DNA of 56,042 nucleotides, taken from contig NTKR01000002.1 of NCBI GenBank assembly GCA_002457065.1, positions 1-56,042 on the forward strand, given 5' to 3'. This DNA is from an alpha proteobacterium MED-G10 (GTDB lineage Bacteria > Pseudomonadota > Alphaproteobacteria > Methylaequorales > Methylaequoraceae). This document shows positions 1 through 56,042 of the stretch, piece by piece (position 1 is the stretch's first letter; every line of letters starts with the position of its first letter). Under the pieces are notes generated by a model, which saw only the letters and a program-made list of their open reading frames with translations, was not told the DNA's origin and searched no databases. The position numbers and the translations under genes were made by a program.

Positions 1-312
1 ATAGTAGGAAGTAAGATAGCGGAAAAATGTTTAATTCAGTTGTCATATGCAATTGGAGTTGTCGATCCTATTTCAATTTTTTTAGAGGTAGACAACAATT
101 TAGATTTAGAGAAAAAAAATAGATTAATTCAAATAATCAATGAGAATTTTGATTTGTCTCCATCTGGAATAAAAAACTTCCTTAGATTAGACAGTCCTAT
201 TTATCAAGAGACAGCAGCTTACGGACACTTTGGAAGAGAATATAACAAGACCACTGGATCTTTTTCTTGGGAATCATTGGAAAGTATAGAGGTTTTTAAG
301 AAAAGTTTTTAA
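1..312 (+). CDS. metK: S-adenosylmethionine synthetase, C-terminal fragment
   Basis: This is the last 103 residues of methionine adenosyltransferase, which makes S-adenosylmethionine from methionine and ATP in the cytoplasm. The frame is open from the first base of the window, so the true start lies upstream. The tail carries the family's core strand (QLSYAIGVVDPIS), the DLSPSGI segment, and the TAAYGHFGR motif near the C-terminus. The stop codon is followed directly by trmB with no spacer. The metK-trmB pair heading the nusA-infB operon is a common alphaproteobacterial order. Its product is also the methyl donor recycled through ahcY, encoded about 52 kb away in this window. Identification is secure; only the 5' end is missing. 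Confidence 0.96.
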   Translation: MVGSKIAEKCLIQLSYAIGVVDPISIFLEVDNNLDLEKKNRLIQIINENFDLSPSGIKNFLRLDSPIYQETAAYGHFGREYNKTTGSFSWESLESIEVFKKSF

Positions 313-972
313 ATGACTAATTTTTATGGAAGGAAAATTCCGAGGGGTGCGGACAAAGAGGAAATAAAACAACTTTTCAACTGTTCTTACTTCTTCCATA
401 AAGATAAGAAAATCGATCTGAGAAGAAATTTGTTATCTTTTTCAAGGTTAAATTTAGAGATTGGATTTGGATCTGGTGAAAATTTGATTAATAGTGCACA
501 AGAAATGAGTGAGGAAATTTTTATCGGATGTGATCCTTATCTCAGAGGATCCTTATTGTTGAGAAAAAAAATAGAGTCAATGAATATTAAGAATGTAATA
601 TTAACAAACCTTAGTTTCTTAGAGCTATTTGAATACATTAAGGATATATACTTTAAAAAAATTTTGATTCTTTTTCCTGATCCCTGGCCAAAAAAAAGAC
701 ATTTAAAAAGAAGATTAATTAACAAAAATTTCTTAACATTGTTGGATCAAATATCAAACCAACAAACTGATATAATAATATCCACAGACAATGTTGACTA
801 TCAAAACCAGATTTTATACTTATTCTACTTAGATAAAAATTTTATTCCTTCAACAGAAATTTTTGGGAAAAAATTATTTAACTATTTTGGTTTGAAAGAA
901 ACGAAATATTATCAAAAGGCAAAAAAAAGTAAAAATAAATCATATTTTTTCCTTTTTAACAAAAGAAATTAA
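313..972 (+). CDS. trmB: tRNA (guanine-N7-)-methyltransferase
   Basis: TrmB uses S-adenosylmethionine to methylate G46 in the variable loop of tRNAs. The 219-residue length is normal. The SAM-binding glycine motif (LEIGFGSGE, residues 48-56) and the family signature DPWPKKRH (residues 123-130) are intact. Translation starts at the ATG immediately after the metK stop, which suggests translational coupling. In relatives, rimP normally follows this gene. Here only about 100 AT-rich bases separate it from nusA, and I see no rimP reading frame in them. Confidence 0.95.
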   Translation: MTNFYGRKIPRGADKEEIKQLFNCSYFFHKDKKIDLRRNLLSFSRLNLEIGFGSGENLINSAQEMSEEIFIGCDPYLRGSLLLRKKIESMNIKNVILTNLSFLELFEYIKDIYFKKILILFPDPWPKKRHLKRRLINKNFLTLLDQISNQQTDIIISTDNVDYQNQILYLFYLDKNFIPSTEIFGKKLFNYFGLKETKYYQKAKKSKNKSYFFLFNKRN

Positions 973-1076
973 TTCAAAGAAATTTACTATATTATTTAAG
1001 TTTGTTAAAAGTATTGGTATGAATTAATCATTAATTAAAGACTATTAGATAAATTTTTGAAAAAGGCGTTAAAAAA

Positions 1077-2597
1077 TTGGAAAACAAAGAAACAATAATT
1101 AGTCAAAATTTCGATATCCTTGATGTTGCAAAAACTATAGCAAAAGAAAAGGGAATAACTTCTGAAGAAGTGTTAGAAGCAATGGAAATGGCAATTGCAA
1201 AAGCAGGAAGAACGAAATATGGCTATGAGCTTGACATTAGAGCACACGTAAATAGGGATAACGGTTATATAGGTTTGTTTAGATACCAGGAGGTAGTAGA
1301 TAATGTAGAGAGTCTGCCTGAGGAAGAAAGAGTTAATAAAATAAGTAAAAGTAATCTTTCAAAAGATAATTCACAGTTAAAAACTGGGGAATTTTTAGTT
1401 GACGAACTGCCTCCTCTTAATTTTGGAAGAATAGCTGTTCAGACTGCTAAACAAGTAATTTATCAAAAAGTTAAAGAGGCTGAGAAGGTTGTCCAATTTA
1501 ATGAATTTAAGGATAAATTGGGTGAAATTGTTAATGGTGTAGTAAAAAGAGTAGAATATGGGAATTTAATAGTTGATCTAGGTAAAGGTGAAGCTATTTT
1601 GAGACGGGAAGAACTATTAAATAGAGAGGTTTTTAGGCGATCAGATAGAATTAGAGCGTATATTACTGAAGTTAAGTTTGACCTAAAGGGTCCACAAATT
1701 TTTTTATCAAGAGCTCATAATAATTTTCTCGTTAAGTTATTTCAGCAAGAAGTCCCGGAGATCTATGATGGAATAATTGAAGTGAAATCAGTGGCAAGAG
1801 ACCCAGGTAGTAGAGCAAAGATAGCTGTTTTTACAAAAGAAAAAAGTATTGATCCAGTTGGTGCTTGTGTAGGAATGAGAGGTAGTAGAGTGCAAGCAGT
1901 AGTTAATGAACTGCAAGGAGAAAAAATTGATATAGTTTTATGGTCAGAGGATATCGCTACATTTGTTGTGAATGCTCTAGGTCCTGCAGAAGTTGATAAA
2001 GTTATTATAGAAGAAGACTTAAAAAAAATTGACGTAATTGTTCCTGATGAGCAATTAAGTCTGGCCATCGGAAGAAAAGGTCAAAATGTAAGGCTTGCAA
2101 GTGCTTTATCTGGATGGAGCATTGACATTCTAACTATAAGCCAAGAGTCTGAGAGAAGAAGTGAAGAATTCAAAAATTTATCGCAAAAATTTATAACTGT
2201 TTTGGATGTTGATGAAGTTATTGCTCATTTGCTAGTTACTGAGGGTTTTTCTTCAGTCAATGAAATTGCTATGGTTTCACAAGGAGAGTTAGCTTCAATT
2301 GAGGGTTTTGATGATGATCTTTCCACTGAATTGATTAACAGAGCCAAAAATTTTTTAGAGAAGGAAAAAGAAGAAAATACAAAAATTCTCAAGAACGAAG
2401 GTTTGGAGGATTATCTTTTAACAAGCAAATTCTTTACAACTGAACAGTTGATACTGTTAAAAAATAATAATATCAAAACTAGAGATCAATTAGCAGATCT
2501 GTCAAGTGATGAGTTGGTTGAAATACTTAACGATCTTGATACGAAAAAAGCCGATGAAATAATTTTAGATTTTAGGAAACACTGGTTCAAAGAGTAA
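1077..2597 (+). CDS. nusA: Transcription termination/antitermination protein NusA
   Basis: NusA binds RNA polymerase and nascent RNA and controls pausing, termination and antitermination. The 506 residues show the N-terminal RNAP-binding domain, an S1 domain (about 145-200), and two KH domains that contain VGMRGSRV and the second KH motif LAIGRKGQNVR. After these come helix-hairpin-helix type C-terminal repeats (about 375-500), as in other proteobacteria. The start is TTG, and I found no better in-frame ATG upstream; a weak purine-rich site precedes it. A 15-base AT-rich palindrome (1022-1036) lies upstream, but its meaning is unclear. The gene is followed one base later by infB; ylxR, often found between them, is absent. 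Confidence 0.95.
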   Translation: MENKETIISQNFDILDVAKTIAKEKGITSEEVLEAMEMAIAKAGRTKYGYELDIRAHVNRDNGYIGLFRYQEVVDNVESLPEEERVNKISKSNLSKDNSQLKTGEFLVDELPPLNFGRIAVQTAKQVIYQKVKEAEKVVQFNEFKDKLGEIVNGVVKRVEYGNLIVDLGKGEAILRREELLNREVFRRSDRIRAYITEVKFDLKGPQIFLSRAHNNFLVKLFQQEVPEIYDGIIEVKSVARDPGSRAKIAVFTKEKSIDPVGACVGMRGSRVQAVVNELQGEKIDIVLWSEDIATFVVNALGPAEVDKVIIEEDLKKIDVIVPDEQLSLAIGRKGQNVRLASALSGWSIDILTISQESERRSEEFKNLSQKFITVLDVDEVIAHLLVTEGFSSVNEIAMVSQGELASIEGFDDDLSTELINRAKNFLEKEKEENTKILKNEGLEDYLLTSKFFTTEQLILLKNNNIKTRDQLADLSSDELVEILNDLDTKKADEIILDFRKHWFKE

Positions 2598-2598
2598 T

Positions 2599-4968
2599 AT
2601 GGAAGAAAATAAAGATAAAAAGACTTTACATTCTGGAAAGTTACAATTGAAAAAAACTTTTAATGCTGGTCAAATCAAGCAAAGCTTCTCACATGGGAGA
2701 AGTAGGTCAGTATCGGTAGAGGTTAAGAAAAAAAGGACACTTAGTGGATTTAAGCAAGATGATGGATCATTAAACGAAGTTCCTTCTTCAAACAAACCTG
2801 AAGAAAGTTTAGAAATTCTTTCAAAACAAAAAAATGAAAATGATCAAAAGCAGCAGACCGATCATTTAAATCAAGATGCCTCATTAAAAACTAATGAGAT
2901 TCAAGAAAAAAAAGAAGAAAAGGCGGAAAAAAAGTTTCCCAGAAAAAATACATTAAATCAATCAGAATCTAAGCCTGATTTAAATGAAAAACTTTCTGAA
3001 AAAGAAAAAAAGTTAAAAACACCAAAATTTACCAAAGCACCCAAAAGCTTCGAAAATAGGAGGCAGGGAAAATTAACCATCTCTCAAGCCTTAAGTGACG
3101 ATAACGAAAAAGTAAGATCTCTAGCGGCAGTAAAAAGAGCCCGTGAGAAAGCTAAGTTAAGAAGTATTAATGAAGGGGACATGAGAGAATCTTCTGAGAT
3201 TAAAGAGAGAAAGAAAAAAGAAATTATTATACCAGACTTTATTGCAGTAAATGAACTTTCGACGAGAATGGCTGAGAAATCTTCCGAGTTAATTAAGGTG
3301 TTAATGAAATTGGGTGTTATGGCAACAATTAATCAAACAATTGATGGTGATACGGCTGAATTATTGGTTGATGAATTAGGTCATATACCAAAAAGAGTTA
3401 GTGATTCAGATGTTGAACAAGGTTTGGATGGTAAAGATGACCTTGATTCTGAACTAGAGTCTAGACCACCTGTAGTAACTATTATGGGACATGTTGATCA
3501 CGGAAAAACATCAATTCTTGATGCCATCAGGCAAAAAAAAGTTGCAGATTCAGAGGCTGGAGGAATTACACAACATATCGGATCATACATCGTGGAAACT
3601 TCAAGCAAGCAGAAAATAACCTTTATTGATACTCCTGGACATGCAGCTTTCAGCCAAATGAGAGCGAGAGGATCTAACATAACTGATATTATCATATTAG
3701 TTGTTGCTGCCGATGATAGTGTAAATGAACAAACGATTGAAGCAATTAGCCATGCAAAAGCATCTGGTTGCCCAATAATTGTAGCAGTCAATAAGATTGA
3801 TTTAGAAACAGCAAATCCTCAAAAAGTTGAAAATGATTTAATGTCTTATGAAATAATTAGTGAAAAAATGGGTGGTGAAAGTGCTTTTGTGAATGTTTCT
3901 GCAAAGACAAAAGAAGGTTTGGATTCGCTACTTGAGGCAATTCTTCTACAAGCAGAAGTACTAGAGCTAAAAGCTAACCCAAAAAGGAAAGGTGAAGGAG
4001 CAGTCATTGAATCAAAAATTGAAAAAGGAAAAGGAACGGTTGTATCTATTTTAATTCAGAAAGGTACTCTTGTGGTAGGAGATATTGTAGTTGTGGGTAA
4101 AGAATGGGGAAAAGTTCGTGCATTATATGATGATGAGGGAAAACGTTTACAAAAAGCACTTCCAAGCTATCCTGTAGAGTTAATAGGACTTTCTGGTGCT
4201 CCAGAATCAGGAGATAAGCTCGTTGTTGTAGAAAGTGAATCAAGAGCTAGAGAGGTAACACAATACAGATCAAGAAGAAAAAGAGTAGAAGAGAATTCAG
4301 CTTTAAAAAGAACGTCTATTGATCAAATGATAAAAGATGCCTCAGTAGAACAAAAAAAGATTATTGCGATAATAGTTAAAGCTGATGTCCACGGATCAAA
4401 AGAAGCCATTGAACAAAGTCTTACTAAAATGAACTCAGAGAAAGTAGAAATAAAGATTATCCATACTGGGGTTGGAGAAATTAATGAATCTGATGTTACA
4501 CTTGCTATTGCCTCAGAGGCTATGATTTTTGGATTTAATGTGAAAGCAAATGTGCAGGCAAAGAATTTATCAAAAAGAGAAAAGATTAATATGAAATATT
4601 TTTCAATTATTTATGAAGTAATTGATGAGGCAAAAAAAATAATAGATGGAATGTTTGTTGAAGAGTTTCTTGAAAATCAAATTGGTTCAGCACTAATTAA
4701 GAAAGTTTTTGAGATATCTGATTCTAACAAAGTAGCGGGTTGCTCAATAGAGGATGGTAAGGTTACCTCTAAAGCTTTTGCGAGAATCTTTAGAAATGAA
4801 AAACAAATTGCTGAGGTTCAAATACAAAGTTTAAGAAGAGAGAAAAATCAAGTAAAAGAAGTTCTATCAGGTCTGGAATGTGGAGTTACATTTGTAAAAT
4901 TTAATGACATCGTTGAGGATGACAAGATTGAATTTTTTACAAGAGAAAATAATGAGAAAAAACAGTGA
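2599..4968 (+). CDS. infB: Translation initiation factor IF-2
   Basis: IF-2 is the GTPase that places initiator tRNA on the 30S subunit and promotes subunit joining. The protein has 789 residues. A long, charged, lysine- and glutamate-rich N-terminal region (about 1-205) is followed by an IF2_N-type helical domain (about 213-260). The G domain starts near residue 290 with GHVDHGKT, DTPGHAAF and NKID, and is followed by the beta-barrel and fMet-tRNA-binding C-terminal domains. The ATG lies one base after the nusA stop. The 3' end overlaps rbfA by 17 bases. Confidence 0.97.
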   Translation: MEENKDKKTLHSGKLQLKKTFNAGQIKQSFSHGRSRSVSVEVKKKRTLSGFKQDDGSLNEVPSSNKPEESLEILSKQKNENDQKQQTDHLNQDASLKTNEIQEKKEEKAEKKFPRKNTLNQSESKPDLNEKLSEKEKKLKTPKFTKAPKSFENRRQGKLTISQALSDDNEKVRSLAAVKRAREKAKLRSINEGDMRESSEIKERKKKEIIIPDFIAVNELSTRMAEKSSELIKVLMKLGVMATINQTIDGDTAELLVDELGHIPKRVSDSDVEQGLDGKDDLDSELESRPPVVTIMGHVDHGKTSILDAIRQKKVADSEAGGITQHIGSYIVETSSKQKITFIDTPGHAAFSQMRARGSNITDIIILVVAADDSVNEQTIEAISHAKASGCPIIVAVNKIDLETANPQKVENDLMSYEIISEKMGGESAFVNVSAKTKEGLDSLLEAILLQAEVLELKANPKRKGEGAVIESKIEKGKGTVVSILIQKGTLVVGDIVVVGKEWGKVRALYDDEGKRLQKALPSYPVELIGLSGAPESGDKLVVVESESRAREVTQYRSRRKRVEENSALKRTSIDQMIKDASVEQKKIIAIIVKADVHGSKEAIEQSLTKMNSEKVEIKIIHTGVGEINESDVTLAIASEAMIFGFNVKANVQAKNLSKREKINMKYFSIIYEVIDEAKKIIDGMFVEEFLENQIGSALIKKVFEISDSNKVAGCSIEDGKVTSKAFARIFRNEKQIAEVQIQSLRREKNQVKEVLSGLECGVTFVKFNDIVEDDKIEFFTRENNEKKQ

Positions 4969-5347
4969 CATTGATCTTTTTAAACCAGAAAAAAAGAGCC
5001 CAAGAATTCACAAGGTTACCCAGCTTATAAAAAAAGCTCTCGGCGAAGTTTTTTTACAATTAGATTTTACTGACCAAAATGGAGAAAGCTTAATTATTTT
5101 TATTGATAACATAAAGATGTCGAAAGATGCAAAAATTGCTACAATATATATAACTAGTTTTATCCAAAACGAGTCACTTGATAGTGAGAGTATTAAAGAA
5201 TCAATAAATAAAAATTTAGTTAGAATAAAAAGGGATTTTGCATCTCGAATGCAACTAAGGTACACTCCTAAATTAAAGTTTAGATTTGATGTAACAGGTG
5301 AAAAATCTTTTGAGTTAGATAGAACCATTGGTGATCTGAATAGATAA
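4952..5347 (+). CDS. rbfA: Ribosome-binding factor A
   Basis: RbfA is a small KH-fold protein that matures the 16S rRNA 5' end on 30S subunits and matters most in the cold. The ATG at 4952 is chosen because translation from there gives the normal N-terminus (MRKNSD followed by the RIHKVTQLIKKALGEVF helix) and a normal length of 131 residues. A purine-rich site precedes it. The reading frame can be extended upstream to 4904 but only inside infB. The conserved segment DAKIATIYITSF and the PKLKFRFD motif near the C-terminus support the call. The overlap with infB fits translational coupling. Confidence 0.93.
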   Translation: MRKNSDIDLFKPEKKSPRIHKVTQLIKKALGEVFLQLDFTDQNGESLIIFIDNIKMSKDAKIATIYITSFIQNESLDSESIKESINKNLVRIKRDFASRMQLRYTPKLKFRFDVTGEKSFELDRTIGDLNR

Positions 5348-5354
5348 TCCTAAA

Positions 5355-6254
5355 ATGAAGAAAACAAAAAATATAAATGGCTGGATATTTCTAGATAAGC
5401 CAATAGGAATTTCTTCAAATCTCGCTCTTCAAAAAGTTAGAAAAATTTTTAATTATTGCAAAGCAGGTTATGTTGGCACGTTGGACCCCTTGGCATCTGG
5501 TTTCTTACCCATCGCTCTTGGCAATGCAACAAAAACTATAAAATATTTAGATGATTCAAATAAAGAGTATAACTTCGAGGTTAACTGGGGTTTAAAGACA
5601 TCTTCTGGAGATTTAGAGGGAAACATCGAGGAGATAACAAAAAATTATCCCAGTCGAGAAGAGATTTTGAAGATAATTCCAAATTTTATTGGATACTTTG
5701 ATCAAGAACCGCACAAATTTTCTTCAAAAAAGATTAATGGTGTAAGGGCATATAAATTAGCAAGAAGGAAGTTAGAATTTAAGCTCGAGAAGAAGAAAAT
5801 AGAAATTTTGGATTTGAAGTTATTAAATTGTCTATCAGAGACGAAGGCATACTTTTATGCAAAGTGTAGTTCGGGGTGTTATGTTAGAAGACTAGCAGAA
5901 GATATCGCTAAAAACTTAGGAACATTTGCTACTGTTACTGCATTGAGAAGAGTGGGCTTCAGAGATTTTAACAAAAAACTTATTTCACTAGATTATTTGT
6001 TAACTTTAGTGCATGGTGATGACCTTAAACATATACTTAAACCAATCAATTTGGTTTTTGATAACGCTAACGAGATTATACTTGATGAAAGTGGAGCTCA
6101 GCATATATTAAATGGTAGAACTGTGAAGATCAAAACAGTAGTAAAGAGTTATGAAAAAAAGTTTACTCTGGCTAAATTTAAAAATGAAGTGATCGCGATT
6201 GGTTACTTAAAAGATGATAGTTTTTACCCAAAAAAACTTCTTAGTTACTTATAG
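5355..6254 (+). CDS. truB: tRNA pseudouridine(55) synthase
   Basis: TruB makes pseudouridine 55 in the T-loop of elongator tRNAs. The 299 residues begin with the typical GWIFLDKPIG strand. The catalytic motif GTLDPLASG holds the active-site aspartate (Asp44). Further conserved elements are the RRL segment around the CYVRRLAEDIA motif and a C-terminal PUA-like region. The gene sits seven bases after rbfA and before rpsO, the standard order. Confidence 0.95.
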   Translation: MKKTKNINGWIFLDKPIGISSNLALQKVRKIFNYCKAGYVGTLDPLASGFLPIALGNATKTIKYLDDSNKEYNFEVNWGLKTSSGDLEGNIEEITKNYPSREEILKIIPNFIGYFDQEPHKFSSKKINGVRAYKLARRKLEFKLEKKKIEILDLKLLNCLSETKAYFYAKCSSGCYVRRLAEDIAKNLGTFATVTALRRVGFRDFNKKLISLDYLLTLVHGDDLKHILKPINLVFDNANEIILDESGAQHILNGRTVKIKTVVKSYEKKFTLAKFKNEVIAIGYLKDDSFYPKKLLSYL

Positions 6255-6271
6255 GATTGAAAGGATAGTAA

Positions 6272-6520
6272 ATGGTAGAGAAAAAAGAAAAAGTGGATTC
6301 AAAAAAACAGAACACCGGTGGTAGTGAATTTCAAATTACCGTTTTCACAAACAGAATTAAAAATTTAACTGAACACCTTAAATCGAATAAGAAAGATCAC
6401 AATACCAGAAGAGGATTAATGAGACTGGTAGGAAAAAGAAAAAAGCTTTTGAGTTACGTTAAAGATAAAAGTAATGAAAGGTATGAATCTGTTATTAAGT
6501 CTCTTGGTCTAAGAAGATAA
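6272..6520 (+). CDS. rpsO: 30S ribosomal protein S15
   Basis: S15 binds the central domain of 16S rRNA early in 30S assembly. The protein is 82 residues, slightly shorter than the usual 88-89, because the N-terminal helix before the FQITVFTNRIKNLTEHL segment is reduced and lysine-rich. The core motif DHNTRRGLMRLVGKRKKLL and the C-terminal ending SLGLRR are intact. An AAGGA ribosome-binding site lies about seven bases before the ATG. The pairing rpsO-pnp is nearly universal in proteobacteria. Confidence 0.95.
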   Translation: MVEKKEKVDSKKQNTGGSEFQITVFTNRIKNLTEHLKSNKKDHNTRRGLMRLVGKRKKLLSYVKDKSNERYESVIKSLGLRR

Positions 6521-6538
6521 ATAAATCAGGAGATTATA

Positions 6539-8608
6539 ATGTTTGATATTTCAACTGTTCAACTAGATTGGCAAGGGCTAAATCTGAAACTTGAAACTGG
6601 ACTAATGGCAAGGCAAGCTGATGGAGCTGTGTTGGCAACCTTGGGCTCCACGAGTGTTCTGTGCACGGTTTGCGCTGCAAAGAGTTTTAACCCTTCAAAT
6701 GACTTTTTCCCGCTTTCTGTTCACTACATTGAAAAAGCCTATTCAGCAGGAAAGGTTCCTGGGGGTTTTTTTAAAAGAGAGGGAAGACCTTCTGAAATAG
6801 AAATTTTAAATTCAAGATTAATTGACAGACCAATGAGACCTTTGTTTCACAAAGACTTTAAGAATGAAACCCAAGTTGTTTGTACTGTTATAAATTATGA
6901 TGGAGAAAACGATCCAGCAATCTGTGCAATGATTGGAGCATCAGCTGCTACAACAATTGCTGGTCTTCCTTTTTTGGGTCCCATTGCGTGCGCGAGAGTT
7001 GGGTATACAGATGGAGAGTATATCCTTAACCCTACCAAAGATGAGCTAAGTGATAGTGACTTAGATTTGGTTGTTGCTGGAACAAGAGATGGCGTTTTGA
7101 TGGTTGAGTCTGAAGCCAATCAACTTCCTGAAGATATTATGTTAGGAGCAGTTCAATTTGGTTTTAAAGAGTTTCAGTGTGTCATTGACAAGATAATTGA
7201 ACTTGCTGAAAATTCAGCTAAGGAATCTTGGAAAATAATTTCTCCAGATTACCCAGATTACATAGAAAATTTAAAAAAAGAAGCTAAGTCCTCATTAGAA
7301 AGTTTATACAAAATAAAAGAAAAGAAAAAGAGAAATGAATCACTTAATGAAAAAAGGGCAGCGGTTATTGAAAAGTTTAACAAAGATGATTCCGAGCTAC
7401 ATTTGATAAATGACGCAATCAAAGACGTTGAAAAAGAAATTGTAAGGTCATCTGTACTTAAAACAGGTAAAAGAATAGATGGTAGAGACCTGGATACTGT
7501 TAGAGCTATTGACGTTAGAGTTGATTTACTTGAGAACGTTCATGGGAGTGCATTATTTACTCGTGGTGAAACTCAAGCTCTTGTCACAACAACGCTTGGA
7601 ACAAGCAGTGATGAACAAATGTTAGATACCTTGGATGGTGATCGAAAAGAAAAGTTTTTACTGCATTATAATTTTCCTCCTTTTTCAGTAAACGAAGTTG
7701 GGAGGATTGGTGCTACAGGAAGAAGAGAGGTTGGTCACGGTAAGTTAGCTTGGAGAGCTGTTAACCCAATCCTGAAGGACGTTAAAGATTTTCCCTATAC
7801 ACTCAGAGTTGTTTCAGAGATTACTGAGTCTAATGGATCATCTTCAATGGCAACTGTTTGTGGAACTTCACTCGCACTAATGGATGCAGGAGTCCCTTTG
7901 AAAAAATCTATTGCTGGTGTTGCAATGGGTCTGATTAAAGAAAAAGATAAATTTGTTGTTTTGACTGACATTTTAGGAGATGAAGATCATTTGGGAGATA
8001 TGGATTTTAAGGTTGCTGGAACAGATTCTGGTATTACCGCATTGCAAATGGATATTAAGGTTACTGGGATTACAGACGAAATTATGAAAGATGCACTTCA
8101 AAAAGCTTTAAAAGCTAGAAGTCATATTTTACAAGAGATGGACAAAGTTGTAAAAAAACCTAGACAAGGCACTAAACCAAATGCACCAACAGTAATTAAT
8201 ATACAAATTGACAAATCAAAGATTCGTGAAGTTATAGGTTCTGGTGGAAAAGTAATAAAAGATATTTGCGAAAAATCAAATGCCAAAGTTGAAATTGATG
8301 ATAACGGACTTATTTCAATATTTGCCTCTAAAGCTGACGATGGTGAAATTGCCACACAAATGATTAATGACATTGTTGCAGAACCCGAGGTTGGAAAGAT
8401 ATACGAAGGTAAGGTTGTAAAAACCACCGACTTTGGTGCGTTTGTTAATTTTCTTGGAAGTAGAGACGGACTTGTTCATATTAGCCAGCTAAAAGAAGAG
8501 AGAGTTGAAAAAACAACTGATGTTGTAAATGAAGGTGATATGGTAAAAGTAAAAGTAATTGGAGTAGATGATAGAGGAAAGGTAAAATTAAGTATTAAAG
8601 AGGTTTAA
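6539..8608 (+). CDS. pnp: Polyribonucleotide nucleotidyltransferase (PNPase)
   Basis: PNPase degrades RNA 3' to 5' using phosphate and is the core exonuclease of the degradosome. The 689 residues contain two RNase PH domains joined by a helical linker, then a KH domain (about 550-610, with [15 protein letters not shown]) and a C-terminal S1 domain (about 620-689). The second PH domain keeps the active-site region around [14 protein letters not shown] and the [12 protein letters not shown] motif. A clear AGGAG lies before the ATG. It ends the translation operon, although the next gene follows by only eight bases and may be cotranscribed. Confidence 0.97.
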
Positions 8609-8616
8609 TATTACAA

Positions 8617-10017
8617 ATGAAAAATATAAATCCTATTGTTGTTTCAGGTAAGGAATGTTTACCACTAATTGAGGGTGGTAAAGGCATCGCTGTTAGTAGT
8701 GGAGAAAGTTCAGGAGCATGGGCGAAAGCAGGTGGAGTTGGCACCTTTTCTGGGGTAAATGCGGACTCATACGATGAGAATGGAAATCGAATTCCTCAAA
8801 TCTACAAAGAAAAAACTAGATCAGGCAGACATAGAGAGTTAGTTGACTTTTCTGTGTCAGGAGCAATCGAACAAGCTCGAATTGCTAGAGATATTGCCGG
8901 AAATAAAGCTCCAATACATGTGAATATTTTATGGGAAATGGCAGCTGCTGAGGAAATTTTGACAAGAACTCTTGAAAAGGCCGGAAATATAATTGATGGT
9001 GTAACATGTGGAGCTGGTATGCCATACAAATTGTCAGAGATAGCTGCTAAATATGGTACTTATTATTATCCAATAGTTTCTTCTTCCAGAGCTTTTAATG
9101 CTTTATGGAAGAGATCTTACAGGAAAACTTCAGATTATCTTGGAGGAGTTGTTTATGAAGATCCTTGGCTTGCAGGGGGACACAATGGCTTGTCTAATAA
9201 CGAGGATCCACTTTCTCCTCAACCACCCTATCCTAGAGTAAAAGACCTTAGATCTTTAATGAACGAATTTGATCTAGAACATATACCAATCATAATGGCT
9301 GGAGGAGTTTGGAACCTATCGGAATGGGAAGACTGGATTAATAACCCAGAAATCGGAAAGATAGCTTTTCAGTTTGGTACTCGACCTTTACTCACAGAAG
9401 AAAGCCCAATACCAGATGCTTGGAAAAAGCGACTTTTAACAATTAAAAAAGGAGAAGTAAGTCTCCATAGATTCAGTCCAACAGGATTTTACTCATCGGC
9501 GGTGAAAAATAACTTTTTACGAGAACTAGAAGAGAGATCAGAAAGGCAAACGCCATTTTTAAAAGAACAAACAAATGAATTTAATGAAAAAATAGAGATA
9601 GGTCCTAGAAAAAGAACATTCTATGTAAAACATTCAGATAAGTCAAAAATTTTAAAATGGATAAAAAAAGGTTTTTCTAAACCAATGGCAACTCCAAATA
9701 ATACTCATATCTGGGTAACAATTCAAAAGGCTAGTCAAATTGTGAAAGATCAAATTGATTGTATGGGTTGTCTATCTCAATGTTTATTTAGTAATTGGTC
9801 TCAAGGAGAAACAGGTACAACAGGAAAAAAAGCTGACCCTAGATCATTTTGCATACAAAAAACACTTCAGAATATAAGTCACGGAATCTCCAGTTTAGAA
9901 AATCAGTTAATGTTTGCAGGACATTCTGTTTATAGATTTGCAATGGACCCTTTTTATAAAGGTGGATTTATTCCGAAGGTAAATCAACTAGTTGACAGAA
10001 TTATGAAGGGATTGTAA
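8617..10017 (+). CDS. Nitronate monooxygenase / 2-nitropropane dioxygenase-like flavoprotein
   Basis: This 466-residue protein belongs to the FMN-dependent nitronate monooxygenase (NPD) TIM-barrel family. Signs are the AKAGGVGTFSG segment, the VTCGAGMP loop, LAGGHNG, the IIMAGGVWN phosphate-binding stretch and IAFQFGTRPLLTE. It is about 100 residues longer than classical family members. The extra C-terminal part holds closely spaced cysteines (CMGCLSQC, near residues 383-390, with another Cys near 408), which could bind metal or an Fe-S cluster. The true substrate of this long subgroup is not evident. It follows pnp by eight bases and precedes irr, so a link to the iron/oxidative module is possible but unproven. 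Confidence 0.82.
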   Translation: MKNINPIVVSGKECLPLIEGGKGIAVSSGESSGAWAKAGGVGTFSGVNADSYDENGNRIPQIYKEKTRSGRHRELVDFSVSGAIEQARIARDIAGNKAPIHVNILWEMAAAEEILTRTLEKAGNIIDGVTCGAGMPYKLSEIAAKYGTYYYPIVSSSRAFNALWKRSYRKTSDYLGGVVYEDPWLAGGHNGLSNNEDPLSPQPPYPRVKDLRSLMNEFDLEHIPIIMAGGVWNLSEWEDWINNPEIGKIAFQFGTRPLLTEESPIPDAWKKRLLTIKKGEVSLHRFSPTGFYSSAVKNNFLRELEERSERQTPFLKEQTNEFNEKIEIGPRKRTFYVKHSDKSKILKWIKKGFSKPMATPNNTHIWVTIQKASQIVKDQIDCMGCLSQCLFSNWSQGETGTTGKKADPRSFCIQKTLQNISHGISSLENQLMFAGHSVYRFAMDPFYKGGFIPKVNQLVDRIMKGL

Positions 10018-10041
10018 TTTAAACAACAGTAAATAATATAT

Positions 10042-10461
10042 ATGAATATGAACACAAATAAACATATTGATGTTGCTCTAGAGTTACTAAAAGAGTCGCC
10101 TTTAAAGGTTACAAATCAAAGAAATGACATTATAAGAATTCTATTTAAAAATGGAAATTGTCATTTTACTGCAGAGGATGTTCATTGCGAAGTTCAAAAA
10201 TTAGGCTTAAATATTTCTTTAGCCACAGTTTATAATTGTTTAAATCAATTTACAAAGCACAAGATCCTAAAATCAGTTAAAACTAGTTGTGATAAAATCT
10301 ATTTTGATACCAATGTTACTTCTCATCACCACTTTTTCTGCAAAACAACATCACAGTTAATTGATATAGATTCTAAAAACATAAAATTTTCCAAGCTTCC
10401 TAAAATTCCTGGCGGAAAAAAACTTCAATCGGTTGAGGTAGTTGTAAACATTACAGATTGA
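10042..10461 (+). CDS. irr: Fur-family iron response regulator Irr
   Basis: Irr is the heme/iron-status regulator of alphaproteobacteria. It represses iron-using genes and activates uptake when iron is scarce, and is destabilised or inactivated by heme. The 139 residues show the Fur-family winged helix (TNQRNDIIRILF, HFTAEDV, SLATVYNCLNQF) and the Irr-like regulatory part FDTNVTSHHHFF (His95-97) followed by LIDID. The CxxC zinc motif of many Fur proteins is absent, as in Irr. The N-terminal heme regulatory motif of Bradyrhizobium Irr is also absent. Two in-frame ATGs (10042 and 10048) are possible. A perfect ICE-type palindrome lies just downstream, which supports Irr rather than Fur or Zur. 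Confidence 0.85.
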   Translation: MNMNTNKHIDVALELLKESPLKVTNQRNDIIRILFKNGNCHFTAEDVHCEVQKLGLNISLATVYNCLNQFTKHKILKSVKTSCDKIYFDTNVTSHHHFFCKTTSQLIDIDSKNIKFSKLPKIPGGKKLQSVEVVVNITD

Positions 10462-10478
10462 TATTGATTATCATTATC
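10460..10478 (+). promoter_or_regulatory. Fur-box-like 19-bp site
   Basis: The sequence GATATTGATTATCATTATC matches the classical Fur box consensus at 17 of 19 positions by direct comparison. It overlaps the last bases of irr and lies about 28 bases upstream of the -35 element of the rubrerythrin promoter. Protein binding is inferred only. Confidence 0.55.
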
Positions 10479-10479
10479 G

Positions 10480-10502
10480 TAAATTAGAATTATTCTAATT
10501 TA
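10480..10502 (+). promoter_or_regulatory. ICE-type Irr operator palindrome
   Basis: A 23-base perfect inverted repeat with one central base contains TTAGAA-TTA-TTCTAA, the core of the iron control element recognised by Irr in alphaproteobacteria. It lies one base beyond the Fur-like site and three bases before the TTGAAC -35 element. Its location next to irr makes binding by Irr likely. Whether it activates or represses cannot be read from the sequence. Confidence 0.75.
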
Positions 10503-10505
10503 ATG

Positions 10506-10534
10506 TTGAACCTTTTTATAGTTTTTATTATATT
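10506..10534 (+). promoter_or_regulatory. Sigma-70 promoter of the rubrerythrin operon
   Basis: TTGAAC (10506-10511) and TATATT (10529-10534) are separated by 17 bases. Transcription would start near 10541, giving a leader of about 20 bases that contains AAGGAG six bases before the rubrerythrin ATG. Confidence 0.7.
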
Positions 10535-10561
10535 AAAAAAAAACAAATAAAGGAGATCATT

Positions 10562-10978
10562 ATGTCTTTAAAAGGAAGTAAAACAGAAGAAAACTTGAAA
10601 GCAGCTTTTGCTGGAGAGTCACAAGCAAACAGAAGATATCTCTACTTTGCTCAAAAAGCTGATGTTGAAGGCCACAACGATGTGGCTACGGTTTTTAGAT
10701 CAACAGCTGAAGGTGAAACAGGTCATGCACATGGTCATCTCGAATTTCTTGAGGAAGTTGGGGATCCAGCAACAGGAGAGCCTATTGGAAATACCTCTGA
10801 GAACCTTAAAGCAGCAATTGCTGGTGAGACTCACGAATACACGGATATGTACCCAGGAATGGCGAAAACTGCCAGGGACGAAGGTTTTGATGAAATTGCT
10901 GATTGGTTTGAAACACTAGCTAAGGCTGAGAAGTCACACGCCGGTAAATTCCAAAGAACACTTGATGATATGGATTAA
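10562..10978 (+). CDS. Rubrerythrin, erythrin domain only
   Basis: Rubrerythrins are di-iron proteins that reduce hydrogen peroxide. The 138 residues form the four-helix di-iron domain only. Likely ligands are Glu19 (in ESQANRRY), the ExxH pair Glu52/His55 (GETGHAHGH), Glu89-Glu92 (GETHEY) and the second ExxH pair Glu123/His126 (AEKSH). The C-terminal rubredoxin domain of classical rubrerythrin is missing, so electrons must come from another protein; the Fe-S protein encoded next is a candidate. A strong AAGGAG precedes the ATG. The upstream Irr and Fur sites point to iron-responsive control. Confidence 0.92.
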
Positions 10979-10983
10979 TATTC

Positions 10984-11002
10984 AGGGGAGATCTTCTCCC
11001 CT
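10984..11002 (+). other. GC-rich hairpin between rubrerythrin and the Fe-S protein gene
   Basis: An 8-bp perfect stem (AGGGGAGA / TCTCCCCT) with a three-base loop lies directly after the rubrerythrin stop, in an otherwise AT-rich region. No T-run follows, so it is probably not a full intrinsic terminator. It may protect the upstream mRNA end or set different expression levels for rubrerythrin and the downstream genes. Confidence 0.6.
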
Positions 11003-11013
11003 CAGGTGAAGAT

Positions 11014-12345
11014 ATGAGTGTAAAAGAAGGAAGCCTTGGTGCTCCAATCAGACATCCAGTTGATTGGGAGAACCCAAATTTTGTCGATGATAAACTTCTT
11101 GATGATGAATTGAGGAGAGTGTTTGACATTTGTCATGGATGCAGAAGGTGCTTTAATCTATGTGAAAGTTTTCCAAAATTGTTCGATTTGATCGATGAAT
11201 CGAAATCAGGCGAGCTTGATACTGTCGAAAGTAAAGACTTCAAAGATGTGGTAGACGCATGTACTCTTTGTGACATGTGTTTCTTGACAAAGTGCCCTTA
11301 TGTCCCTCCACATGAATTTAATCTAGATTTTCCTCACTTAATGTTGAGATATAGAGTTACAGAGCGAAAAAAAAAAAAAAATAGTACTCTCGACGATCAA
11401 TTGACAAAAACCGACAGAAACGGCAAGTTTTTTTCAAAATTTTCTAACCTTGCAAATTGGTCTACAAATACAAAAAATAAGATTACACGTCCATTAATGG
11501 AGTTACTTTTAAAAATAGATAAGGAAGCAGACCTGCCAAAATTTTACAAAGACACATTAATGAAATCTATTAAAAAAGATGGAGAAGAAAGTTTAAATAA
11601 ACCAATTGACAAAGTTATTGTTTTTCCAACGTGTTTTGTTAACTATAACAACCCTAGCTTAGGACATATTACTAAAAAAATTCTTGATGAGTTTGGTGTT
11701 GAAAATAAATTTATATATGAAGGTTGTTGTGGTATGCCACAACTTGAAGGTGGGGATATAGAGTCTGTAACTAATAAGGCTAATCAAACAAGTAAAAAGT
11801 TGAAGGATTATATTGACAACGGATACAAGATTCTTTCAATTGTTCCGTCTTGTACTTTAATGCTAAAATACGAGTGGCCACTTTTACTTCCGAGCTCTGA
11901 AGAAGTAAAATATTTGTCTCAAAACACTTTTGATATTTGTGAGTACCTCGTCAAATTAATTAATACAGAAAAACTATTCGATAAAATGAAACCATTAAAT
12001 AAAGATGAAACAATATCTCTTCACATATCTTGTCATTCTCGAGCACAAAACATAGGGCAGAAAGCTACAGAGCTTTTAAGACTTATTCCTGAAATCAAAT
12101 TAGATGTTATTGAAAGATGTTCAGGGCATGGAGGTTCGTGGGGTATCAAAAAAGATAACTTCAAAATGGCTATCAAAGTTGGAAAACCAGTATCTAGAAA
12201 GGTTATTCAGAGCCAAAATAAATTTGTAGTCTCTGAATGTCCATTGGCAGCACCTCATATAAAACAAGGAATGGACAAGATAGAAAAGAATGACGTAGAA
12301 GTTTTGTCACATCCTCTTGAAATATTTTTTAAATCTATTAGTTAA
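11014..12345 (+). CDS. GlpC/HdrD-like (4Fe-4S) oxidoreductase subunit
   Basis: This 443-residue cytoplasmic protein has two N-terminal cluster motifs: Cys40-43-46-50 (CHGCRRCFNLC) and Cys83-86-89-94 (CTLCDMCFLTKC). Two CCG-type domains follow. The first has the classical EGCCGMPQLEGGD; the second has a variant CSGHGG in place of CCGxGG. GlpC, LutA and HdrD/B proteins share this layout and pass electrons from flavoproteins to quinone or disulfide acceptors. Its place between rubrerythrin and DUF3501 matches a recurrent proteobacterial cluster and suggests it supplies electrons to rubrerythrin, which is inference. A run of 15 A (11367-11381) inside the gene could cause slippage. Confidence 0.85.
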   Translation: MSVKEGSLGAPIRHPVDWENPNFVDDKLLDDELRRVFDICHGCRRCFNLCESFPKLFDLIDESKSGELDTVESKDFKDVVDACTLCDMCFLTKCPYVPPHEFNLDFPHLMLRYRVTERKKKKNSTLDDQLTKTDRNGKFFSKFSNLANWSTNTKNKITRPLMELLLKIDKEADLPKFYKDTLMKSIKKDGEESLNKPIDKVIVFPTCFVNYNNPSLGHITKKILDEFGVENKFIYEGCCGMPQLEGGDIESVTNKANQTSKKLKDYIDNGYKILSIVPSCTLMLKYEWPLLLPSSEEVKYLSQNTFDICEYLVKLINTEKLFDKMKPLNKDETISLHISCHSRAQNIGQKATELLRLIPEIKLDVIERCSGHGGSWGIKKDNFKMAIKVGKPVSRKVIQSQNKFVVSECPLAAPHIKQGMDKIEKNDVEVLSHPLEIFFKSIS

Positions 12346-12356
12346 GGTGAAGAAGT

Positions 12357-12947
12357 ATGAAAAAATTTGAGATAAAAGAAGAAGACGTAATTGACATTGA
12401 CAGGTATATTTCTGAAAGAGCAGAAATAAAAAAGAAAATATCAGTTTTAAAAGAAAATCGACGAGTACCTGTTGGACCACATGCCACATTTTATTTTGAA
12501 TGTTACCAAACAATGATTTATCAGGTCCAAGAAATGTTGTACATTGAAAGAGGTGGCAAGGAGCAGTTATATGATGAAATTAAAGCCTACAATCCGCTTG
12601 TTCCAAAAGGAAAAGAACTTGTCGCAACTTTAATGTTTGAAATAGATAATGAGAAGAAAAGAAAGGATTTTCTAAATTCTGTAGGTGGAATTGAAGAAAG
12701 AATTTTCATTGAAATAAATAAAGAGAAAATTTTTGCAAAACCTGAAGATGATACTGAAAGAACCTCTGATGATGGAAAAGCCTCGTCAGTGCATTTTATT
12801 CACTTTCATTTTAGTAAAAGTCAGATAGAAAGTTTTATTAACAATGATAACAATGTTATAATCGGGTTTGATCACAAAAATTATAGTCACTTTAGCCAAC
12901 TTTCAAAAGAGTCAAAAGAAGAGTTATCTAATGATTTTGATATTTAG
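12357..12947 (+). CDS. DUF3501 family protein
   Basis: This 196-residue protein matches the DUF3501 family by its start (EDVIDIDRYISERAEIKKKI), the VPVGPHATFYFECYQT segment and the VQEMLYIERG motif. The family has no proven function. It is typically encoded beside rubrerythrin and a GlpC-like Fe-S protein, as here, with 11 bases between this gene and the Fe-S gene. The predicted protein is soluble and highly charged, with a His-rich stretch (HFIHFHF) near residue 143 that could bind metal. It ends one base before the convergent SH3 gene. Confidence 0.8.
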   Translation: MKKFEIKEEDVIDIDRYISERAEIKKKISVLKENRRVPVGPHATFYFECYQTMIYQVQEMLYIERGGKEQLYDEIKAYNPLVPKGKELVATLMFEIDNEKKRKDFLNSVGGIEERIFIEINKEKIFAKPEDDTERTSDDGKASSVHFIHFHFSKSQIESFINNDNNVIIGFDHKNYSHFSQLSKESKEELSNDFDI

Positions 12948-13403
12948 TTAATCTATTCCCCATAAAGATTCCTTCTTAATCCATCCAGTAACCTGAGTAT
13001 CCTCAATCTTACACCAGTCTTTTTTACACTTTAAAATTTTCAAAATGTAGTTCTCTTTCGCTAAAGCAAGTTGCTTAGATTGCATATTTGGAAATTTATA
13101 TATTCTATCTTTTGTTACTATTATCCCATAAAGGGTTTTAATGAGTTGAGTTTTAGATATCCATCCTTCCCTTTTTTGGTAATCGATGATTTTATACCAA
13201 CTCTCAAATTCCTCAAGGACCTTTACTGGATAACCTTTCTTTAATATTTTAAATAACACAAGTTTGTTTAAGCCAGGTCCATTTCTTAAATTTACTTCAT
13301 CATATTTAGTTACTAAATAAATATTTTTTTTCAAAGCGATGCTTGAATTTAATGTTATAGTAAATATTAGAATAAAAATGCAAAATTTAAAAAAAAAAGC
13401 CAC
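12948..13403 (-). CDS. Secreted bacterial SH3-domain protein
   Basis: From a GTG at 13403 the product is 151 residues: a hydrophobic signal peptide (AFFFKFCIFILIF to SSIA), then two SH3b-like repeats. The first contains VNLRNGPGLNKLVLFKILKKG and GWISK; the second contains VTGWIKKESLWG. Proteins of this type occur in alphaproteobacteria as exported or periplasmic SH3 proteins, presumably binding peptidoglycan. The reading frame can be extended far upstream, but that part lies antisense to the dehydrogenase and looks non-coding. GTG is the best in-frame start, and it places the 5' end 26 bases inside the divergent gene. Confidence 0.72.
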   Translation of the reverse strand: MAFFFKFCIFILIFTITLNSSIALKKNIYLVTKYDEVNLRNGPGLNKLVLFKILKKGYPVKVLEEFESWYKIIDYQKREGWISKTQLIKTLYGIIVTKDRIYKFPNMQSKQLALAKENYILKILKCKKDWCKIEDTQVTGWIKKESLWGID

Positions 13404-14367
13404 TATTCTGATTACAAGAAAACTACCAGAAAAGATAGAAAAAAAATTAGAAAATAAATACTCAGTTATTTTAAATAAGAGTGACAAAAAGTATTCATAT
13501 AAAGAACTAAAAAAAAAAATAATTGGTGTTGATATCCTAATTCCTTGTGTATCTGATACCATAGATGCTTCAATAATTAAGGCAGGTTCAAAACTAAAGC
13601 TTATTGCGAATTTTGGAAATGGTGTCGATAACCTTGACTTAATTACTGCTAAAGAGAGAAATATTCTCGTGACCAATACACCAGATGTTTTAACAGAGGA
13701 TACTGCTGATTTAGTTTTGACAATGATATTAATGATTTGTAGACAAATTAATACTGCTCAACAAAAAATAATGGACAGAGTGTGGACAGGTTGGGGTCCA
13801 AGTGAAACATTAGGTGAAAAAATGGAAGGGAAGAAGGTTGGAATTATTGGTATGGGTAGAATAGGAATTGCTGTTGCAAAAAGATTAAGTGTTTTAGGAA
13901 TTAATATAAATTATCATAACCGTACAAAACTTAAAAGTAATAATGAGAAAATCCTAAAAGCAAAATATTGGGATAGTTTAGACAAAATGATTGGTGAGAT
14001 GGATATAGTTTCAATACATTGTCCATATACACCAGAGACATTTCATCTATTATCAAAAAATAAGATAAAATTATTAAAGAAGAATTGTATCGTGATTAAC
14101 ACTTCGAGAGGTGAAATTATTGATGAGGAAGCATTGGCAGAAGCGCTTTTGAAAAAAAGAATTGGGGGTGCGGGTCTTGACGTATTTGAACATGAACCAC
14201 AAATTACACAGAAATTATTTGAGGCAGAAAATGTTGTACTTTTACCACATATAAGCTCTGCTACAAAAGAAAGTAGGGTTGCAATGGGTGATAGGGTGTT
14301 CAAGAATATCGATTATTTTTTACAGGGCAAAAAACCTCCAGATTTGGTTAAAAAAAAGAATGATTAA
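13378..14367 (+). CDS. D-2-hydroxyacid dehydrogenase (glyoxylate/hydroxypyruvate reductase type)
   Basis: This 329-residue NAD(P)-dependent enzyme reduces 2-keto acids such as glyoxylate or hydroxypyruvate. It has the Rossmann motif GMGRIG (near residue 158) and catalytic elements NTSRGE (Arg), EHEP (Glu) and HISSA (His). The ATG at 13378 is preferred because MQNLKKKATILITRKLP is a normal N-terminus for the family; the longer frame from 13339 adds an atypical stretch. Substrate specificity cannot be fixed from sequence. The stop overlaps the convergent MoeB-like gene by four bases. Confidence 0.87.
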   Translation: MQNLKKKATILITRKLPEKIEKKLENKYSVILNKSDKKYSYKELKKKIIGVDILIPCVSDTIDASIIKAGSKLKLIANFGNGVDNLDLITAKERNILVTNTPDVLTEDTADLVLTMILMICRQINTAQQKIMDRVWTGWGPSETLGEKMEGKKVGIIGMGRIGIAVAKRLSVLGININYHNRTKLKSNNEKILKAKYWDSLDKMIGEMDIVSIHCPYTPETFHLLSKNKIKLLKKNCIVINTSRGEIIDEEALAEALLKKRIGGAGLDVFEHEPQITQKLFEAENVVLLPHISSATKESRVAMGDRVFKNIDYFLQGKKPPDLVKKKND

Positions 14368-15125
14368 GTTTTATTACAGATCTTACAACCATTGTCTTTC
14401 GTAATCTTAATTTTACGAAAGTTTCTTTTCAAACAATCAAATATTAATAATTCTTTAAATATGTTCGTATCGCAATCTAAAATAATATCAATGATAAGAA
14501 GTGATTGCATAACTCCTCCAAATCCAGCAACAGGAGAAACAATACCCATTTGGTCACAGTTTACATTATTCAGATTATTGGATTTTGGAAATACACATTC
14601 GTAACAAGGGTTATTTTTTCCAGACCAGGCTTTAAAAGCTGAAATTTGTACATCAAAATTTTGAAGCGCTGCTGAAATAAGTATTTTTTTTGCCTTAAAA
14701 CAAAATTCATTAACTAGAAATCTAGTTTTAAAATTATCTGAACAATCAATTATAAATTTGAAGCCCTTTAATAAATTTTTAATATTTTTTTTTGAAACAT
14801 TTTTCTTACTTACAATTATTCTAGCTTGTGGATTTATTTTTTGAATATATGTTTTTAAAACTTCAGCTTTATTTTTACCTATATCACTCTCTATAAACAT
14901 AACTTGTCTATTAAGATTACTTAACTCTATTTTGTCCGAATCGATAAAATGAAATTTGCCAATCCCTGCCATTGCTAGATATTGTGAAACAGATGTACCC
15001 AGGCCGCCACATCCCACAACACATATTGATGTATTAAAAATTTTTTTTTGCCCTTCTAATCCAATTTGTTCAATTATCAATTGCCTTGAATACTTTTCTA
15101 GGTTTTTATGATCAAAGATGCCCAT
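14364..15125 (-). CDS. E1-like adenylyltransferase, MoeB/ThiF/HesA family
   Basis: MoeB and ThiF adenylate the C-terminal glycine of ubiquitin-like sulfur carriers (MoaD or ThiS). The 253 residues carry the nucleotide-binding motif GCGGLGTS (38-45), the DSDKIELSNLNRQ segment, the conserved cysteine loop NCDQMGIVSPVAG, and two zinc CxxC pairs (CYEC and CKIC). There is no fused rhodanese domain. I cannot separate MoeB from ThiF on this evidence. It lies three bases after cysK on the same strand. In relatives a moeB-type gene often sits next to dut and coaBC; here cysK and an Rrf2 regulator stand between them. Confidence 0.85.
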   Translation of the reverse strand: MGIFDHKNLEKYSRQLIIEQIGLEGQKKIFNTSICVVGCGGLGTSVSQYLAMAGIGKFHFIDSDKIELSNLNRQVMFIESDIGKNKAEVLKTYIQKINPQARIIVSKKNVSKKNIKNLLKGFKFIIDCSDNFKTRFLVNEFCFKAKKILISAALQNFDVQISAFKAWSGKNNPCYECVFPKSNNLNNVNCDQMGIVSPVAGFGGVMQSLLIIDIILDCDTNIFKELLIFDCLKRNFRKIKITKDNGCKICNKT

Positions 15126-15128
15126 TTT

Positions 15129-16073
15129 TTACAAATCACTAAATAATTGCGTTGATAGATATCTTTCAGCAAATGAAGGAATAATAATAACACTATTTTT
15201 GTTTTTCATTTTTGAGTCCTCGTGAATTTCAATAGCGGCAGCTAATACTGCTCCAGATGAAATTCCTGCAGCTATACCTTCAAGTTTTCCTAAACTCCTT
15301 GAGAAATTGAAAGCTGACGAGTTGCTAATTTGTAACACTTGGTCAATTATTTCTAAATCTAAATTTTTTGGAATAAAGCCAGCCCCAATTCCTTGTATAG
15401 AGTGTGAACCTGGATATCCTCCACTGATTACAGAAGAATCTTCAGGTTCAACAGCAATGATTTTAATATTTTTTTCTTTTTCTTTTAAAAATTTACCAAC
15501 CCCACTTATAGTTCCACCTGTCCCAACTCCAGAAATTAAACAATCAATTCTGCCGTCTGTATCGTCCCATATTTCTTGAGCAGTGGTGTTGAAATGAATT
15601 CTTGGATTGGCTTGATTACTGAACTGATTAAGAATAATACTATTTTTAATTCGTTGATGAATTTTTTCTGCCTCTTGGATGGCACCATTCATCCCAAACT
15701 CTTTTGGGGTAAGTGTAATCTTGGCACCTAAAAAATTAAGCATCTTTCTTCTTTCTAAAGACATACTTGTCGGCATTGTTAGGATAAGTTTGTAGCCACG
15801 TGCAGCACAAACAAAAGCTAAGGCAATTCCTGTATTACCTGATGTAGCTTCAATTATAACTGTATCTGAATTTATTTTTTTTTGTTTCTCTGCATCATTA
15901 ATCATAGCCAAACCTATTCTATCTTTAACTGATCCAAGAGGGTTAAAAAACTCAAGTTTTGCAATAATATTTCCGTACAGGTTAAATTCTCTTGCTATAT
16001 TATTCAGCCTTACCATTGGAGTTTTTCCTATAGTTTGATCAATAGAATCGAATATTTTTTTTTTAGATGACAA
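15129..16073 (-). CDS. cysK: Cysteine synthase A (O-acetylserine sulfhydrylase)
   Basis: CysK joins sulfide to O-acetylserine to make cysteine, using PLP. The 314 residues contain the PLP lysine in NPLGSVKDR (Lys50), the substrate loop EATSGNTG, the phosphate-binding GVGTGGTISG and the C-terminal ISSGA segment. Length and motifs fit CysK better than cystathionine beta-synthase. The start overlaps the end of an Rrf2 regulator gene by 11 bases, so the two are translationally coupled and the regulator probably controls this gene. Confidence 0.93.
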   Translation of the reverse strand: MSSKKKIFDSIDQTIGKTPMVRLNNIAREFNLYGNIIAKLEFFNPLGSVKDRIGLAMINDAEKQKKINSDTVIIEATSGNTGIALAFVCAARGYKLILTMPTSMSLERRKMLNFLGAKITLTPKEFGMNGAIQEAEKIHQRIKNSIILNQFSNQANPRIHFNTTAQEIWDDTDGRIDCLISGVGTGGTISGVGKFLKEKEKNIKIIAVEPEDSSVISGGYPGSHSIQGIGAGFIPKNLDLEIIDQVLQISNSSAFNFSRSLGKLEGIAAGISSGAVLAAAIEIHEDSKMKNKNSVIIIPSFAERYLSTQLFSDL

Positions 16074-16506
16074 AATCCACTTTCTTTTTTGATGGGTATT
16101 GATTCTTTGTTTTTTTTTCTAATTTGTAAATTTCTTCAATTGAAATTTCTTCAAGCAGAAGCGAACATTTTTTCGTGATTTTTGAGATAATTGGTTCGAT
16201 AATTTCTTTCGATAAATCTGAGTTGTATATTTCATTCTTTTTTTTATCTATTGTGACTGATGAAACAACATCTGAGATTTTAATTTTTCTTCTTTCTTTA
16301 GCTAGTCTGTATCCTCCATTTGGCCCCCTAGAACCGATAAGAATACCATTCTTTACAAGTGTTTGAAGTGTTTGCTCTAAATATCTTTTGGGAATACCTT
16401 GTCTTTTAGCAATAGCTATATTTTGAACAGGATTAACACCGGAATTAATAGCAATGTCTATGACGGCTTCAATTGCGTAAATGATCCTTTTTTGTACTTT
16501 GAACAA
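16063..16506 (-). CDS. Rrf2-family transcriptional regulator without the Fe-S cysteines
   Basis: This 147-residue protein has the Rrf2 winged helix: YAIEAVIDIA, the recognition region IPKRYLEQTLQTLVKNGIL and the wing GSRGPNGGYRLA. IscR-type members bind [2Fe-2S] through three cysteines between about residues 90 and 110. Here only one cysteine is present (KKCSLLL), so it is not an Fe-S sensor of that kind. The overlap with cysK recalls Bacillus CymR, an Rrf2 protein that senses cysteine by binding CysK. That parallel is inference. Confidence 0.85.
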   Translation of the reverse strand: MFKVQKRIIYAIEAVIDIAINSGVNPVQNIAIAKRQGIPKRYLEQTLQTLVKNGILIGSRGPNGGYRLAKERRKIKISDVVSSVTIDKKKNEIYNSDLSKEIIEPIISKITKKCSLLLEEISIEEIYKLEKKTKNQYPSKKKVDFVI

Positions 16507-16519
16507 TTAATTCTCCAGT

Positions 16520-16963
16520 TTAAACTCCAGTTGAGCCAAAGCCCCCCTGATCCCTCTTTGTTTTAGAGAGTGATGACTTTTCTATTAAAATAGTTTCAGG
16601 TACTCTTGAAAAGATGATCTGTGCTATTCTCATTCCTCTATGGATATCAAAGTTCTTTTTACTATGATTAATAAGTATAACTCCAACTTCACCTCTGTAA
16701 TCCGCGTCAATAGTGCCAGGTGAATTTAAAACAGTTACAGAGTTTTTTAGAGCAAGACCAGATCTTGGCCTTACTTGAGCCTCAAAATCTTTTGGCATCT
16801 CTAGGCAAAAGCCAGCAGGAATGAGTTCAGTACTACTTGGTTTTAGTGTGATCTTTTCTTCAATTGCCGCCATTAGGTCAAACCCAGCACTATCTTCAGT
16901 TCCCTTCTTTAAGTTATAAAGATCTGTACCGTTCTCTAAAATTTTATAGAATATTTTTGTCAT
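16520..16963 (-). CDS. dut: dUTP diphosphatase
   Basis: Dut hydrolyses dUTP to dUMP, keeping uracil out of DNA and feeding dTMP synthesis. The 147 residues show the trimeric dUTPase motifs in order: AGFDLMA, RPRSGLA, the uracil-pocket hairpin GTIDADYRGEVGV, RIAQIIF and the C-terminal arm GGFGSTG. The gene overlaps the 3' end of coaBC by 20 bases, a common pairing in proteobacteria. Confidence 0.95.
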   Translation of the reverse strand: MTKIFYKILENGTDLYNLKKGTEDSAGFDLMAAIEEKITLKPSSTELIPAGFCLEMPKDFEAQVRPRSGLALKNSVTVLNSPGTIDADYRGEVGVILINHSKKNFDIHRGMRIAQIIFSRVPETILIEKSSLSKTKRDQGGFGSTGV

Positions 16964-18176
16964 CTTTAACTAATTTATTCTTTTTAAAAAAAGAAACAAT
17001 TTTTTTTGTAAGTTTTAGTGCCACCATATTTTTTTTCATTTTCGGCCATTCTGATACCTTATTATCTTCAAAAAAAAAGATCTTATTTTTATCAGAAGAA
17101 AAAGCATTGTTTCTAGTTACCTTGTTTCCTAACATCCAGTCACAACCTTTCTCTTTCAATTTATTCTTTGTGTTTTTTAACAGATTTTCTGTCTCAGCAG
17201 AAAAACCTACTATTAAGCTGGGTTTCAGTTTATGAGAAGAAATATATTTTAAAACATCTTTATTCAAGGAAAAATCCATTCTCCCGAATTTTCCACTTTT
17301 TTTTTTCTTTATTTTGCTTTTGCTTACCTTTTTTACATACCAATCAGAGATTGCAGCTACTGAGATAAAAATATCACAGGGAAGGTTTTTTTTTGCAAAT
17401 TCGAAAAAATCATTTCCACTTTTAACTTGTATAAACTTAACTCCTTTTGGTGGCTCTAAGGTTGTTGGACCAGAAATAAGAGTAGTTTCGGCACCAAACT
17501 TAATAAGAGAATCTGCTATTTCATAACCTTGTTGTCCAGAGGAAAAATTACTCAGGAATCTTACAGGATCAATTTTCTCAACTGATGGACCAGCGGTCAC
17601 TACAGCTTTAAGACCTGACAGAATTTTTGGCGAAAAAATTAGGTTTAGGTTTTCAACTATCTGATTTATTTCCATTAATTTTCCAACTCCCTTGGTTCTG
17701 CAGGCAAGTCTTCCATCATATGGACTGAAAATATGAATTCCAAGTTTTTTAAGGTTGGAAATATTTTTTCTTACAATTTTATTTCCCCACATAATTGTGT
17801 TCATTGCAGGTGCAATTACTTTAACTTTATTTGATGCTAATAAAACATTTGTTGCTAGATCGTCTGCAATTCCATTTGACATTTTCGACAAAAAATTGGC
17901 TGTGCAAGGAGCCACAACTATAATATCAGAATTATTAGCTAATTTTATGTGATTCATATTACTTTCTTGATCTAAGGTAAATAAATTTGAATGTATTTTT
18001 TTACCTAAAAGACTTTCAAATGAAAGAACATTAACAAAGTTTTCAGCATTTTTTGTTAGTATACATTCAACATTTGAGGCATTTTCTTGAAGCCTTCTTA
18101 TCAAATCTAGTGATTTATACGAAGCTATTCCACCAGTAACTATTAGTAGAATTTTTTTTCCTTTTAGAAAGTTCAT
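16944..18176 (-). CDS. coaBC: Bifunctional phosphopantothenoylcysteine synthetase/decarboxylase
   Basis: CoaBC carries out two steps of coenzyme A synthesis. The N-terminal flavin decarboxylase half (about 1-185) has GGIASYKS, the NHIKLANNSD active-site His and PAMNTIMW. The C-terminal ligase half (about 190-410) has TAGPSVEKIDPVRFLSN and AAISDWY. The 410-residue length is normal. The start overlaps the ubiE stop by four bases (ATGA). In many alphaproteobacteria ubiB lies between ubiE and coaBC; here it does not. Confidence 0.95.
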   Translation of the reverse strand: MNFLKGKKILLIVTGGIASYKSLDLIRRLQENASNVECILTKNAENFVNVLSFESLLGKKIHSNLFTLDQESNMNHIKLANNSDIIVVAPCTANFLSKMSNGIADDLATNVLLASNKVKVIAPAMNTIMWGNKIVRKNISNLKKLGIHIFSPYDGRLACRTKGVGKLMEINQIVENLNLIFSPKILSGLKAVVTAGPSVEKIDPVRFLSNFSSGQQGYEIADSLIKFGAETTLISGPTTLEPPKGVKFIQVKSGNDFFEFAKKNLPCDIFISVAAISDWYVKKVSKSKIKKKKSGKFGRMDFSLNKDVLKYISSHKLKPSLIVGFSAETENLLKNTKNKLKEKGCDWMLGNKVTRNNAFSSDKNKIFFFEDNKVSEWPKMKKNMVALKLTKKIVSFFKKNKLVKDDKNIL

Positions 18177-18889
18177 TTTTTTTGTGCAATATGGATTGAG
18201 GCTAATCCGTCTATTATATCGATAACCTTTATGTTGGAGTATCTGTGTCTTTTAAGTTTGCCTGATAGTTCAGCTTGATTTGGAAATTGTTTTATACTTT
18301 CAATAAGATAATTATAAGCCATTCTTTGATTTAAAAAAAAACCTGCATACCTAGGAATAATCTTTCCATACAAATTAAATAAATCTCTTATGAAAAAGTT
18401 GTTTATTTCACTAAATTCCAAACACAAAAAAAATCCATTTTTCTTCAGTACTCTCCAAACCTCTCTCAGCGATTGATCCAAGTCTGAAAAATTTCGTAGA
18501 CCAAAAGCAACCATTACATAATCAAAACTTTCTTTTTTAAAAGGTAACTTCTCAGCATACCCACATATAATCTGAGCGTTCTTAACTTTTTTCTTTGCTT
18601 TTTGAAGCATTTTTATATTTGAGTCATAAATCAAACAATTACAATCTACTCGATTTTTTAAAAGTACTGTTAGGTCTCCGGATCCGGAGGCAAGATCGAG
18701 TACATATGATTGATCTTCAACATCTATGAGTGAAATTAACTTTTCTTTCCAGCTTTTGTGAAGACCAAAGCTCATTAAATCATTCATAAGGTCATAGTTG
18801 TCCGCAACATTAGAAAAAATTTGACTAACAAATTTTTCTTTCTTATTTTTATTTAACGATTTAAAATTTTTTAAAAAGTTATTCTCCAT
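18173..18889 (-). CDS. ubiE: Demethylmenaquinone/ubiquinone C-methyltransferase
   Basis: UbiE methylates the ring of ubiquinone (and menaquinone) precursors with S-adenosylmethionine. The 238 residues show the family markers FSNVADNYDLMNDLMSFG, the SAM motif LDLASGSGDLT, the loop VAFGLRNFSD and the C-terminal GLASIHIA. Its ATG overlaps the ATG of divergent mutM by two bases, so each promoter must lie inside the other gene or act over a longer range. The respiratory quinone pathway fits the NDH-2 and copper-oxidase assembly genes elsewhere in the window. Confidence 0.94.
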   Translation of the reverse strand: MENNFLKNFKSLNKNKKEKFVSQIFSNVADNYDLMNDLMSFGLHKSWKEKLISLIDVEDQSYVLDLASGSGDLTVLLKNRVDCNCLIYDSNIKMLQKAKKKVKNAQIICGYAEKLPFKKESFDYVMVAFGLRNFSDLDQSLREVWRVLKKNGFFLCLEFSEINNFFIRDLFNLYGKIIPRYAGFFLNQRMAYNYLIESIKQFPNQAELSGKLKRHRYSNIKVIDIIDGLASIHIAQKK

Positions 18890-19706
18890 GCCTGAATTAC
18901 CTGAAGTTGAAGTTGTTAAAAATTTCTTGAAATCTAATTTTCAAAAAAAAAAAATCATAAAAGTTAAAATTATTAATAAAAACCTACGCTTCGAAATCCA
19001 AAGTATCATAAAAACAAAATTAACTAACCTAATAATAACAAAAATTTATAGAAGAGGTAAATATTTAATACTATTACTTGAAAATAATTTAAGCTTGATG
19101 ATTCATCTTGGAATGACAGGTTACTTCAGGATGACAAATGAAGAAAATAGAAAGAAGCATGACCATCTGATTTTTTATTTTTGTTCAAAAGTTTTAATTT
19201 TTAATGATGTAAGAAAATTTGGTTTTATAAAATTATATAATTTTGAAGAATTAAATGATTCAAAGCATCTTAAAGATATGGGTCCTGAACCTTTTTCGGA
19301 TGGATTTAACTTAAATTATTTTACGAAAAAAATTAAAAGAAAATGTAGCGTAAAAAACTTACTTATGAACCAAAAATTTGTTGCGGGCTTAGGAAATATT
19401 TACTGTTCAGAAATTTTATTTGACGCAGGTGTTAATCCTGAAAAAATTTGTAATGAATTAAGTAAAAAACAGATCGAAAAAATAATATTATCAACCAGAA
19501 GAATTTTAGAAAAAGCAATAAATTTTGGTGGCACCACAATAAAAAACTTTGTTGTTAATAATGAAAAAATTGGTTATTTTAAGAATAAGTTAAAGGTATA
19601 TGGAAAAGAAAATCAAAGTTGTCCTAGATGCAAATCTCTTGCTAAAATCCAAAGAATTAAGCAAAGCGGAAGGTCTACGTTTCTTTGTACAAAATGTCAG
19701 AATTAA
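18888..19706 (+). CDS. mutM: Formamidopyrimidine-DNA glycosylase
   Basis: MutM (Fpg) removes 8-oxoguanine and formamidopyrimidines from DNA. After the initiator Met the protein starts PELPEVE, with the catalytic N-terminal proline and Glu. The conserved lysine in RRGKYL, the MIHLGMTG motif, the helix-two-turn-helix around VAGLGNIYCSE, and the C-terminal zinc finger (CPRC to CTKC) are all present in 272 residues. The order next to ubiE is conserved in alphaproteobacteria. Confidence 0.96.
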   Translation: MPELPEVEVVKNFLKSNFQKKKIIKVKIINKNLRFEIQSIIKTKLTNLIITKIYRRGKYLILLLENNLSLMIHLGMTGYFRMTNEENRKKHDHLIFYFCSKVLIFNDVRKFGFIKLYNFEELNDSKHLKDMGPEPFSDGFNLNYFTKKIKRKCSVKNLLMNQKFVAGLGNIYCSEILFDAGVNPEKICNELSKKQIEKIILSTRRILEKAINFGGTTIKNFVVNNEKIGYFKNKLKVYGKENQSCPRCKSLAKIQRIKQSGRSTFLCTKCQN

Positions 19707-20049
19707 TGTAACATTTTTTCTATTTCTTTTATTTAATACTTATATCCAGGTTTCAGCAAGTGAATTTGTTTATGGACTAGAAGAGATTCCTGTTTACAAA
19801 GAAATGGAATATGTTGATGAATCAAATGTATTATTTGATAAAATAAATGGCAGATTTGTATCTTCAGAAATAATAGGAGATTATAATGTTCAAGAGATTA
19901 AGTCATATTATTCATCTGTTTTGCCTAACCTTGGCTGGCACAAGATAAATGAAAGTCTGTTTGAGAGAGGCAGAGAATATCTAGAAATTTCAGTTTTGGA
20001 GGAAAATTCAGTGTCAAAAGTCAAATTCAGCATTTTTCCTAAAGAATAA
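19702..20049 (+). CDS. Small exported protein of unknown function
   Basis: I do not recognise this protein. It is about 115 residues: a hydrophobic stretch (VTFFLFLLFNTYIQVSA) that looks like a signal peptide, then a charged, tyrosine-rich domain (EEIPVYKEMEYVDES, VQEIKSYYSSVLPNLGWHKIN) resembling small periplasmic or lipoprotein-like proteins. There is no ATG, GTG or TTG just before the signal peptide. The open frame continues upstream out of frame with mutM. An ATT at 19702, overlapping the mutM stop, would give a sensible N-terminus; a TTG at 19639 would add an unlikely charged extension. The start is therefore uncertain. Confidence 0.55.
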   Translation: MNVTFFLFLLFNTYIQVSASEFVYGLEEIPVYKEMEYVDESNVLFDKINGRFVSSEIIGDYNVQEIKSYYSSVLPNLGWHKINESLFERGREYLEISVLEENSVSKVKFSIFPKE

Positions 20050-20059
20050 AAAATTATTC

Positions 20060-20088
20060 TTGACCACAACAACTTTCAAAAGTATAAA
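20060..20088 (+). promoter_or_regulatory. Sigma-70 promoter of rpsT
   Basis: TTGACC (20060-20065) and TATAAA (20083-20088) are 17 bases apart. The -10 element ends only nine bases before the rpsT ATG and no Shine-Dalgarno sequence fits in between, so the mRNA would be leaderless or nearly so. Confidence 0.7.
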
Positions 20089-20097
20089 ACTACTGCT

Positions 20098-20364
20098 ATG
20101 GCGAATATAAAATCAGCAAAAAAAAGAATTCTTCAGAATCAGAGAAAGTCTGAGATAAATAAATTCCGGAAGTCTAGAATTAGAAGTAGTATAAAAAACC
20201 TTAGTAATTTAATTGTGAATAAAAAAAAAGATGATTCTAGAAGTAAATTTTTGGTCCTAGAGTCGGAGCTCTCAAAAGCTGTTTCAAAGGGTGTTTACAA
20301 AAGGAATACTGCATCTAGAATTATTTCTAGATTATCTCAAAAAATAAAATCTCTATCAAAATAA
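20098..20364 (+). CDS. rpsT: 30S ribosomal protein S20
   Basis: S20 binds the 5' domain of 16S rRNA. The 88-residue, very basic, all-helical protein starts with the standard MANIKSAKKRI. It has the family's RKSRIRSSIKNL and the C-terminal segment VYKRNTASRIISRLSQKI. The gene lies just upstream of dnaA, as in many alphaproteobacteria. A strong promoter sits directly against its start codon. Confidence 0.94.
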   Translation: MANIKSAKKRILQNQRKSEINKFRKSRIRSSIKNLSNLIVNKKKDDSRSKFLVLESELSKAVSKGVYKRNTASRIISRLSQKIKSLSK

Positions 20365-20431
20365 TTTTTTTTTTGTTTTTATTGATTCAATTTTTCTAAT
20401 TAGTTAATCTAAAACACTTTTGGAAATTATT

Positions 20432-20854
20432 ATGGAATTAGATTATGCTGGGGATTTGACCCCGAATGAAGTATGGCAAATGCTAAAGGACGATGAAAAT
20501 TGTCATCTCATTGATTGCAGATCCTCTGCTGAATGGTTATTAGTAGGCGTCCCAGAACTTGAATCAATAAATAAAAGCACTTTATTCATAGAATGGCAGA
20601 CATTTCCTATGATGGAGAAAAATCAAAGGTTTTTTCAAGACGTCTCAGAAAATGTTCCAAGTAAAGATACAAAAATCATTTTTCTATGTAGATCTGGTGC
20701 TAGATCTAGATCTGCGGCGGAATTTATGACATCTCAAGGTTTTAATAATTGTTATAATTGTCTAGAGGGTTTTGAGGGCAGTCACAATGAATCAGGTCAT
20801 AGAAGTTCTGTTAATGGATGGAAATTTCTTGGTTTACCTTGGAAACAGGGATGA
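20432..20854 (+). CDS. Rhodanese-like sulfurtransferase
   Basis: This is a single-domain rhodanese-like protein of 140 residues. The active-site loop CRSGARSR contains the catalytic cysteine, and a preceding HLIDCRSSAEW motif is typical of the CdsA/CDC25-like fold. The ATG at 20432 is preferred over an in-frame TTG 12 bases upstream. Substrate and partner are unknown. A role as sulfur donor to the E1-like protein encoded at 14364-15125 is possible but speculative. It ends four bases before dnaA. Confidence 0.85.
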   Translation: MELDYAGDLTPNEVWQMLKDDENCHLIDCRSSAEWLLVGVPELESINKSTLFIEWQTFPMMEKNQRFFQDVSENVPSKDTKIIFLCRSGARSRSAAEFMTSQGFNNCYNCLEGFEGSHNESGHRSSVNGWKFLGLPWKQG

Positions 20855-20858
20855 CAAG

Positions 20859-22232
20859 ATGACAAAGAATACAACAAACCTTTCAGAGATTCAGGCGCAG
20901 TGGGTTACAGTTAGAGGAAAGATTAGACAGAAGATTGGTGATGCACAGTTTACCAGTTGGATAAAAATGCTAACGCTTGAAGATTACGAGGACCATAAAG
21001 TTACCCTAAGTGTCCCAAGTAGTTTCATAAGAACAAGAATTATTGAACAATACTTAGACATTATAAAGAGCTACTGGTATGTACAAAATTTAAAAATCAA
21101 TGATATTAAAATTATAGTCACTACTAAAAATCAAGTTGTTGACAACAAGACAAAAATTAATGAAGAAAATAATACAAAAAATAAAGGCCAAAATGATGTT
21201 TTTAAATCAATAAGTTCTGATCTAGATAACAGGTTTACTTTTTCAAATTTTATTGTTGGGAAACCCAATGAACTAGCATTTGCTGCAGCCAGAAGAGTTG
21301 CTGAATCAGAGGACGTTCCCTTTAACCCACTTTTTTTATATGGTGGTGTAGGCCTCGGGAAAACTCACCTAATGCACTCGATTGCACATGAAATAAAAAA
21401 AAGAAACCCTTTAAGAAGAGTTATTTATATGTCAGCTGAAAAGTTTATGTATCATTTTATTAAAGCCTTAAGATTTAAAAATACTGTTGCTTTTAAAGAG
21501 CAATTCAGAAATGTTGATGTTTTGATGATAGACGATGTTCAATTTATTTCTGGTAAAGAATCAACACAAGAGGAGTTTTTTCATACTTTTAATGCTTTGA
21601 TTGATCAAAGAAAGCAGTTAATAATTTCTGCTGATAAATCGCCACAGGACCTTGAAGGTATTGAAGAAAGAATGAGGTCAAGGTTAGGTTGGGGATTGGT
21701 TGCTGATATACATCCACTAACTTATGAGCTGAGACTCGGAATTTTACAGGCAAAAGAAGAAAAATTGTCAACCCGCATATCTGCTACTATTTTAGAGTTT
21801 TTAGCGCATAAAATAACAAGTAATGTAAGAGAACTAGAGGGAGCTCTAAATCGCTTATCTGCCTTCTCCTCTTTGGTTGGTAGAGATATAAATTTAGATA
21901 TGGTTCAAGATTTACTTAAAGATCTTCTGAAGTCTTCACAGAAAAAAGTTAATATTGAAGAAATCCAAAAGAAAGTGTCTCAACATTTTAATGTCAAGGT
22001 TTCAGATATGAGTTCAGCAAGAAGGTCAAGAACTGTCGCTAGACCACGTCAGGTTGCAATGTATCTGTCTAAGAACCTTACATCTAGGTCCTTGCCTGAA
22101 ATTGGAAGAAGATTTGGTAACAGAGACCATACGACTGTAATTCATGCTGTTAGGAAAGTTGAGGAGTTAATGAATAAAGACGCTGGTTTTGATGAGGATG
22201 TACAATTATTGATTAGAATGTTGGAATCTTAA
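20859..22232 (+). CDS. dnaA: Chromosomal replication initiator DnaA
   Basis: DnaA binds origin boxes and melts DNA to start replication. The 457 residues begin MTKNTTNLSEIQAQWV with the DnaB-interacting domain I. They continue through a short linker to the AAA+ domain (Walker A GGVGLGKTH, Walker B MIDDVQF, sensor region), and end with the DNA-binding signature GNRDHTTVIHAVRKVEEL. The ATG at 20859 is chosen because it gives the usual N-terminus; the longer frame lies inside the rhodanese gene. No cluster of DnaA boxes is visible next to the gene, so the origin is probably elsewhere. Confidence 0.97.
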   Translation: MTKNTTNLSEIQAQWVTVRGKIRQKIGDAQFTSWIKMLTLEDYEDHKVTLSVPSSFIRTRIIEQYLDIIKSYWYVQNLKINDIKIIVTTKNQVVDNKTKINEENNTKNKGQNDVFKSISSDLDNRFTFSNFIVGKPNELAFAAARRVAESEDVPFNPLFLYGGVGLGKTHLMHSIAHEIKKRNPLRRVIYMSAEKFMYHFIKALRFKNTVAFKEQFRNVDVLMIDDVQFISGKESTQEEFFHTFNALIDQRKQLIISADKSPQDLEGIEERMRSRLGWGLVADIHPLTYELRLGILQAKEEKLSTRISATILEFLAHKITSNVRELEGALNRLSAFSSLVGRDINLDMVQDLLKDLLKSSQKKVNIEEIQKKVSQHFNVKVSDMSSARRSRTVARPRQVAMYLSKNLTSRSLPEIGRRFGNRDHTTVIHAVRKVEELMNKDAGFDEDVQLLIRMLES

Positions 22233-22234
22233 AT

Positions 22235-23338
22235 ATGGAATTTACAATTAAAAAGAAAATATTATTGGACTGTTTATCACACTTTCAAAGTGTAGTTGAA
22301 AGAAGAAATACGATTCCAATTCTTTCGAATATTAAAATTAATGCAATTGAAGGTGGTCTCACCCTCACAGCTACCGACTTAATAATGGAACTGAGTGAAA
22401 GTTTGCCAGCGAAGGTTTCTTCACCAGGCGGAGTTACAATATCTTCGCAACTTTTCTTTGAAATTATCAGGAAGGCTCCAGATCACTATGATATCACTCT
22501 TAAAGTTGATGAAAAAAGTGGATCTGTTTTTGTTTTGTTTGGCGAATCAAAGTTTTCACTTCCTACATTACCTATTGACGATTTTCCCGTAATGGATGCT
22601 GATAAACTTGATGTGATGCTTGAATTAAAATCAGATGAATTGAAGAATTTAATAAATAATTGTAAGTTTTGTATGGGTCTTGACGAATCAAGACAATACC
22701 TAAACGGGATTTACTTACATAAGAATGAAGATCAAGTAACAACAGTTGCAACGGACGGCCATAGACTCTCAAAAAGTATGATTACTCAAGGTGATAAGAA
22801 CTCCTTCGAGGGAATTATAGTCCCAAAAAAAACTGTGATAGAAATTTCCAAGATTCTTGATGATTGTGCCGATAAAATTTCTATCAGTTTTTCAAAGACA
22901 CGTATTAAGTTTGTAATCGGTAATTTAATTGTCGTTTCAAAGTTAGTCAATGCCTCATTCCCTGATTATGAAAGTGTTATTCCAAAAGATAATGATCAAA
23001 TAATGGTGGTTGATTGCAAAAGTTTTAGTCAAACAATTGATAGAGTCTCTACAATTTCAGATGAGAAGTTTAGAACAGTAAAATTTTCAATTTCTGGTAA
23101 CAACTGTGTTGTAAGTTCTTTTGGAAATGATAAATCAGTTGGAACTGAGAACGTGGATGTTGAATTTTCAGGTTCAGAAATCTCAATAAATTTTAATGCA
23201 CGTTATATTCTTGACGTTTTAAATATAATCAAAAGTGGAAAAGTTAAGTTCTATTTTTCACAAAAAACTGCTCCAACTATACTTGAGTCCGATGCGTTAA
23301 AAAATTCACTTTTTTTAATTATGCAGATGAGAGCATAA
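22235..23338 (+). CDS. dnaN: DNA polymerase III beta sliding clamp
   Basis: The clamp tethers DNA polymerases and repair proteins to DNA. The 367-residue length is standard. The N-terminal domain start, NTIPILSNIKI, the motif GGLTLTATDLIMELSE, the domain-2 motif ATDGHRLSKS and the C-terminal ending FLIMQMRA are characteristic. It lies two bases after dnaA and six before recF, the ancestral dnaA-dnaN-recF-gyrB order. Confidence 0.97.
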   Translation: MEFTIKKKILLDCLSHFQSVVERRNTIPILSNIKINAIEGGLTLTATDLIMELSESLPAKVSSPGGVTISSQLFFEIIRKAPDHYDITLKVDEKSGSVFVLFGESKFSLPTLPIDDFPVMDADKLDVMLELKSDELKNLINNCKFCMGLDESRQYLNGIYLHKNEDQVTTVATDGHRLSKSMITQGDKNSFEGIIVPKKTVIEISKILDDCADKISISFSKTRIKFVIGNLIVVSKLVNASFPDYESVIPKDNDQIMVVDCKSFSQTIDRVSTISDEKFRTVKFSISGNNCVVSSFGNDKSVGTENVDVEFSGSEISINFNARYILDVLNIIKSGKVKFYFSQKTAPTILESDALKNSLFLIMQMRA

Positions 23339-23344
23339 TTTTCA

Positions 23345-26937
<3,593 letters not shown>

Positions 26938-26975
26938 ATGCATATTTATAAAAAAAAATTGGAACAATATAACTT

Positions 26976-28850
26976 GTGAAGGCTATTAAATGGCTATTTT
27001 TAATTTTTATTTGGTTAGTGCTTTTTCTAAGTATTGCAGTTACCTGGTCTTTACTAAATTTACCAGAAACCGAATCAATAAAAATTTCAAGACAACCCAG
27101 TATAACTTTTCTTGATAAACAAGGCAGGATAATTGCTTCTTATGGTGACATATACGGTCAATCAATTCAATATGGCGATCTTCCAAAAAACTTAATTAAC
27201 GCTGTTATAGTAACAGAAGATAAAAGATTCTTCTTTCACCCAGGTGTTGATTTAAAAGGTATAGCTAGGGCTGCTTACGTCAACCTAAAAGCTCGAAGAA
27301 TCATTCAAGGTGGGAGTACGATTACACAACAATTGGCAAAGAATCTTTTTTTAACACCGGAGAGATCTTTTACAAGAAAGCTTCACGAACTCATTTTAAG
27401 TTTTTGGCTAGAAATGAGATTTTCAAAAGAGCAACTTTTAAGTATTTACCTAAATAGGGTTTATTTAGGTTCAGGAACTTATGGAGTCCAAGCTGCATCT
27501 GAAAAGTATTTTAATAAAAAAGTGGAAGAATTAAACCTTTATGAGTGTGCACTAATTGCTAGCTTGTTAAAGGCTCCATCAAAATACAATCCTATATCAA
27601 ATAAAAAATTGTCAAGAGAACGTACGGCAAAAGTATTGGAAAATATGAGACGAAACAATCTTATTAGCAAAAAAAAAGTTGATGAAGCTAAATTAAGTAA
27701 TAGAGAATATGATAAATTTACATCAGCCCCAAAAAGCACAAGATATTTTATAGATTGGCTTTTACCAAGAGTTAAGTCTTATCTAGGAGAAATTAATGAA
27801 GACTTAATTATCAGGACTACTCTTGATGTGAAACTTCAAGAAATTGCTGAAAGTTCGGTTAATTCCATTACGTCAAAATATACATCTGCTGATCAATCGG
27901 CTTTGGTTGCTCTCGATTTAAAAGGTGGTGTTATGGCAATGGTTGGTGGAAGGGATTATGGAGATACTCAATTTAACAGAGCAACGCAGGCTCAAAGACA
28001 ACCTGGTTCAGCATTTAAATTATTTGTATATTTAGCAGGTTTAAAGGAAGGATATGGTCCAAAAGATGAAATTGTTGACTCAGAAATCAATATTAATGGA
28101 TGGTCACCAAAGAACTATAAGAAGGAATACTTAGGGGAAATTTCTCTTGTAGATGCTTTTTCAAAATCAATTAACACAGTAGCAGTAAAATTATCAGAAA
28201 ATATTGGAAGAGAAAATGTAATTAAGATGGCTAGATCACTTGGAATATCAAGTCCTATACTGAATTCACCTTCATTAGCCCTAGGAACATCTGAAGTTAA
28301 TCTTTTAGAACTAACAGCTGCATATGATGTTTTGGCAAATAAGGGAAATGGTGTTCTTGTTCACGGAATAAGGTCTATTGAAAACACAGAAGGAAAAACG
28401 CTATTTATCAGAAAAGGTAACGGTCCAGGAAAAGTCCTAGATGCTGACTTAGTTAGTACAATGACTAGAATGATGGAGAATACAATTGAAGTTGGAACTG
28501 GGAAAAATGCGAAATTAAACAGACCAGCAGCAGGGAAAACAGGAACAAGTCAATCACTAAGAGATGCTTGGTTTATTGGTTTTACCTCTGATTTAGTTGT
28601 AGGCGTTTGGTTTGGCAATGATGACGATTCACCTATGAAAAATATTACAGGAGGTACTGCTCCAGCTATATTATGGAGCGACTTTATGAAGAAGGCTCAT
28701 TTAGGTAAACCTGCTGAGCAATTGACAACATCGTCAGATAATATTAATCGAATTAAAAATAGGGATAAAATTGATAAGCTAATAAAAAAAAGCAAAGAAC
28801 TTGATAGAAAAAAGAATGTATTTGAAACAATTCTAGAGAATTTTTTTTAG
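26976..28850 (+). CDS. mrcA: Class A penicillin-binding protein 1A
   Basis: This bifunctional inner-membrane enzyme polymerises and cross-links peptidoglycan in the periplasm. From a GTG start it has 624 residues: one N-terminal membrane anchor (about 5-28), a GT51 glycosyltransferase domain (catalytic Glu in TEDKRFFFHPGVD, GGSTITQQLAKN), and a transpeptidase domain with SxxK (GSAFK), SxN (SIN) and KTG (GKTGTSQ). It is shorter than E. coli PBP1A because the additional OB-like insertion is reduced. The 3' end overlaps the convergent Sco gene by 18 bases. The symbol is by family, not proven orthology. Confidence 0.9.
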   Translation: MKAIKWLFLIFIWLVLFLSIAVTWSLLNLPETESIKISRQPSITFLDKQGRIIASYGDIYGQSIQYGDLPKNLINAVIVTEDKRFFFHPGVDLKGIARAAYVNLKARRIIQGGSTITQQLAKNLFLTPERSFTRKLHELILSFWLEMRFSKEQLLSIYLNRVYLGSGTYGVQAASEKYFNKKVEELNLYECALIASLLKAPSKYNPISNKKLSRERTAKVLENMRRNNLISKKKVDEAKLSNREYDKFTSAPKSTRYFIDWLLPRVKSYLGEINEDLIIRTTLDVKLQEIAESSVNSITSKYTSADQSALVALDLKGGVMAMVGGRDYGDTQFNRATQAQRQPGSAFKLFVYLAGLKEGYGPKDEIVDSEININGWSPKNYKKEYLGEISLVDAFSKSINTVAVKLSENIGRENVIKMARSLGISSPILNSPSLALGTSEVNLLELTAAYDVLANKGNGVLVHGIRSIENTEGKTLFIRKGNGPGKVLDADLVSTMTRMMENTIEVGTGKNAKLNRPAAGKTGTSQSLRDAWFIGFTSDLVVGVWFGNDDDSPMKNITGGTAPAILWSDFMKKAHLGKPAEQLTTSSDNINRIKNRDKIDKLIKKSKELDRKKNVFETILENFF

Positions 28851-29438
28851 GAATGGGTCAATTTTTTTCATAAAAAGGTCACCAGTTCTGAAAAAAGTTA
28901 TGAAATTGTCATTTTCGTCCATTAAAAAAATTAAAGAACTGTGATCAACAAGGTATGATAGATCACTATTATTTTTTTTGTTGAGTTTAACATATATTCG
29001 ATAATCTTTAATGATTTGATTAATTTGATTATTTGATCCAGTTAAAGCTATAAAAGCAGAGTTAAAGTTTTGTATGAAATCTTTAAGAGTCTCAGGTCTG
29101 TCTCTTTCGGGATCAATGCTAATAAATATAGGCAATAACTCCTTGTAAAGGTTAGGGTTATCGTCAAATAATTTGGAAATTTTTAGAACGTCCATTGGAC
29201 AAATATCTGGACAATAAGTATATCCAAAATAAATTAATTTCTTCTTCTTTGTATTTTTAGAAAAGAACATATTTCCATTTTGATCAATCAATGAGAAACT
29301 TTCGCCAATATTGGAGGTGGCATTTTGTTTTTTTGAAAAAAAATTTAAAGCAAATATTGCAAAGATAATGACTAAAACAAGTAAAGTCATCATTAGAAGA
29401 TTCCTTTTGAAAATAAACCTATATTTATTCACATTCAA
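28833..29438 (-). CDS. SCO1/SenC family copper chaperone
   Basis: Sco proteins deliver copper to the CuA centre of cytochrome c oxidase, or act as thiol reductases for it. The 201 residues have an N-terminal membrane anchor (about 13-33) and a thioredoxin-like periplasmic domain. The copper ligands CPDIC (Cys76, Cys80) and the distal His166 (VDHSSLIF) are all present. The start overlaps the end of the tetrapyrrole methylase-like gene by 14 bases. A PCu(A)C chaperone elsewhere in the window (48152) points to aerobic respiration with a copper oxidase. Confidence 0.93.
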   Translation of the reverse strand: MNVNKYRFIFKRNLLMMTLLVLVIIFAIFALNFFSKKQNATSNIGESFSLIDQNGNMFFSKNTKKKKLIYFGYTYCPDICPMDVLKISKLFDDNPNLYKELLPIFISIDPERDRPETLKDFIQNFNSAFIALTGSNNQINQIIKDYRIYVKLNKKNNSDLSYLVDHSSLIFLMDENDNFITFFRTGDLFMKKIDPFLKKIL

Positions 29439-30090
29439 TTACAAAGTAAGCGTTACCATAGTTATTTTTAAACTTCGTTATACTCTTGACAAGATACTTC
29501 CTACTTCCATCAATATAAAGTTTAAATTTATTTTTTAAATTCTTTTTTTTTAGTAAGATTAAACATTCCTCCATAAGTGCTTTGTTTTTAATTTGAATAA
29601 TTAATTTTCCAGAGAAGCATTTTCCTAAGATAGATCTTATTTCTTTTTTTGATGATGGAATAAAGAAAAAAAGAGAAGAATTTTTCTCTCTATTTGTTAA
29701 AAAATCACTTTTTTTATTAACCCATTGTGCGATTTCAAGAATTCCTAGTATTTTTATAACATCGATTCTCTTTTTAGAGAAAAAAATGTTTACATTATTT
29801 GTAAAATGAAAATATGGATCCCCCTTTATTAGCAGTCCAATTTTTTTTCTGCCTTTAAATAAATCAAATACTTTTTTAAAGAAAAGGTCATTGTCAAAGT
29901 TAAAATCATTAAATTCTATTATTTTTTTACCATTATTAATTAAAAACTCTCTAAATTCTTTTTTGAAACTTTTTGGAATAATAATTAAATCACACTCTAA
30001 AAGTGTTGAAATTCCTTCAACAGTAGTATCTAGAAAATCAAGATGATTTGAACCAATAATGTAGAATTTTTTGTTATTTTGTGTATACAT
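29425..30090 (-). CDS. Divergent tetrapyrrole (corrin/porphyrin) methylase family protein
   Basis: This 221-residue protein resembles the SAM-dependent tetrapyrrole methylases (SUMT, CobI/CbiL and relatives). The N-terminus FYIIGSNHLDFLDTTVEGISTLLECDLIII matches the usual opening strand and helix, although the GxGPGD motif is changed to GSNHLD. GLLIKGDPYFHF matches the conserved GDP-type SAM loop. These changes make activity uncertain. The match rests on pattern recognition, helped by the CbiX-like gene nearby on the same strand. Confidence 0.5.
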   Translation of the reverse strand: MYTQNNKKFYIIGSNHLDFLDTTVEGISTLLECDLIIIPKSFKKEFREFLINNGKKIIEFNDFNFDNDLFFKKVFDLFKGRKKIGLLIKGDPYFHFTNNVNIFFSKKRIDVIKILGILEIAQWVNKKSDFLTNREKNSSLFFFIPSSKKEIRSILGKCFSGKLIIQIKNKALMEECLILLKKKNLKNKFKLYIDGSRKYLVKSITKFKNNYGNAYFVIECE

Positions 30091-30113
30091 TATTATTTAA
30101 AGATAAACTAAAT

Positions 30114-30686
30114 ATGGCAAAAACAAACTTGAAAATAATATCTGCTTTTATACTTCTTTTTTTTATGAGCAACAATCTAAAAGCGCTTGATGATAGTGAT
30201 GTTTTTTTAAGTGCTGTCTTTTTTACGGCAATCAAAAAATCAAATTATGAAAAGGCATTAAGAATGATAGAAAAGGGTATAGTCCTAAACGAAAAGGATT
30301 CCTCCGGATTAACCCCTCTTGCGTACTCGTTAAAAAATGATGATGAGAAGATGTTCAATCTTTTGATTGATCGCGGAGGAGATATTAATAAAGAAATTCT
30401 TGATGGAACTTCTCATCTTATATTCTATATTTCAAATAAAAGATATAACTTAATTAAGCATATTCTGAAGTCGGGTGCAGATATAGATTTTCAAGATAAA
30501 TTGGGTAGAACTGCTTTAATGAATGCAATAGAGAGATCTAACTTTAATGCAGTGAGTATTTTAATTAGCAAAGATTTTGATCAAGATATTACCGATTATT
30601 CAGGTAAGGATATAATCAGTTACCTTAGAAGCTCAAAAGATACAAGGATAAAGAATTTAATCAATCGTCTGAACCCAGTTAATTAA
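30114..30686 (+). CDS. Exported ankyrin-repeat protein
   Basis: The ATG at 30114 gives 190 residues with an N-terminal signal peptide (NLKIISAFILLFFMSNNLKA). Four to five ankyrin repeats follow, marked by SGLTPLAYSLKNDDEKMFNLLIDRG, GTSHLIFYIS and GRTALMNAIERSNFNAVSILI. It is presumably periplasmic and mediates protein-protein contact; the partner is unknown. It lies between two genes on the opposite strand that look tetrapyrrole-related, and its 3' end overlaps the chelatase gene by 30 bases. Confidence 0.82.
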   Translation: MAKTNLKIISAFILLFFMSNNLKALDDSDVFLSAVFFTAIKKSNYEKALRMIEKGIVLNEKDSSGLTPLAYSLKNDDEKMFNLLIDRGGDINKEILDGTSHLIFYISNKRYNLIKHILKSGADIDFQDKLGRTALMNAIERSNFNAVSILISKDFDQDITDYSGKDIISYLRSSKDTRIKNLINRLNPVN

Positions 30687-31394
30687 TTTATTGACTACCA
30701 AATTATATATTTTTGTTTGGCTCATTAATGGGTCAGCTATTGTGATATCTGATTTAAAAGTATCAGTAAATATTGTCGAACTTTTTTGATATAGGTAACC
30801 TTTGAATAAAAAAAGTGGGTGAAAAAAAATAGAATAATTTTTAACATTATAATCATTCTTAATTCTCTCAATTACATTTCTTTCATCTCCAGAAAAATGA
30901 AAATAAAAACTCTTTATATCTAATTTTTCTGCAAGAAGTTTGGTATATTTTTCAAGATCAGAAATTACGGATTTTTTTTTACTAAAGGATGAGCATGTAA
31001 CTAAAATTAAATTTTTTTTATTAGAAAACATTTCTTTGAAAGTCTGAGATGTCAATGGAAGTATTTCGTCCATCAATGATATTTTCTTTACCAAAACAAT
31101 CTTTTTACTATTTCTCTCACCAAACTTTTTTATTAATAATTTTATATCATTAACAAAATGAATTCCTTCAAATATTAAAAGAGGAAAAATTATAATCTTA
31201 TTGTAGATTTTTATATTTGATTGAATGCTTCTTTCAAGAGAAGGTTCATTCCTTTCTAAATAACAAACGGTTACCTTAAATTTATAATCTTTGTTAATCT
31301 TATTTCTTAGAATTTCTAAGCTCTCTGAATGTGCCGGAGCTCTAGAACCGTGACTACAAAGAAGAATAATACTATCTTTGTTTTTCAGACTCAT
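30657..31394 (-). CDS. CbiX/SirB-type sirohydrochlorin chelatase
   Basis: CbiX-type chelatases insert cobalt or iron into sirohydrochlorin for cobalamin or siroheme. The 245 residues start with CSHGSR (His15), and the second metal-site histidine lies in IFPLLIFEGIHFVNDI (His79), both as in CbiX. The length suggests two related halves, the second less conserved (CSSFSKKKS, FFHPLFLFKGYLYQ). Metal preference cannot be told. It overlaps the SYLF gene by 23 bases. Confidence 0.78.
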   Translation of the reverse strand: MSLKNKDSIILLCSHGSRAPAHSESLEILRNKINKDYKFKVTVCYLERNEPSLERSIQSNIKIYNKIIIFPLLIFEGIHFVNDIKLLIKKFGERNSKKIVLVKKISLMDEILPLTSQTFKEMFSNKKNLILVTCSSFSKKKSVISDLEKYTKLLAEKLDIKSFYFHFSGDERNVIERIKNDYNVKNYSIFFHPLFLFKGYLYQKSSTIFTDTFKSDITIADPLMSQTKIYNLVVNKLINWVQTID

Positions 31395-32073
31395 CGAGAG
31401 TAATATTTTTAATAATTTTTATTAAGCTCTGGATTTCTAATCTGGAATCAGAATTCTTTAAAATGTCATCCGAATCAAAATCTTTTTTATAAAGCTCTCT
31501 ATTTAGATCATTCCTGGGTTGTAGATATGATCCCTCAATAGAACTTCCTAAAAACAATCCAGAATTGTCTGTGAAAGAATAAATATCTGCTAATCTTAGT
31601 GTACTTTCTGCAGAATAACCAACCCCATCTGAAACAACAACTGCATCCACGTCCACACCGAATTTAATTCTTTCTTTTAAAATAGACTTCAAACCTCTGT
31701 TAGTCATTACGGTCATTACAACTTTTCCTGATTTTACACCAAATTGAAGTCCTACACTTAATCCACCAATAGAATAAAAGAAAGGTCCAGAAAATTGATT
31801 TTTATTTTTTCTAATTATAAGCAATCCATTCCCTCCTTTAGCCCCAAAAAAAAATCCACCTTCATAAATATCTGGAAAAATTAAAATTGCTCTAGAGTTT
31901 TTAAGATAATTCTTAAAGTTTTCCATGTCTGTATTTTTATTTAATTTTTTTAATGTCAGTTCGGCAGATTGGATTAGCTGAGCAATGGTTAATTTTTCTT
32001 CATTGTTTGAATGTGTGTAAAATGGCTTAAGTATTAAAACGATTAATAGACAAAATTTAAAAAAAATACTCAT
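31372..32073 (-). CDS. Exported SYLF/YSC84-domain lipid-binding protein
   Basis: This 233-residue protein has a signal peptide (FFKFCLLIVLILKPFYTHS) and a SYLF (YSC84-like) domain. Visible family features are LKNSRAILIFPDIYEGGFFFGAKGGNGLL, the central GLSVGLQFGVKSGKVVMTVM and DVDAVVVSDGVGYSAE. Bacterial members are periplasmic and thought to bind lipids. It starts 56 bases from the divergent DUF2141 gene and is followed by the chelatase with an overlap. Confidence 0.87.
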   Translation of the reverse strand: MSIFFKFCLLIVLILKPFYTHSNNEEKLTIAQLIQSAELTLKKLNKNTDMENFKNYLKNSRAILIFPDIYEGGFFFGAKGGNGLLIIRKNKNQFSGPFFYSIGGLSVGLQFGVKSGKVVMTVMTNRGLKSILKERIKFGVDVDAVVVSDGVGYSAESTLRLADIYSFTDNSGLFLGSSIEGSYLQPRNDLNRELYKKDFDSDDILKNSDSRLEIQSLIKIIKNITLDESEKQR

Positions 32074-32129
32074 TTTAAATACTATAAAATATTTCTACAG
32101 ACATTATACTAGGGAAAAATAAAAAAAAT

Positions 32130-32552
32130 ATGAAAATTAACTTTTATACATTATTTTTCTATTTGTTCTTCTTTTCTAAGACATTCTCTGGAGAATTAGT
32201 AATTAAGATTCTTAATATCGAGGAAAAAATTGGATCTTTACATTTTGCGATATATGATAACCCTAAAAACTTTCCTGAAGAAGAAGGAAAGAAAATAGGG
32301 TTTAAAAAGACAGTTAGCGACATCATTAATGATGAAGTAATTATCAATAATCTTGAAGAGTCAAAATATGCAGTCGCTATTTATCATGACGAAAATGACA
32401 ATAATAGGTTTGATACCATACTTGCAATTCCTCAGGAAAAATTTGGTTTTAGTAACGACGCAAAAGTTTTTTTTGGGCCACCCAGTTTTGATGAGGCTTC
32501 ATTTTTTTTAAAAAAAAACGAAAGATTAAAAATTGAAATTAGTTTAAGGTGA
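32130..32552 (+). CDS. DUF2141 family exported protein
   Basis: This 140-residue protein has a short signal peptide ([21 protein letters not shown]) and the DUF2141 pattern: [32 protein letters not shown] with conserved acidic residues, then EKFGFSNDA and FGPPSFDEA. The acidic loop could bind calcium. No function is proven for the family. Its stop codon is part of the AAGGTGA site for the next gene. Confidence 0.88.
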
Positions 32553-32556
32553 CACT

Positions 32557-33507
32557 ATGAAAAAAAGGATATTAGTTACAGGTGGAGCTGGATTCATTGG
32601 CTCACATATTTGTGAGAGACTCTTAAAAAAAGGAAATTATGTTATCTGTTGTGATAACTTTTATACAGGAAATAAAAATAATTTGGATAGAGTGTTGGAC
32701 TATAAAAATTTTGAAATACTAAGACACGATATCACTTTCCCAATATACTTAGAGGTTGACGAAATTTTTAATTTTGCATGTCCTGCTTCACCAGTCTATT
32801 ATCAGAATGATCCTGTACAAACTGTTAAAACATGTGTTCACGGAGCCATTAATATGTTGGGCCTTGCAAAAAGAACAAACTCAAAGATTATGCAAGCATC
32901 CACATCAGAAATTTATGGAGATCCTGAGGTTCATCCCCAAAACGAATCATACAAGGGAGCCGTAAGTATTGATGGGCCAAGAGCATGTTATGATGAGGGT
33001 AAGAGATGTGCGGAGACTATTTTTTGGGATTATAAAAGACAACATAATGTTAATGTCAAGGTGATTAGGATCTTTAATACATATGGCCCGAGAATGCAAA
33101 TAAATGACGGGAGAGTTGTTTCTAACTTTATTGTACAAGCACTTACTAATAAAGATATAACTGTTTATGGTGATGGTTCACAGACTAGATCGTTTTGTTA
33201 TGTTGATGATCTTGTTGATGGAATTTTTCTTATGATGAACAAAGAAAATCTTCCTGGCCCAGTCAACCTGGGGAATCCCTCAGAAATATCTATCAATGAA
33301 CTTGCAAAGGAAATTATTGACCTTGTTGGAAGTAAGTCTAGATTAATAAACAAAGAACTACCAATTGATGATCCAAAGCAGAGATGCCCTAATATCGATG
33401 TAGCAAAAGAAAAGTTGGGTTGGAAACCATCATATAATAGGCAAGAAGGTTTAAAAAAGACAATAAAATATTTTGAAATGATTTTAGAAAAGGAAAAAGA
33501 AAGTTGA
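32557..33507 (+). CDS. UDP-glucuronate decarboxylase (UDP-xylose synthase)
   Basis: This short-chain dehydrogenase/reductase decarboxylates UDP-glucuronate to UDP-xylose, a precursor for surface polysaccharides. The 316 residues have the NAD motif GGAGFIGS, the family marker [17 protein letters not shown], the active-site triad region (STSEIYGDP and YDEGKR with Tyr and Lys), and FNTYGPRM. A good AAGGTGA lies before the ATG. It starts an operon with hldE, so the sugar products probably decorate lipopolysaccharide or another envelope glycan. Confidence 0.9.
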
Positions 33508-34913
33508 CCAAACTCAATACAGTCTTGTGTATTGGTGATGTTATTTTAGATTATTACAGTGAAGGTATAATAGAAAGAATATCGCCTGAAGCTCCTATTC
33601 CTGTCTTAAAACTTTTGAAAAGTGAAAGAATGGTTCTCGGGGGAAGCGGAAATGTTGCTAGAAATATCTGTGAGGCAGGAAGTAAATGTCATTTAATTTC
33701 AGTAGTAGGAGTGGATGAGGATTCTGAACGAATAGCAAAACTTTGTAATCAAGAAAAGAACTTAACATTTGATTTAATCCAGGATAATCAAAGATGCACT
33801 ACTAAGAAGCAAAGATTTGTTTCCGGAAATCAGCAGATTATCAGAGTTGACAGAGAAGAAACAAATACTATTAACCAAAAGATTGAAGCCTCAATTTATA
33901 AAAAAATTGTTAAAAGAATCTTGAAATGTGATGTTGTTGTAATATCAGATTATAATAAAGGTGTTTTAACAAAAAGTTTAACAACAAAAATTATTAGATT
34001 ATCAAAAAAAAATAATAAAATTGTAATTGTTGATCCCAAAAGAGATGATTTAGGCTTTTACAAAAATGCAAATATAATAACTCCAAATCAAAAAGAATTA
34101 TTAGGTGTTGAATCAAAAGAAATTAATCAAAAAACAATCGATCAAGTTTCACTCAAGTTAATAAAAAAGTATGGCTTTGATGCTGTAGTTACTACAAAAA
34201 GTTCTGAGGGGATTTCAGTTGTGAAGAAAAAAAAGAAAAACTTTTGTATACCTTCTAAAGCAAAGGAGGTATTTGACGTCTCTGGTGCAGGTGATACAGT
34301 GGTCGCTTTTATTGCTTCAGGTTTAGCGAGGGGAGATGATTTTGAGAATTCTGTGAAGCTAGCTAATGAGGCTGCTGGAATAGTTGTTGGTAAATTTGGA
34401 ACGGCTGTAGTCAATCGATTAGAAGTAGAGAGCAAAAATGTAAATAATAAGAAAATAGTAGCCCTTGATGATTTAATTTTTCAATTAAAGCAACGAGAGT
34501 CAAAAAAAATTGGTTTTACTAATGGTTGTTTTGATTTGATTCATCAAGGTCACATTGACTATTTAAGAAAAGCAAAGGAGATGTGTGATTTCTTAATAAT
34601 TGGTCTTAACAATGACAACTCTGTTAGAAAATTGAAAGGAAAGACGAGACCAATTTTGAACGAAAGCGAGAGAGCATCTATTTTATCTTGTTTTGAATTT
34701 GTAGATCGGATTGTTCTTTTTAATGAAGATACTCCAATAAAATTAATTAAAAAATTGAGGCCTTATTTTCTTTTTAAAGGAGATGATTATACTTTTAATG
34801 AAGTTGTAGGAAAAGATGAAATAAAAGAATGGAATGGAAAAGTTGTTTTGATTAAATGTACAAAAAATAGATCTACTTCAAGAATTATTGAAAGAATTAA
34901 AAATGGAACTTAG
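33504..34913 (+). CDS. hldE: Bifunctional D-glycero-beta-D-manno-heptose-7-phosphate kinase / heptose-1-phosphate adenylyltransferase
   Basis: HldE carries out two steps toward ADP-heptose for LPS inner core. The 469 residues contain a ribokinase-like domain (about 1-320, with [20 protein letters not shown] and the catalytic [10 protein letters not shown]). A nucleotidyltransferase domain follows (about 335-469, with [18 protein letters not shown] and the closing [15 protein letters not shown]). The start is TTG at 33504, overlapping the preceding stop. Other heptose genes (gmhA, gmhB, hldD) are not in the window. Confidence 0.94.
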
Positions 34914-35658
34914 TGCAGTATTATTTGATGTGGATGGAACAATAGCCGAAACTGAAGAATTTCATCGAAAATCTTTTAATGAGGCCTTTAAGGAGTTTAA
35001 CTTGGATTGGTTTTGGGATGAGGCTATTTATACCGAATTAATAAATGTAGGTGGGGGTAAAGAAAGGATTATGCATCATATTAAAAGAGCATGGCCTGAA
35101 ATGTTAAATTATAAGAATTTATCAAAATATGTTGATTCAATTCACAAAACAAAAAATGAAATTTATGAAGACTATCTTTTAGAATCTAATCTTAAAACCA
35201 GACCAGGAGTAATCAGATTAATTGATGAACTTAAAAAAAAATCAATTAAGATTGCTCTTGTTTCGTCAACATCAGAAATCAATTTAATAAATCTCTTTGA
35301 GATAGGTTTAAAGATTGATTACAAGAAAATTTTTGATGTTGTTGCTCACGGAGATTCTACCCCATCAAAAAAACCATCACCTGAGATTTATGAATGGACA
35401 TTAGAAAAATTGAGATTACCTCCTCAAGGTTGTATTGCAATTGAAGATTCTCCTAGAGGTCTTGAGGCATCAAGAGCAGCGAATATATCTACAGTTGTTA
35501 CACCATCTTTGTTGACAAATAGAGAAGACTTTAAAGGAGCAGCTCTTATAATTTCCCACTTAGGTGAACCCGATAATCCATTCCAAGTTATTTCTGGGGA
35601 GGATTTTGGCCTAAAATATGTGAATACTAAGCTTCTAGAAAAGCTTTTAGACAAATAA
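34903..35658 (+). CDS. CbbY-like HAD-superfamily phosphatase
   Basis: This 251-residue HAD hydrolase has the nucleophile motif FDVDGTIAETEEFHR (Asp9, Asp11), motif II VSSTSE, lysine in SKKPSPEIY and motif IV AIEDSPRG. The segment FKEFNLDWFWDEAIYTELINVGGGKERI is strikingly like CbbY, the xylulose-1,5-bisphosphate phosphatase of Calvin-cycle organisms. Here it follows hldE with an 11-base overlap, so a sugar-phosphate such as heptose-1,7-bisphosphate is an alternative substrate. The ATG at 34903 gives the conserved N-terminus. Confidence 0.85.
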   Translation: MELSAVLFDVDGTIAETEEFHRKSFNEAFKEFNLDWFWDEAIYTELINVGGGKERIMHHIKRAWPEMLNYKNLSKYVDSIHKTKNEIYEDYLLESNLKTRPGVIRLIDELKKKSIKIALVSSTSEINLINLFEIGLKIDYKKIFDVVAHGDSTPSKKPSPEIYEWTLEKLRLPPQGCIAIEDSPRGLEASRAANISTVVTPSLLTNREDFKGAALIISHLGEPDNPFQVISGEDFGLKYVNTKLLEKLLDK

Positions 35659-36051
35659 TATAGAATATACTGCTATCATAAGAATCAATTGTAATACAAA
35701 AATTATAACGCTGAAACGGTGCAGAATATTAAATTTTTTAGTATCTTTTTTATCAGCTGCATTATTTATTTTTATCATTAGGAAAAATTTTGAATACAAA
35801 TACCCTAATGTAATAATAAAAAAAATGAAAGAATAAAAGAGGTGGTTACTTAGAAGTGTAATTGAAATAATTAGACTTAAAACAGCAGCGTAAGAATATA
35901 ATTTGGGGAATAAATTCCTAATAAATAGTCTAGCGTTTTTTTCATCAAGACTTTTAAATGTATTTGGAGCCACAACTGCCGAAAAGAAAACAAGACTTCC
36001 AATTAAAAAGGGAATTAAGAAGGCAGAGCTTTCACTTAGTATTTCAATCAT
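35647..36051 (-). CDS. DUF4149-type four-helix membrane protein
   Basis: The 134 residues form about four hydrophobic helices. The first has the pattern FLIGSLVFFSAVVAPNTFKSL, which resembles DUF4149/TMEM205-like proteins, followed by FIRNLFPKLY between helices one and two. No catalytic motif is visible and no function is known. Its 3' end overlaps the convergent phosphatase gene by 12 bases. Confidence 0.65.
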   Translation of the reverse strand: MIEILSESSAFLIPFLIGSLVFFSAVVAPNTFKSLDEKNARLFIRNLFPKLYSYAAVLSLIISITLLSNHLFYSFIFFIITLGYLYSKFFLMIKINNAADKKDTKKFNILHRFSVIIFVLQLILMIAVYSILFV

Positions 36052-36107
36052 AATATTTTAACTTTTATTATATTTTAAAAAAAAAACAATGGTGGTAAAA
36101 AATAAAT

Positions 36108-36500
36108 ATGAATTTAAAACTTATATTATTAATACCTATTATTGAAATCCTTCTTTTTGTCTTATTTGGAGATTTTTTAGGTTTCTTTGTTGTATTACTT
36201 TTAATTATCACTACAGGTGTAGTTGGTCTTCTTATTTTGAGAAGTAATGTTAGTATTTCAGAAATCAAAGAACTTGCCTCCAACCCAAATGATTGGTTGT
36301 ACAGAAAAGTATCAGGTGTGCTGTTATTAATTCCTGGTTTTTTTACTGATATCTTAGCACTGGTAATGTTAGTAAAAGGTTTGCGAAACATAGTATGGAA
36401 ATTTCTGATATCGCAGAAATCTAGACAAAAGGAAGAAAGGAAAGATGAAAAGGACAAAGTCATTGAAGCAGAATACAGAGATTTAGATGAGGATAGATGA
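36108..36500 (+). CDS. fxsA: FxsA family membrane protein
   Basis: FxsA is a small cytoplasmic-membrane protein known in E. coli for suppressing F-plasmid exclusion of phage T7; its normal role is unclear. The 130 residues show IPIIEILLFVLFGDFLG, TTGVVGLLILRSN and LLLIPGFFTDILALVML, the family's three conserved blocks, then a charged cytoplasmic tail. It opens a run of overlapping genes that leads to the NDH-2. Confidence 0.85.
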   Translation: MNLKLILLIPIIEILLFVLFGDFLGFFVVLLLIITTGVVGLLILRSNVSISEIKELASNPNDWLYRKVSGVLLLIPGFFTDILALVMLVKGLRNIVWKFLISQKSRQKEERKDEKDKVIEAEYRDLDEDR

Positions 36501-36768
36501 TACAACTTTTGAATTAATAATAATAGGTAGGGTTCAAGGGGTTGGTTATAGAGCCTGGGCAAAAAAAAATGCTAAAAACTTAGATATTCTCGGATGGGTA
36601 AAGAATGCTAAGGATAAGTCTGTATTGATAGAAATATCAGGTAATAGAAAAAACATTAAACTTTTTATTTCAAAATGCTATAAAGGTACTGTGTTCTCTA
36701 GAGTTGATGAAATCATTTCCACAGAAAAATCATTCAAGAAGTTTACAGATTTTGAAATAAGATATTGA
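36487..36768 (+). CDS. acyP: Acylphosphatase
   Basis: Acylphosphatase hydrolyses acyl-phosphates such as carbamoyl phosphate. The 93-residue protein has the signature VQGVGYRAWA with the phosphate-binding arginine, and GWVKNAKD with the catalytic asparagine. The residue before that Asn is Lys where Arg is usual. It overlaps fxsA by 14 bases, and its TGA overlaps the next ATG, so the genes are coupled. Confidence 0.92.
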   Translation: MRIDDTTFELIIIGRVQGVGYRAWAKKNAKNLDILGWVKNAKDKSVLIEISGNRKNIKLFISKCYKGTVFSRVDEIISTEKSFKKFTDFEIRY

Positions 36769-37346
36769 TGAAATTTTTTTTTTTAAGACATACTTCCTTA
36801 GATGTTGGACCAGATGTTTTTTATGGTCAAACGAATTTAGACGTTTCATCAACTTTTGAAAGTGAACTTAATCTCATTAAAAAAAAAATTAGTAAAGATC
36901 TGCAAAATATAGAAGAATTTAAAGTGTATTCTAGCCCACTGAAAAGGTGTCTTAAGTTAGCAAAAAGAATTTCAGATGAAGTTGAAACTGATTCTAGAAT
37001 AAAAGAGTTGAATTTAGGTAATTGGGAAATGAAACCTAAAAGTCAAATTCCTAAAGACCTAGTTACAAAGTGGGAAAAAGATATTATGAATTTTCAGATC
37101 CCCGGTGGTGAGACTAATGCAGAATTTTTAAGTAGATTAAAGGAATTCATTGACGAATTGATTTCAAAAAAGTCAGATGTTTTGATTGTCGCGCATGCTG
37201 GTTCAATAAACGGGATGATTGCTAATCTTACAGGAGAGAGGTTTGATAAGCTTCTAAAAAACTATTGGGAAAAAATTGGTTATGGATCATTATCATTAAT
37301 CGAGGGTAAGAGTTCAAGTTTTAAAATTAAATTTATTGGTAAATAG
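36768..37346 (+). CDS. Histidine phosphatase family protein, CobC-like
   Basis: This 192-residue phosphatase has LRHTS in place of the usual LRHGE, with the catalytic His kept, then DVFYGQTNLDV, SSPLKRCLKLA, an acidic ELNLGNWE motif and the second His in VAHAGSI. The RHT and YGQ pattern resembles alpha-ribazole phosphatases (CobC), but no full cobalamin pathway is visible here. A general phosphoglycerate mutase-like phosphatase is equally possible. The start ATG overlaps the acyP stop. Confidence 0.8.
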   Translation: MKFFFLRHTSLDVGPDVFYGQTNLDVSSTFESELNLIKKKISKDLQNIEEFKVYSSPLKRCLKLAKRISDEVETDSRIKELNLGNWEMKPKSQIPKDLVTKWEKDIMNFQIPGGETNAEFLSRLKEFIDELISKKSDVLIVAHAGSINGMIANLTGERFDKLLKNYWEKIGYGSLSLIEGKSSSFKIKFIGK

Positions 37347-37351
37347 GGATA

Positions 37352-38968
37352 ATGAAAGTACTAATTTTAGGAGGAGGTTTTGGAGGAGTTTATTGCGCAA
37401 GAAGACTTCAAAAAATAAAGAAAAATTCAATGGAAGTTGAGATTATTAGTAATAATAATTATTTTATTTTTCAGCCCCTTCTTCCTGAGGTTGCATCTGG
37501 AACAATCTCTGCAAGTGATGCTGTAACACCCATCAGACAAATGTTACCAAATGTAAAGTTTCGAAATGCAGAAATTCAAAATATTTCTTTAAAGGATAGA
37601 AATGTGAAAATTTTGCAGGGTTTTAGAAGAAGGCAACACACCGTTAATTATGATCACTTAGTAATTGCAATGGGTCAAGAATGTAATTTAGATATTGTTA
37701 AAGGGCTTAAGTATCATTCTCTTACGATGAGAGATCTTAAGGATGCTTATAATGTAAGGAATCATATTTTAAGATGTTTGGAATTAGCTGATGTTACTAA
37801 GGACGAAAAACTTAAAAGACGACTTCTCAATATTGTTATTGTAGGAGGAGGTTTTTCTGGAGTTGAAACTGCAGGAGAGCTGAAAGAAATGACAGACCGA
37901 TTGCTCCCTTATTACAGGAATATAAAAAAGGAGGATCTTAAATTTCACATAGTAGAATATTCAAAAAACCTTTTACCAGAGTTGGGTTACCAAATAGGTG
38001 AGTATACAAAGAAAATCTTTAAAAAAAGAAAGATTAGAATTTACCTTAGTACAGCACTTAAAGAAGTTTCTAAATATAATGCAATATTAGATGACGGTTC
38101 AAAAATTGAAACTAATACTGTAATTTCAACTATTGGATCTACAGCATCTAAACTTGTTGCAAATTCGTCATTACCTTTAAAATATGGAAAGATAGTAACT
38201 GATCAGTTTATGGAAGTTGTTAATTATAAAAACGTTTGGGCCTTAGGAGATGTTGGAATGATTCCTAATGCAGTAAATGGATCAACTGAATTTTCACCAC
38301 CTACAGCACAATTTGCTGTTCGACAGGCAAAATGTTTAGCTAAGAATATAATGCTTAGAGAGTTCAACAGAGACTTGGTAAGATTTAAATACAAATCAAA
38401 AGGATCTTTAGCATCGTTAGGCTCAAAGGTCGGAGTTGGTAAAATTTTTTTCTTTACCGTTAAGGGGTTATTAGGCTGGATAATATGGAGAGCCTTTTAT
38501 TTGACATTTATTCCTTCTGTTCCAACTAAATTACGTGTTTTAGTAAGTTGGATCTTAGAATTTTTTGTACCAAGAAAAGCAGTTTTAACAGAGTCTTTAA
38601 ATAATAAGCCAGTTTCATATGAGATTTATAAAAAAGGTGATATTGTCTTTGAAGAAGGTATGATTGCAGATGGTTTTTATATTGTTAAGGAGGGAGAGTT
38701 TGAAAATATTTTTAGGAAAACCAAAGATGGGAAAATTTTTAAGAAAATTTATAAATCTGGATCGCACTTTGGTTCAAGAGTTATTCTTGAAGGTGGGAGG
38801 AGAACAGGAACGATAAAAGCTAAAAAAAATTCAGTTGTTTTAAAAATAGAAAAAGATAGCTTTAAAATTCTTGCAGAAAATTTTCCAATATTAAGTAGAT
38901 ATTTTAGTAATTATTTACCAAAAACTTTCAAAAAGTTAAATTTAAATGAGATAAATGACAATACTTGA
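37352..38968 (+). CDS. Type II NADH dehydrogenase fused to a cyclic-nucleotide-binding-like domain
   Basis: The first 410 residues are an NDH-2-type FAD/NADH oxidoreductase, which feeds NADH electrons to quinone without pumping protons. FAD and NADH motifs are GGGFGG (7-12) and GGGFSG (165-170), then WALGDVGM and PTAQFAVRQ. A hydrophobic amphipathic segment (LLGWIIWRAFYLTFIPS) should attach it to the membrane. Residues about 425-525 look like a cNMP-binding (CRP-like) beta-barrel: YKKGDIVFEEGMIADGFYIVKEGE, GSHFG and RRTGTIKA. The glutamate that contacts cyclic nucleotide in CRP seems replaced (GSHFGSR against GELG), so the ligand may be different or absent. Confidence 0.88.
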   Translation: MKVLILGGGFGGVYCARRLQKIKKNSMEVEIISNNNYFIFQPLLPEVASGTISASDAVTPIRQMLPNVKFRNAEIQNISLKDRNVKILQGFRRRQHTVNYDHLVIAMGQECNLDIVKGLKYHSLTMRDLKDAYNVRNHILRCLELADVTKDEKLKRRLLNIVIVGGGFSGVETAGELKEMTDRLLPYYRNIKKEDLKFHIVEYSKNLLPELGYQIGEYTKKIFKKRKIRIYLSTALKEVSKYNAILDDGSKIETNTVISTIGSTASKLVANSSLPLKYGKIVTDQFMEVVNYKNVWALGDVGMIPNAVNGSTEFSPPTAQFAVRQAKCLAKNIMLREFNRDLVRFKYKSKGSLASLGSKVGVGKIFFFTVKGLLGWIIWRAFYLTFIPSVPTKLRVLVSWILEFFVPRKAVLTESLNNKPVSYEIYKKGDIVFEEGMIADGFYIVKEGEFENIFRKTKDGKIFKKIYKSGSHFGSRVILEGGRRTGTIKAKKNSVVLKIEKDSFKILAENFPILSRYFSNYLPKTFKKLNLNEINDNT

Positions 38969-39662
38969 TTTTTTTGTAAAAAAAAAAAATAAATCTTCGG
39001 CCATTTACGGAGTTGAGATTCGAAGATCGTCAAAAAGATCTAGAACTATCTCACTAAAGATTAAAGATGGCAAACCAATTTTATCCTGCCCTAATTTTAT
39101 TAATGATAATTATCTAAGAAAGTTAATACTAAAAAAAAAGGAATGGATTGACGGTAATTTAAAAAAAAAAAAAGAAGAAATTATTTTAAAAGAAAACCAG
39201 AATTTCCCAATACTTGGAAAGCTCTACAAAATAAAATTTTTATACAGCGAATCAGAAAAAACAGAAAATATTGATAATGAGATAAATATTTTTTGTAAGA
39301 AAGAATACCAAATGAAAGAAGTTTTTTTAAAGTGGTTGATTCCAAAATCAGAGAAATTTCTTAAAAAAAGGATTTCAATTCTATCTAAAAGGCATAAACT
39401 TTCATTTAAAGATATTTTTGTAAAAAATTACAGATCTAGGTGGGGTTGTTGCAGCAGTGATTCGAAAATTTTTTTAAACTGGAAATTAATTTTAATGCAT
39501 AAAGAGATAATTGATTATGTGATAATCCATGAGTTAACGCATACTCTGGTTCCTAATCATTCTAAATTATTCTGGTTGAATGTTTCAAAATATGATCAAA
39601 ACTACAAGGAAAACAGAAAATGGTTGTCTAGAAATGGTACTAAATTTATAAATTTTGGATAA
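38955..39662 (+). CDS. YgjP-like M48-type metallopeptidase (DUF45)
   Basis: This 235-residue protein has the YgjP/DUF45 pattern: RSSKRSRTISLKIKDG near the start, YRSRWGCCSSDSKIFLNWKL, then the zinc-binding HELTH and NHSKLFW. The more common sequence is HELAH. The substrate is unknown, although family members are predicted cytoplasmic zinc peptidases. It overlaps the NDH-2 stop by 14 bases and ends five bases before a convergent small gene. Confidence 0.88.
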   Translation: MTILDFFVKKKNKSSAIYGVEIRRSSKRSRTISLKIKDGKPILSCPNFINDNYLRKLILKKKEWIDGNLKKKKEEIILKENQNFPILGKLYKIKFLYSESEKTENIDNEINIFCKKEYQMKEVFLKWLIPKSEKFLKKRISILSKRHKLSFKDIFVKNYRSRWGCCSSDSKIFLNWKLILMHKEIIDYVIIHELTHTLVPNHSKLFWLNVSKYDQNYKENRKWLSRNGTKFINFG

Positions 39663-39667
39663 TTGCT

Positions 39668-39877
39668 TTACAGATTTTTTTTGGCGTCAAATATTATTTT
39701 CTTTGCTTTTTCTAAGTCATTTCTGTTTACAAGGATCCTCATTGGAATGGCCGTAATATTGCCTTCAACTGAAGACATTGATTCATCTAATACATAAAAA
39801 TTTATATTACTACTTTCAAGAAGATGTTTTACCCACGAGAGTGTAATATGATTATTAGTTTTTAAAACTGTTTCCAT
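39668..39877 (-). CDS. DUF2007 family small protein
   Basis: This 69-residue protein fits DUF2007: ETVLKTNNHITLSWVKHLLESSNINFYVLDE and MRILVNRNDLEKAKKIIFDA, where a short domain reads neighbouring residues of a partner much like PII-type folds. No function is established. It is a single gene that lies 45 bases beyond tRNA-Arg on the same strand. Confidence 0.75.
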   Translation of the reverse strand: METVLKTNNHITLSWVKHLLESSNINFYVLDESMSSVEGNITAIPMRILVNRNDLEKAKKIIFDAKKNL

Positions 39878-39922
39878 AAGGAAGATCTTATAAAAGATTT
39901 TACTTAAAAAGTATATTTAAAA

Positions 39923-39999
39923 TGGTGCGCCCGAAAGGATTCGAACCTTTAACCTTTTGAGCCGAAATCAAATGCTCTATCCAGTTGAGCTACGGGCGC
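39923..39999 (-). tRNA. tRNA-Arg (anticodon UCG)
   Basis: A 77-base cloverleaf folds with acceptor stem GCGCCCG/CGGGCGC, D-stem GCTC/GAGC, anticodon stem TTTGA/TCAAA, T-stem AAAGG/CCTTT with TTCGAAT loop, and an encoded CCA end. The anticodon loop TTTCGGC gives anticodon UCG, which reads CGA and possibly other CGN arginine codons. G37 follows the anticodon, as usual for codons starting with C. It starts 14 bases after the peptide transporter stop and may be cotranscribed with it. Confidence 0.95.
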
Positions 40000-40013
40000 A
40001 TTGTGTTCATTAT

Positions 40014-41327
40014 TTAGCTATCAATACCGTGTGACATTTTTATCAATCTTTTGTGCAGTGTAATTAAAATTATTCCAACTGTTAGGCAAATAGCAGTTAT
40101 TCCTAAAAAAATGGCTTTTTCACCAAGATGAATAGAATATTGACCTATGGTTCCAGCAAGTTTATTTCCCAATCCAATAGAGGCAAAATAGATACCCATA
40201 ACACTGGCAATTAAATTTCTAGGTGATAGCTTGGTAATGTAAGACAATATCACTGGTGATGCGCATAACTCACCAATCGTGTGAAAAAGATAGGCAAGGA
40301 TCAACCAATACATTGAAGATTTTCCGTAGATCTCAGACTCCTGAGAGGCTAAAAACATAAAAATGAAACCCAAACCCATAATTATAATGCCAACAGAAAT
40401 TTTAAAAATTGATGAACTGATGATTTTCTTTTTTTCTAAGAAAAGCCAGAAAGCAGAGATATGAAATCCTAAAATAATTATCATTAGAGGGTTTATCGAT
40501 TGAAACCAACTTGCCGGTATTTCAAAATTTATAGACTCTAAAAATCTATTAGTCTTTTCAAAGGCATAAATGTTCATTAGACCACCAGCTTGTTCAAAGG
40601 ATGCCCAAAAAATTATTAAAACACAAGATGCAATAATGACTAATTTAATTCTATCTTTTTCTATTTTTGAGAAGTTTAAATTAATTTTAGAGAATTCTTT
40701 TTTTAGTTTTATTGTTTGTTTAATGTTTTTTTTTCCATTTAAGAAAAAACACTGACCAATGAACATTCCAATTCCAGCCAATGAGAATCCATAGTGCCAT
40801 CCATAAACCTCTCCTACATAACCTACAATGAGGCTGGAAAAAAAAGCTCCAAAATTAATTCCAATGTAGAAAATTGTAAAACCCTGATCTCTTCTGTAAT
40901 CGTTTTTTTGATATAGATTGCCAACAAGAGTTGAAATATTAGGTTTTAAGAGCCCAACACCCAGTATTATAAAAGTTAATCCAAAATAAAAAAAAAGTTC
41001 ACCTTTTAATGCCAGGGTAAGGTGACCAACACATAAAAGTGCTCCTCCAATCGACACTGCGTCTTTATTATTTAAAAATCTGTCACCAATTATTCCTCCA
41101 GGAATACAGGCTAAATAAACTAATGCAGTATACCAACCATAAAGAGAAATTGCTTCACTGGTAGACCAACCAAGCCCAGGGTTAAGATCTTGATTTTTTT
41201 CTGAAACTAGATAAAGAACAAGAATTGCCCTCATACCATAATAACTAAATCTTTCCCAAAGCTCTGTTAAAAAAAGCGTTGCAAGTCCCTTTGGATGATT
41301 TTTTATTTCACTAAATAAACCTAACAT
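40014..41327 (-). CDS. POT-family proton-dependent oligopeptide transporter
   Basis: This inner-membrane transporter of the PTR2/POT major-facilitator family imports di- and tripeptides with protons. It has 437 residues, about 12 hydrophobic helices, and the family motif ELWERFSYYGM in helix 1. Other markers are GGIIGDRFL between helices 2 and 3 and the FTIFYIGINFGAF segment in helix 5. It is somewhat shorter than E. coli DtpA (500). It fits a scavenging, osmotrophic lifestyle. Confidence 0.9.
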   Translation of the reverse strand: MLGLFSEIKNHPKGLATLFLTELWERFSYYGMRAILVLYLVSEKNQDLNPGLGWSTSEAISLYGWYTALVYLACIPGGIIGDRFLNNKDAVSIGGALLCVGHLTLALKGELFFYFGLTFIILGVGLLKPNISTLVGNLYQKNDYRRDQGFTIFYIGINFGAFFSSLIVGYVGEVYGWHYGFSLAGIGMFIGQCFFLNGKKNIKQTIKLKKEFSKINLNFSKIEKDRIKLVIIASCVLIIFWASFEQAGGLMNIYAFEKTNRFLESINFEIPASWFQSINPLMIIILGFHISAFWLFLEKKKIISSSIFKISVGIIIMGLGFIFMFLASQESEIYGKSSMYWLILAYLFHTIGELCASPVILSYITKLSPRNLIASVMGIYFASIGLGNKLAGTIGQYSIHLGEKAIFLGITAICLTVGIILITLHKRLIKMSHGIDS

Positions 41328-41345
41328 AACTATTCAACAAGCCTA

Positions 41346-41765
41346 TTATTCTAAATCTTTTAAGTCTTCAAGATGTGTTTTAAGGGCCTTACTACTGAGA
41401 TGAATTTCTATTAAAAAAACAATTATGGCAACTGAAAAAAAACCCAAGGCCACTATAAAAAATATTACTGACCGGTTGATATTGAAGATTCCAACTAAAA
41501 TTGTTATCAGATTAAAAAAAAATGAAAAACCAGAGAATAGTTGCATCAGCTTAACATACATTAGTCTTTTATTTAATATGTCGATTTGAGCTAAATATCT
41601 CATTGCAGATTTATCTCTTTTAGATATTTTTTTATTTATAAATTCATCATGTATTTTTCTAATTAACCTACTTAAAGAAGAATATCTATTATTGAATGAA
41701 ATCATCATAAGGGGAATAGCTGGAAATAAGAATGCAGCGTATGTTAGTTGGAAATTATGAATCAT
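41346..41765 (-). CDS. DUF2721 family membrane protein
   Basis: The 139-residue protein has a hydrophobic N-terminal segment (TYAAFLFPAIPLMMISFNNRYSSLSRLIRKIHDEF), then a charged linker. Two C-terminal membrane helices follow (FFFNLITILVGIF and VIFFIVALGFFSVAIIVFLIEI), matching DUF2721. No function is known. The 180 bases upstream hold the hairpin and short frame described separately, so its expression may depend on them. Confidence 0.75.
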   Translation of the reverse strand: MIHNFQLTYAAFLFPAIPLMMISFNNRYSSLSRLIRKIHDEFINKKISKRDKSAMRYLAQIDILNKRLMYVKLMQLFSGFSFFFNLITILVGIFNINRSVIFFIVALGFFSVAIIVFLIEIHLSSKALKTHLEDLKDLE

Positions 41766-41829
41766 TATTTTTTATAAAATATTATTGACTATCATACAAT
41801 TATTTTGATTACAGTATTCTTAGACAAAC

Positions 41830-41858
41830 TTGGCATAGGATTTGCTTATTTATATACA
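41830..41858 (+). promoter_or_regulatory. Possible sigma-70 promoter on the plus strand in the 41.8-kb gap
   Basis: TTGGCA (41830-41835) and TATACA (41853-41858) are 17 bases apart. A transcript would start near 41865 and run into the hairpin at 41880-41945. No protein gene on this strand lies within 2 kb, so it would drive a non-coding RNA. Confidence 0.4.
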
Positions 41859-41864
41859 TACTGA

Positions 41865-41906
41865 CTATGTGTCAGAAAATTGAACAATGGGAAGGTCTAA
41901 AATCAT
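41865..41906 (-). CDS. Possible 13-codon leader peptide upstream of the DUF2721 gene
   Basis: On the minus strand an ATG at 41906 opens a frame of 13 residues, MILDLPIVQFSDT. It is preceded by a strong GGGAGG site (41914-41919) with seven bases between. Such a strong site is unusual in this window. The start and the site lie in the loop of the hairpin at 41880-41945, which could control access. It may be a leader peptide, or chance. Confidence 0.3.
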   Translation of the reverse strand: MILDLPIVQFSDT

Positions 41907-41945
41907 AATATTTCCTCCCTTATAAAATGAGATCTTCCTGTTCAA
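41880..41945. ncRNA. Long hairpin with a CCUCCC/GGGAGG loop, candidate sRNA or structured leader
   Basis: Arms 41880-41898 and 41930-41945 pair as TTGAACA with TGTTCAA (7 bp) and GGAAGGTCT with AGATCTTCC (9 bp, one G-U). A three-base bulge separates the two stems, and a 31-base loop closes them. On the plus strand the loop shows CCTCCC, an anti-Shine-Dalgarno sequence; on the minus strand it shows GGGAGG and an ATG. It begins right after the stop of the 72-residue gene. It resembles alphaproteobacterial small RNAs with CCUCC loops, but no terminator follows on either strand, so the type and strand are open. Confidence 0.4.
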
Positions 41946-42164
41946 TTAGTCGTTAATATTTTCAATAAATTTTTTAAGCTCATCAAACTTTTCATCTTCA
42001 ATGTCTTTATATGAAACCCCAAACCTATTTTTAATTATTCCACATATATGCGCATAAGGATTCCTTCCCTTTGGATGCATAGGATGAGGAGAAAGTTTTC
42101 CAACTAGAGAATCACCTTGTTCTTGAATGATTTTCCAAATTATTTTTTTATTATTTTCGATCAC
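41946..42164 (-). CDS. Conserved-looking small protein of unknown function
   Basis: I do not recognise a named family. The 72-residue cytoplasmic protein has a striking central motif, GKLSPHPMHPKGRNPYAHI, rich in His, Pro and Gly. It is followed by GVSYKDIEDEKFDELKKFIENI, a likely helix. Such an ordered motif suggests real constraint, perhaps a nucleic-acid or metal-binding role. It abuts the next gene exactly (stop at 42165) and ends at the hairpin. Confidence 0.65.
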   Translation of the reverse strand: MIENNKKIIWKIIQEQGDSLVGKLSPHPMHPKGRNPYAHICGIIKNRFGVSYKDIEDEKFDELKKFIENIND

Positions 42165-42419
42165 TCATCTAAATCCACTATTTGTTCTTCTTCTAGCCTT
42201 TTTTTTTGGTTTAGAAAAGATTTGTATTTTTTTGTCCTCTAAATACTTTTTTGTCTTTTTAATAACATACTTATGCCCAGGTTTTGGTCTTGGAAGTTTT
42301 TTAAAGGTACCGTCATCCTTCATTAAAAAAAAATCTCCATTTTTATCTTGAATAATTTCATCAGCTGATAAAGGAATAAAAAAAAAACAAAATAATACTA
42401 AATTGACTATAATTTTCAT
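42165..42419 (-). CDS. Small exported basic protein of unknown function
   Basis: The 84 residues start with a signal peptide (MKIIVNLVLFCFFFIPLSA). A short region (DEIIQDKNGDFFLMKDDGTFKKL) looks like a beta-hairpin with repeated aspartates. A very basic tail (RPKPGHKYVIKKTKKY to KPKKKARRRTNSG) follows. It should reach the periplasm, and the tail could bind nucleic acid, LPS or peptidoglycan. No family is recognised. Its start overlaps the hydrolase stop by four bases. Confidence 0.65.
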   Translation of the reverse strand: MKIIVNLVLFCFFFIPLSADEIIQDKNGDFFLMKDDGTFKKLPRPKPGHKYVIKKTKKYLEDKKIQIFSKPKKKARRRTNSGFR

Positions 42420-43384
42420 TTGTCCAGTATATGATAAAAAGGTTCATTTAAAAGAGTTTTATATGAGTTTTCATAGTTGTTTTTAATAAAATTATCTTCA
42501 GTGTTTTTAGTCCAGTCTTTAATTTGTCTTAAAATCAATTCGCTATTTATGTCTCTTAGAATCATATGGTAACTTGATTTATAAACAGCTAAATCAATCA
42601 TCTTTCCAAGATTATCATTTATTTCCGGCTCTCTAAGAAGCTCTATAAGAGGCTTTCTTGGAACAATATCATCAATTATAGGAATAAGTAAAAGTGTTTT
42701 ATATGGTGGTTTTTTAAAAAAAAGAATAGCATCATTGTAAGATTTGTCCATTAACTCAACTACACCGTGAAGGCTTTTAATTTTTGGTTTGTGAACAAAG
42801 AATGGATCTTCAGATAATTCTTTTAACATTTTTTGATTATTACTTGCTTTTATTTTAATAACACCCTTTCCTGACAAAGACAGATTAGGAAAAATTTTTG
42901 ATAGTAAATTTAAAGATAAACTTTTAAAAAAATTCCTCTCTGTAAAATTCCATATAGCCGGTGCAATTAAAATTACTCCTTCAACAGGGAGATTTTTTTC
43001 TAAATTTAGTAAGCTTATAAGAATTGCTCCTCCCATACTTTCACCCATCAAAAAAATATCTTTACTTGGATTTTCTTTCTTTAGATTTAATACTTTTTCT
43101 TTTATATCGTTTATGTGATAACTAAGAGGATACCATTCACCTAAATCTTCATTCCTTCCAAAACCTCTAAGGTCAAAGGCAGTCGTATAAATATTGAATT
43201 TTTGAAAGAAATTAGCAGGGATTTTAAAAGAACCAGAGTGATCATTATAACCATGAATGGCTAAAATAATAGCGGCGCTTTTTTTCCTCTCACCCCAGTG
43301 TTTGAAATTAAATATGTAATCTTTAAGGTACTCATCTTTAGTAATCATATCTTGTGTTAATTCACAGCTAAAAAGTGTTAACAA
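42416..43384 (-). CDS. Alpha/beta hydrolase, lysophospholipase-like lipoprotein
   Basis: This serine hydrolase resembles monoacylglycerol lipase/lysophospholipase: AIHGYNDHSGSF, FDLRGFGRNED, nucleophile elbow GESMGG, then the Asp in PIIDDIVPRK and a late His (YKSSYHMIL). From TTG at 43384 it has 322 residues, but the frame upstream encodes KTFKRLISLTI before LLTLFSC, a proper lipoprotein signal. The real start is therefore probably an ATT at 43423 that overlaps the ABC gene. Cys in LFSC would be the lipidation site. It likely acts at the membrane on lipids or esters. Confidence 0.8.
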   Translation of the reverse strand: MLTLFSCELTQDMITKDEYLKDYIFNFKHWGERKKSAAIILAIHGYNDHSGSFKIPANFFQKFNIYTTAFDLRGFGRNEDLGEWYPLSYHINDIKEKVLNLKKENPSKDIFLMGESMGGAILISLLNLEKNLPVEGVILIAPAIWNFTERNFFKSLSLNLLSKIFPNLSLSGKGVIKIKASNNQKMLKELSEDPFFVHKPKIKSLHGVVELMDKSYNDAILFFKKPPYKTLLLIPIIDDIVPRKPLIELLREPEINDNLGKMIDLAVYKSSYHMILRDINSELILRQIKDWTKNTEDNFIKNNYENSYKTLLNEPFYHILDK

Positions 43385-43398
43385 AATAGTTAAAGAAA

Positions 43399-44313
43399 TT
43401 AGTCTTTTAAAAGTTTTATGAATATATCCTCTAAATCTGAATCTTTTGTTGATATTTCCCTCAATTTAAATTTTTTCTCTACAAAAATTTTTATAATATC
43501 TGCTGTGCTTATTTTGCTTTTTTTAAACTTTAGGGTCAATGATTTATCATTTTTTTCAATACAATACTTTTTTATTTCTTTTGGTATCGATTTTAGAGGT
43601 TCTGAGAAATCAATACGTAATTCCTTTTCATCTAAAAGCTGCATAAATTTGTCTTTTCTATCACAGGCAATTACCTTACCTTTATTTATCACAGCAATTC
43701 TGTCACATAAGATTTCAGCTTCTTTTAAATAATGTGTTGTAAGGATGATGGTAACTCCTTGCTTATTTAAATTTCTAATGGAATCCCAAAGTTTTCCTCG
43801 TAATTCTACATCAACTCCAGCCGTTGGTTCGTCTAAAATTAAAAGTGGTGGGTTATGAACCATTGCCTTAGCGACCATTAACCTCCTTTTCATTCCCCCA
43901 GATAAACTCCTCGAGTAAGCTTTTGCTTTATCTAGCAAATCTAGATCTTTTAAGATTTCCAGGTTTCTATTCATATTTTTTTTTACACCGTAAAGACCAG
44001 ACTGGATATCCATAATCTGTATGGGTGAGAAAAAAGGGTCAATATTTATCTCTTGTGGAACCACTCCAATATTTCCTCTAACCGTTTTTGGATCCTCATC
44101 TAGATCTACCCCGCAAACGTTTACTTTTCCTGAAGTCTTATTTGTCAATCCAGATAAAATATTAATGAAAGTACTTTTACCAGCACCATTTGGGCCAAGC
44201 AAACCAAAAATCGATCCTGAGTTGATAGATAAGTTAATGTGGTCTAGGGCCAAAGAGCTTCCCGAGGAGTATTTCTTAGTTAAACTAACAACATCTATTA
44301 TTTTGTTTTCCAT
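43399..44313 (-). CDS. ABC transporter ATP-binding protein (ABC-2 exporter type)
   Basis: This ATPase has Walker A GPNGAGKST, the signature LSGGMKRRL, Walker B LLILDEPTAGVD and the His switch TTH. The C-terminal 80 residues resemble the regulatory tail of DrrA/CcmA-like exporter ATPases. The ATG at 44313 gives 304 residues; the frame can extend to 44355. No membrane permease gene is adjacent: downstream is the lipoprotein hydrolase, and upstream is a divergent gene. Its permease must be elsewhere. Confidence 0.9.
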   Translation of the reverse strand: MENKIIDVVSLTKKYSSGSSLALDHINLSINSGSIFGLLGPNGAGKSTFINILSGLTNKTSGKVNVCGVDLDEDPKTVRGNIGVVPQEINIDPFFSPIQIMDIQSGLYGVKKNMNRNLEILKDLDLLDKAKAYSRSLSGGMKRRLMVAKAMVHNPPLLILDEPTAGVDVELRGKLWDSIRNLNKQGVTIILTTHYLKEAEILCDRIAVINKGKVIACDRKDKFMQLLDEKELRIDFSEPLKSIPKEIKKYCIEKNDKSLTLKFKKSKISTADIIKIFVEKKFKLREISTKDSDLEDIFIKLLKD

Positions 44314-44368
44314 TTTATAAAATAAAGTTATATTTTTTTTATAAAAATGCGACAATTAATTAAATCAA

Positions 44369-44527
44369 ATGGAAAGTAACGAATTCACAGATATAAAATA
44401 TATAAGAGACTCAAAAGTAAGTTGTAGTGGTAATCATTGGTCAGCTCATCCACTTATATATTTAGACTTGTCTTCAGAGGAAATTGTAAGTTGCCCTTAT
44501 TGTGGACAAAGATTTAAAAGAAAATGA
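44369..44527 (+). CDS. zf-CHCC zinc-finger mini-protein
   Basis: A 52-residue protein with Cys19-x7-His27-x14-Cys42-x2-Cys45 (CSGNHWSAHP and VSCPYCGQRF) matches the zf-CHCC family, related to the NDUFS6 accessory subunit of complex I. Homologues are common in alphaproteobacteria. The ATG overlaps no other gene, and the stop overlaps the polA ATG (ATGA). Its role here may be linked to respiratory complex I, but that is family knowledge, not shown by this context. Confidence 0.8.
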   Translation: MESNEFTDIKYIRDSKVSCSGNHWSAHPLIYLDLSSEEIVSCPYCGQRFKRK

Positions 44528-47319
44528 ATTCAATTTCGAAAGAAGAATTAGTTTTAATTGATGGATCAGGATATATATTTCGAGCCTACTATGCTCTCCC
44601 ACCTATGTATAGATCTGATGGACTTCCAGTAAATGCAGTTTTTGGATTTTCTAATATGTTATTAAAATTAGTTGAAGATATTCAATCAGAAAAGGGAGGA
44701 AATGTTGAAATAGCAGTAATATTTGATGCTGCTAGAGAGACCTTTAGGAATAAAATTTATCCTCAATACAAAGCAAATAGATCTGATCCACCTGATGATC
44801 TTAAACCTCAGTTTGATATTATAAAAAATGTACCAAATCATTTTAATCTTAAGTCGATTGAGTATAAAGGGTATGAAGCAGATGATCTAATTGCCTCCTA
44901 TTCAAAAGTAGCTGAACAAAATAAAAAAAAGGTAACAATTATTTCATCTGATAAGGATTTGATGCAGTTAATAAACAATAATATAACTATGTTTGATCCT
45001 TTAAAAAAAAAAGAAATTGGGAAGGAAAATGTTTTAGAAAAGTTCGGAGTACTTCCAGACAAAGTAATTGATGTTCAAGCTCTAGCTGGAGATTCCTCAG
45101 ATAATATACCAGGTGTTCCAGGAATAGGACCAAAAATAGCAGCTCAATTAATAAACGAATATGGGACAGTAGAGAATCTAATAAGAAATTCTCATAAAAT
45201 TAAACAAGAGAAAAGAAGAATCTCTTTAGAGACAAATAAAGATTTAGCAATGATTTCAAAGGAACTAGTCACGCTAAAACAAGATGTTAAATTACCTATT
45301 CCGTTATCTGAGCTAGGCTTTATTCCACTAAATTCGGAAAAGCTAATAAAATTTCTTGATGAGATGGAATTTAATAAGATTAAATTAAACGTTATATCAA
45401 AATTTGGTAAAGGGTTGGATCCAGAAAACGAAAAGAAAAACAATAAAGAAAAAAATCTTAAAAGTTCAGACGAACTTTTAATTCCAATAAGACAAAAAAT
45501 TGATCATGGTAAATACGAACTTGTACTTGATTTGTTAACTTTAAAAAAGTGGTGTTCATTAGCCAGAGAAAAGGGAGTAGTTGCAATTGACTGTGAAACA
45601 ACTTCGATTAACCCAATGGAGGCCGAAATTATTGGGTTTTCAATGTCATTTTCAAATAGTAAGGCTTGTTACATTCCGTTATTGCATTCAGACAGAAGCG
45701 ATGAACAGATAAAATTAAATGAATTTATAGTAGTTATAAGACAGATTTGTGAGGACAAATCCATATTGAAAATAGGACAGAATATAAAGTATGACTTTAT
45801 CATTTTAAAAAAACTAAATATTACATTAAAGAATCTTGATGACACAATGCTAATGTCATACGTTTTGAGAACAGGCCTTAGAGGACACAATCTAGACGAG
45901 TTATCAATGGATGTCCTATCACATAATACAGTTAAATTTTCTGAAGTAACTACAATTGACAAGAAAAAAGTAAATTTTTCTGAAGTTAGTTTAAGTGATG
46001 CTTTAAATTATGCCGCAGAAGATTCCGATGTAACATTTCGTTTATGGGAAATTTTGAGGATTGAATTAATACAAAATAATTTATTTCATTTTTATTTTTA
46101 TGTTGAAAAAAAACTAATTGAAATTGTGAGTATGATGGAGATTAGTGGGTGTAAGATAAACAATGAACATTTGAGAAAAATCTCCAATGATTTTCTCAAA
46201 AAGATGGAAGATTTAGAAAAAAGCATTCACAAAATTGTTGGTGAAAAATTTAATATTGGATCCCCAAAGCAATTAGGAGATATACTTTTTACAAAATTAA
46301 AATTACCATATGGTAAGAAAGGTAAGAGTGGTAATTTTCAAACAGATGTAAAAATTCTGGAGAAATTAAAATCAGAAAAATTTGAAATAGCCTCAAAAAT
46401 TTTGGAATGGAGACACTTTTCAAAGCTTAGAAGCACATACTGTGAAGGTTTATTATCCAGGGAAAACAAACAAACCAAACGAATTCACACCTCCTACGGT
46501 ATGGCAAGTACTTTGACAGGAAGATTCTCCTCAAATGATCCAAATTTACAAAATATACCAATTAAAACATATGAAGGGAGAGAGATAAGAAAAGCTTTTA
46601 TTCCTGAGTCTAACCATAAAATAATCTCTATTGATTATTCTCAGATTGAATTGAGGATTTTAGCACACGTAGCGAGAGTTAATTCACTCATAGAAGCTTT
46701 TCAGCAAAATCAAGATATTCATAACGTTACGGCTATGGAAGTTTTTCAAGTAAAAAAAGACTCGTTGACAAAAGATTTGAGGAGAAAAGCAAAGATGATA
46801 AATTTTGGAATTATTTATGGTATATCTCCTTACGGTTTAGCTATGCAATTAGATATAACAAATACGGAAGCAAAAGATTACATCAATAATTATTTTCTTA
46901 AATATCCAGGTATTAAAGAATATATGAATAAAACAGTTGAGTTATGTAGAAAGAAAGGCTTTGTTTTTACTCCTTTTGGAAGAAGAATTTTTATTCCTTT
47001 TATAAATGATAAAATTGCAAACAGAAGAAATTTTGCTGAAAGGTCAGCGATTAATGCCCCCATACAAGGAGGAGCTGCAGATCTAATAAAGATAGTAATG
47101 CCAAAAATTTATAACTTTTTGACAAAAAATAAGATGAAAACAAAAATGTTAATTCAAGTGCATGATGAATTAATATTTGAAGTACCTAATGATGAGATTT
47201 TATTGGTTAAAAAAGAAATTCCTTACTTAATGGCACATTCCCACCAAAAATTCTTAAAACTAGACGTGCCAATAAAAGTTGACATCGGAGAGGGAATGAA
47301 TTGGGATGAGGCTCATTAA
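44524..47319 (+). CDS. polA: DNA polymerase I
   Basis: PolA fills gaps and removes RNA primers. The 931 residues contain the 5' nuclease domain (about 1-290, with IDGSGYIFRAYYA and ADDLIASY), the 3'-5' proofreading domain with an intact first motif (AIDCETTS), and the polymerase domain. Motifs A (DYSQIELRILAH), B (RRKAKMINFGIIYG) and C (VHDELIFEV) are all present. The start overlaps the zf-CHCC stop by four bases, and its stop overlaps the convergent HugZ-like gene. Confidence 0.97.
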   Translation: MNSISKEELVLIDGSGYIFRAYYALPPMYRSDGLPVNAVFGFSNMLLKLVEDIQSEKGGNVEIAVIFDAARETFRNKIYPQYKANRSDPPDDLKPQFDIIKNVPNHFNLKSIEYKGYEADDLIASYSKVAEQNKKKVTIISSDKDLMQLINNNITMFDPLKKKEIGKENVLEKFGVLPDKVIDVQALAGDSSDNIPGVPGIGPKIAAQLINEYGTVENLIRNSHKIKQEKRRISLETNKDLAMISKELVTLKQDVKLPIPLSELGFIPLNSEKLIKFLDEMEFNKIKLNVISKFGKGLDPENEKKNNKEKNLKSSDELLIPIRQKIDHGKYELVLDLLTLKKWCSLAREKGVVAIDCETTSINPMEAEIIGFSMSFSNSKACYIPLLHSDRSDEQIKLNEFIVVIRQICEDKSILKIGQNIKYDFIILKKLNITLKNLDDTMLMSYVLRTGLRGHNLDELSMDVLSHNTVKFSEVTTIDKKKVNFSEVSLSDALNYAAEDSDVTFRLWEILRIELIQNNLFHFYFYVEKKLIEIVSMMEISGCKINNEHLRKISNDFLKKMEDLEKSIHKIVGEKFNIGSPKQLGDILFTKLKLPYGKKGKSGNFQTDVKILEKLKSEKFEIASKILEWRHFSKLRSTYCEGLLSRENKQTKRIHTSYGMASTLTGRFSSNDPNLQNIPIKTYEGREIRKAFIPESNHKIISIDYSQIELRILAHVARVNSLIEAFQQNQDIHNVTAMEVFQVKKDSLTKDLRRKAKMINFGIIYGISPYGLAMQLDITNTEAKDYINNYFLKYPGIKEYMNKTVELCRKKGFVFTPFGRRIFIPFINDKIANRRNFAERSAINAPIQGGAADLIKIVMPKIYNFLTKNKMKTKMLIQVHDELIFEVPNDEILLVKKEIPYLMAHSHQKFLKLDVPIKVDIGEGMNWDEAH

Positions 47320-48113
47320 GTTTTAATTGCATCTTTATGCAATTTTACAAAAATTCCTCTAAGTTTTTTTGCATCATTAATAAATCTTTCAAAAGGAAAT
47401 CTTAAAAGAAAATCCTTATTTCTAATATCGAAGCCATCAGGGTCAATACCTGAAATTTTCCAGTTGAGTTTATTTTTTACTTTGATCATATCTTTCATTA
47501 GATTCTTAACATAAAGGTTTATGCTTTGCTGATGATGAGAATTCATATGTTCTATTATACCAAGCTCACTTTCCTTAAAATTTTTGAAATGCTCAGAAAA
47601 TAGTTCAAGTTTTTTAAACCATTTAACTTGTGCAAATCCTCCAATAAGATGAGCCGATTTGATATTTATTTTATAAAAATTCATATCTCCAAAGTTTGAA
47701 TATAATTTTGATGCTGGGTGTCTTGACAAGAATCTTTTTTTAATGTGAATGTCGTTTGTTTTCTTTATTCTTCCAATCAAGGTTATTCTAGGCCTAGACA
47801 TTGGGTCTTCATAATCAATGGATGGAATTTTATTTTCAAATTTAGGAAAGAACTGATACATTTTTTGTTCTTCACAAAGCATTAACGAAACGTCTTGGTT
47901 GTTCAATATATTAGTAGTATGTTCAGATAAATTTGAGAGCAATAATATCGGAGAAAGATCATAATCAAATGCGACCATCGTGAAGGTTGAATATGAGAAA
48001 GAGTTTGAGAATCCTGTTTTAATATTTTTGAAGTTTTTTGGGTTAAACTCACTAGAAAAATAACCTTTTGACGCGGATCTTATTAGTTGTCTCGCTTTAA
48101 AATTAATTTTCAT
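47316..48113 (-). CDS. HugZ-like heme oxygenase / pyridoxamine 5'-phosphate oxidase-fold protein
   Basis: The 265-residue protein has a PNPOx-like split-barrel N-terminal domain (ARQLIRSASKGYFSS, YDLSPILLLSNLSEHTTNI) and a C-terminal DUF2470-type segment (EHMNSHHQQSINLYVKNL, ISGIDPDGFDIR, FPFE). Family members such as HugZ and HutZ degrade or bind heme for iron use. The C-terminal His-rich motif is where HugZ contacts heme. Flavin binding is not evident. An iron-scavenging role would fit the Irr system. Confidence 0.78.
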   Translation of the reverse strand: MKINFKARQLIRSASKGYFSSEFNPKNFKNIKTGFSNSFSYSTFTMVAFDYDLSPILLLSNLSEHTTNILNNQDVSLMLCEEQKMYQFFPKFENKIPSIDYEDPMSRPRITLIGRIKKTNDIHIKKRFLSRHPASKLYSNFGDMNFYKINIKSAHLIGGFAQVKWFKKLELFSEHFKNFKESELGIIEHMNSHHQQSINLYVKNLMKDMIKVKNKLNWKISGIDPDGFDIRNKDFLLRFPFERFINDAKKLRGIFVKLHKDAIKT

Positions 48114-48151
48114 ATATTTACAAACCTACTTTAATATGTTCATTTATTTAA

Positions 48152-48625
48152 ATGTTAACTTTAAATATTAAATTCAAATACTTCTTATTAATTTTTTTAT
48201 TAATATTACCATTCGAAACATCAAATTCTAAAGAAAAAAGCAATTTAGTTGTACACGGATCATACACATTTGAAACTTACGAAGGTCAAAAAAACATAGC
48301 TGTATATATGAGTTTCTTCAATAATTCAGATAAAAATATAGAAATTAAGTCTTTTTATAGCAAATTGTCTCCAAGAATTGAAATGCATGATATCAAAATT
48401 ACTGATGATGTCGTAAAAATGGTTATGATAGAAGATGTTGTTGTAAAAAAAAAAAGTGAACTTTTTTTACAACCTGGAGGAAAACACCTAATGTTATTTG
48501 AGATTACTAAGAAATTAAATGACGGTGACTCATTTGATTTGCAAGTCAACTTAAAAAATGGGAATGAACTTAATACTAAAGTTATGGTTTTGAATAAAGA
48601 ACTTAAGTCAAATTTCTTGAAATGA
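48152..48625 (+). CDS. PCu(A)C-type periplasmic copper chaperone
   Basis: This 157-residue protein has a signal peptide (FKYFLLIFLLILPFETSNS) and a cupredoxin-like domain of the PCu(A)C/DUF461 family. The copper ligands lie in RIEMHDIKIT and PGGKHLMLF (Met-His and His-x-Met, H-L-M). Such proteins deliver Cu(I) to the CuA centre together with Sco. It is six bases upstream of hprK, but the two have no obvious functional link. Confidence 0.87.
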   Translation: MLTLNIKFKYFLLIFLLILPFETSNSKEKSNLVVHGSYTFETYEGQKNIAVYMSFFNNSDKNIEIKSFYSKLSPRIEMHDIKITDDVVKMVMIEDVVVKKKSELFLQPGGKHLMLFEITKKLNDGDSFDLQVNLKNGNELNTKVMVLNKELKSNFLK

Positions 48626-48631
48626 TTTAAA

Positions 48632-49057
48632 ATGAAAACAAAAAGAGTCCACTCTACCTCAGTTGTCATTGAGGATGCTGGTGTGATGATTACAGGAAAG
48701 TCAGGTTTTGGCAAATCTGATTTAGCTTTAAGATTAATAGACTCCGGGGCCACATTAATATCTGACGACATAACAATTTGTGAGAAAATTGGAAAATCAA
48801 TTTTTCTTTTTCCTCCAAATGAAACTAAAGGTTTGTTAGAAGTTAGAGAAATAGGCATAATGACAGTGCCGTATATTGAAAATATAAAACTTACACTGTT
48901 AGTTGAGTTAGTTGAAAAAGAAATTGACAGGCTTCCAAAACAGACCTTTACAAAGCTAATGAATACAAAAATTCAAAAAATAAAAATTAAAGGAAAAAAT
49001 TCTTCCTCTGTTGCAAAGATAAAATTAAAAATAAATGAAATAAATGACTATGGGTAA
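48632..49057 (+). CDS. hprK: HPr kinase/phosphorylase, short alphaproteobacterial form
   Basis: HprK phosphorylates and dephosphorylates a serine of HPr. The 141 residues contain only the catalytic core: Walker A TGKSGFGKS (21-29), the SDDITI acidic site and the signature REIGIMTVPY. The N-terminal domain of Gram-positive HprK is missing, as in other alphaproteobacteria. In relatives the chvG-chvI two-component genes precede it; here the neighbour is a copper chaperone gene. Confidence 0.93.
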   Translation: MKTKRVHSTSVVIEDAGVMITGKSGFGKSDLALRLIDSGATLISDDITICEKIGKSIFLFPPNETKGLLEVREIGIMTVPYIENIKLTLLVELVEKEIDRLPKQTFTKLMNTKIQKIKIKGKNSSSVAKIKLKINEINDYG

Positions 49058-49895
49058 AAAAATAATAATAGTTACCGGCTTGTCTGGTGCTGGCAGAACA
49101 TCAGCATTAAAAATATTTGAGGACTTTGGATTTGAAGCTATTGATAATATACCAACCTCATTATTAGTTGATATAATTGAGGCGAAGATTAAAACAAACC
49201 TAGCCCTTGGAATTGATATCAGAAGTAGAAATTTTAACGCAAAAAAAGTATCTGAACTAATAATTACAAAGAAAAAAAAAAAAAATATTTCAATAGTTTT
49301 TTTTGACTGTGAAACTCAAAATCTAATCAATAGATTTAAAGAAAGTAGAAGAATTCATCCCCTAAAACTTGACTTGCCTATGGTAGAGGTGATTGATCGT
49401 GAAAGAATTTGGCTTAATCCTTTAAAAATAATTAGTGATTTTTATATTAATACCACAGACCTACCCATTAATTTACTTAGAAAAAAAATAAAGATTTTAT
49501 TTGATAGAGATATTCACACAAAAACTATGGTGAGAGTTATTTCATTTGGTTATAAAAATGGATTGCCAAAGGAAGCTGATCTAGTTTTTGATGTAAGATT
49601 TTTAAAAAATCCTTTCTATGTAAAAAGTTTGAAGAATCTAAATGGTAAAAATAAAAAAATAGTTCAGTTTGTTAAAAATCAGAAGCATTTTTCAGATTTC
49701 TTTGATACTATAAATGACCTTTTTAATAAGATGCTTAGTGGTTTTAAAGATGAGGGAAAAGATTATATCACAGTTGCTTTTGGCTGTACTGGTGGAGTAC
49801 ACAGATCGGTGGTGAGTAGTGAAATGTTTTTCTTAAACTTGAAAAAAAATAAAAATCTAGAGGTTTTTATTGATCATAGGGATTTAAAAAAATGA
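49050..49895 (+). CDS. rapZ: RNase adapter protein RapZ / UPF0042 nucleotide-binding protein
   Basis: RapZ binds RNA and targets sRNAs to RNase E in enterobacteria; in alphaproteobacteria its target is unknown. The P-loop GLSGAGRTS is present near the N-terminus and the C-terminal domain has VAFGCTGGVHRSV. The ATG at 49050 (MGKKIIIVTG) overlaps hprK by eight bases; an ATG at 49044 is also possible. A run of 14 A (49272-49285) lies inside the gene. The protein is otherwise intact at 281 residues. Confidence 0.92.
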   Translation: MGKKIIIVTGLSGAGRTSALKIFEDFGFEAIDNIPTSLLVDIIEAKIKTNLALGIDIRSRNFNAKKVSELIITKKKKKNISIVFFDCETQNLINRFKESRRIHPLKLDLPMVEVIDRERIWLNPLKIISDFYINTTDLPINLLRKKIKILFDRDIHTKTMVRVISFGYKNGLPKEADLVFDVRFLKNPFYVKSLKNLNGKNKKIVQFVKNQKHFSDFFDTINDLFNKMLSGFKDEGKDYITVAFGCTGGVHRSVVSSEMFFLNLKKNKNLEVFIDHRDLKK

Positions 49896-50296
49896 TTGGT
49901 ATTGTTATTGTAAGTCATTCAAATATAGCATCTGAATTTCTTTCTGTTCTCGAACATATTGTCGGTAAACAAGAGAATATTGAGGCAATATCAATTTTTC
50001 CTAATGACGATGTTGAAAAAAAAAGAGGAGAGATTATTAAAGCTATCAAGAATGTTGATCAAAAAAAAGGGGTAATTGTGCTTACTGATATGTTTGGAGG
50101 CACCCCATCAAACCTAGCAATATCAGTAATGAATGAGGAGAATGTAGAAGTTGTAGCTGGAGTGAATCTCCCGATGTTAATTAAAATTTCTGCATTAAGA
50201 GAAAAATGTAATATGAAAGAGTTAATAAAAAGGTCTCAAGAGTCAGGTCGAAAATACATGAATGTAGCCTCAGCTTTTTTTGGAGAAGAAAAATAA
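49892..50296 (+). CDS. PTS EIIA component, mannose (EIIA-Man) family, regulatory
   Basis: The 134-residue protein has the phospho-accepting His9 (IVSHSNIA) and the LTDMFGGTPSNLA motif of EIIA-Man proteins. No EIIB, EIIC or EIID genes follow, so it is probably a regulatory phospho-switch rather than part of a sugar importer. It starts four bases before the rapZ stop, and the next protein, fused HPr-EI, would phosphorylate it. Confidence 0.93.
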   Translation: MIGIVIVSHSNIASEFLSVLEHIVGKQENIEAISIFPNDDVEKKRGEIIKAIKNVDQKKGVIVLTDMFGGTPSNLAISVMNEENVEVVAGVNLPMLIKISALREKCNMKELIKRSQESGRKYMNVASAFFGEEK

Positions 50297-52354
50297 TTGC
50301 AAGAAAAAAGATTAGAAAAAAAAATTCTGATTACCAATAAGTTAGGTTTACATGCAAGAGCTGCTGCAAAATTTGTGGAACTTACTTCAAAATGTAAATC
50401 AAAATTTCTTGTTAAAAAGGGAAATAATATTGTCAATGGATCCTCACTTTTAGGGCTTATGACTTTAGCCGCATCTAAAGGTACAGAAATAAAAATCCAG
50501 TGTTTCGGTGAAAACTCAAAAAATGATCTAGATAAATTAATTGATCTCATCACTAACAATTTCGGTGAAGAGAAACCACTTTCTGAAAATATTTATAAAG
50601 AAGAAATATTTAGAGGAATTCCAGTTTCTTTTGGTTTTGTAATTGGTAACTGTTTAGTAATGGAAGGAAGTGATATTTCATACTCTAAATATAACATTCC
50701 CATATACGGAATTAAAAAAGAAAAAAAAAGATTAGATATTGCAGTTGAGAAATCTATAGATGATATTTCTAAAATAATTGAAAAAATTAAAGGATCAAGA
50801 AACGATATTTATAAAGAAATGAAATTTATGCTTGAAGCTAATAAATCGATAATAACTTCGTCTTCTTTAGTAAAAGATGCAAAAAAAAGAATAGAGTTAG
50901 ATTTGGTAAATGCAGAATATGGGATTTTAGAAGAATTAAATAAACACGCAAAAATTTTCAAAAAAATTAAAGATGATTATCTTAAAGACAGATTTGATGA
51001 TGTTAGAGATGTTTGTAAGAGGATTTTACAGAACCTTCAAAAAAAAAGGAAAAAATATAAACGCTTAAAAGAAAACCAAATCTTAGTTGCATCAGAAATT
51101 AGTCCAGCGGATCTATTATCTTATACAAAAACAAAGATATCTGGGTTAGTCAGTGTTTTAGGAGGACCAGAAGGTCATTTTGCAATTGTAGCAAGGTCTT
51201 TGGCGATTCCAACTATTGTTGGAGTAAAAAATTTTTTAAAAAAAGTTAAAGAAAACGAAAAAATTATCCTTGACGGAGAAAAAGGTTTGATAATTAAAAA
51301 TCCAACTATTCAAACAGAAAAATTTTACAAAAAAAAAATTGAAAATCAAAAAAGTGAAAATAAAAAATTGAATTATTTTAAGAATGTTGTCCCTAAAACT
51401 AGAGATAATGTTGAAATAAAAATTGAGGCTAATATCGATAATTCAAATGAAGCAAAAGAATCTATGAAAACTGGAATAGATGGGATTGGGTTATATAGAA
51501 GTGAATACTTATTTATGAATAAAAAAAGAATGCCTTCAGAAAATGAGCAATTTGACTCACTTAGGAAAACACTCAAATATTTAAAAGGTAAGCCATTAAC
51601 AATAAGAACCTTAGATGTAGGAAACGATAAAAAAGTGCCATCAATAGAAAAATACTTAACAAAATCTCCAAATCCTGCTCTTGGTTTAAGAGCAATACGA
51701 CTTACCCTTGCTTACCCAAAAATATTTAAAAGACAAATTTCTGCAATATTAAGAGCGAGTGTTTATGGTAATGTCAGAATAATGTTACCAATGGTATCAA
51801 ATGTATCAGAGTTGTTAGAAACAAAAAAACTTATTCAAGATGTAAAAGACGAATTATCAATAAAAAAGATAAAAGTTTCACCTAAACAAATTCCAGTAGG
51901 AGTTTTAATTGAAACTCCAGCTGCAGCTCTAATTTCTGAATCAATAGCTAGGAATTGTGATTTTTTAGCAATTGGGACAAATGATCTAACAATGTACACT
52001 CTCGCAATTGATCGAGGTGATGAAGAGGTTGCAAAAATATATGATCCAGCACATCTTTCAGTCTTAAGATTGATAAAACTTTCCTCTGAATCAGCAGAAA
52101 AAGTTGGAATTCCTGTAAGTGTATGCGGAGAAATGGCTGGAGACACTATGTTCACATCATTATTATTAGGAATGGGAATAAGAAGGTTATCTATGAGTAT
52201 TTCTAGAATATTAAAAGTCAAACAATTTATTTACAACCTAAACTGTAAAGAAGTAAAAAAAATTTCTGATGAAATTTTAGCTGAAGATGATAGTGTACGG
52301 ATTAATCAGATTCTTAAGTCTTATTATAATAAGATTTATAGCTCGATTAATTAA
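50297..52354 (+). CDS. HPr-EI fusion phosphotransferase of the regulatory PTS
   Basis: The 685 residues join HPr (about 1-90) to EI (about 108-685). HPr keeps the phosphorylated His19 (LGLHARAAAKF) and the HprK target region NGSSLLGLM (Ser50). EI has the histidine (His294) in GGPEGHFAIVAR, the PEP-binding motifs IGLYRSEYLF and GTNDLTMYTLAIDRG, and the active cysteine in VCGEMAGD. TTG at 50297 is the start, directly after the EIIA stop. In most alphaproteobacteria HPr is separate in this operon and EI (ptsP, with a GAF domain) is elsewhere; here there is no GAF domain. The next gene is ahcY. Confidence 0.93.
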   Translation: MQEKRLEKKILITNKLGLHARAAAKFVELTSKCKSKFLVKKGNNIVNGSSLLGLMTLAASKGTEIKIQCFGENSKNDLDKLIDLITNNFGEEKPLSENIYKEEIFRGIPVSFGFVIGNCLVMEGSDISYSKYNIPIYGIKKEKKRLDIAVEKSIDDISKIIEKIKGSRNDIYKEMKFMLEANKSIITSSSLVKDAKKRIELDLVNAEYGILEELNKHAKIFKKIKDDYLKDRFDDVRDVCKRILQNLQKKRKKYKRLKENQILVASEISPADLLSYTKTKISGLVSVLGGPEGHFAIVARSLAIPTIVGVKNFLKKVKENEKIILDGEKGLIIKNPTIQTEKFYKKKIENQKSENKKLNYFKNVVPKTRDNVEIKIEANIDNSNEAKESMKTGIDGIGLYRSEYLFMNKKRMPSENEQFDSLRKTLKYLKGKPLTIRTLDVGNDKKVPSIEKYLTKSPNPALGLRAIRLTLAYPKIFKRQISAILRASVYGNVRIMLPMVSNVSELLETKKLIQDVKDELSIKKIKVSPKQIPVGVLIETPAAALISESIARNCDFLAIGTNDLTMYTLAIDRGDEEVAKIYDPAHLSVLRLIKLSSESAEKVGIPVSVCGEMAGDTMFTSLLLGMGIRRLSMSISRILKVKQFIYNLNCKEVKKISDEILAEDDSVRINQILKSYYNKIYSSIN

Positions 52355-52377
52355 TTATTTAATAAAAGTGAGAAAAA

Positions 52378-53664
52378 ATGGATGATTTTAAAGTAAAAGA
52401 TATTGAACTTTCAGCCTGGGGAAGAAAAGAAATAAATATTGCCGAAACTGAGATGCCAGGATTAATGAAATTAAGAGAAGAATATGCTGAATCAAAGCCA
52501 CTCAAGGGAGCGAGGATAGCGGGTTGCCTCCATATGACGATACAAACAGCTGTTTTAATCGAAACATTAATTGACTTGGGAGCAAGTGTTAGGTGGAGTT
52601 CTTGTAATATATATTCTACACAAGACCAGGCAGCTGCAGCTATGGCAGAAAAAGAAATTCCTGTTTTTGCTTGGAAAGGCGAATCTGAAGAAGAATTTTG
52701 GTGGTGCATTGAACAAACTATAAAAGGACCAGATGGCTGGAAACCAAATTTAATTTTAGATGATGGTGGTGATCTTACTAAGTTAATGCATGAAAAGTAC
52801 CCCGAGATGATGGATGATATAAAAGGTTTATCTGAGGAGACAACTACTGGGGTTTTAAGACTTATTGAAATGGAGAAGAATGAAACCTTAAAGGTGCCAG
52901 CAATAAATGTTAATGATTCAGTAACCAAATCAAAATTTGATAACAAATATGGTTGTAGAGAGAGTTTAGTAGATGGTATCAGAAGGGCAACTGATGTAAT
53001 GATGGCAGGAAAAGTTGCTGTTGTTGCTGGGTATGGTGATGTGGGTAAAGGTTCTGCAGAAAGCTTAAGAAATGCTGGTTGTAGGGTCTTGGTTACAGAA
53101 GTTGATCCAATTTGTGCTCTTCAAGCTGCTATGGATGGTTTTGAAGTTACTACAATGGAAGAAGCATCAGAAAGAGCTGATATTTTTGTTACAGCAACAG
53201 GAAATATTGATGTTATTACTGTTGATCATATGAGGTCAATGAAAGATAGAAGTATTGTTTGTAACATTGGCCATTTTGATTCTGAAATTCAGATTGAATC
53301 TTTAAGAAACTATAAATGGAATAATATAAAGGCTCAAGTAGATGAAATTGAATTTCCTGATGGAAAGAAAATCATTGTTCTTGCAGAGGGTAGACTTGTT
53401 AATTTAGGTTGTGCAACCGGACACCCAAGTTTTGTAATGTCAGCGTCTTTTTGTAATCAAGTTTTAGCCCAGATAGAACTTTGGGAAAATTCTAGCAAAT
53501 ACAAAAACAAGGTTTATGTTTTACCAAAGGAGCTTGACGAGAAGGTTGCAAAGATTCATCTCGAGAAGATAGGAGCAAAGCTAACAAAGCTGTCTGAAGA
53601 CCAAGGAAAGTACATAAATGTGCCTGTAAAGGGACCATTTAAAAGTAAAGAATATAGATATTAA
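52378..53664 (+). CDS. ahcY: S-adenosylhomocysteine hydrolase
   Basis: AhcY splits S-adenosylhomocysteine to adenosine and homocysteine, removing the inhibitor produced by methyltransferases. The 428 residues have [15 protein letters not shown], the NAD site [13 protein letters not shown], the substrate-binding Asp/Lys region ([13 protein letters not shown]) and the C-terminal [18 protein letters not shown]. It follows the PTS genes, as in alphaproteobacteria. Together with metK at the start of the window it completes part of the methyl cycle. A possible ribosome-binding site, AAAAGTGAG, lies upstream. Confidence 0.97.
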
Positions 53665-53667
53665 AAT

Positions 53668-54678
53668 CTAAATCTTGTTTATTCCTTTCGTAGTTGAGTA
53701 TTCAAAGTGAAGAACTTTTTCCGGGTTAATTCTTTTAAAACAATTATGGGAGGCGATTGCGGCCTCAGAAAACCCTGTCAAAATTAATTTTAACTTTCCT
53801 GGATAAGTGCATACATCACCAATAGCAAAAATGCCTTTAAGGGTTGTTTCACAAGTCTCTTGATCAACCTTAACAATATTCTTTTCAAGCTCTATTTCCC
53901 AATCTTTTATTGGACCAAGGTTAGTAGAGAGGCCGAAAAAAGGTAAGAAAAAATCAACATTTAATTTTTTTTGATTATTCTCTAAATCTTTTACAACAAT
54001 ATTTTCAATTATACCATTAGAGCCATTTATTAAGTCTAATTGATAGGGTATAATCATTTCTATTTTTCTTTTTTTTTCTAGATCATACAGCATTTCAACA
54101 TTACTTGGTGCTGCTCTTAACTTTGTTCTTCTGTGAATAAAATAAATTTTTTCACATTCGTCAGACAATTCTATTGCCCAATCTACAGCAGAGTCTCCAC
54201 CACCTGCTATTGCAACTTTTTTTTTCTTGAAAATGGATTTGTCTTTAATGTGATAAAACACTGTTTTATTTTCATAAGATTCAATGTTTTGAAGTGGGGG
54301 CTTATTAGGTCCAAATGCTCCGTTACCAGCAGCAATTATAATACACTTGGAACGGATAAGGTTTTTATTAGAAGTTGTTACTTCAAAGATTCCATCATAT
54401 TTTTCAAGGGTTTCAACTTTTTGGTTTGTTAAAATTACAGGGTCAAATGGATCAATTTGTTTTTTAATATTTTTAATAAGTTGATTAGCTGTAATCGATG
54501 AGAAGGCTGGTATGTCATATATTGGTTTGTCTGGATATAAAGCAGTGCATTGCCCTCCAATTTCTTGCAGTGAGTCTACAACGCAACATTTCATTCCTAA
54601 CTGACCCAGCTCAAAAACAGTGAAAAGTCCAACAGGTCCAGCACCTACTATAAGGACATCAGTATTTATTTTTTTCAT
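53668..54678 (-). CDS. Ferredoxin--NADP(+) reductase, thioredoxin-reductase-like (type 2)
   Basis: This 336-residue FAD enzyme has GAGPVGLF near the start, the NADPH motif AGGGDSAVDWA and the C-terminal GDVCTYPGKLKLILTGFSEA. It resembles thioredoxin reductase but lacks its redox CxxC. The sequence at the equivalent place is DSAVD, and the family's C-terminal extension is present, both typical of YumC/RPA3954-like FNR. It can supply or take electrons through ferredoxin and could thereby support Fe-S proteins such as the one beside rubrerythrin. Confidence 0.92.
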   Translation of the reverse strand: MKKINTDVLIVGAGPVGLFTVFELGQLGMKCCVVDSLQEIGGQCTALYPDKPIYDIPAFSSITANQLIKNIKKQIDPFDPVILTNQKVETLEKYDGIFEVTTSNKNLIRSKCIIIAAGNGAFGPNKPPLQNIESYENKTVFYHIKDKSIFKKKKVAIAGGGDSAVDWAIELSDECEKIYFIHRRTKLRAAPSNVEMLYDLEKKRKIEMIIPYQLDLINGSNGIIENIVVKDLENNQKKLNVDFFLPFFGLSTNLGPIKDWEIELEKNIVKVDQETCETTLKGIFAIGDVCTYPGKLKLILTGFSEAAIASHNCFKRINPEKVLHFEYSTTKGINKI

Positions 54679-54734
54679 ATCTATATTTTAATGATTACAA
54701 TAATAATAAATTAATTAATATCACGCTATTTAAA

Positions 54735-55214
54735 ATGAAGTATAAAATAAATATAAGTATAAAAAATCTTAATGAAACAAAATTTTTAGCAAAAGTAATT
54801 TCAAAGATTATTCATCCTAAGGTTTTGATCTTACTTAAAGGTAAAATTGGTACTGGAAAAACGACCTTTACAAGCTATCTGATAAATGAAATAGCCAAAG
54901 AAAAGACTAAAGTATTGAGCCCTACTTTTCCAATTGTTAACACTTACAAGTTTGGAGATAAAGAAGTATGGCATTATGATTTATATAGATTGAATAATAA
55001 AAACGAATTTTACAGTCTTGATTTTGAAATTGCATTTGATAATTATGTGATTGTAGAATGGCCAGAAGTAATGGAAGACTTATTTCCAAAGAAGAGAATT
55101 GAATTAATGTTTAAAGATTTTGGAGATTACTCCAGAAAGGTAGATGTTATTTTTTTTGGTTATGATTACCCTTTTTATAATAAAGTATGGAAACTCTTAA
55201 AACAAAAATTTTAG
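54735..55214 (+). CDS. tsaE: tRNA threonylcarbamoyladenosine biosynthesis protein TsaE
   Basis: TsaE is the ATPase that helps TsaB-TsaD make t6A37 in tRNAs that read ANN codons. The 159 residues hold the Walker A motif KGKIGTGKTT (35-44), the segment LSPTFPIVNTYKF, the conserved HYDLYRL and the VEWPE motif. The 3' end overlaps the next gene by 28 bases. This tsaE-AmgK-like pair occurs in other alphaproteobacteria. Confidence 0.93.
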   Translation: MKYKINISIKNLNETKFLAKVISKIIHPKVLILLKGKIGTGKTTFTSYLINEIAKEKTKVLSPTFPIVNTYKFGDKEVWHYDLYRLNNKNEFYSLDFEIAFDNYVIVEWPEVMEDLFPKKRIELMFKDFGDYSRKVDVIFFGYDYPFYNKVWKLLKQKF

Positions 55215-56042
55215 CTAGTCTAGAATCAAAAAAATACCAAGTGAAAAGTATAATTTTTTTGGCTGGCGATGCTTCGGAAAGAAAATATTTCAAAGTAATT
55301 CTATCCAATAAAAAAAAATTAATAATAATGTTTGATCCTGACAAAAAAAACATAGAGAATTTTTTAAAAATATCGAATGTTTTGAAAGATTTTGTATCTG
55401 TGCCAGAGATTTATAGGCTCTATAAGAGTAAATGCATAACAATTATTGAGGATTTTGGAAATGAAAAATACAGTAATATTTTGTCTAATCAAAACAGATT
55501 AAAGCTTTATAAACTTGCTGTTGATAACTTGGTTTCTATTCAAAAAAAAAAGATAGTCGTAGATATTCCTAATTACACAAAGAAAAAATTTCTTGATGAA
55601 GTAAATTTATTTTTTGATTGGTATTTACCTTTTTTTAAGATAAAGCAATTAGATTCTAAGGAACAATTTAATCTTATTTTTTCGGATTATCTAAGGAAAT
55701 TAGATGATTTACCAAAAGTTTTTGTTCATAGAGATTATCATATTGATAATCTTTTTTTTCTTAGGAATAGGAAAAAGAATTATAAATGTGGATGGATTGA
55801 CTATCAAGATGCAGTATATGGACCAGATTTATATGATCTTGTTTCACTTTGTCAGGATGCAAGAATTGATGTTTCAACAAAAGTTGAAAATTATTTGGTT
55901 AAATATTTTTTTAAGCAAAAAAATATTTCAGACCAAGATTATTATTTATTTTGTTATGATATCCTGGGAATTCAGAGACATTTAAAAGTGTTAGGAATCT
56001 TTTGTAGACTTTCAAAAAGAGATAAAAAAGATATTTATCTAT
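55187..56042 (+). CDS. AmgK-like aminosugar (MurNAc/GlcNAc) kinase, 3' end outside the window
   Basis: The frame is open from an ATG at 55187 to the last base, so the 3' end is missing. The protein belongs to the APH-fold kinases: the GDASERKYF start motif, the catalytic HRDYHIDN and the metal-binding IDYQDAVYGPDLYDLVSL all match AmgK-type anomeric kinases, which feed recovered MurNAc to MurU. The overlap with tsaE is 28 bases. A murU nucleotidyltransferase would be expected next. Reading it as cell-wall recycling depends on that gene. Confidence 0.82.
   Translation, partial: METLKTKILASLESKKYQVKSIIFLAGDASERKYFKVILSNKKKLIIMFDPDKKNIENFLKISNVLKDFVSVPEIYRLYKSKCITIIEDFGNEKYSNILSNQNRLKLYKLAVDNLVSIQKKKIVVDIPNYTKKKFLDEVNLFFDWYLPFFKIKQLDSKEQFNLIFSDYLRKLDDLPKVFVHRDYHIDNLFFLRNRKKNYKCGWIDYQDAVYGPDLYDLVSLCQDARIDVSTKVENYLVKYFFKQKNISDQDYYLFCYDILGIQRHLKVLGIFCRLSKRDKKDIYL

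Follow-up and report, generated by a model that had tools for sequence, protein, structure and literature searches.

A predicted composite operator for Irr and Fur between irr and a rubrerythrin gene in small-genome Alphaproteobacteria

Which regulators act on the rubrerythrin gene (rbr) that follows the regulator gene irr, and in which direction they act, is the question raised by the 56,042-nucleotide stretch of DNA analyzed in this study (hereafter the window). The source lineage belongs to the small-genome Alphaproteobacteria, and its named relatives are mostly marine. An earlier note on this DNA had described, between irr and rbr and in this order, a Fur-box-like site with 17 of 19 matches, a 23-base perfect palindrome of the ICE type containing TTAGAA-N3-TTCTAA, and a sigma-70 promoter; the two sites were re-read and recomputed, the promoter was recomputed, and all three were recovered at the positions given in Table 1. 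To that description the present analysis adds the apparently unequal age of the two sites, the 22-bp spacing between them, the fixed distance from the ICE to the -35 hexamer, and a candidate peroxide-defense regulon.

Table 1. Features of the irr-rbr stretch, with positions counted from the first base of the window.
Feature	Position	Strand	Details
irr	10042..10461	+	Fur-superfamily regulator, 139 aa, closest to Irr/IrrA
Fur-box-like operator GATATTGATTATCATTATC	10460..10478	.	17/19 on +, 18/19 on -
ICE (predicted Irr operator) TAAATTAGAATTATTCTAATTTA	10480..10502	.	23-base perfect odd palindrome
ICE core TTAGAA-TTA-TTCTAA	10484-10498		12/12 match
Sigma-70-type rbr promoter, TTGAAC-17-TATATT	10506..10534	+	17-base spacer
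rbr -35 hexamer TTGAAC	10506-10511
rbr -10 hexamer TATATT	10529-10534
rbr	10562..10978	+	short rubrerythrin, 138 aa (Pfam); ATG at 10562
Fe-S / cysteine-rich (CCG, GlpC-like) protein gene	11014..12345	+	probable operon partner
DUF3501 protein gene	12357..12947	+	probable operon partner; Pfam PF12007, 200 bits

Layout and gene products of the irr-rbr stretch

The TGA stop codon of irr overlaps the Fur box, whose first two bases are the G and A of that codon, and the -35 hexamer of the rbr promoter starts after a 7-base gap from the end of the ICE core. Since the order rbr, cysteine-rich Fe-S protein and DUF3501 behind irr recurs at L213 and L214, which come from two unrelated small genomes, the operator probably serves an operon. 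Farther along the window, an Rrf2-type regulator gene (16063-16506) adjoins a cysteine synthase gene (15129-16073), both named by reading translations.

Compared to curated models, the upstream regulator scored 134.1 bits for IrrA (NCBIfam, E 3e-39) and 123.3 for Irr, versus 60 for PerR and 53 for E. coli-type Fur, with both Irr scores falling under the curated equivalog cut-offs (150 and 170, respectively). By these scores the window regulator is a divergent member of Irr. The HxH heme-binding motif (H95-H96-H97) is invariant across the 14 sequences aligned. The CP dipeptide, the heme regulatory motif of the B. japonicum type, is absent from the window's Irr protein; this motif is not common to every Irr (review PMC7762939), and membership is therefore independent of it. 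Because this is an Irr without a CP-type heme regulatory motif, its loss in response to heme or peroxide is not assured. A second Fur-superfamily protein, encoded elsewhere in the genome (C19), is nearest to ferric uptake regulator models, with 106 bits against a cut-off of 146. Genes irr and fur lie approximately 15-20 kb apart on the same contig in several genomes, some of them outside the family. The rbr product contains a rubrerythrin diiron domain (Pfam PF02915, 105 bits) without a rubredoxin domain; it covers part of the full-length NCBIfam rubrerythrin model with a score below the cut-off, and it is 75-92% identical to nearly all of the distant Alphaproteobacteria compared.

Conservation and spacing of the two sites

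The palindrome exceeds what AT-rich chance would give, as the earlier note had held: it alone among the odd palindromes of the 56 kb scanned has arms exceeding 8, and under a first-order Markov model of intergenic sequence a 12/12 ICE has P = 1e-4. For a Fur box matching at 17/19 or better the same model gives P = 5e-5, and the window holds a single ICE of at least 11/12 and a single Fur box of at least 15/19. In its own genome (G000; assembly 78% complete), searched by pattern only, exact ICE cores number six in 994 kb, where the reversed control gives one; Fur-box places with three or fewer mismatches also number six, and the control gives none. Two of the six ICE cores (C16:14545 and C23:32429) lie inside coding sequence and were set aside. 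The palindrome was neither randomly placed in the genome nor missing from relatives, either of which the earlier note had named as counting against it.

All pairs among four congeners agree at every base (44/44) of the stretch that runs from the irr stop through the ICE. Identity at irr third codon positions is 45-56% in five of the six pairs and 78% in the closest pair (L016-L017), and that of the 44 bases following the ICE is 55-66% in five pairs and 89% in the closest. Genera g1, g7 and g10 share a distance of 22 bp between the centers of the Fur box and the ICE; in two further genera, where the pair lies farther from the irr stop, this distance is 23 bp (L039, with a weaker Fur box of 15/19) and 21 bp (L040). 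Altogether, the spacing is 22 bp in eight family genomes and 21-23 bp in two more, ten in total. Because the spacing to the ICE is kept while the distance to the irr stop shifts, the Fur box is in register with the ICE and not with irr. The composite was found in 8 of the 32 family genomes, once per irr-rbr locus, and the control returned 0; one genome (G019) has two places that match, both adjoining irr genes. Together with the kept distance, this count supports the earlier proposal that Fur and Irr signals may both arrive at one promoter.

The Fur-box assignment is based on at least 15/19 matches to GATAATGATAATCATTATC, on conservation, on the presence of a genomic Fur and on family boxes at iron-uptake genes, and that of the ICE on the occurrence of TTAGAA-N3-TTCTAA at iron and oxidative-stress promoters in genomes with irr. 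When katG instead of rbr follows irr, the ICE is retained and the Fur box is gone. When 385 genomes from across the class were searched for ATCATT together with an exact ICE, the only matches were composites from the window's own genus and chance-like ones. In genus g8 (loci L022-L032), neither an ICE nor rbr follows irr, and two g8 genomes have an ICE 166-167 bases upstream of katG elsewhere (L147, L149).

Across the family and the named genomes of the Alphaproteobacteria, rbr comes next after 53 irr genes. Of the 52 testable irr-rbr regions, 38 contain an ICE matching at 11/12 or better (0.3% of shuffled regions) and 45 contain one at 10/12 or better (1.9% of shuffled regions), where shuffles are mononucleotide and the four genomes shared by the two collections are included. 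Of the 54 irr loci without a following rbr, which in the window's own family are mostly irr-katG, 10 hold an ICE of at least 11/12. The distance from the ICE core to the first TTGA(C/T/A) -35 hexamer is 4-9 bases in 43 of the 46 irr loci that have an ICE of at least 11/12, counted without the four duplicate genomes, and the gap is 1 in one of the 46. In addition, the TTAGAA-N3-TTCTAA sequence is retained even at 60-70% G+C. Because the ICE and its gap to the -35 recur across the class, the irr-ICE-35-rbr arrangement is old, and this recurrence also argues for the earlier suggestion that the palindrome is the operator of the neighboring irr product.

In the sequences compared, the ICE is the ancient part, to which one family later added the Fur box; a single-contig genome of 1.32 Mb (G325) has irr-ICE-rbr without a Fur box. 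A single case suggests that the addition may have happened more than once, namely a Fur-like palindrome over the irr stop in L112 (Rhodospirillales, 66% G+C), 33 bp from the ICE as counted by eye. At another locus (L179, genome G079), three ICE-like sites lie between irr and rbr, two of them 22 bp apart and one inside the promoter. Because the second ICE-like site sits at that distance upstream of an ICE, a 22-bp spacing seems suited to two dimers.

Other ICEs and Fur boxes in the family

Within the family, exact ICE cores occur upstream of genes for peroxiredoxin, KatG, glutathione reductase, IscS, pqq functions and molybdopterin oxidoreductase; the ICE-target genes were named by reading translations, except for the window genome's own peroxiredoxin, pseudoazurin and pqqB. 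In the own genome, two exact ICEs 22 bp apart lie directly upstream of the peroxiredoxin (redoxin) gene (L009:4290-4326; G000:C11), where they cover the -10 and start region of a promoter read by eye as TAGACA-17-TAGAAC. Tandem ICEs 22-24 bp apart are also found at peroxiredoxin in other genomes and genera (L131-L133, L144). In two distant genomes, an ICE-like site was seen by eye within the -35/-10 spacer of katG (L178) or rbr (L179). An iscS-like cysteine desulfurase gene also has an ICE, 117-120 bases before it (L140, L141, L146), and in L140 and L141 this ICE is followed shortly by a TTGACT -35-like hexamer. Another ICE precedes pqqB, at a distance that would accommodate a small pqqA (L012:4292; G000:C23:41291), and is found in G019 as well (L142, L145); control of PQQ synthesis by Irr would be unexpected.

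Family Fur boxes are found at genes for TonB-dependent receptors, FutA-type Fe3+ transporters and a hemin transporter (HmuT), all named by reading translations. Because these are uptake genes for iron and hemin, the family's Fur looks iron-responsive, and the same placement at iron and heme uptake genes is in line with the Fur part of the dual input that had been proposed for rbr. The clearest other Fur array of the own genome precedes the pseudoazurin gene, just upstream of which lie overlapping GATAAT repeats with a Fur box of 17/19 (L012:844-874; G000:C23:37849-37873). A second Fur-ICE composite of the same geometry precedes a molybdopterin oxidoreductase gene in G006; counted by eye, its two sites are separated by 21 bp, and a -35 comes after a further seven bases. 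Family genomes encode up to three LysR proteins, and no OxyR look-alike was found among the five LysR proteins read by eye (own genome and three relatives).

Proposed regulation, alternatives and known systems

Because the Fur and Irr sites lie side by side and are both strictly conserved, one promoter probably reads two iron signals. We favor, with moderate confidence, the reading that the irr-rbr stretch is a composite operator for Irr and Fur before the rbr operon, in which Irr represses and Fe-Fur modulates. The ICE would be the operator of Irr, the product of the gene just upstream, and Irr bound there, immediately upstream of the -35, would repress rbr when iron and heme are low and peroxide is absent. 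Once heme or peroxide inactivates it, Irr would leave the ICE and rbr would be switched on; peroxiredoxin and katG would likewise be held down until heme or peroxide removes Irr. When iron is plentiful, Fe-Fur would occupy the Fur box, which lies two helical turns (22 bp) farther upstream on the same face, and would probably act from there on Irr occupancy or on RNA polymerase, through anti-repression or activation; it could displace Irr, co-bind with it or touch RNA polymerase. Both signals would push rbr in the same direction, toward expression at high iron and peroxide. The analysis demonstrates the sites together with their conservation, spacing and regulon company; binding by the two proteins, the sign of both inputs and the Fur-Irr interaction are inferred.

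A repressor role for Irr would fit the ICE over the -10 of peroxiredoxin and the ICE-like sites inside the core promoters of katG and rbr in the distant genomes. At the rbr promoter of the window, the ICE just upstream of a near-consensus -35 fits steric repression, but an activator could bind at such a position too. The Irr of B. japonicum is a repressor of mbfA and bfr that is degraded in response to heme and to H2O2 (PMC4902296), and an irr mutant of R. sphaeroides, which has ICEs at mbfA and ccpA, is more peroxide-resistant (PMC3413700). Additionally, Fur and Irr might act as a mixed complex at the two-turn spacing, with Irr as the family's main peroxide regulator and Fe-Fur as its partner at selected promoters, an extension that we hold only tentatively.

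The opposite sign is possible, though we consider it rather unlikely: Irr might activate rbr from the ICE at approximately -50 when iron is low, and Fe-Fur might repress rbr or displace Irr when iron is high, which would make rbr a low-iron gene. The ICE-to-35 spacing is very constant, as activators often need, and Irr, which activates or represses depending on the location of the ICE, is reported to activate other genes (review PMC7762939). Moreover, the rbr transcript of Ca. Pelagibacter ubique rose 1.57-fold under iron limitation (PMC2864753), an observation from an organism whose rbr promoter is unseen, which speaks against simple repression by Irr at low iron. However, near-consensus -35 elements usually need no activator, the ICE-like sites in core promoters and over the peroxiredoxin -10 fit repression, and switching on heme or iron enzymes during iron shortage makes little sense.

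Other readings concern the individual sites. The overlap of the Fur box with the irr stop, and its absence from most irr-rbr and all irr-katG loci, would be explained if only the ICE were functional and the box were a by-product of the stop codon and AT-rich sequence. This is improbable, given that the box is identical or near-identical in three genera despite diverged flanks, keeps register with the ICE and not with irr (L039, L040), recurs in a composite at an unrelated gene (G006) and has a counterpart over the irr stop in a relative with 66% G+C (L112). It is less probable still that Fur does not act on rbr and that the box, at the 3' end of irr and upstream of the rbr promoter, serves another use, such as blocking irr read-through or loading Fur for control of irr; the conserved distance is the one to the ICE and the rbr promoter, while that from the irr stop to the box varies. 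Finally, although the palindrome can fold as a 10-pair RNA hairpin, it is extremely improbable that it is a hairpin or irr terminator and not a protein site, as the fold z-score of the region is only -1.64 and the ICE sequence itself is kept at 60-70% G+C at a fixed distance upstream of the -35. Terminator and riboswitch explanations of the palindrome were dropped, with no terminator call there, no Rfam match and the same z-score.

The separate elements, namely ICEs, Fur boxes and the control of rubrerythrin-like genes by Irr, are already known. The literature searched yielded no operator in which a Fur box and an ICE are paired at a fixed spacing, with key older ICE work lying outside that search; the Fur-Irr composites appear new, and no priority is claimed for predicting the ICE between irr and rbr. 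The conserved ICE-to-35 geometry makes Irr targets predictable across the class and their sign testable. In addition, the conserved DNA architecture bears on how iron state and peroxide stress are joined where the usual peroxide regulators are not evident, and on the division of labor between Fur and Irr in small-genome Alphaproteobacteria that keep both.

Compared to known systems, the favored composite operator for Irr and Fur shares with the ICEs at mbfA and bfr of B. japonicum and at mbfA and ccpA of R. sphaeroides an Irr-type regulator, an ICE and a rubrerythrin-like or peroxide-detoxifying target, but here the target is a soluble short rubrerythrin adjoining irr and the ICE is paired with a Fur box. 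For mbfA of R. sphaeroides, the start was mapped to a position inside the ICE (PMC3413700), whereas here the ICE directly precedes the -35. Promoters of iron and heme uptake genes, including the family examples at TonB receptor, FutA and HmuT genes, have Fur boxes of the same GATAATGATAATCATTATC type; in contrast, the rbr box precedes its promoter and has an Irr site next to it, and rbr is not an iron-uptake gene. Rhizobial control by Irr and RirA also involves two iron-sensing regulators in interlinked circuits of opposite senses (PMC7762939), while in the present case Irr is joined by its own homologue Fur, whose site stands at a fixed two-turn spacing in the same promoter. The family ICEs resemble PerR and OxyR peroxide regulons in marking rbr, peroxiredoxin, katG and glutathione reductase, but here the regulator would be Irr and the targets include iscS, pqq and a Mo-enzyme gene; the list of targets and the positions of their ICEs make this gene set a candidate PerR-like peroxide regulon.
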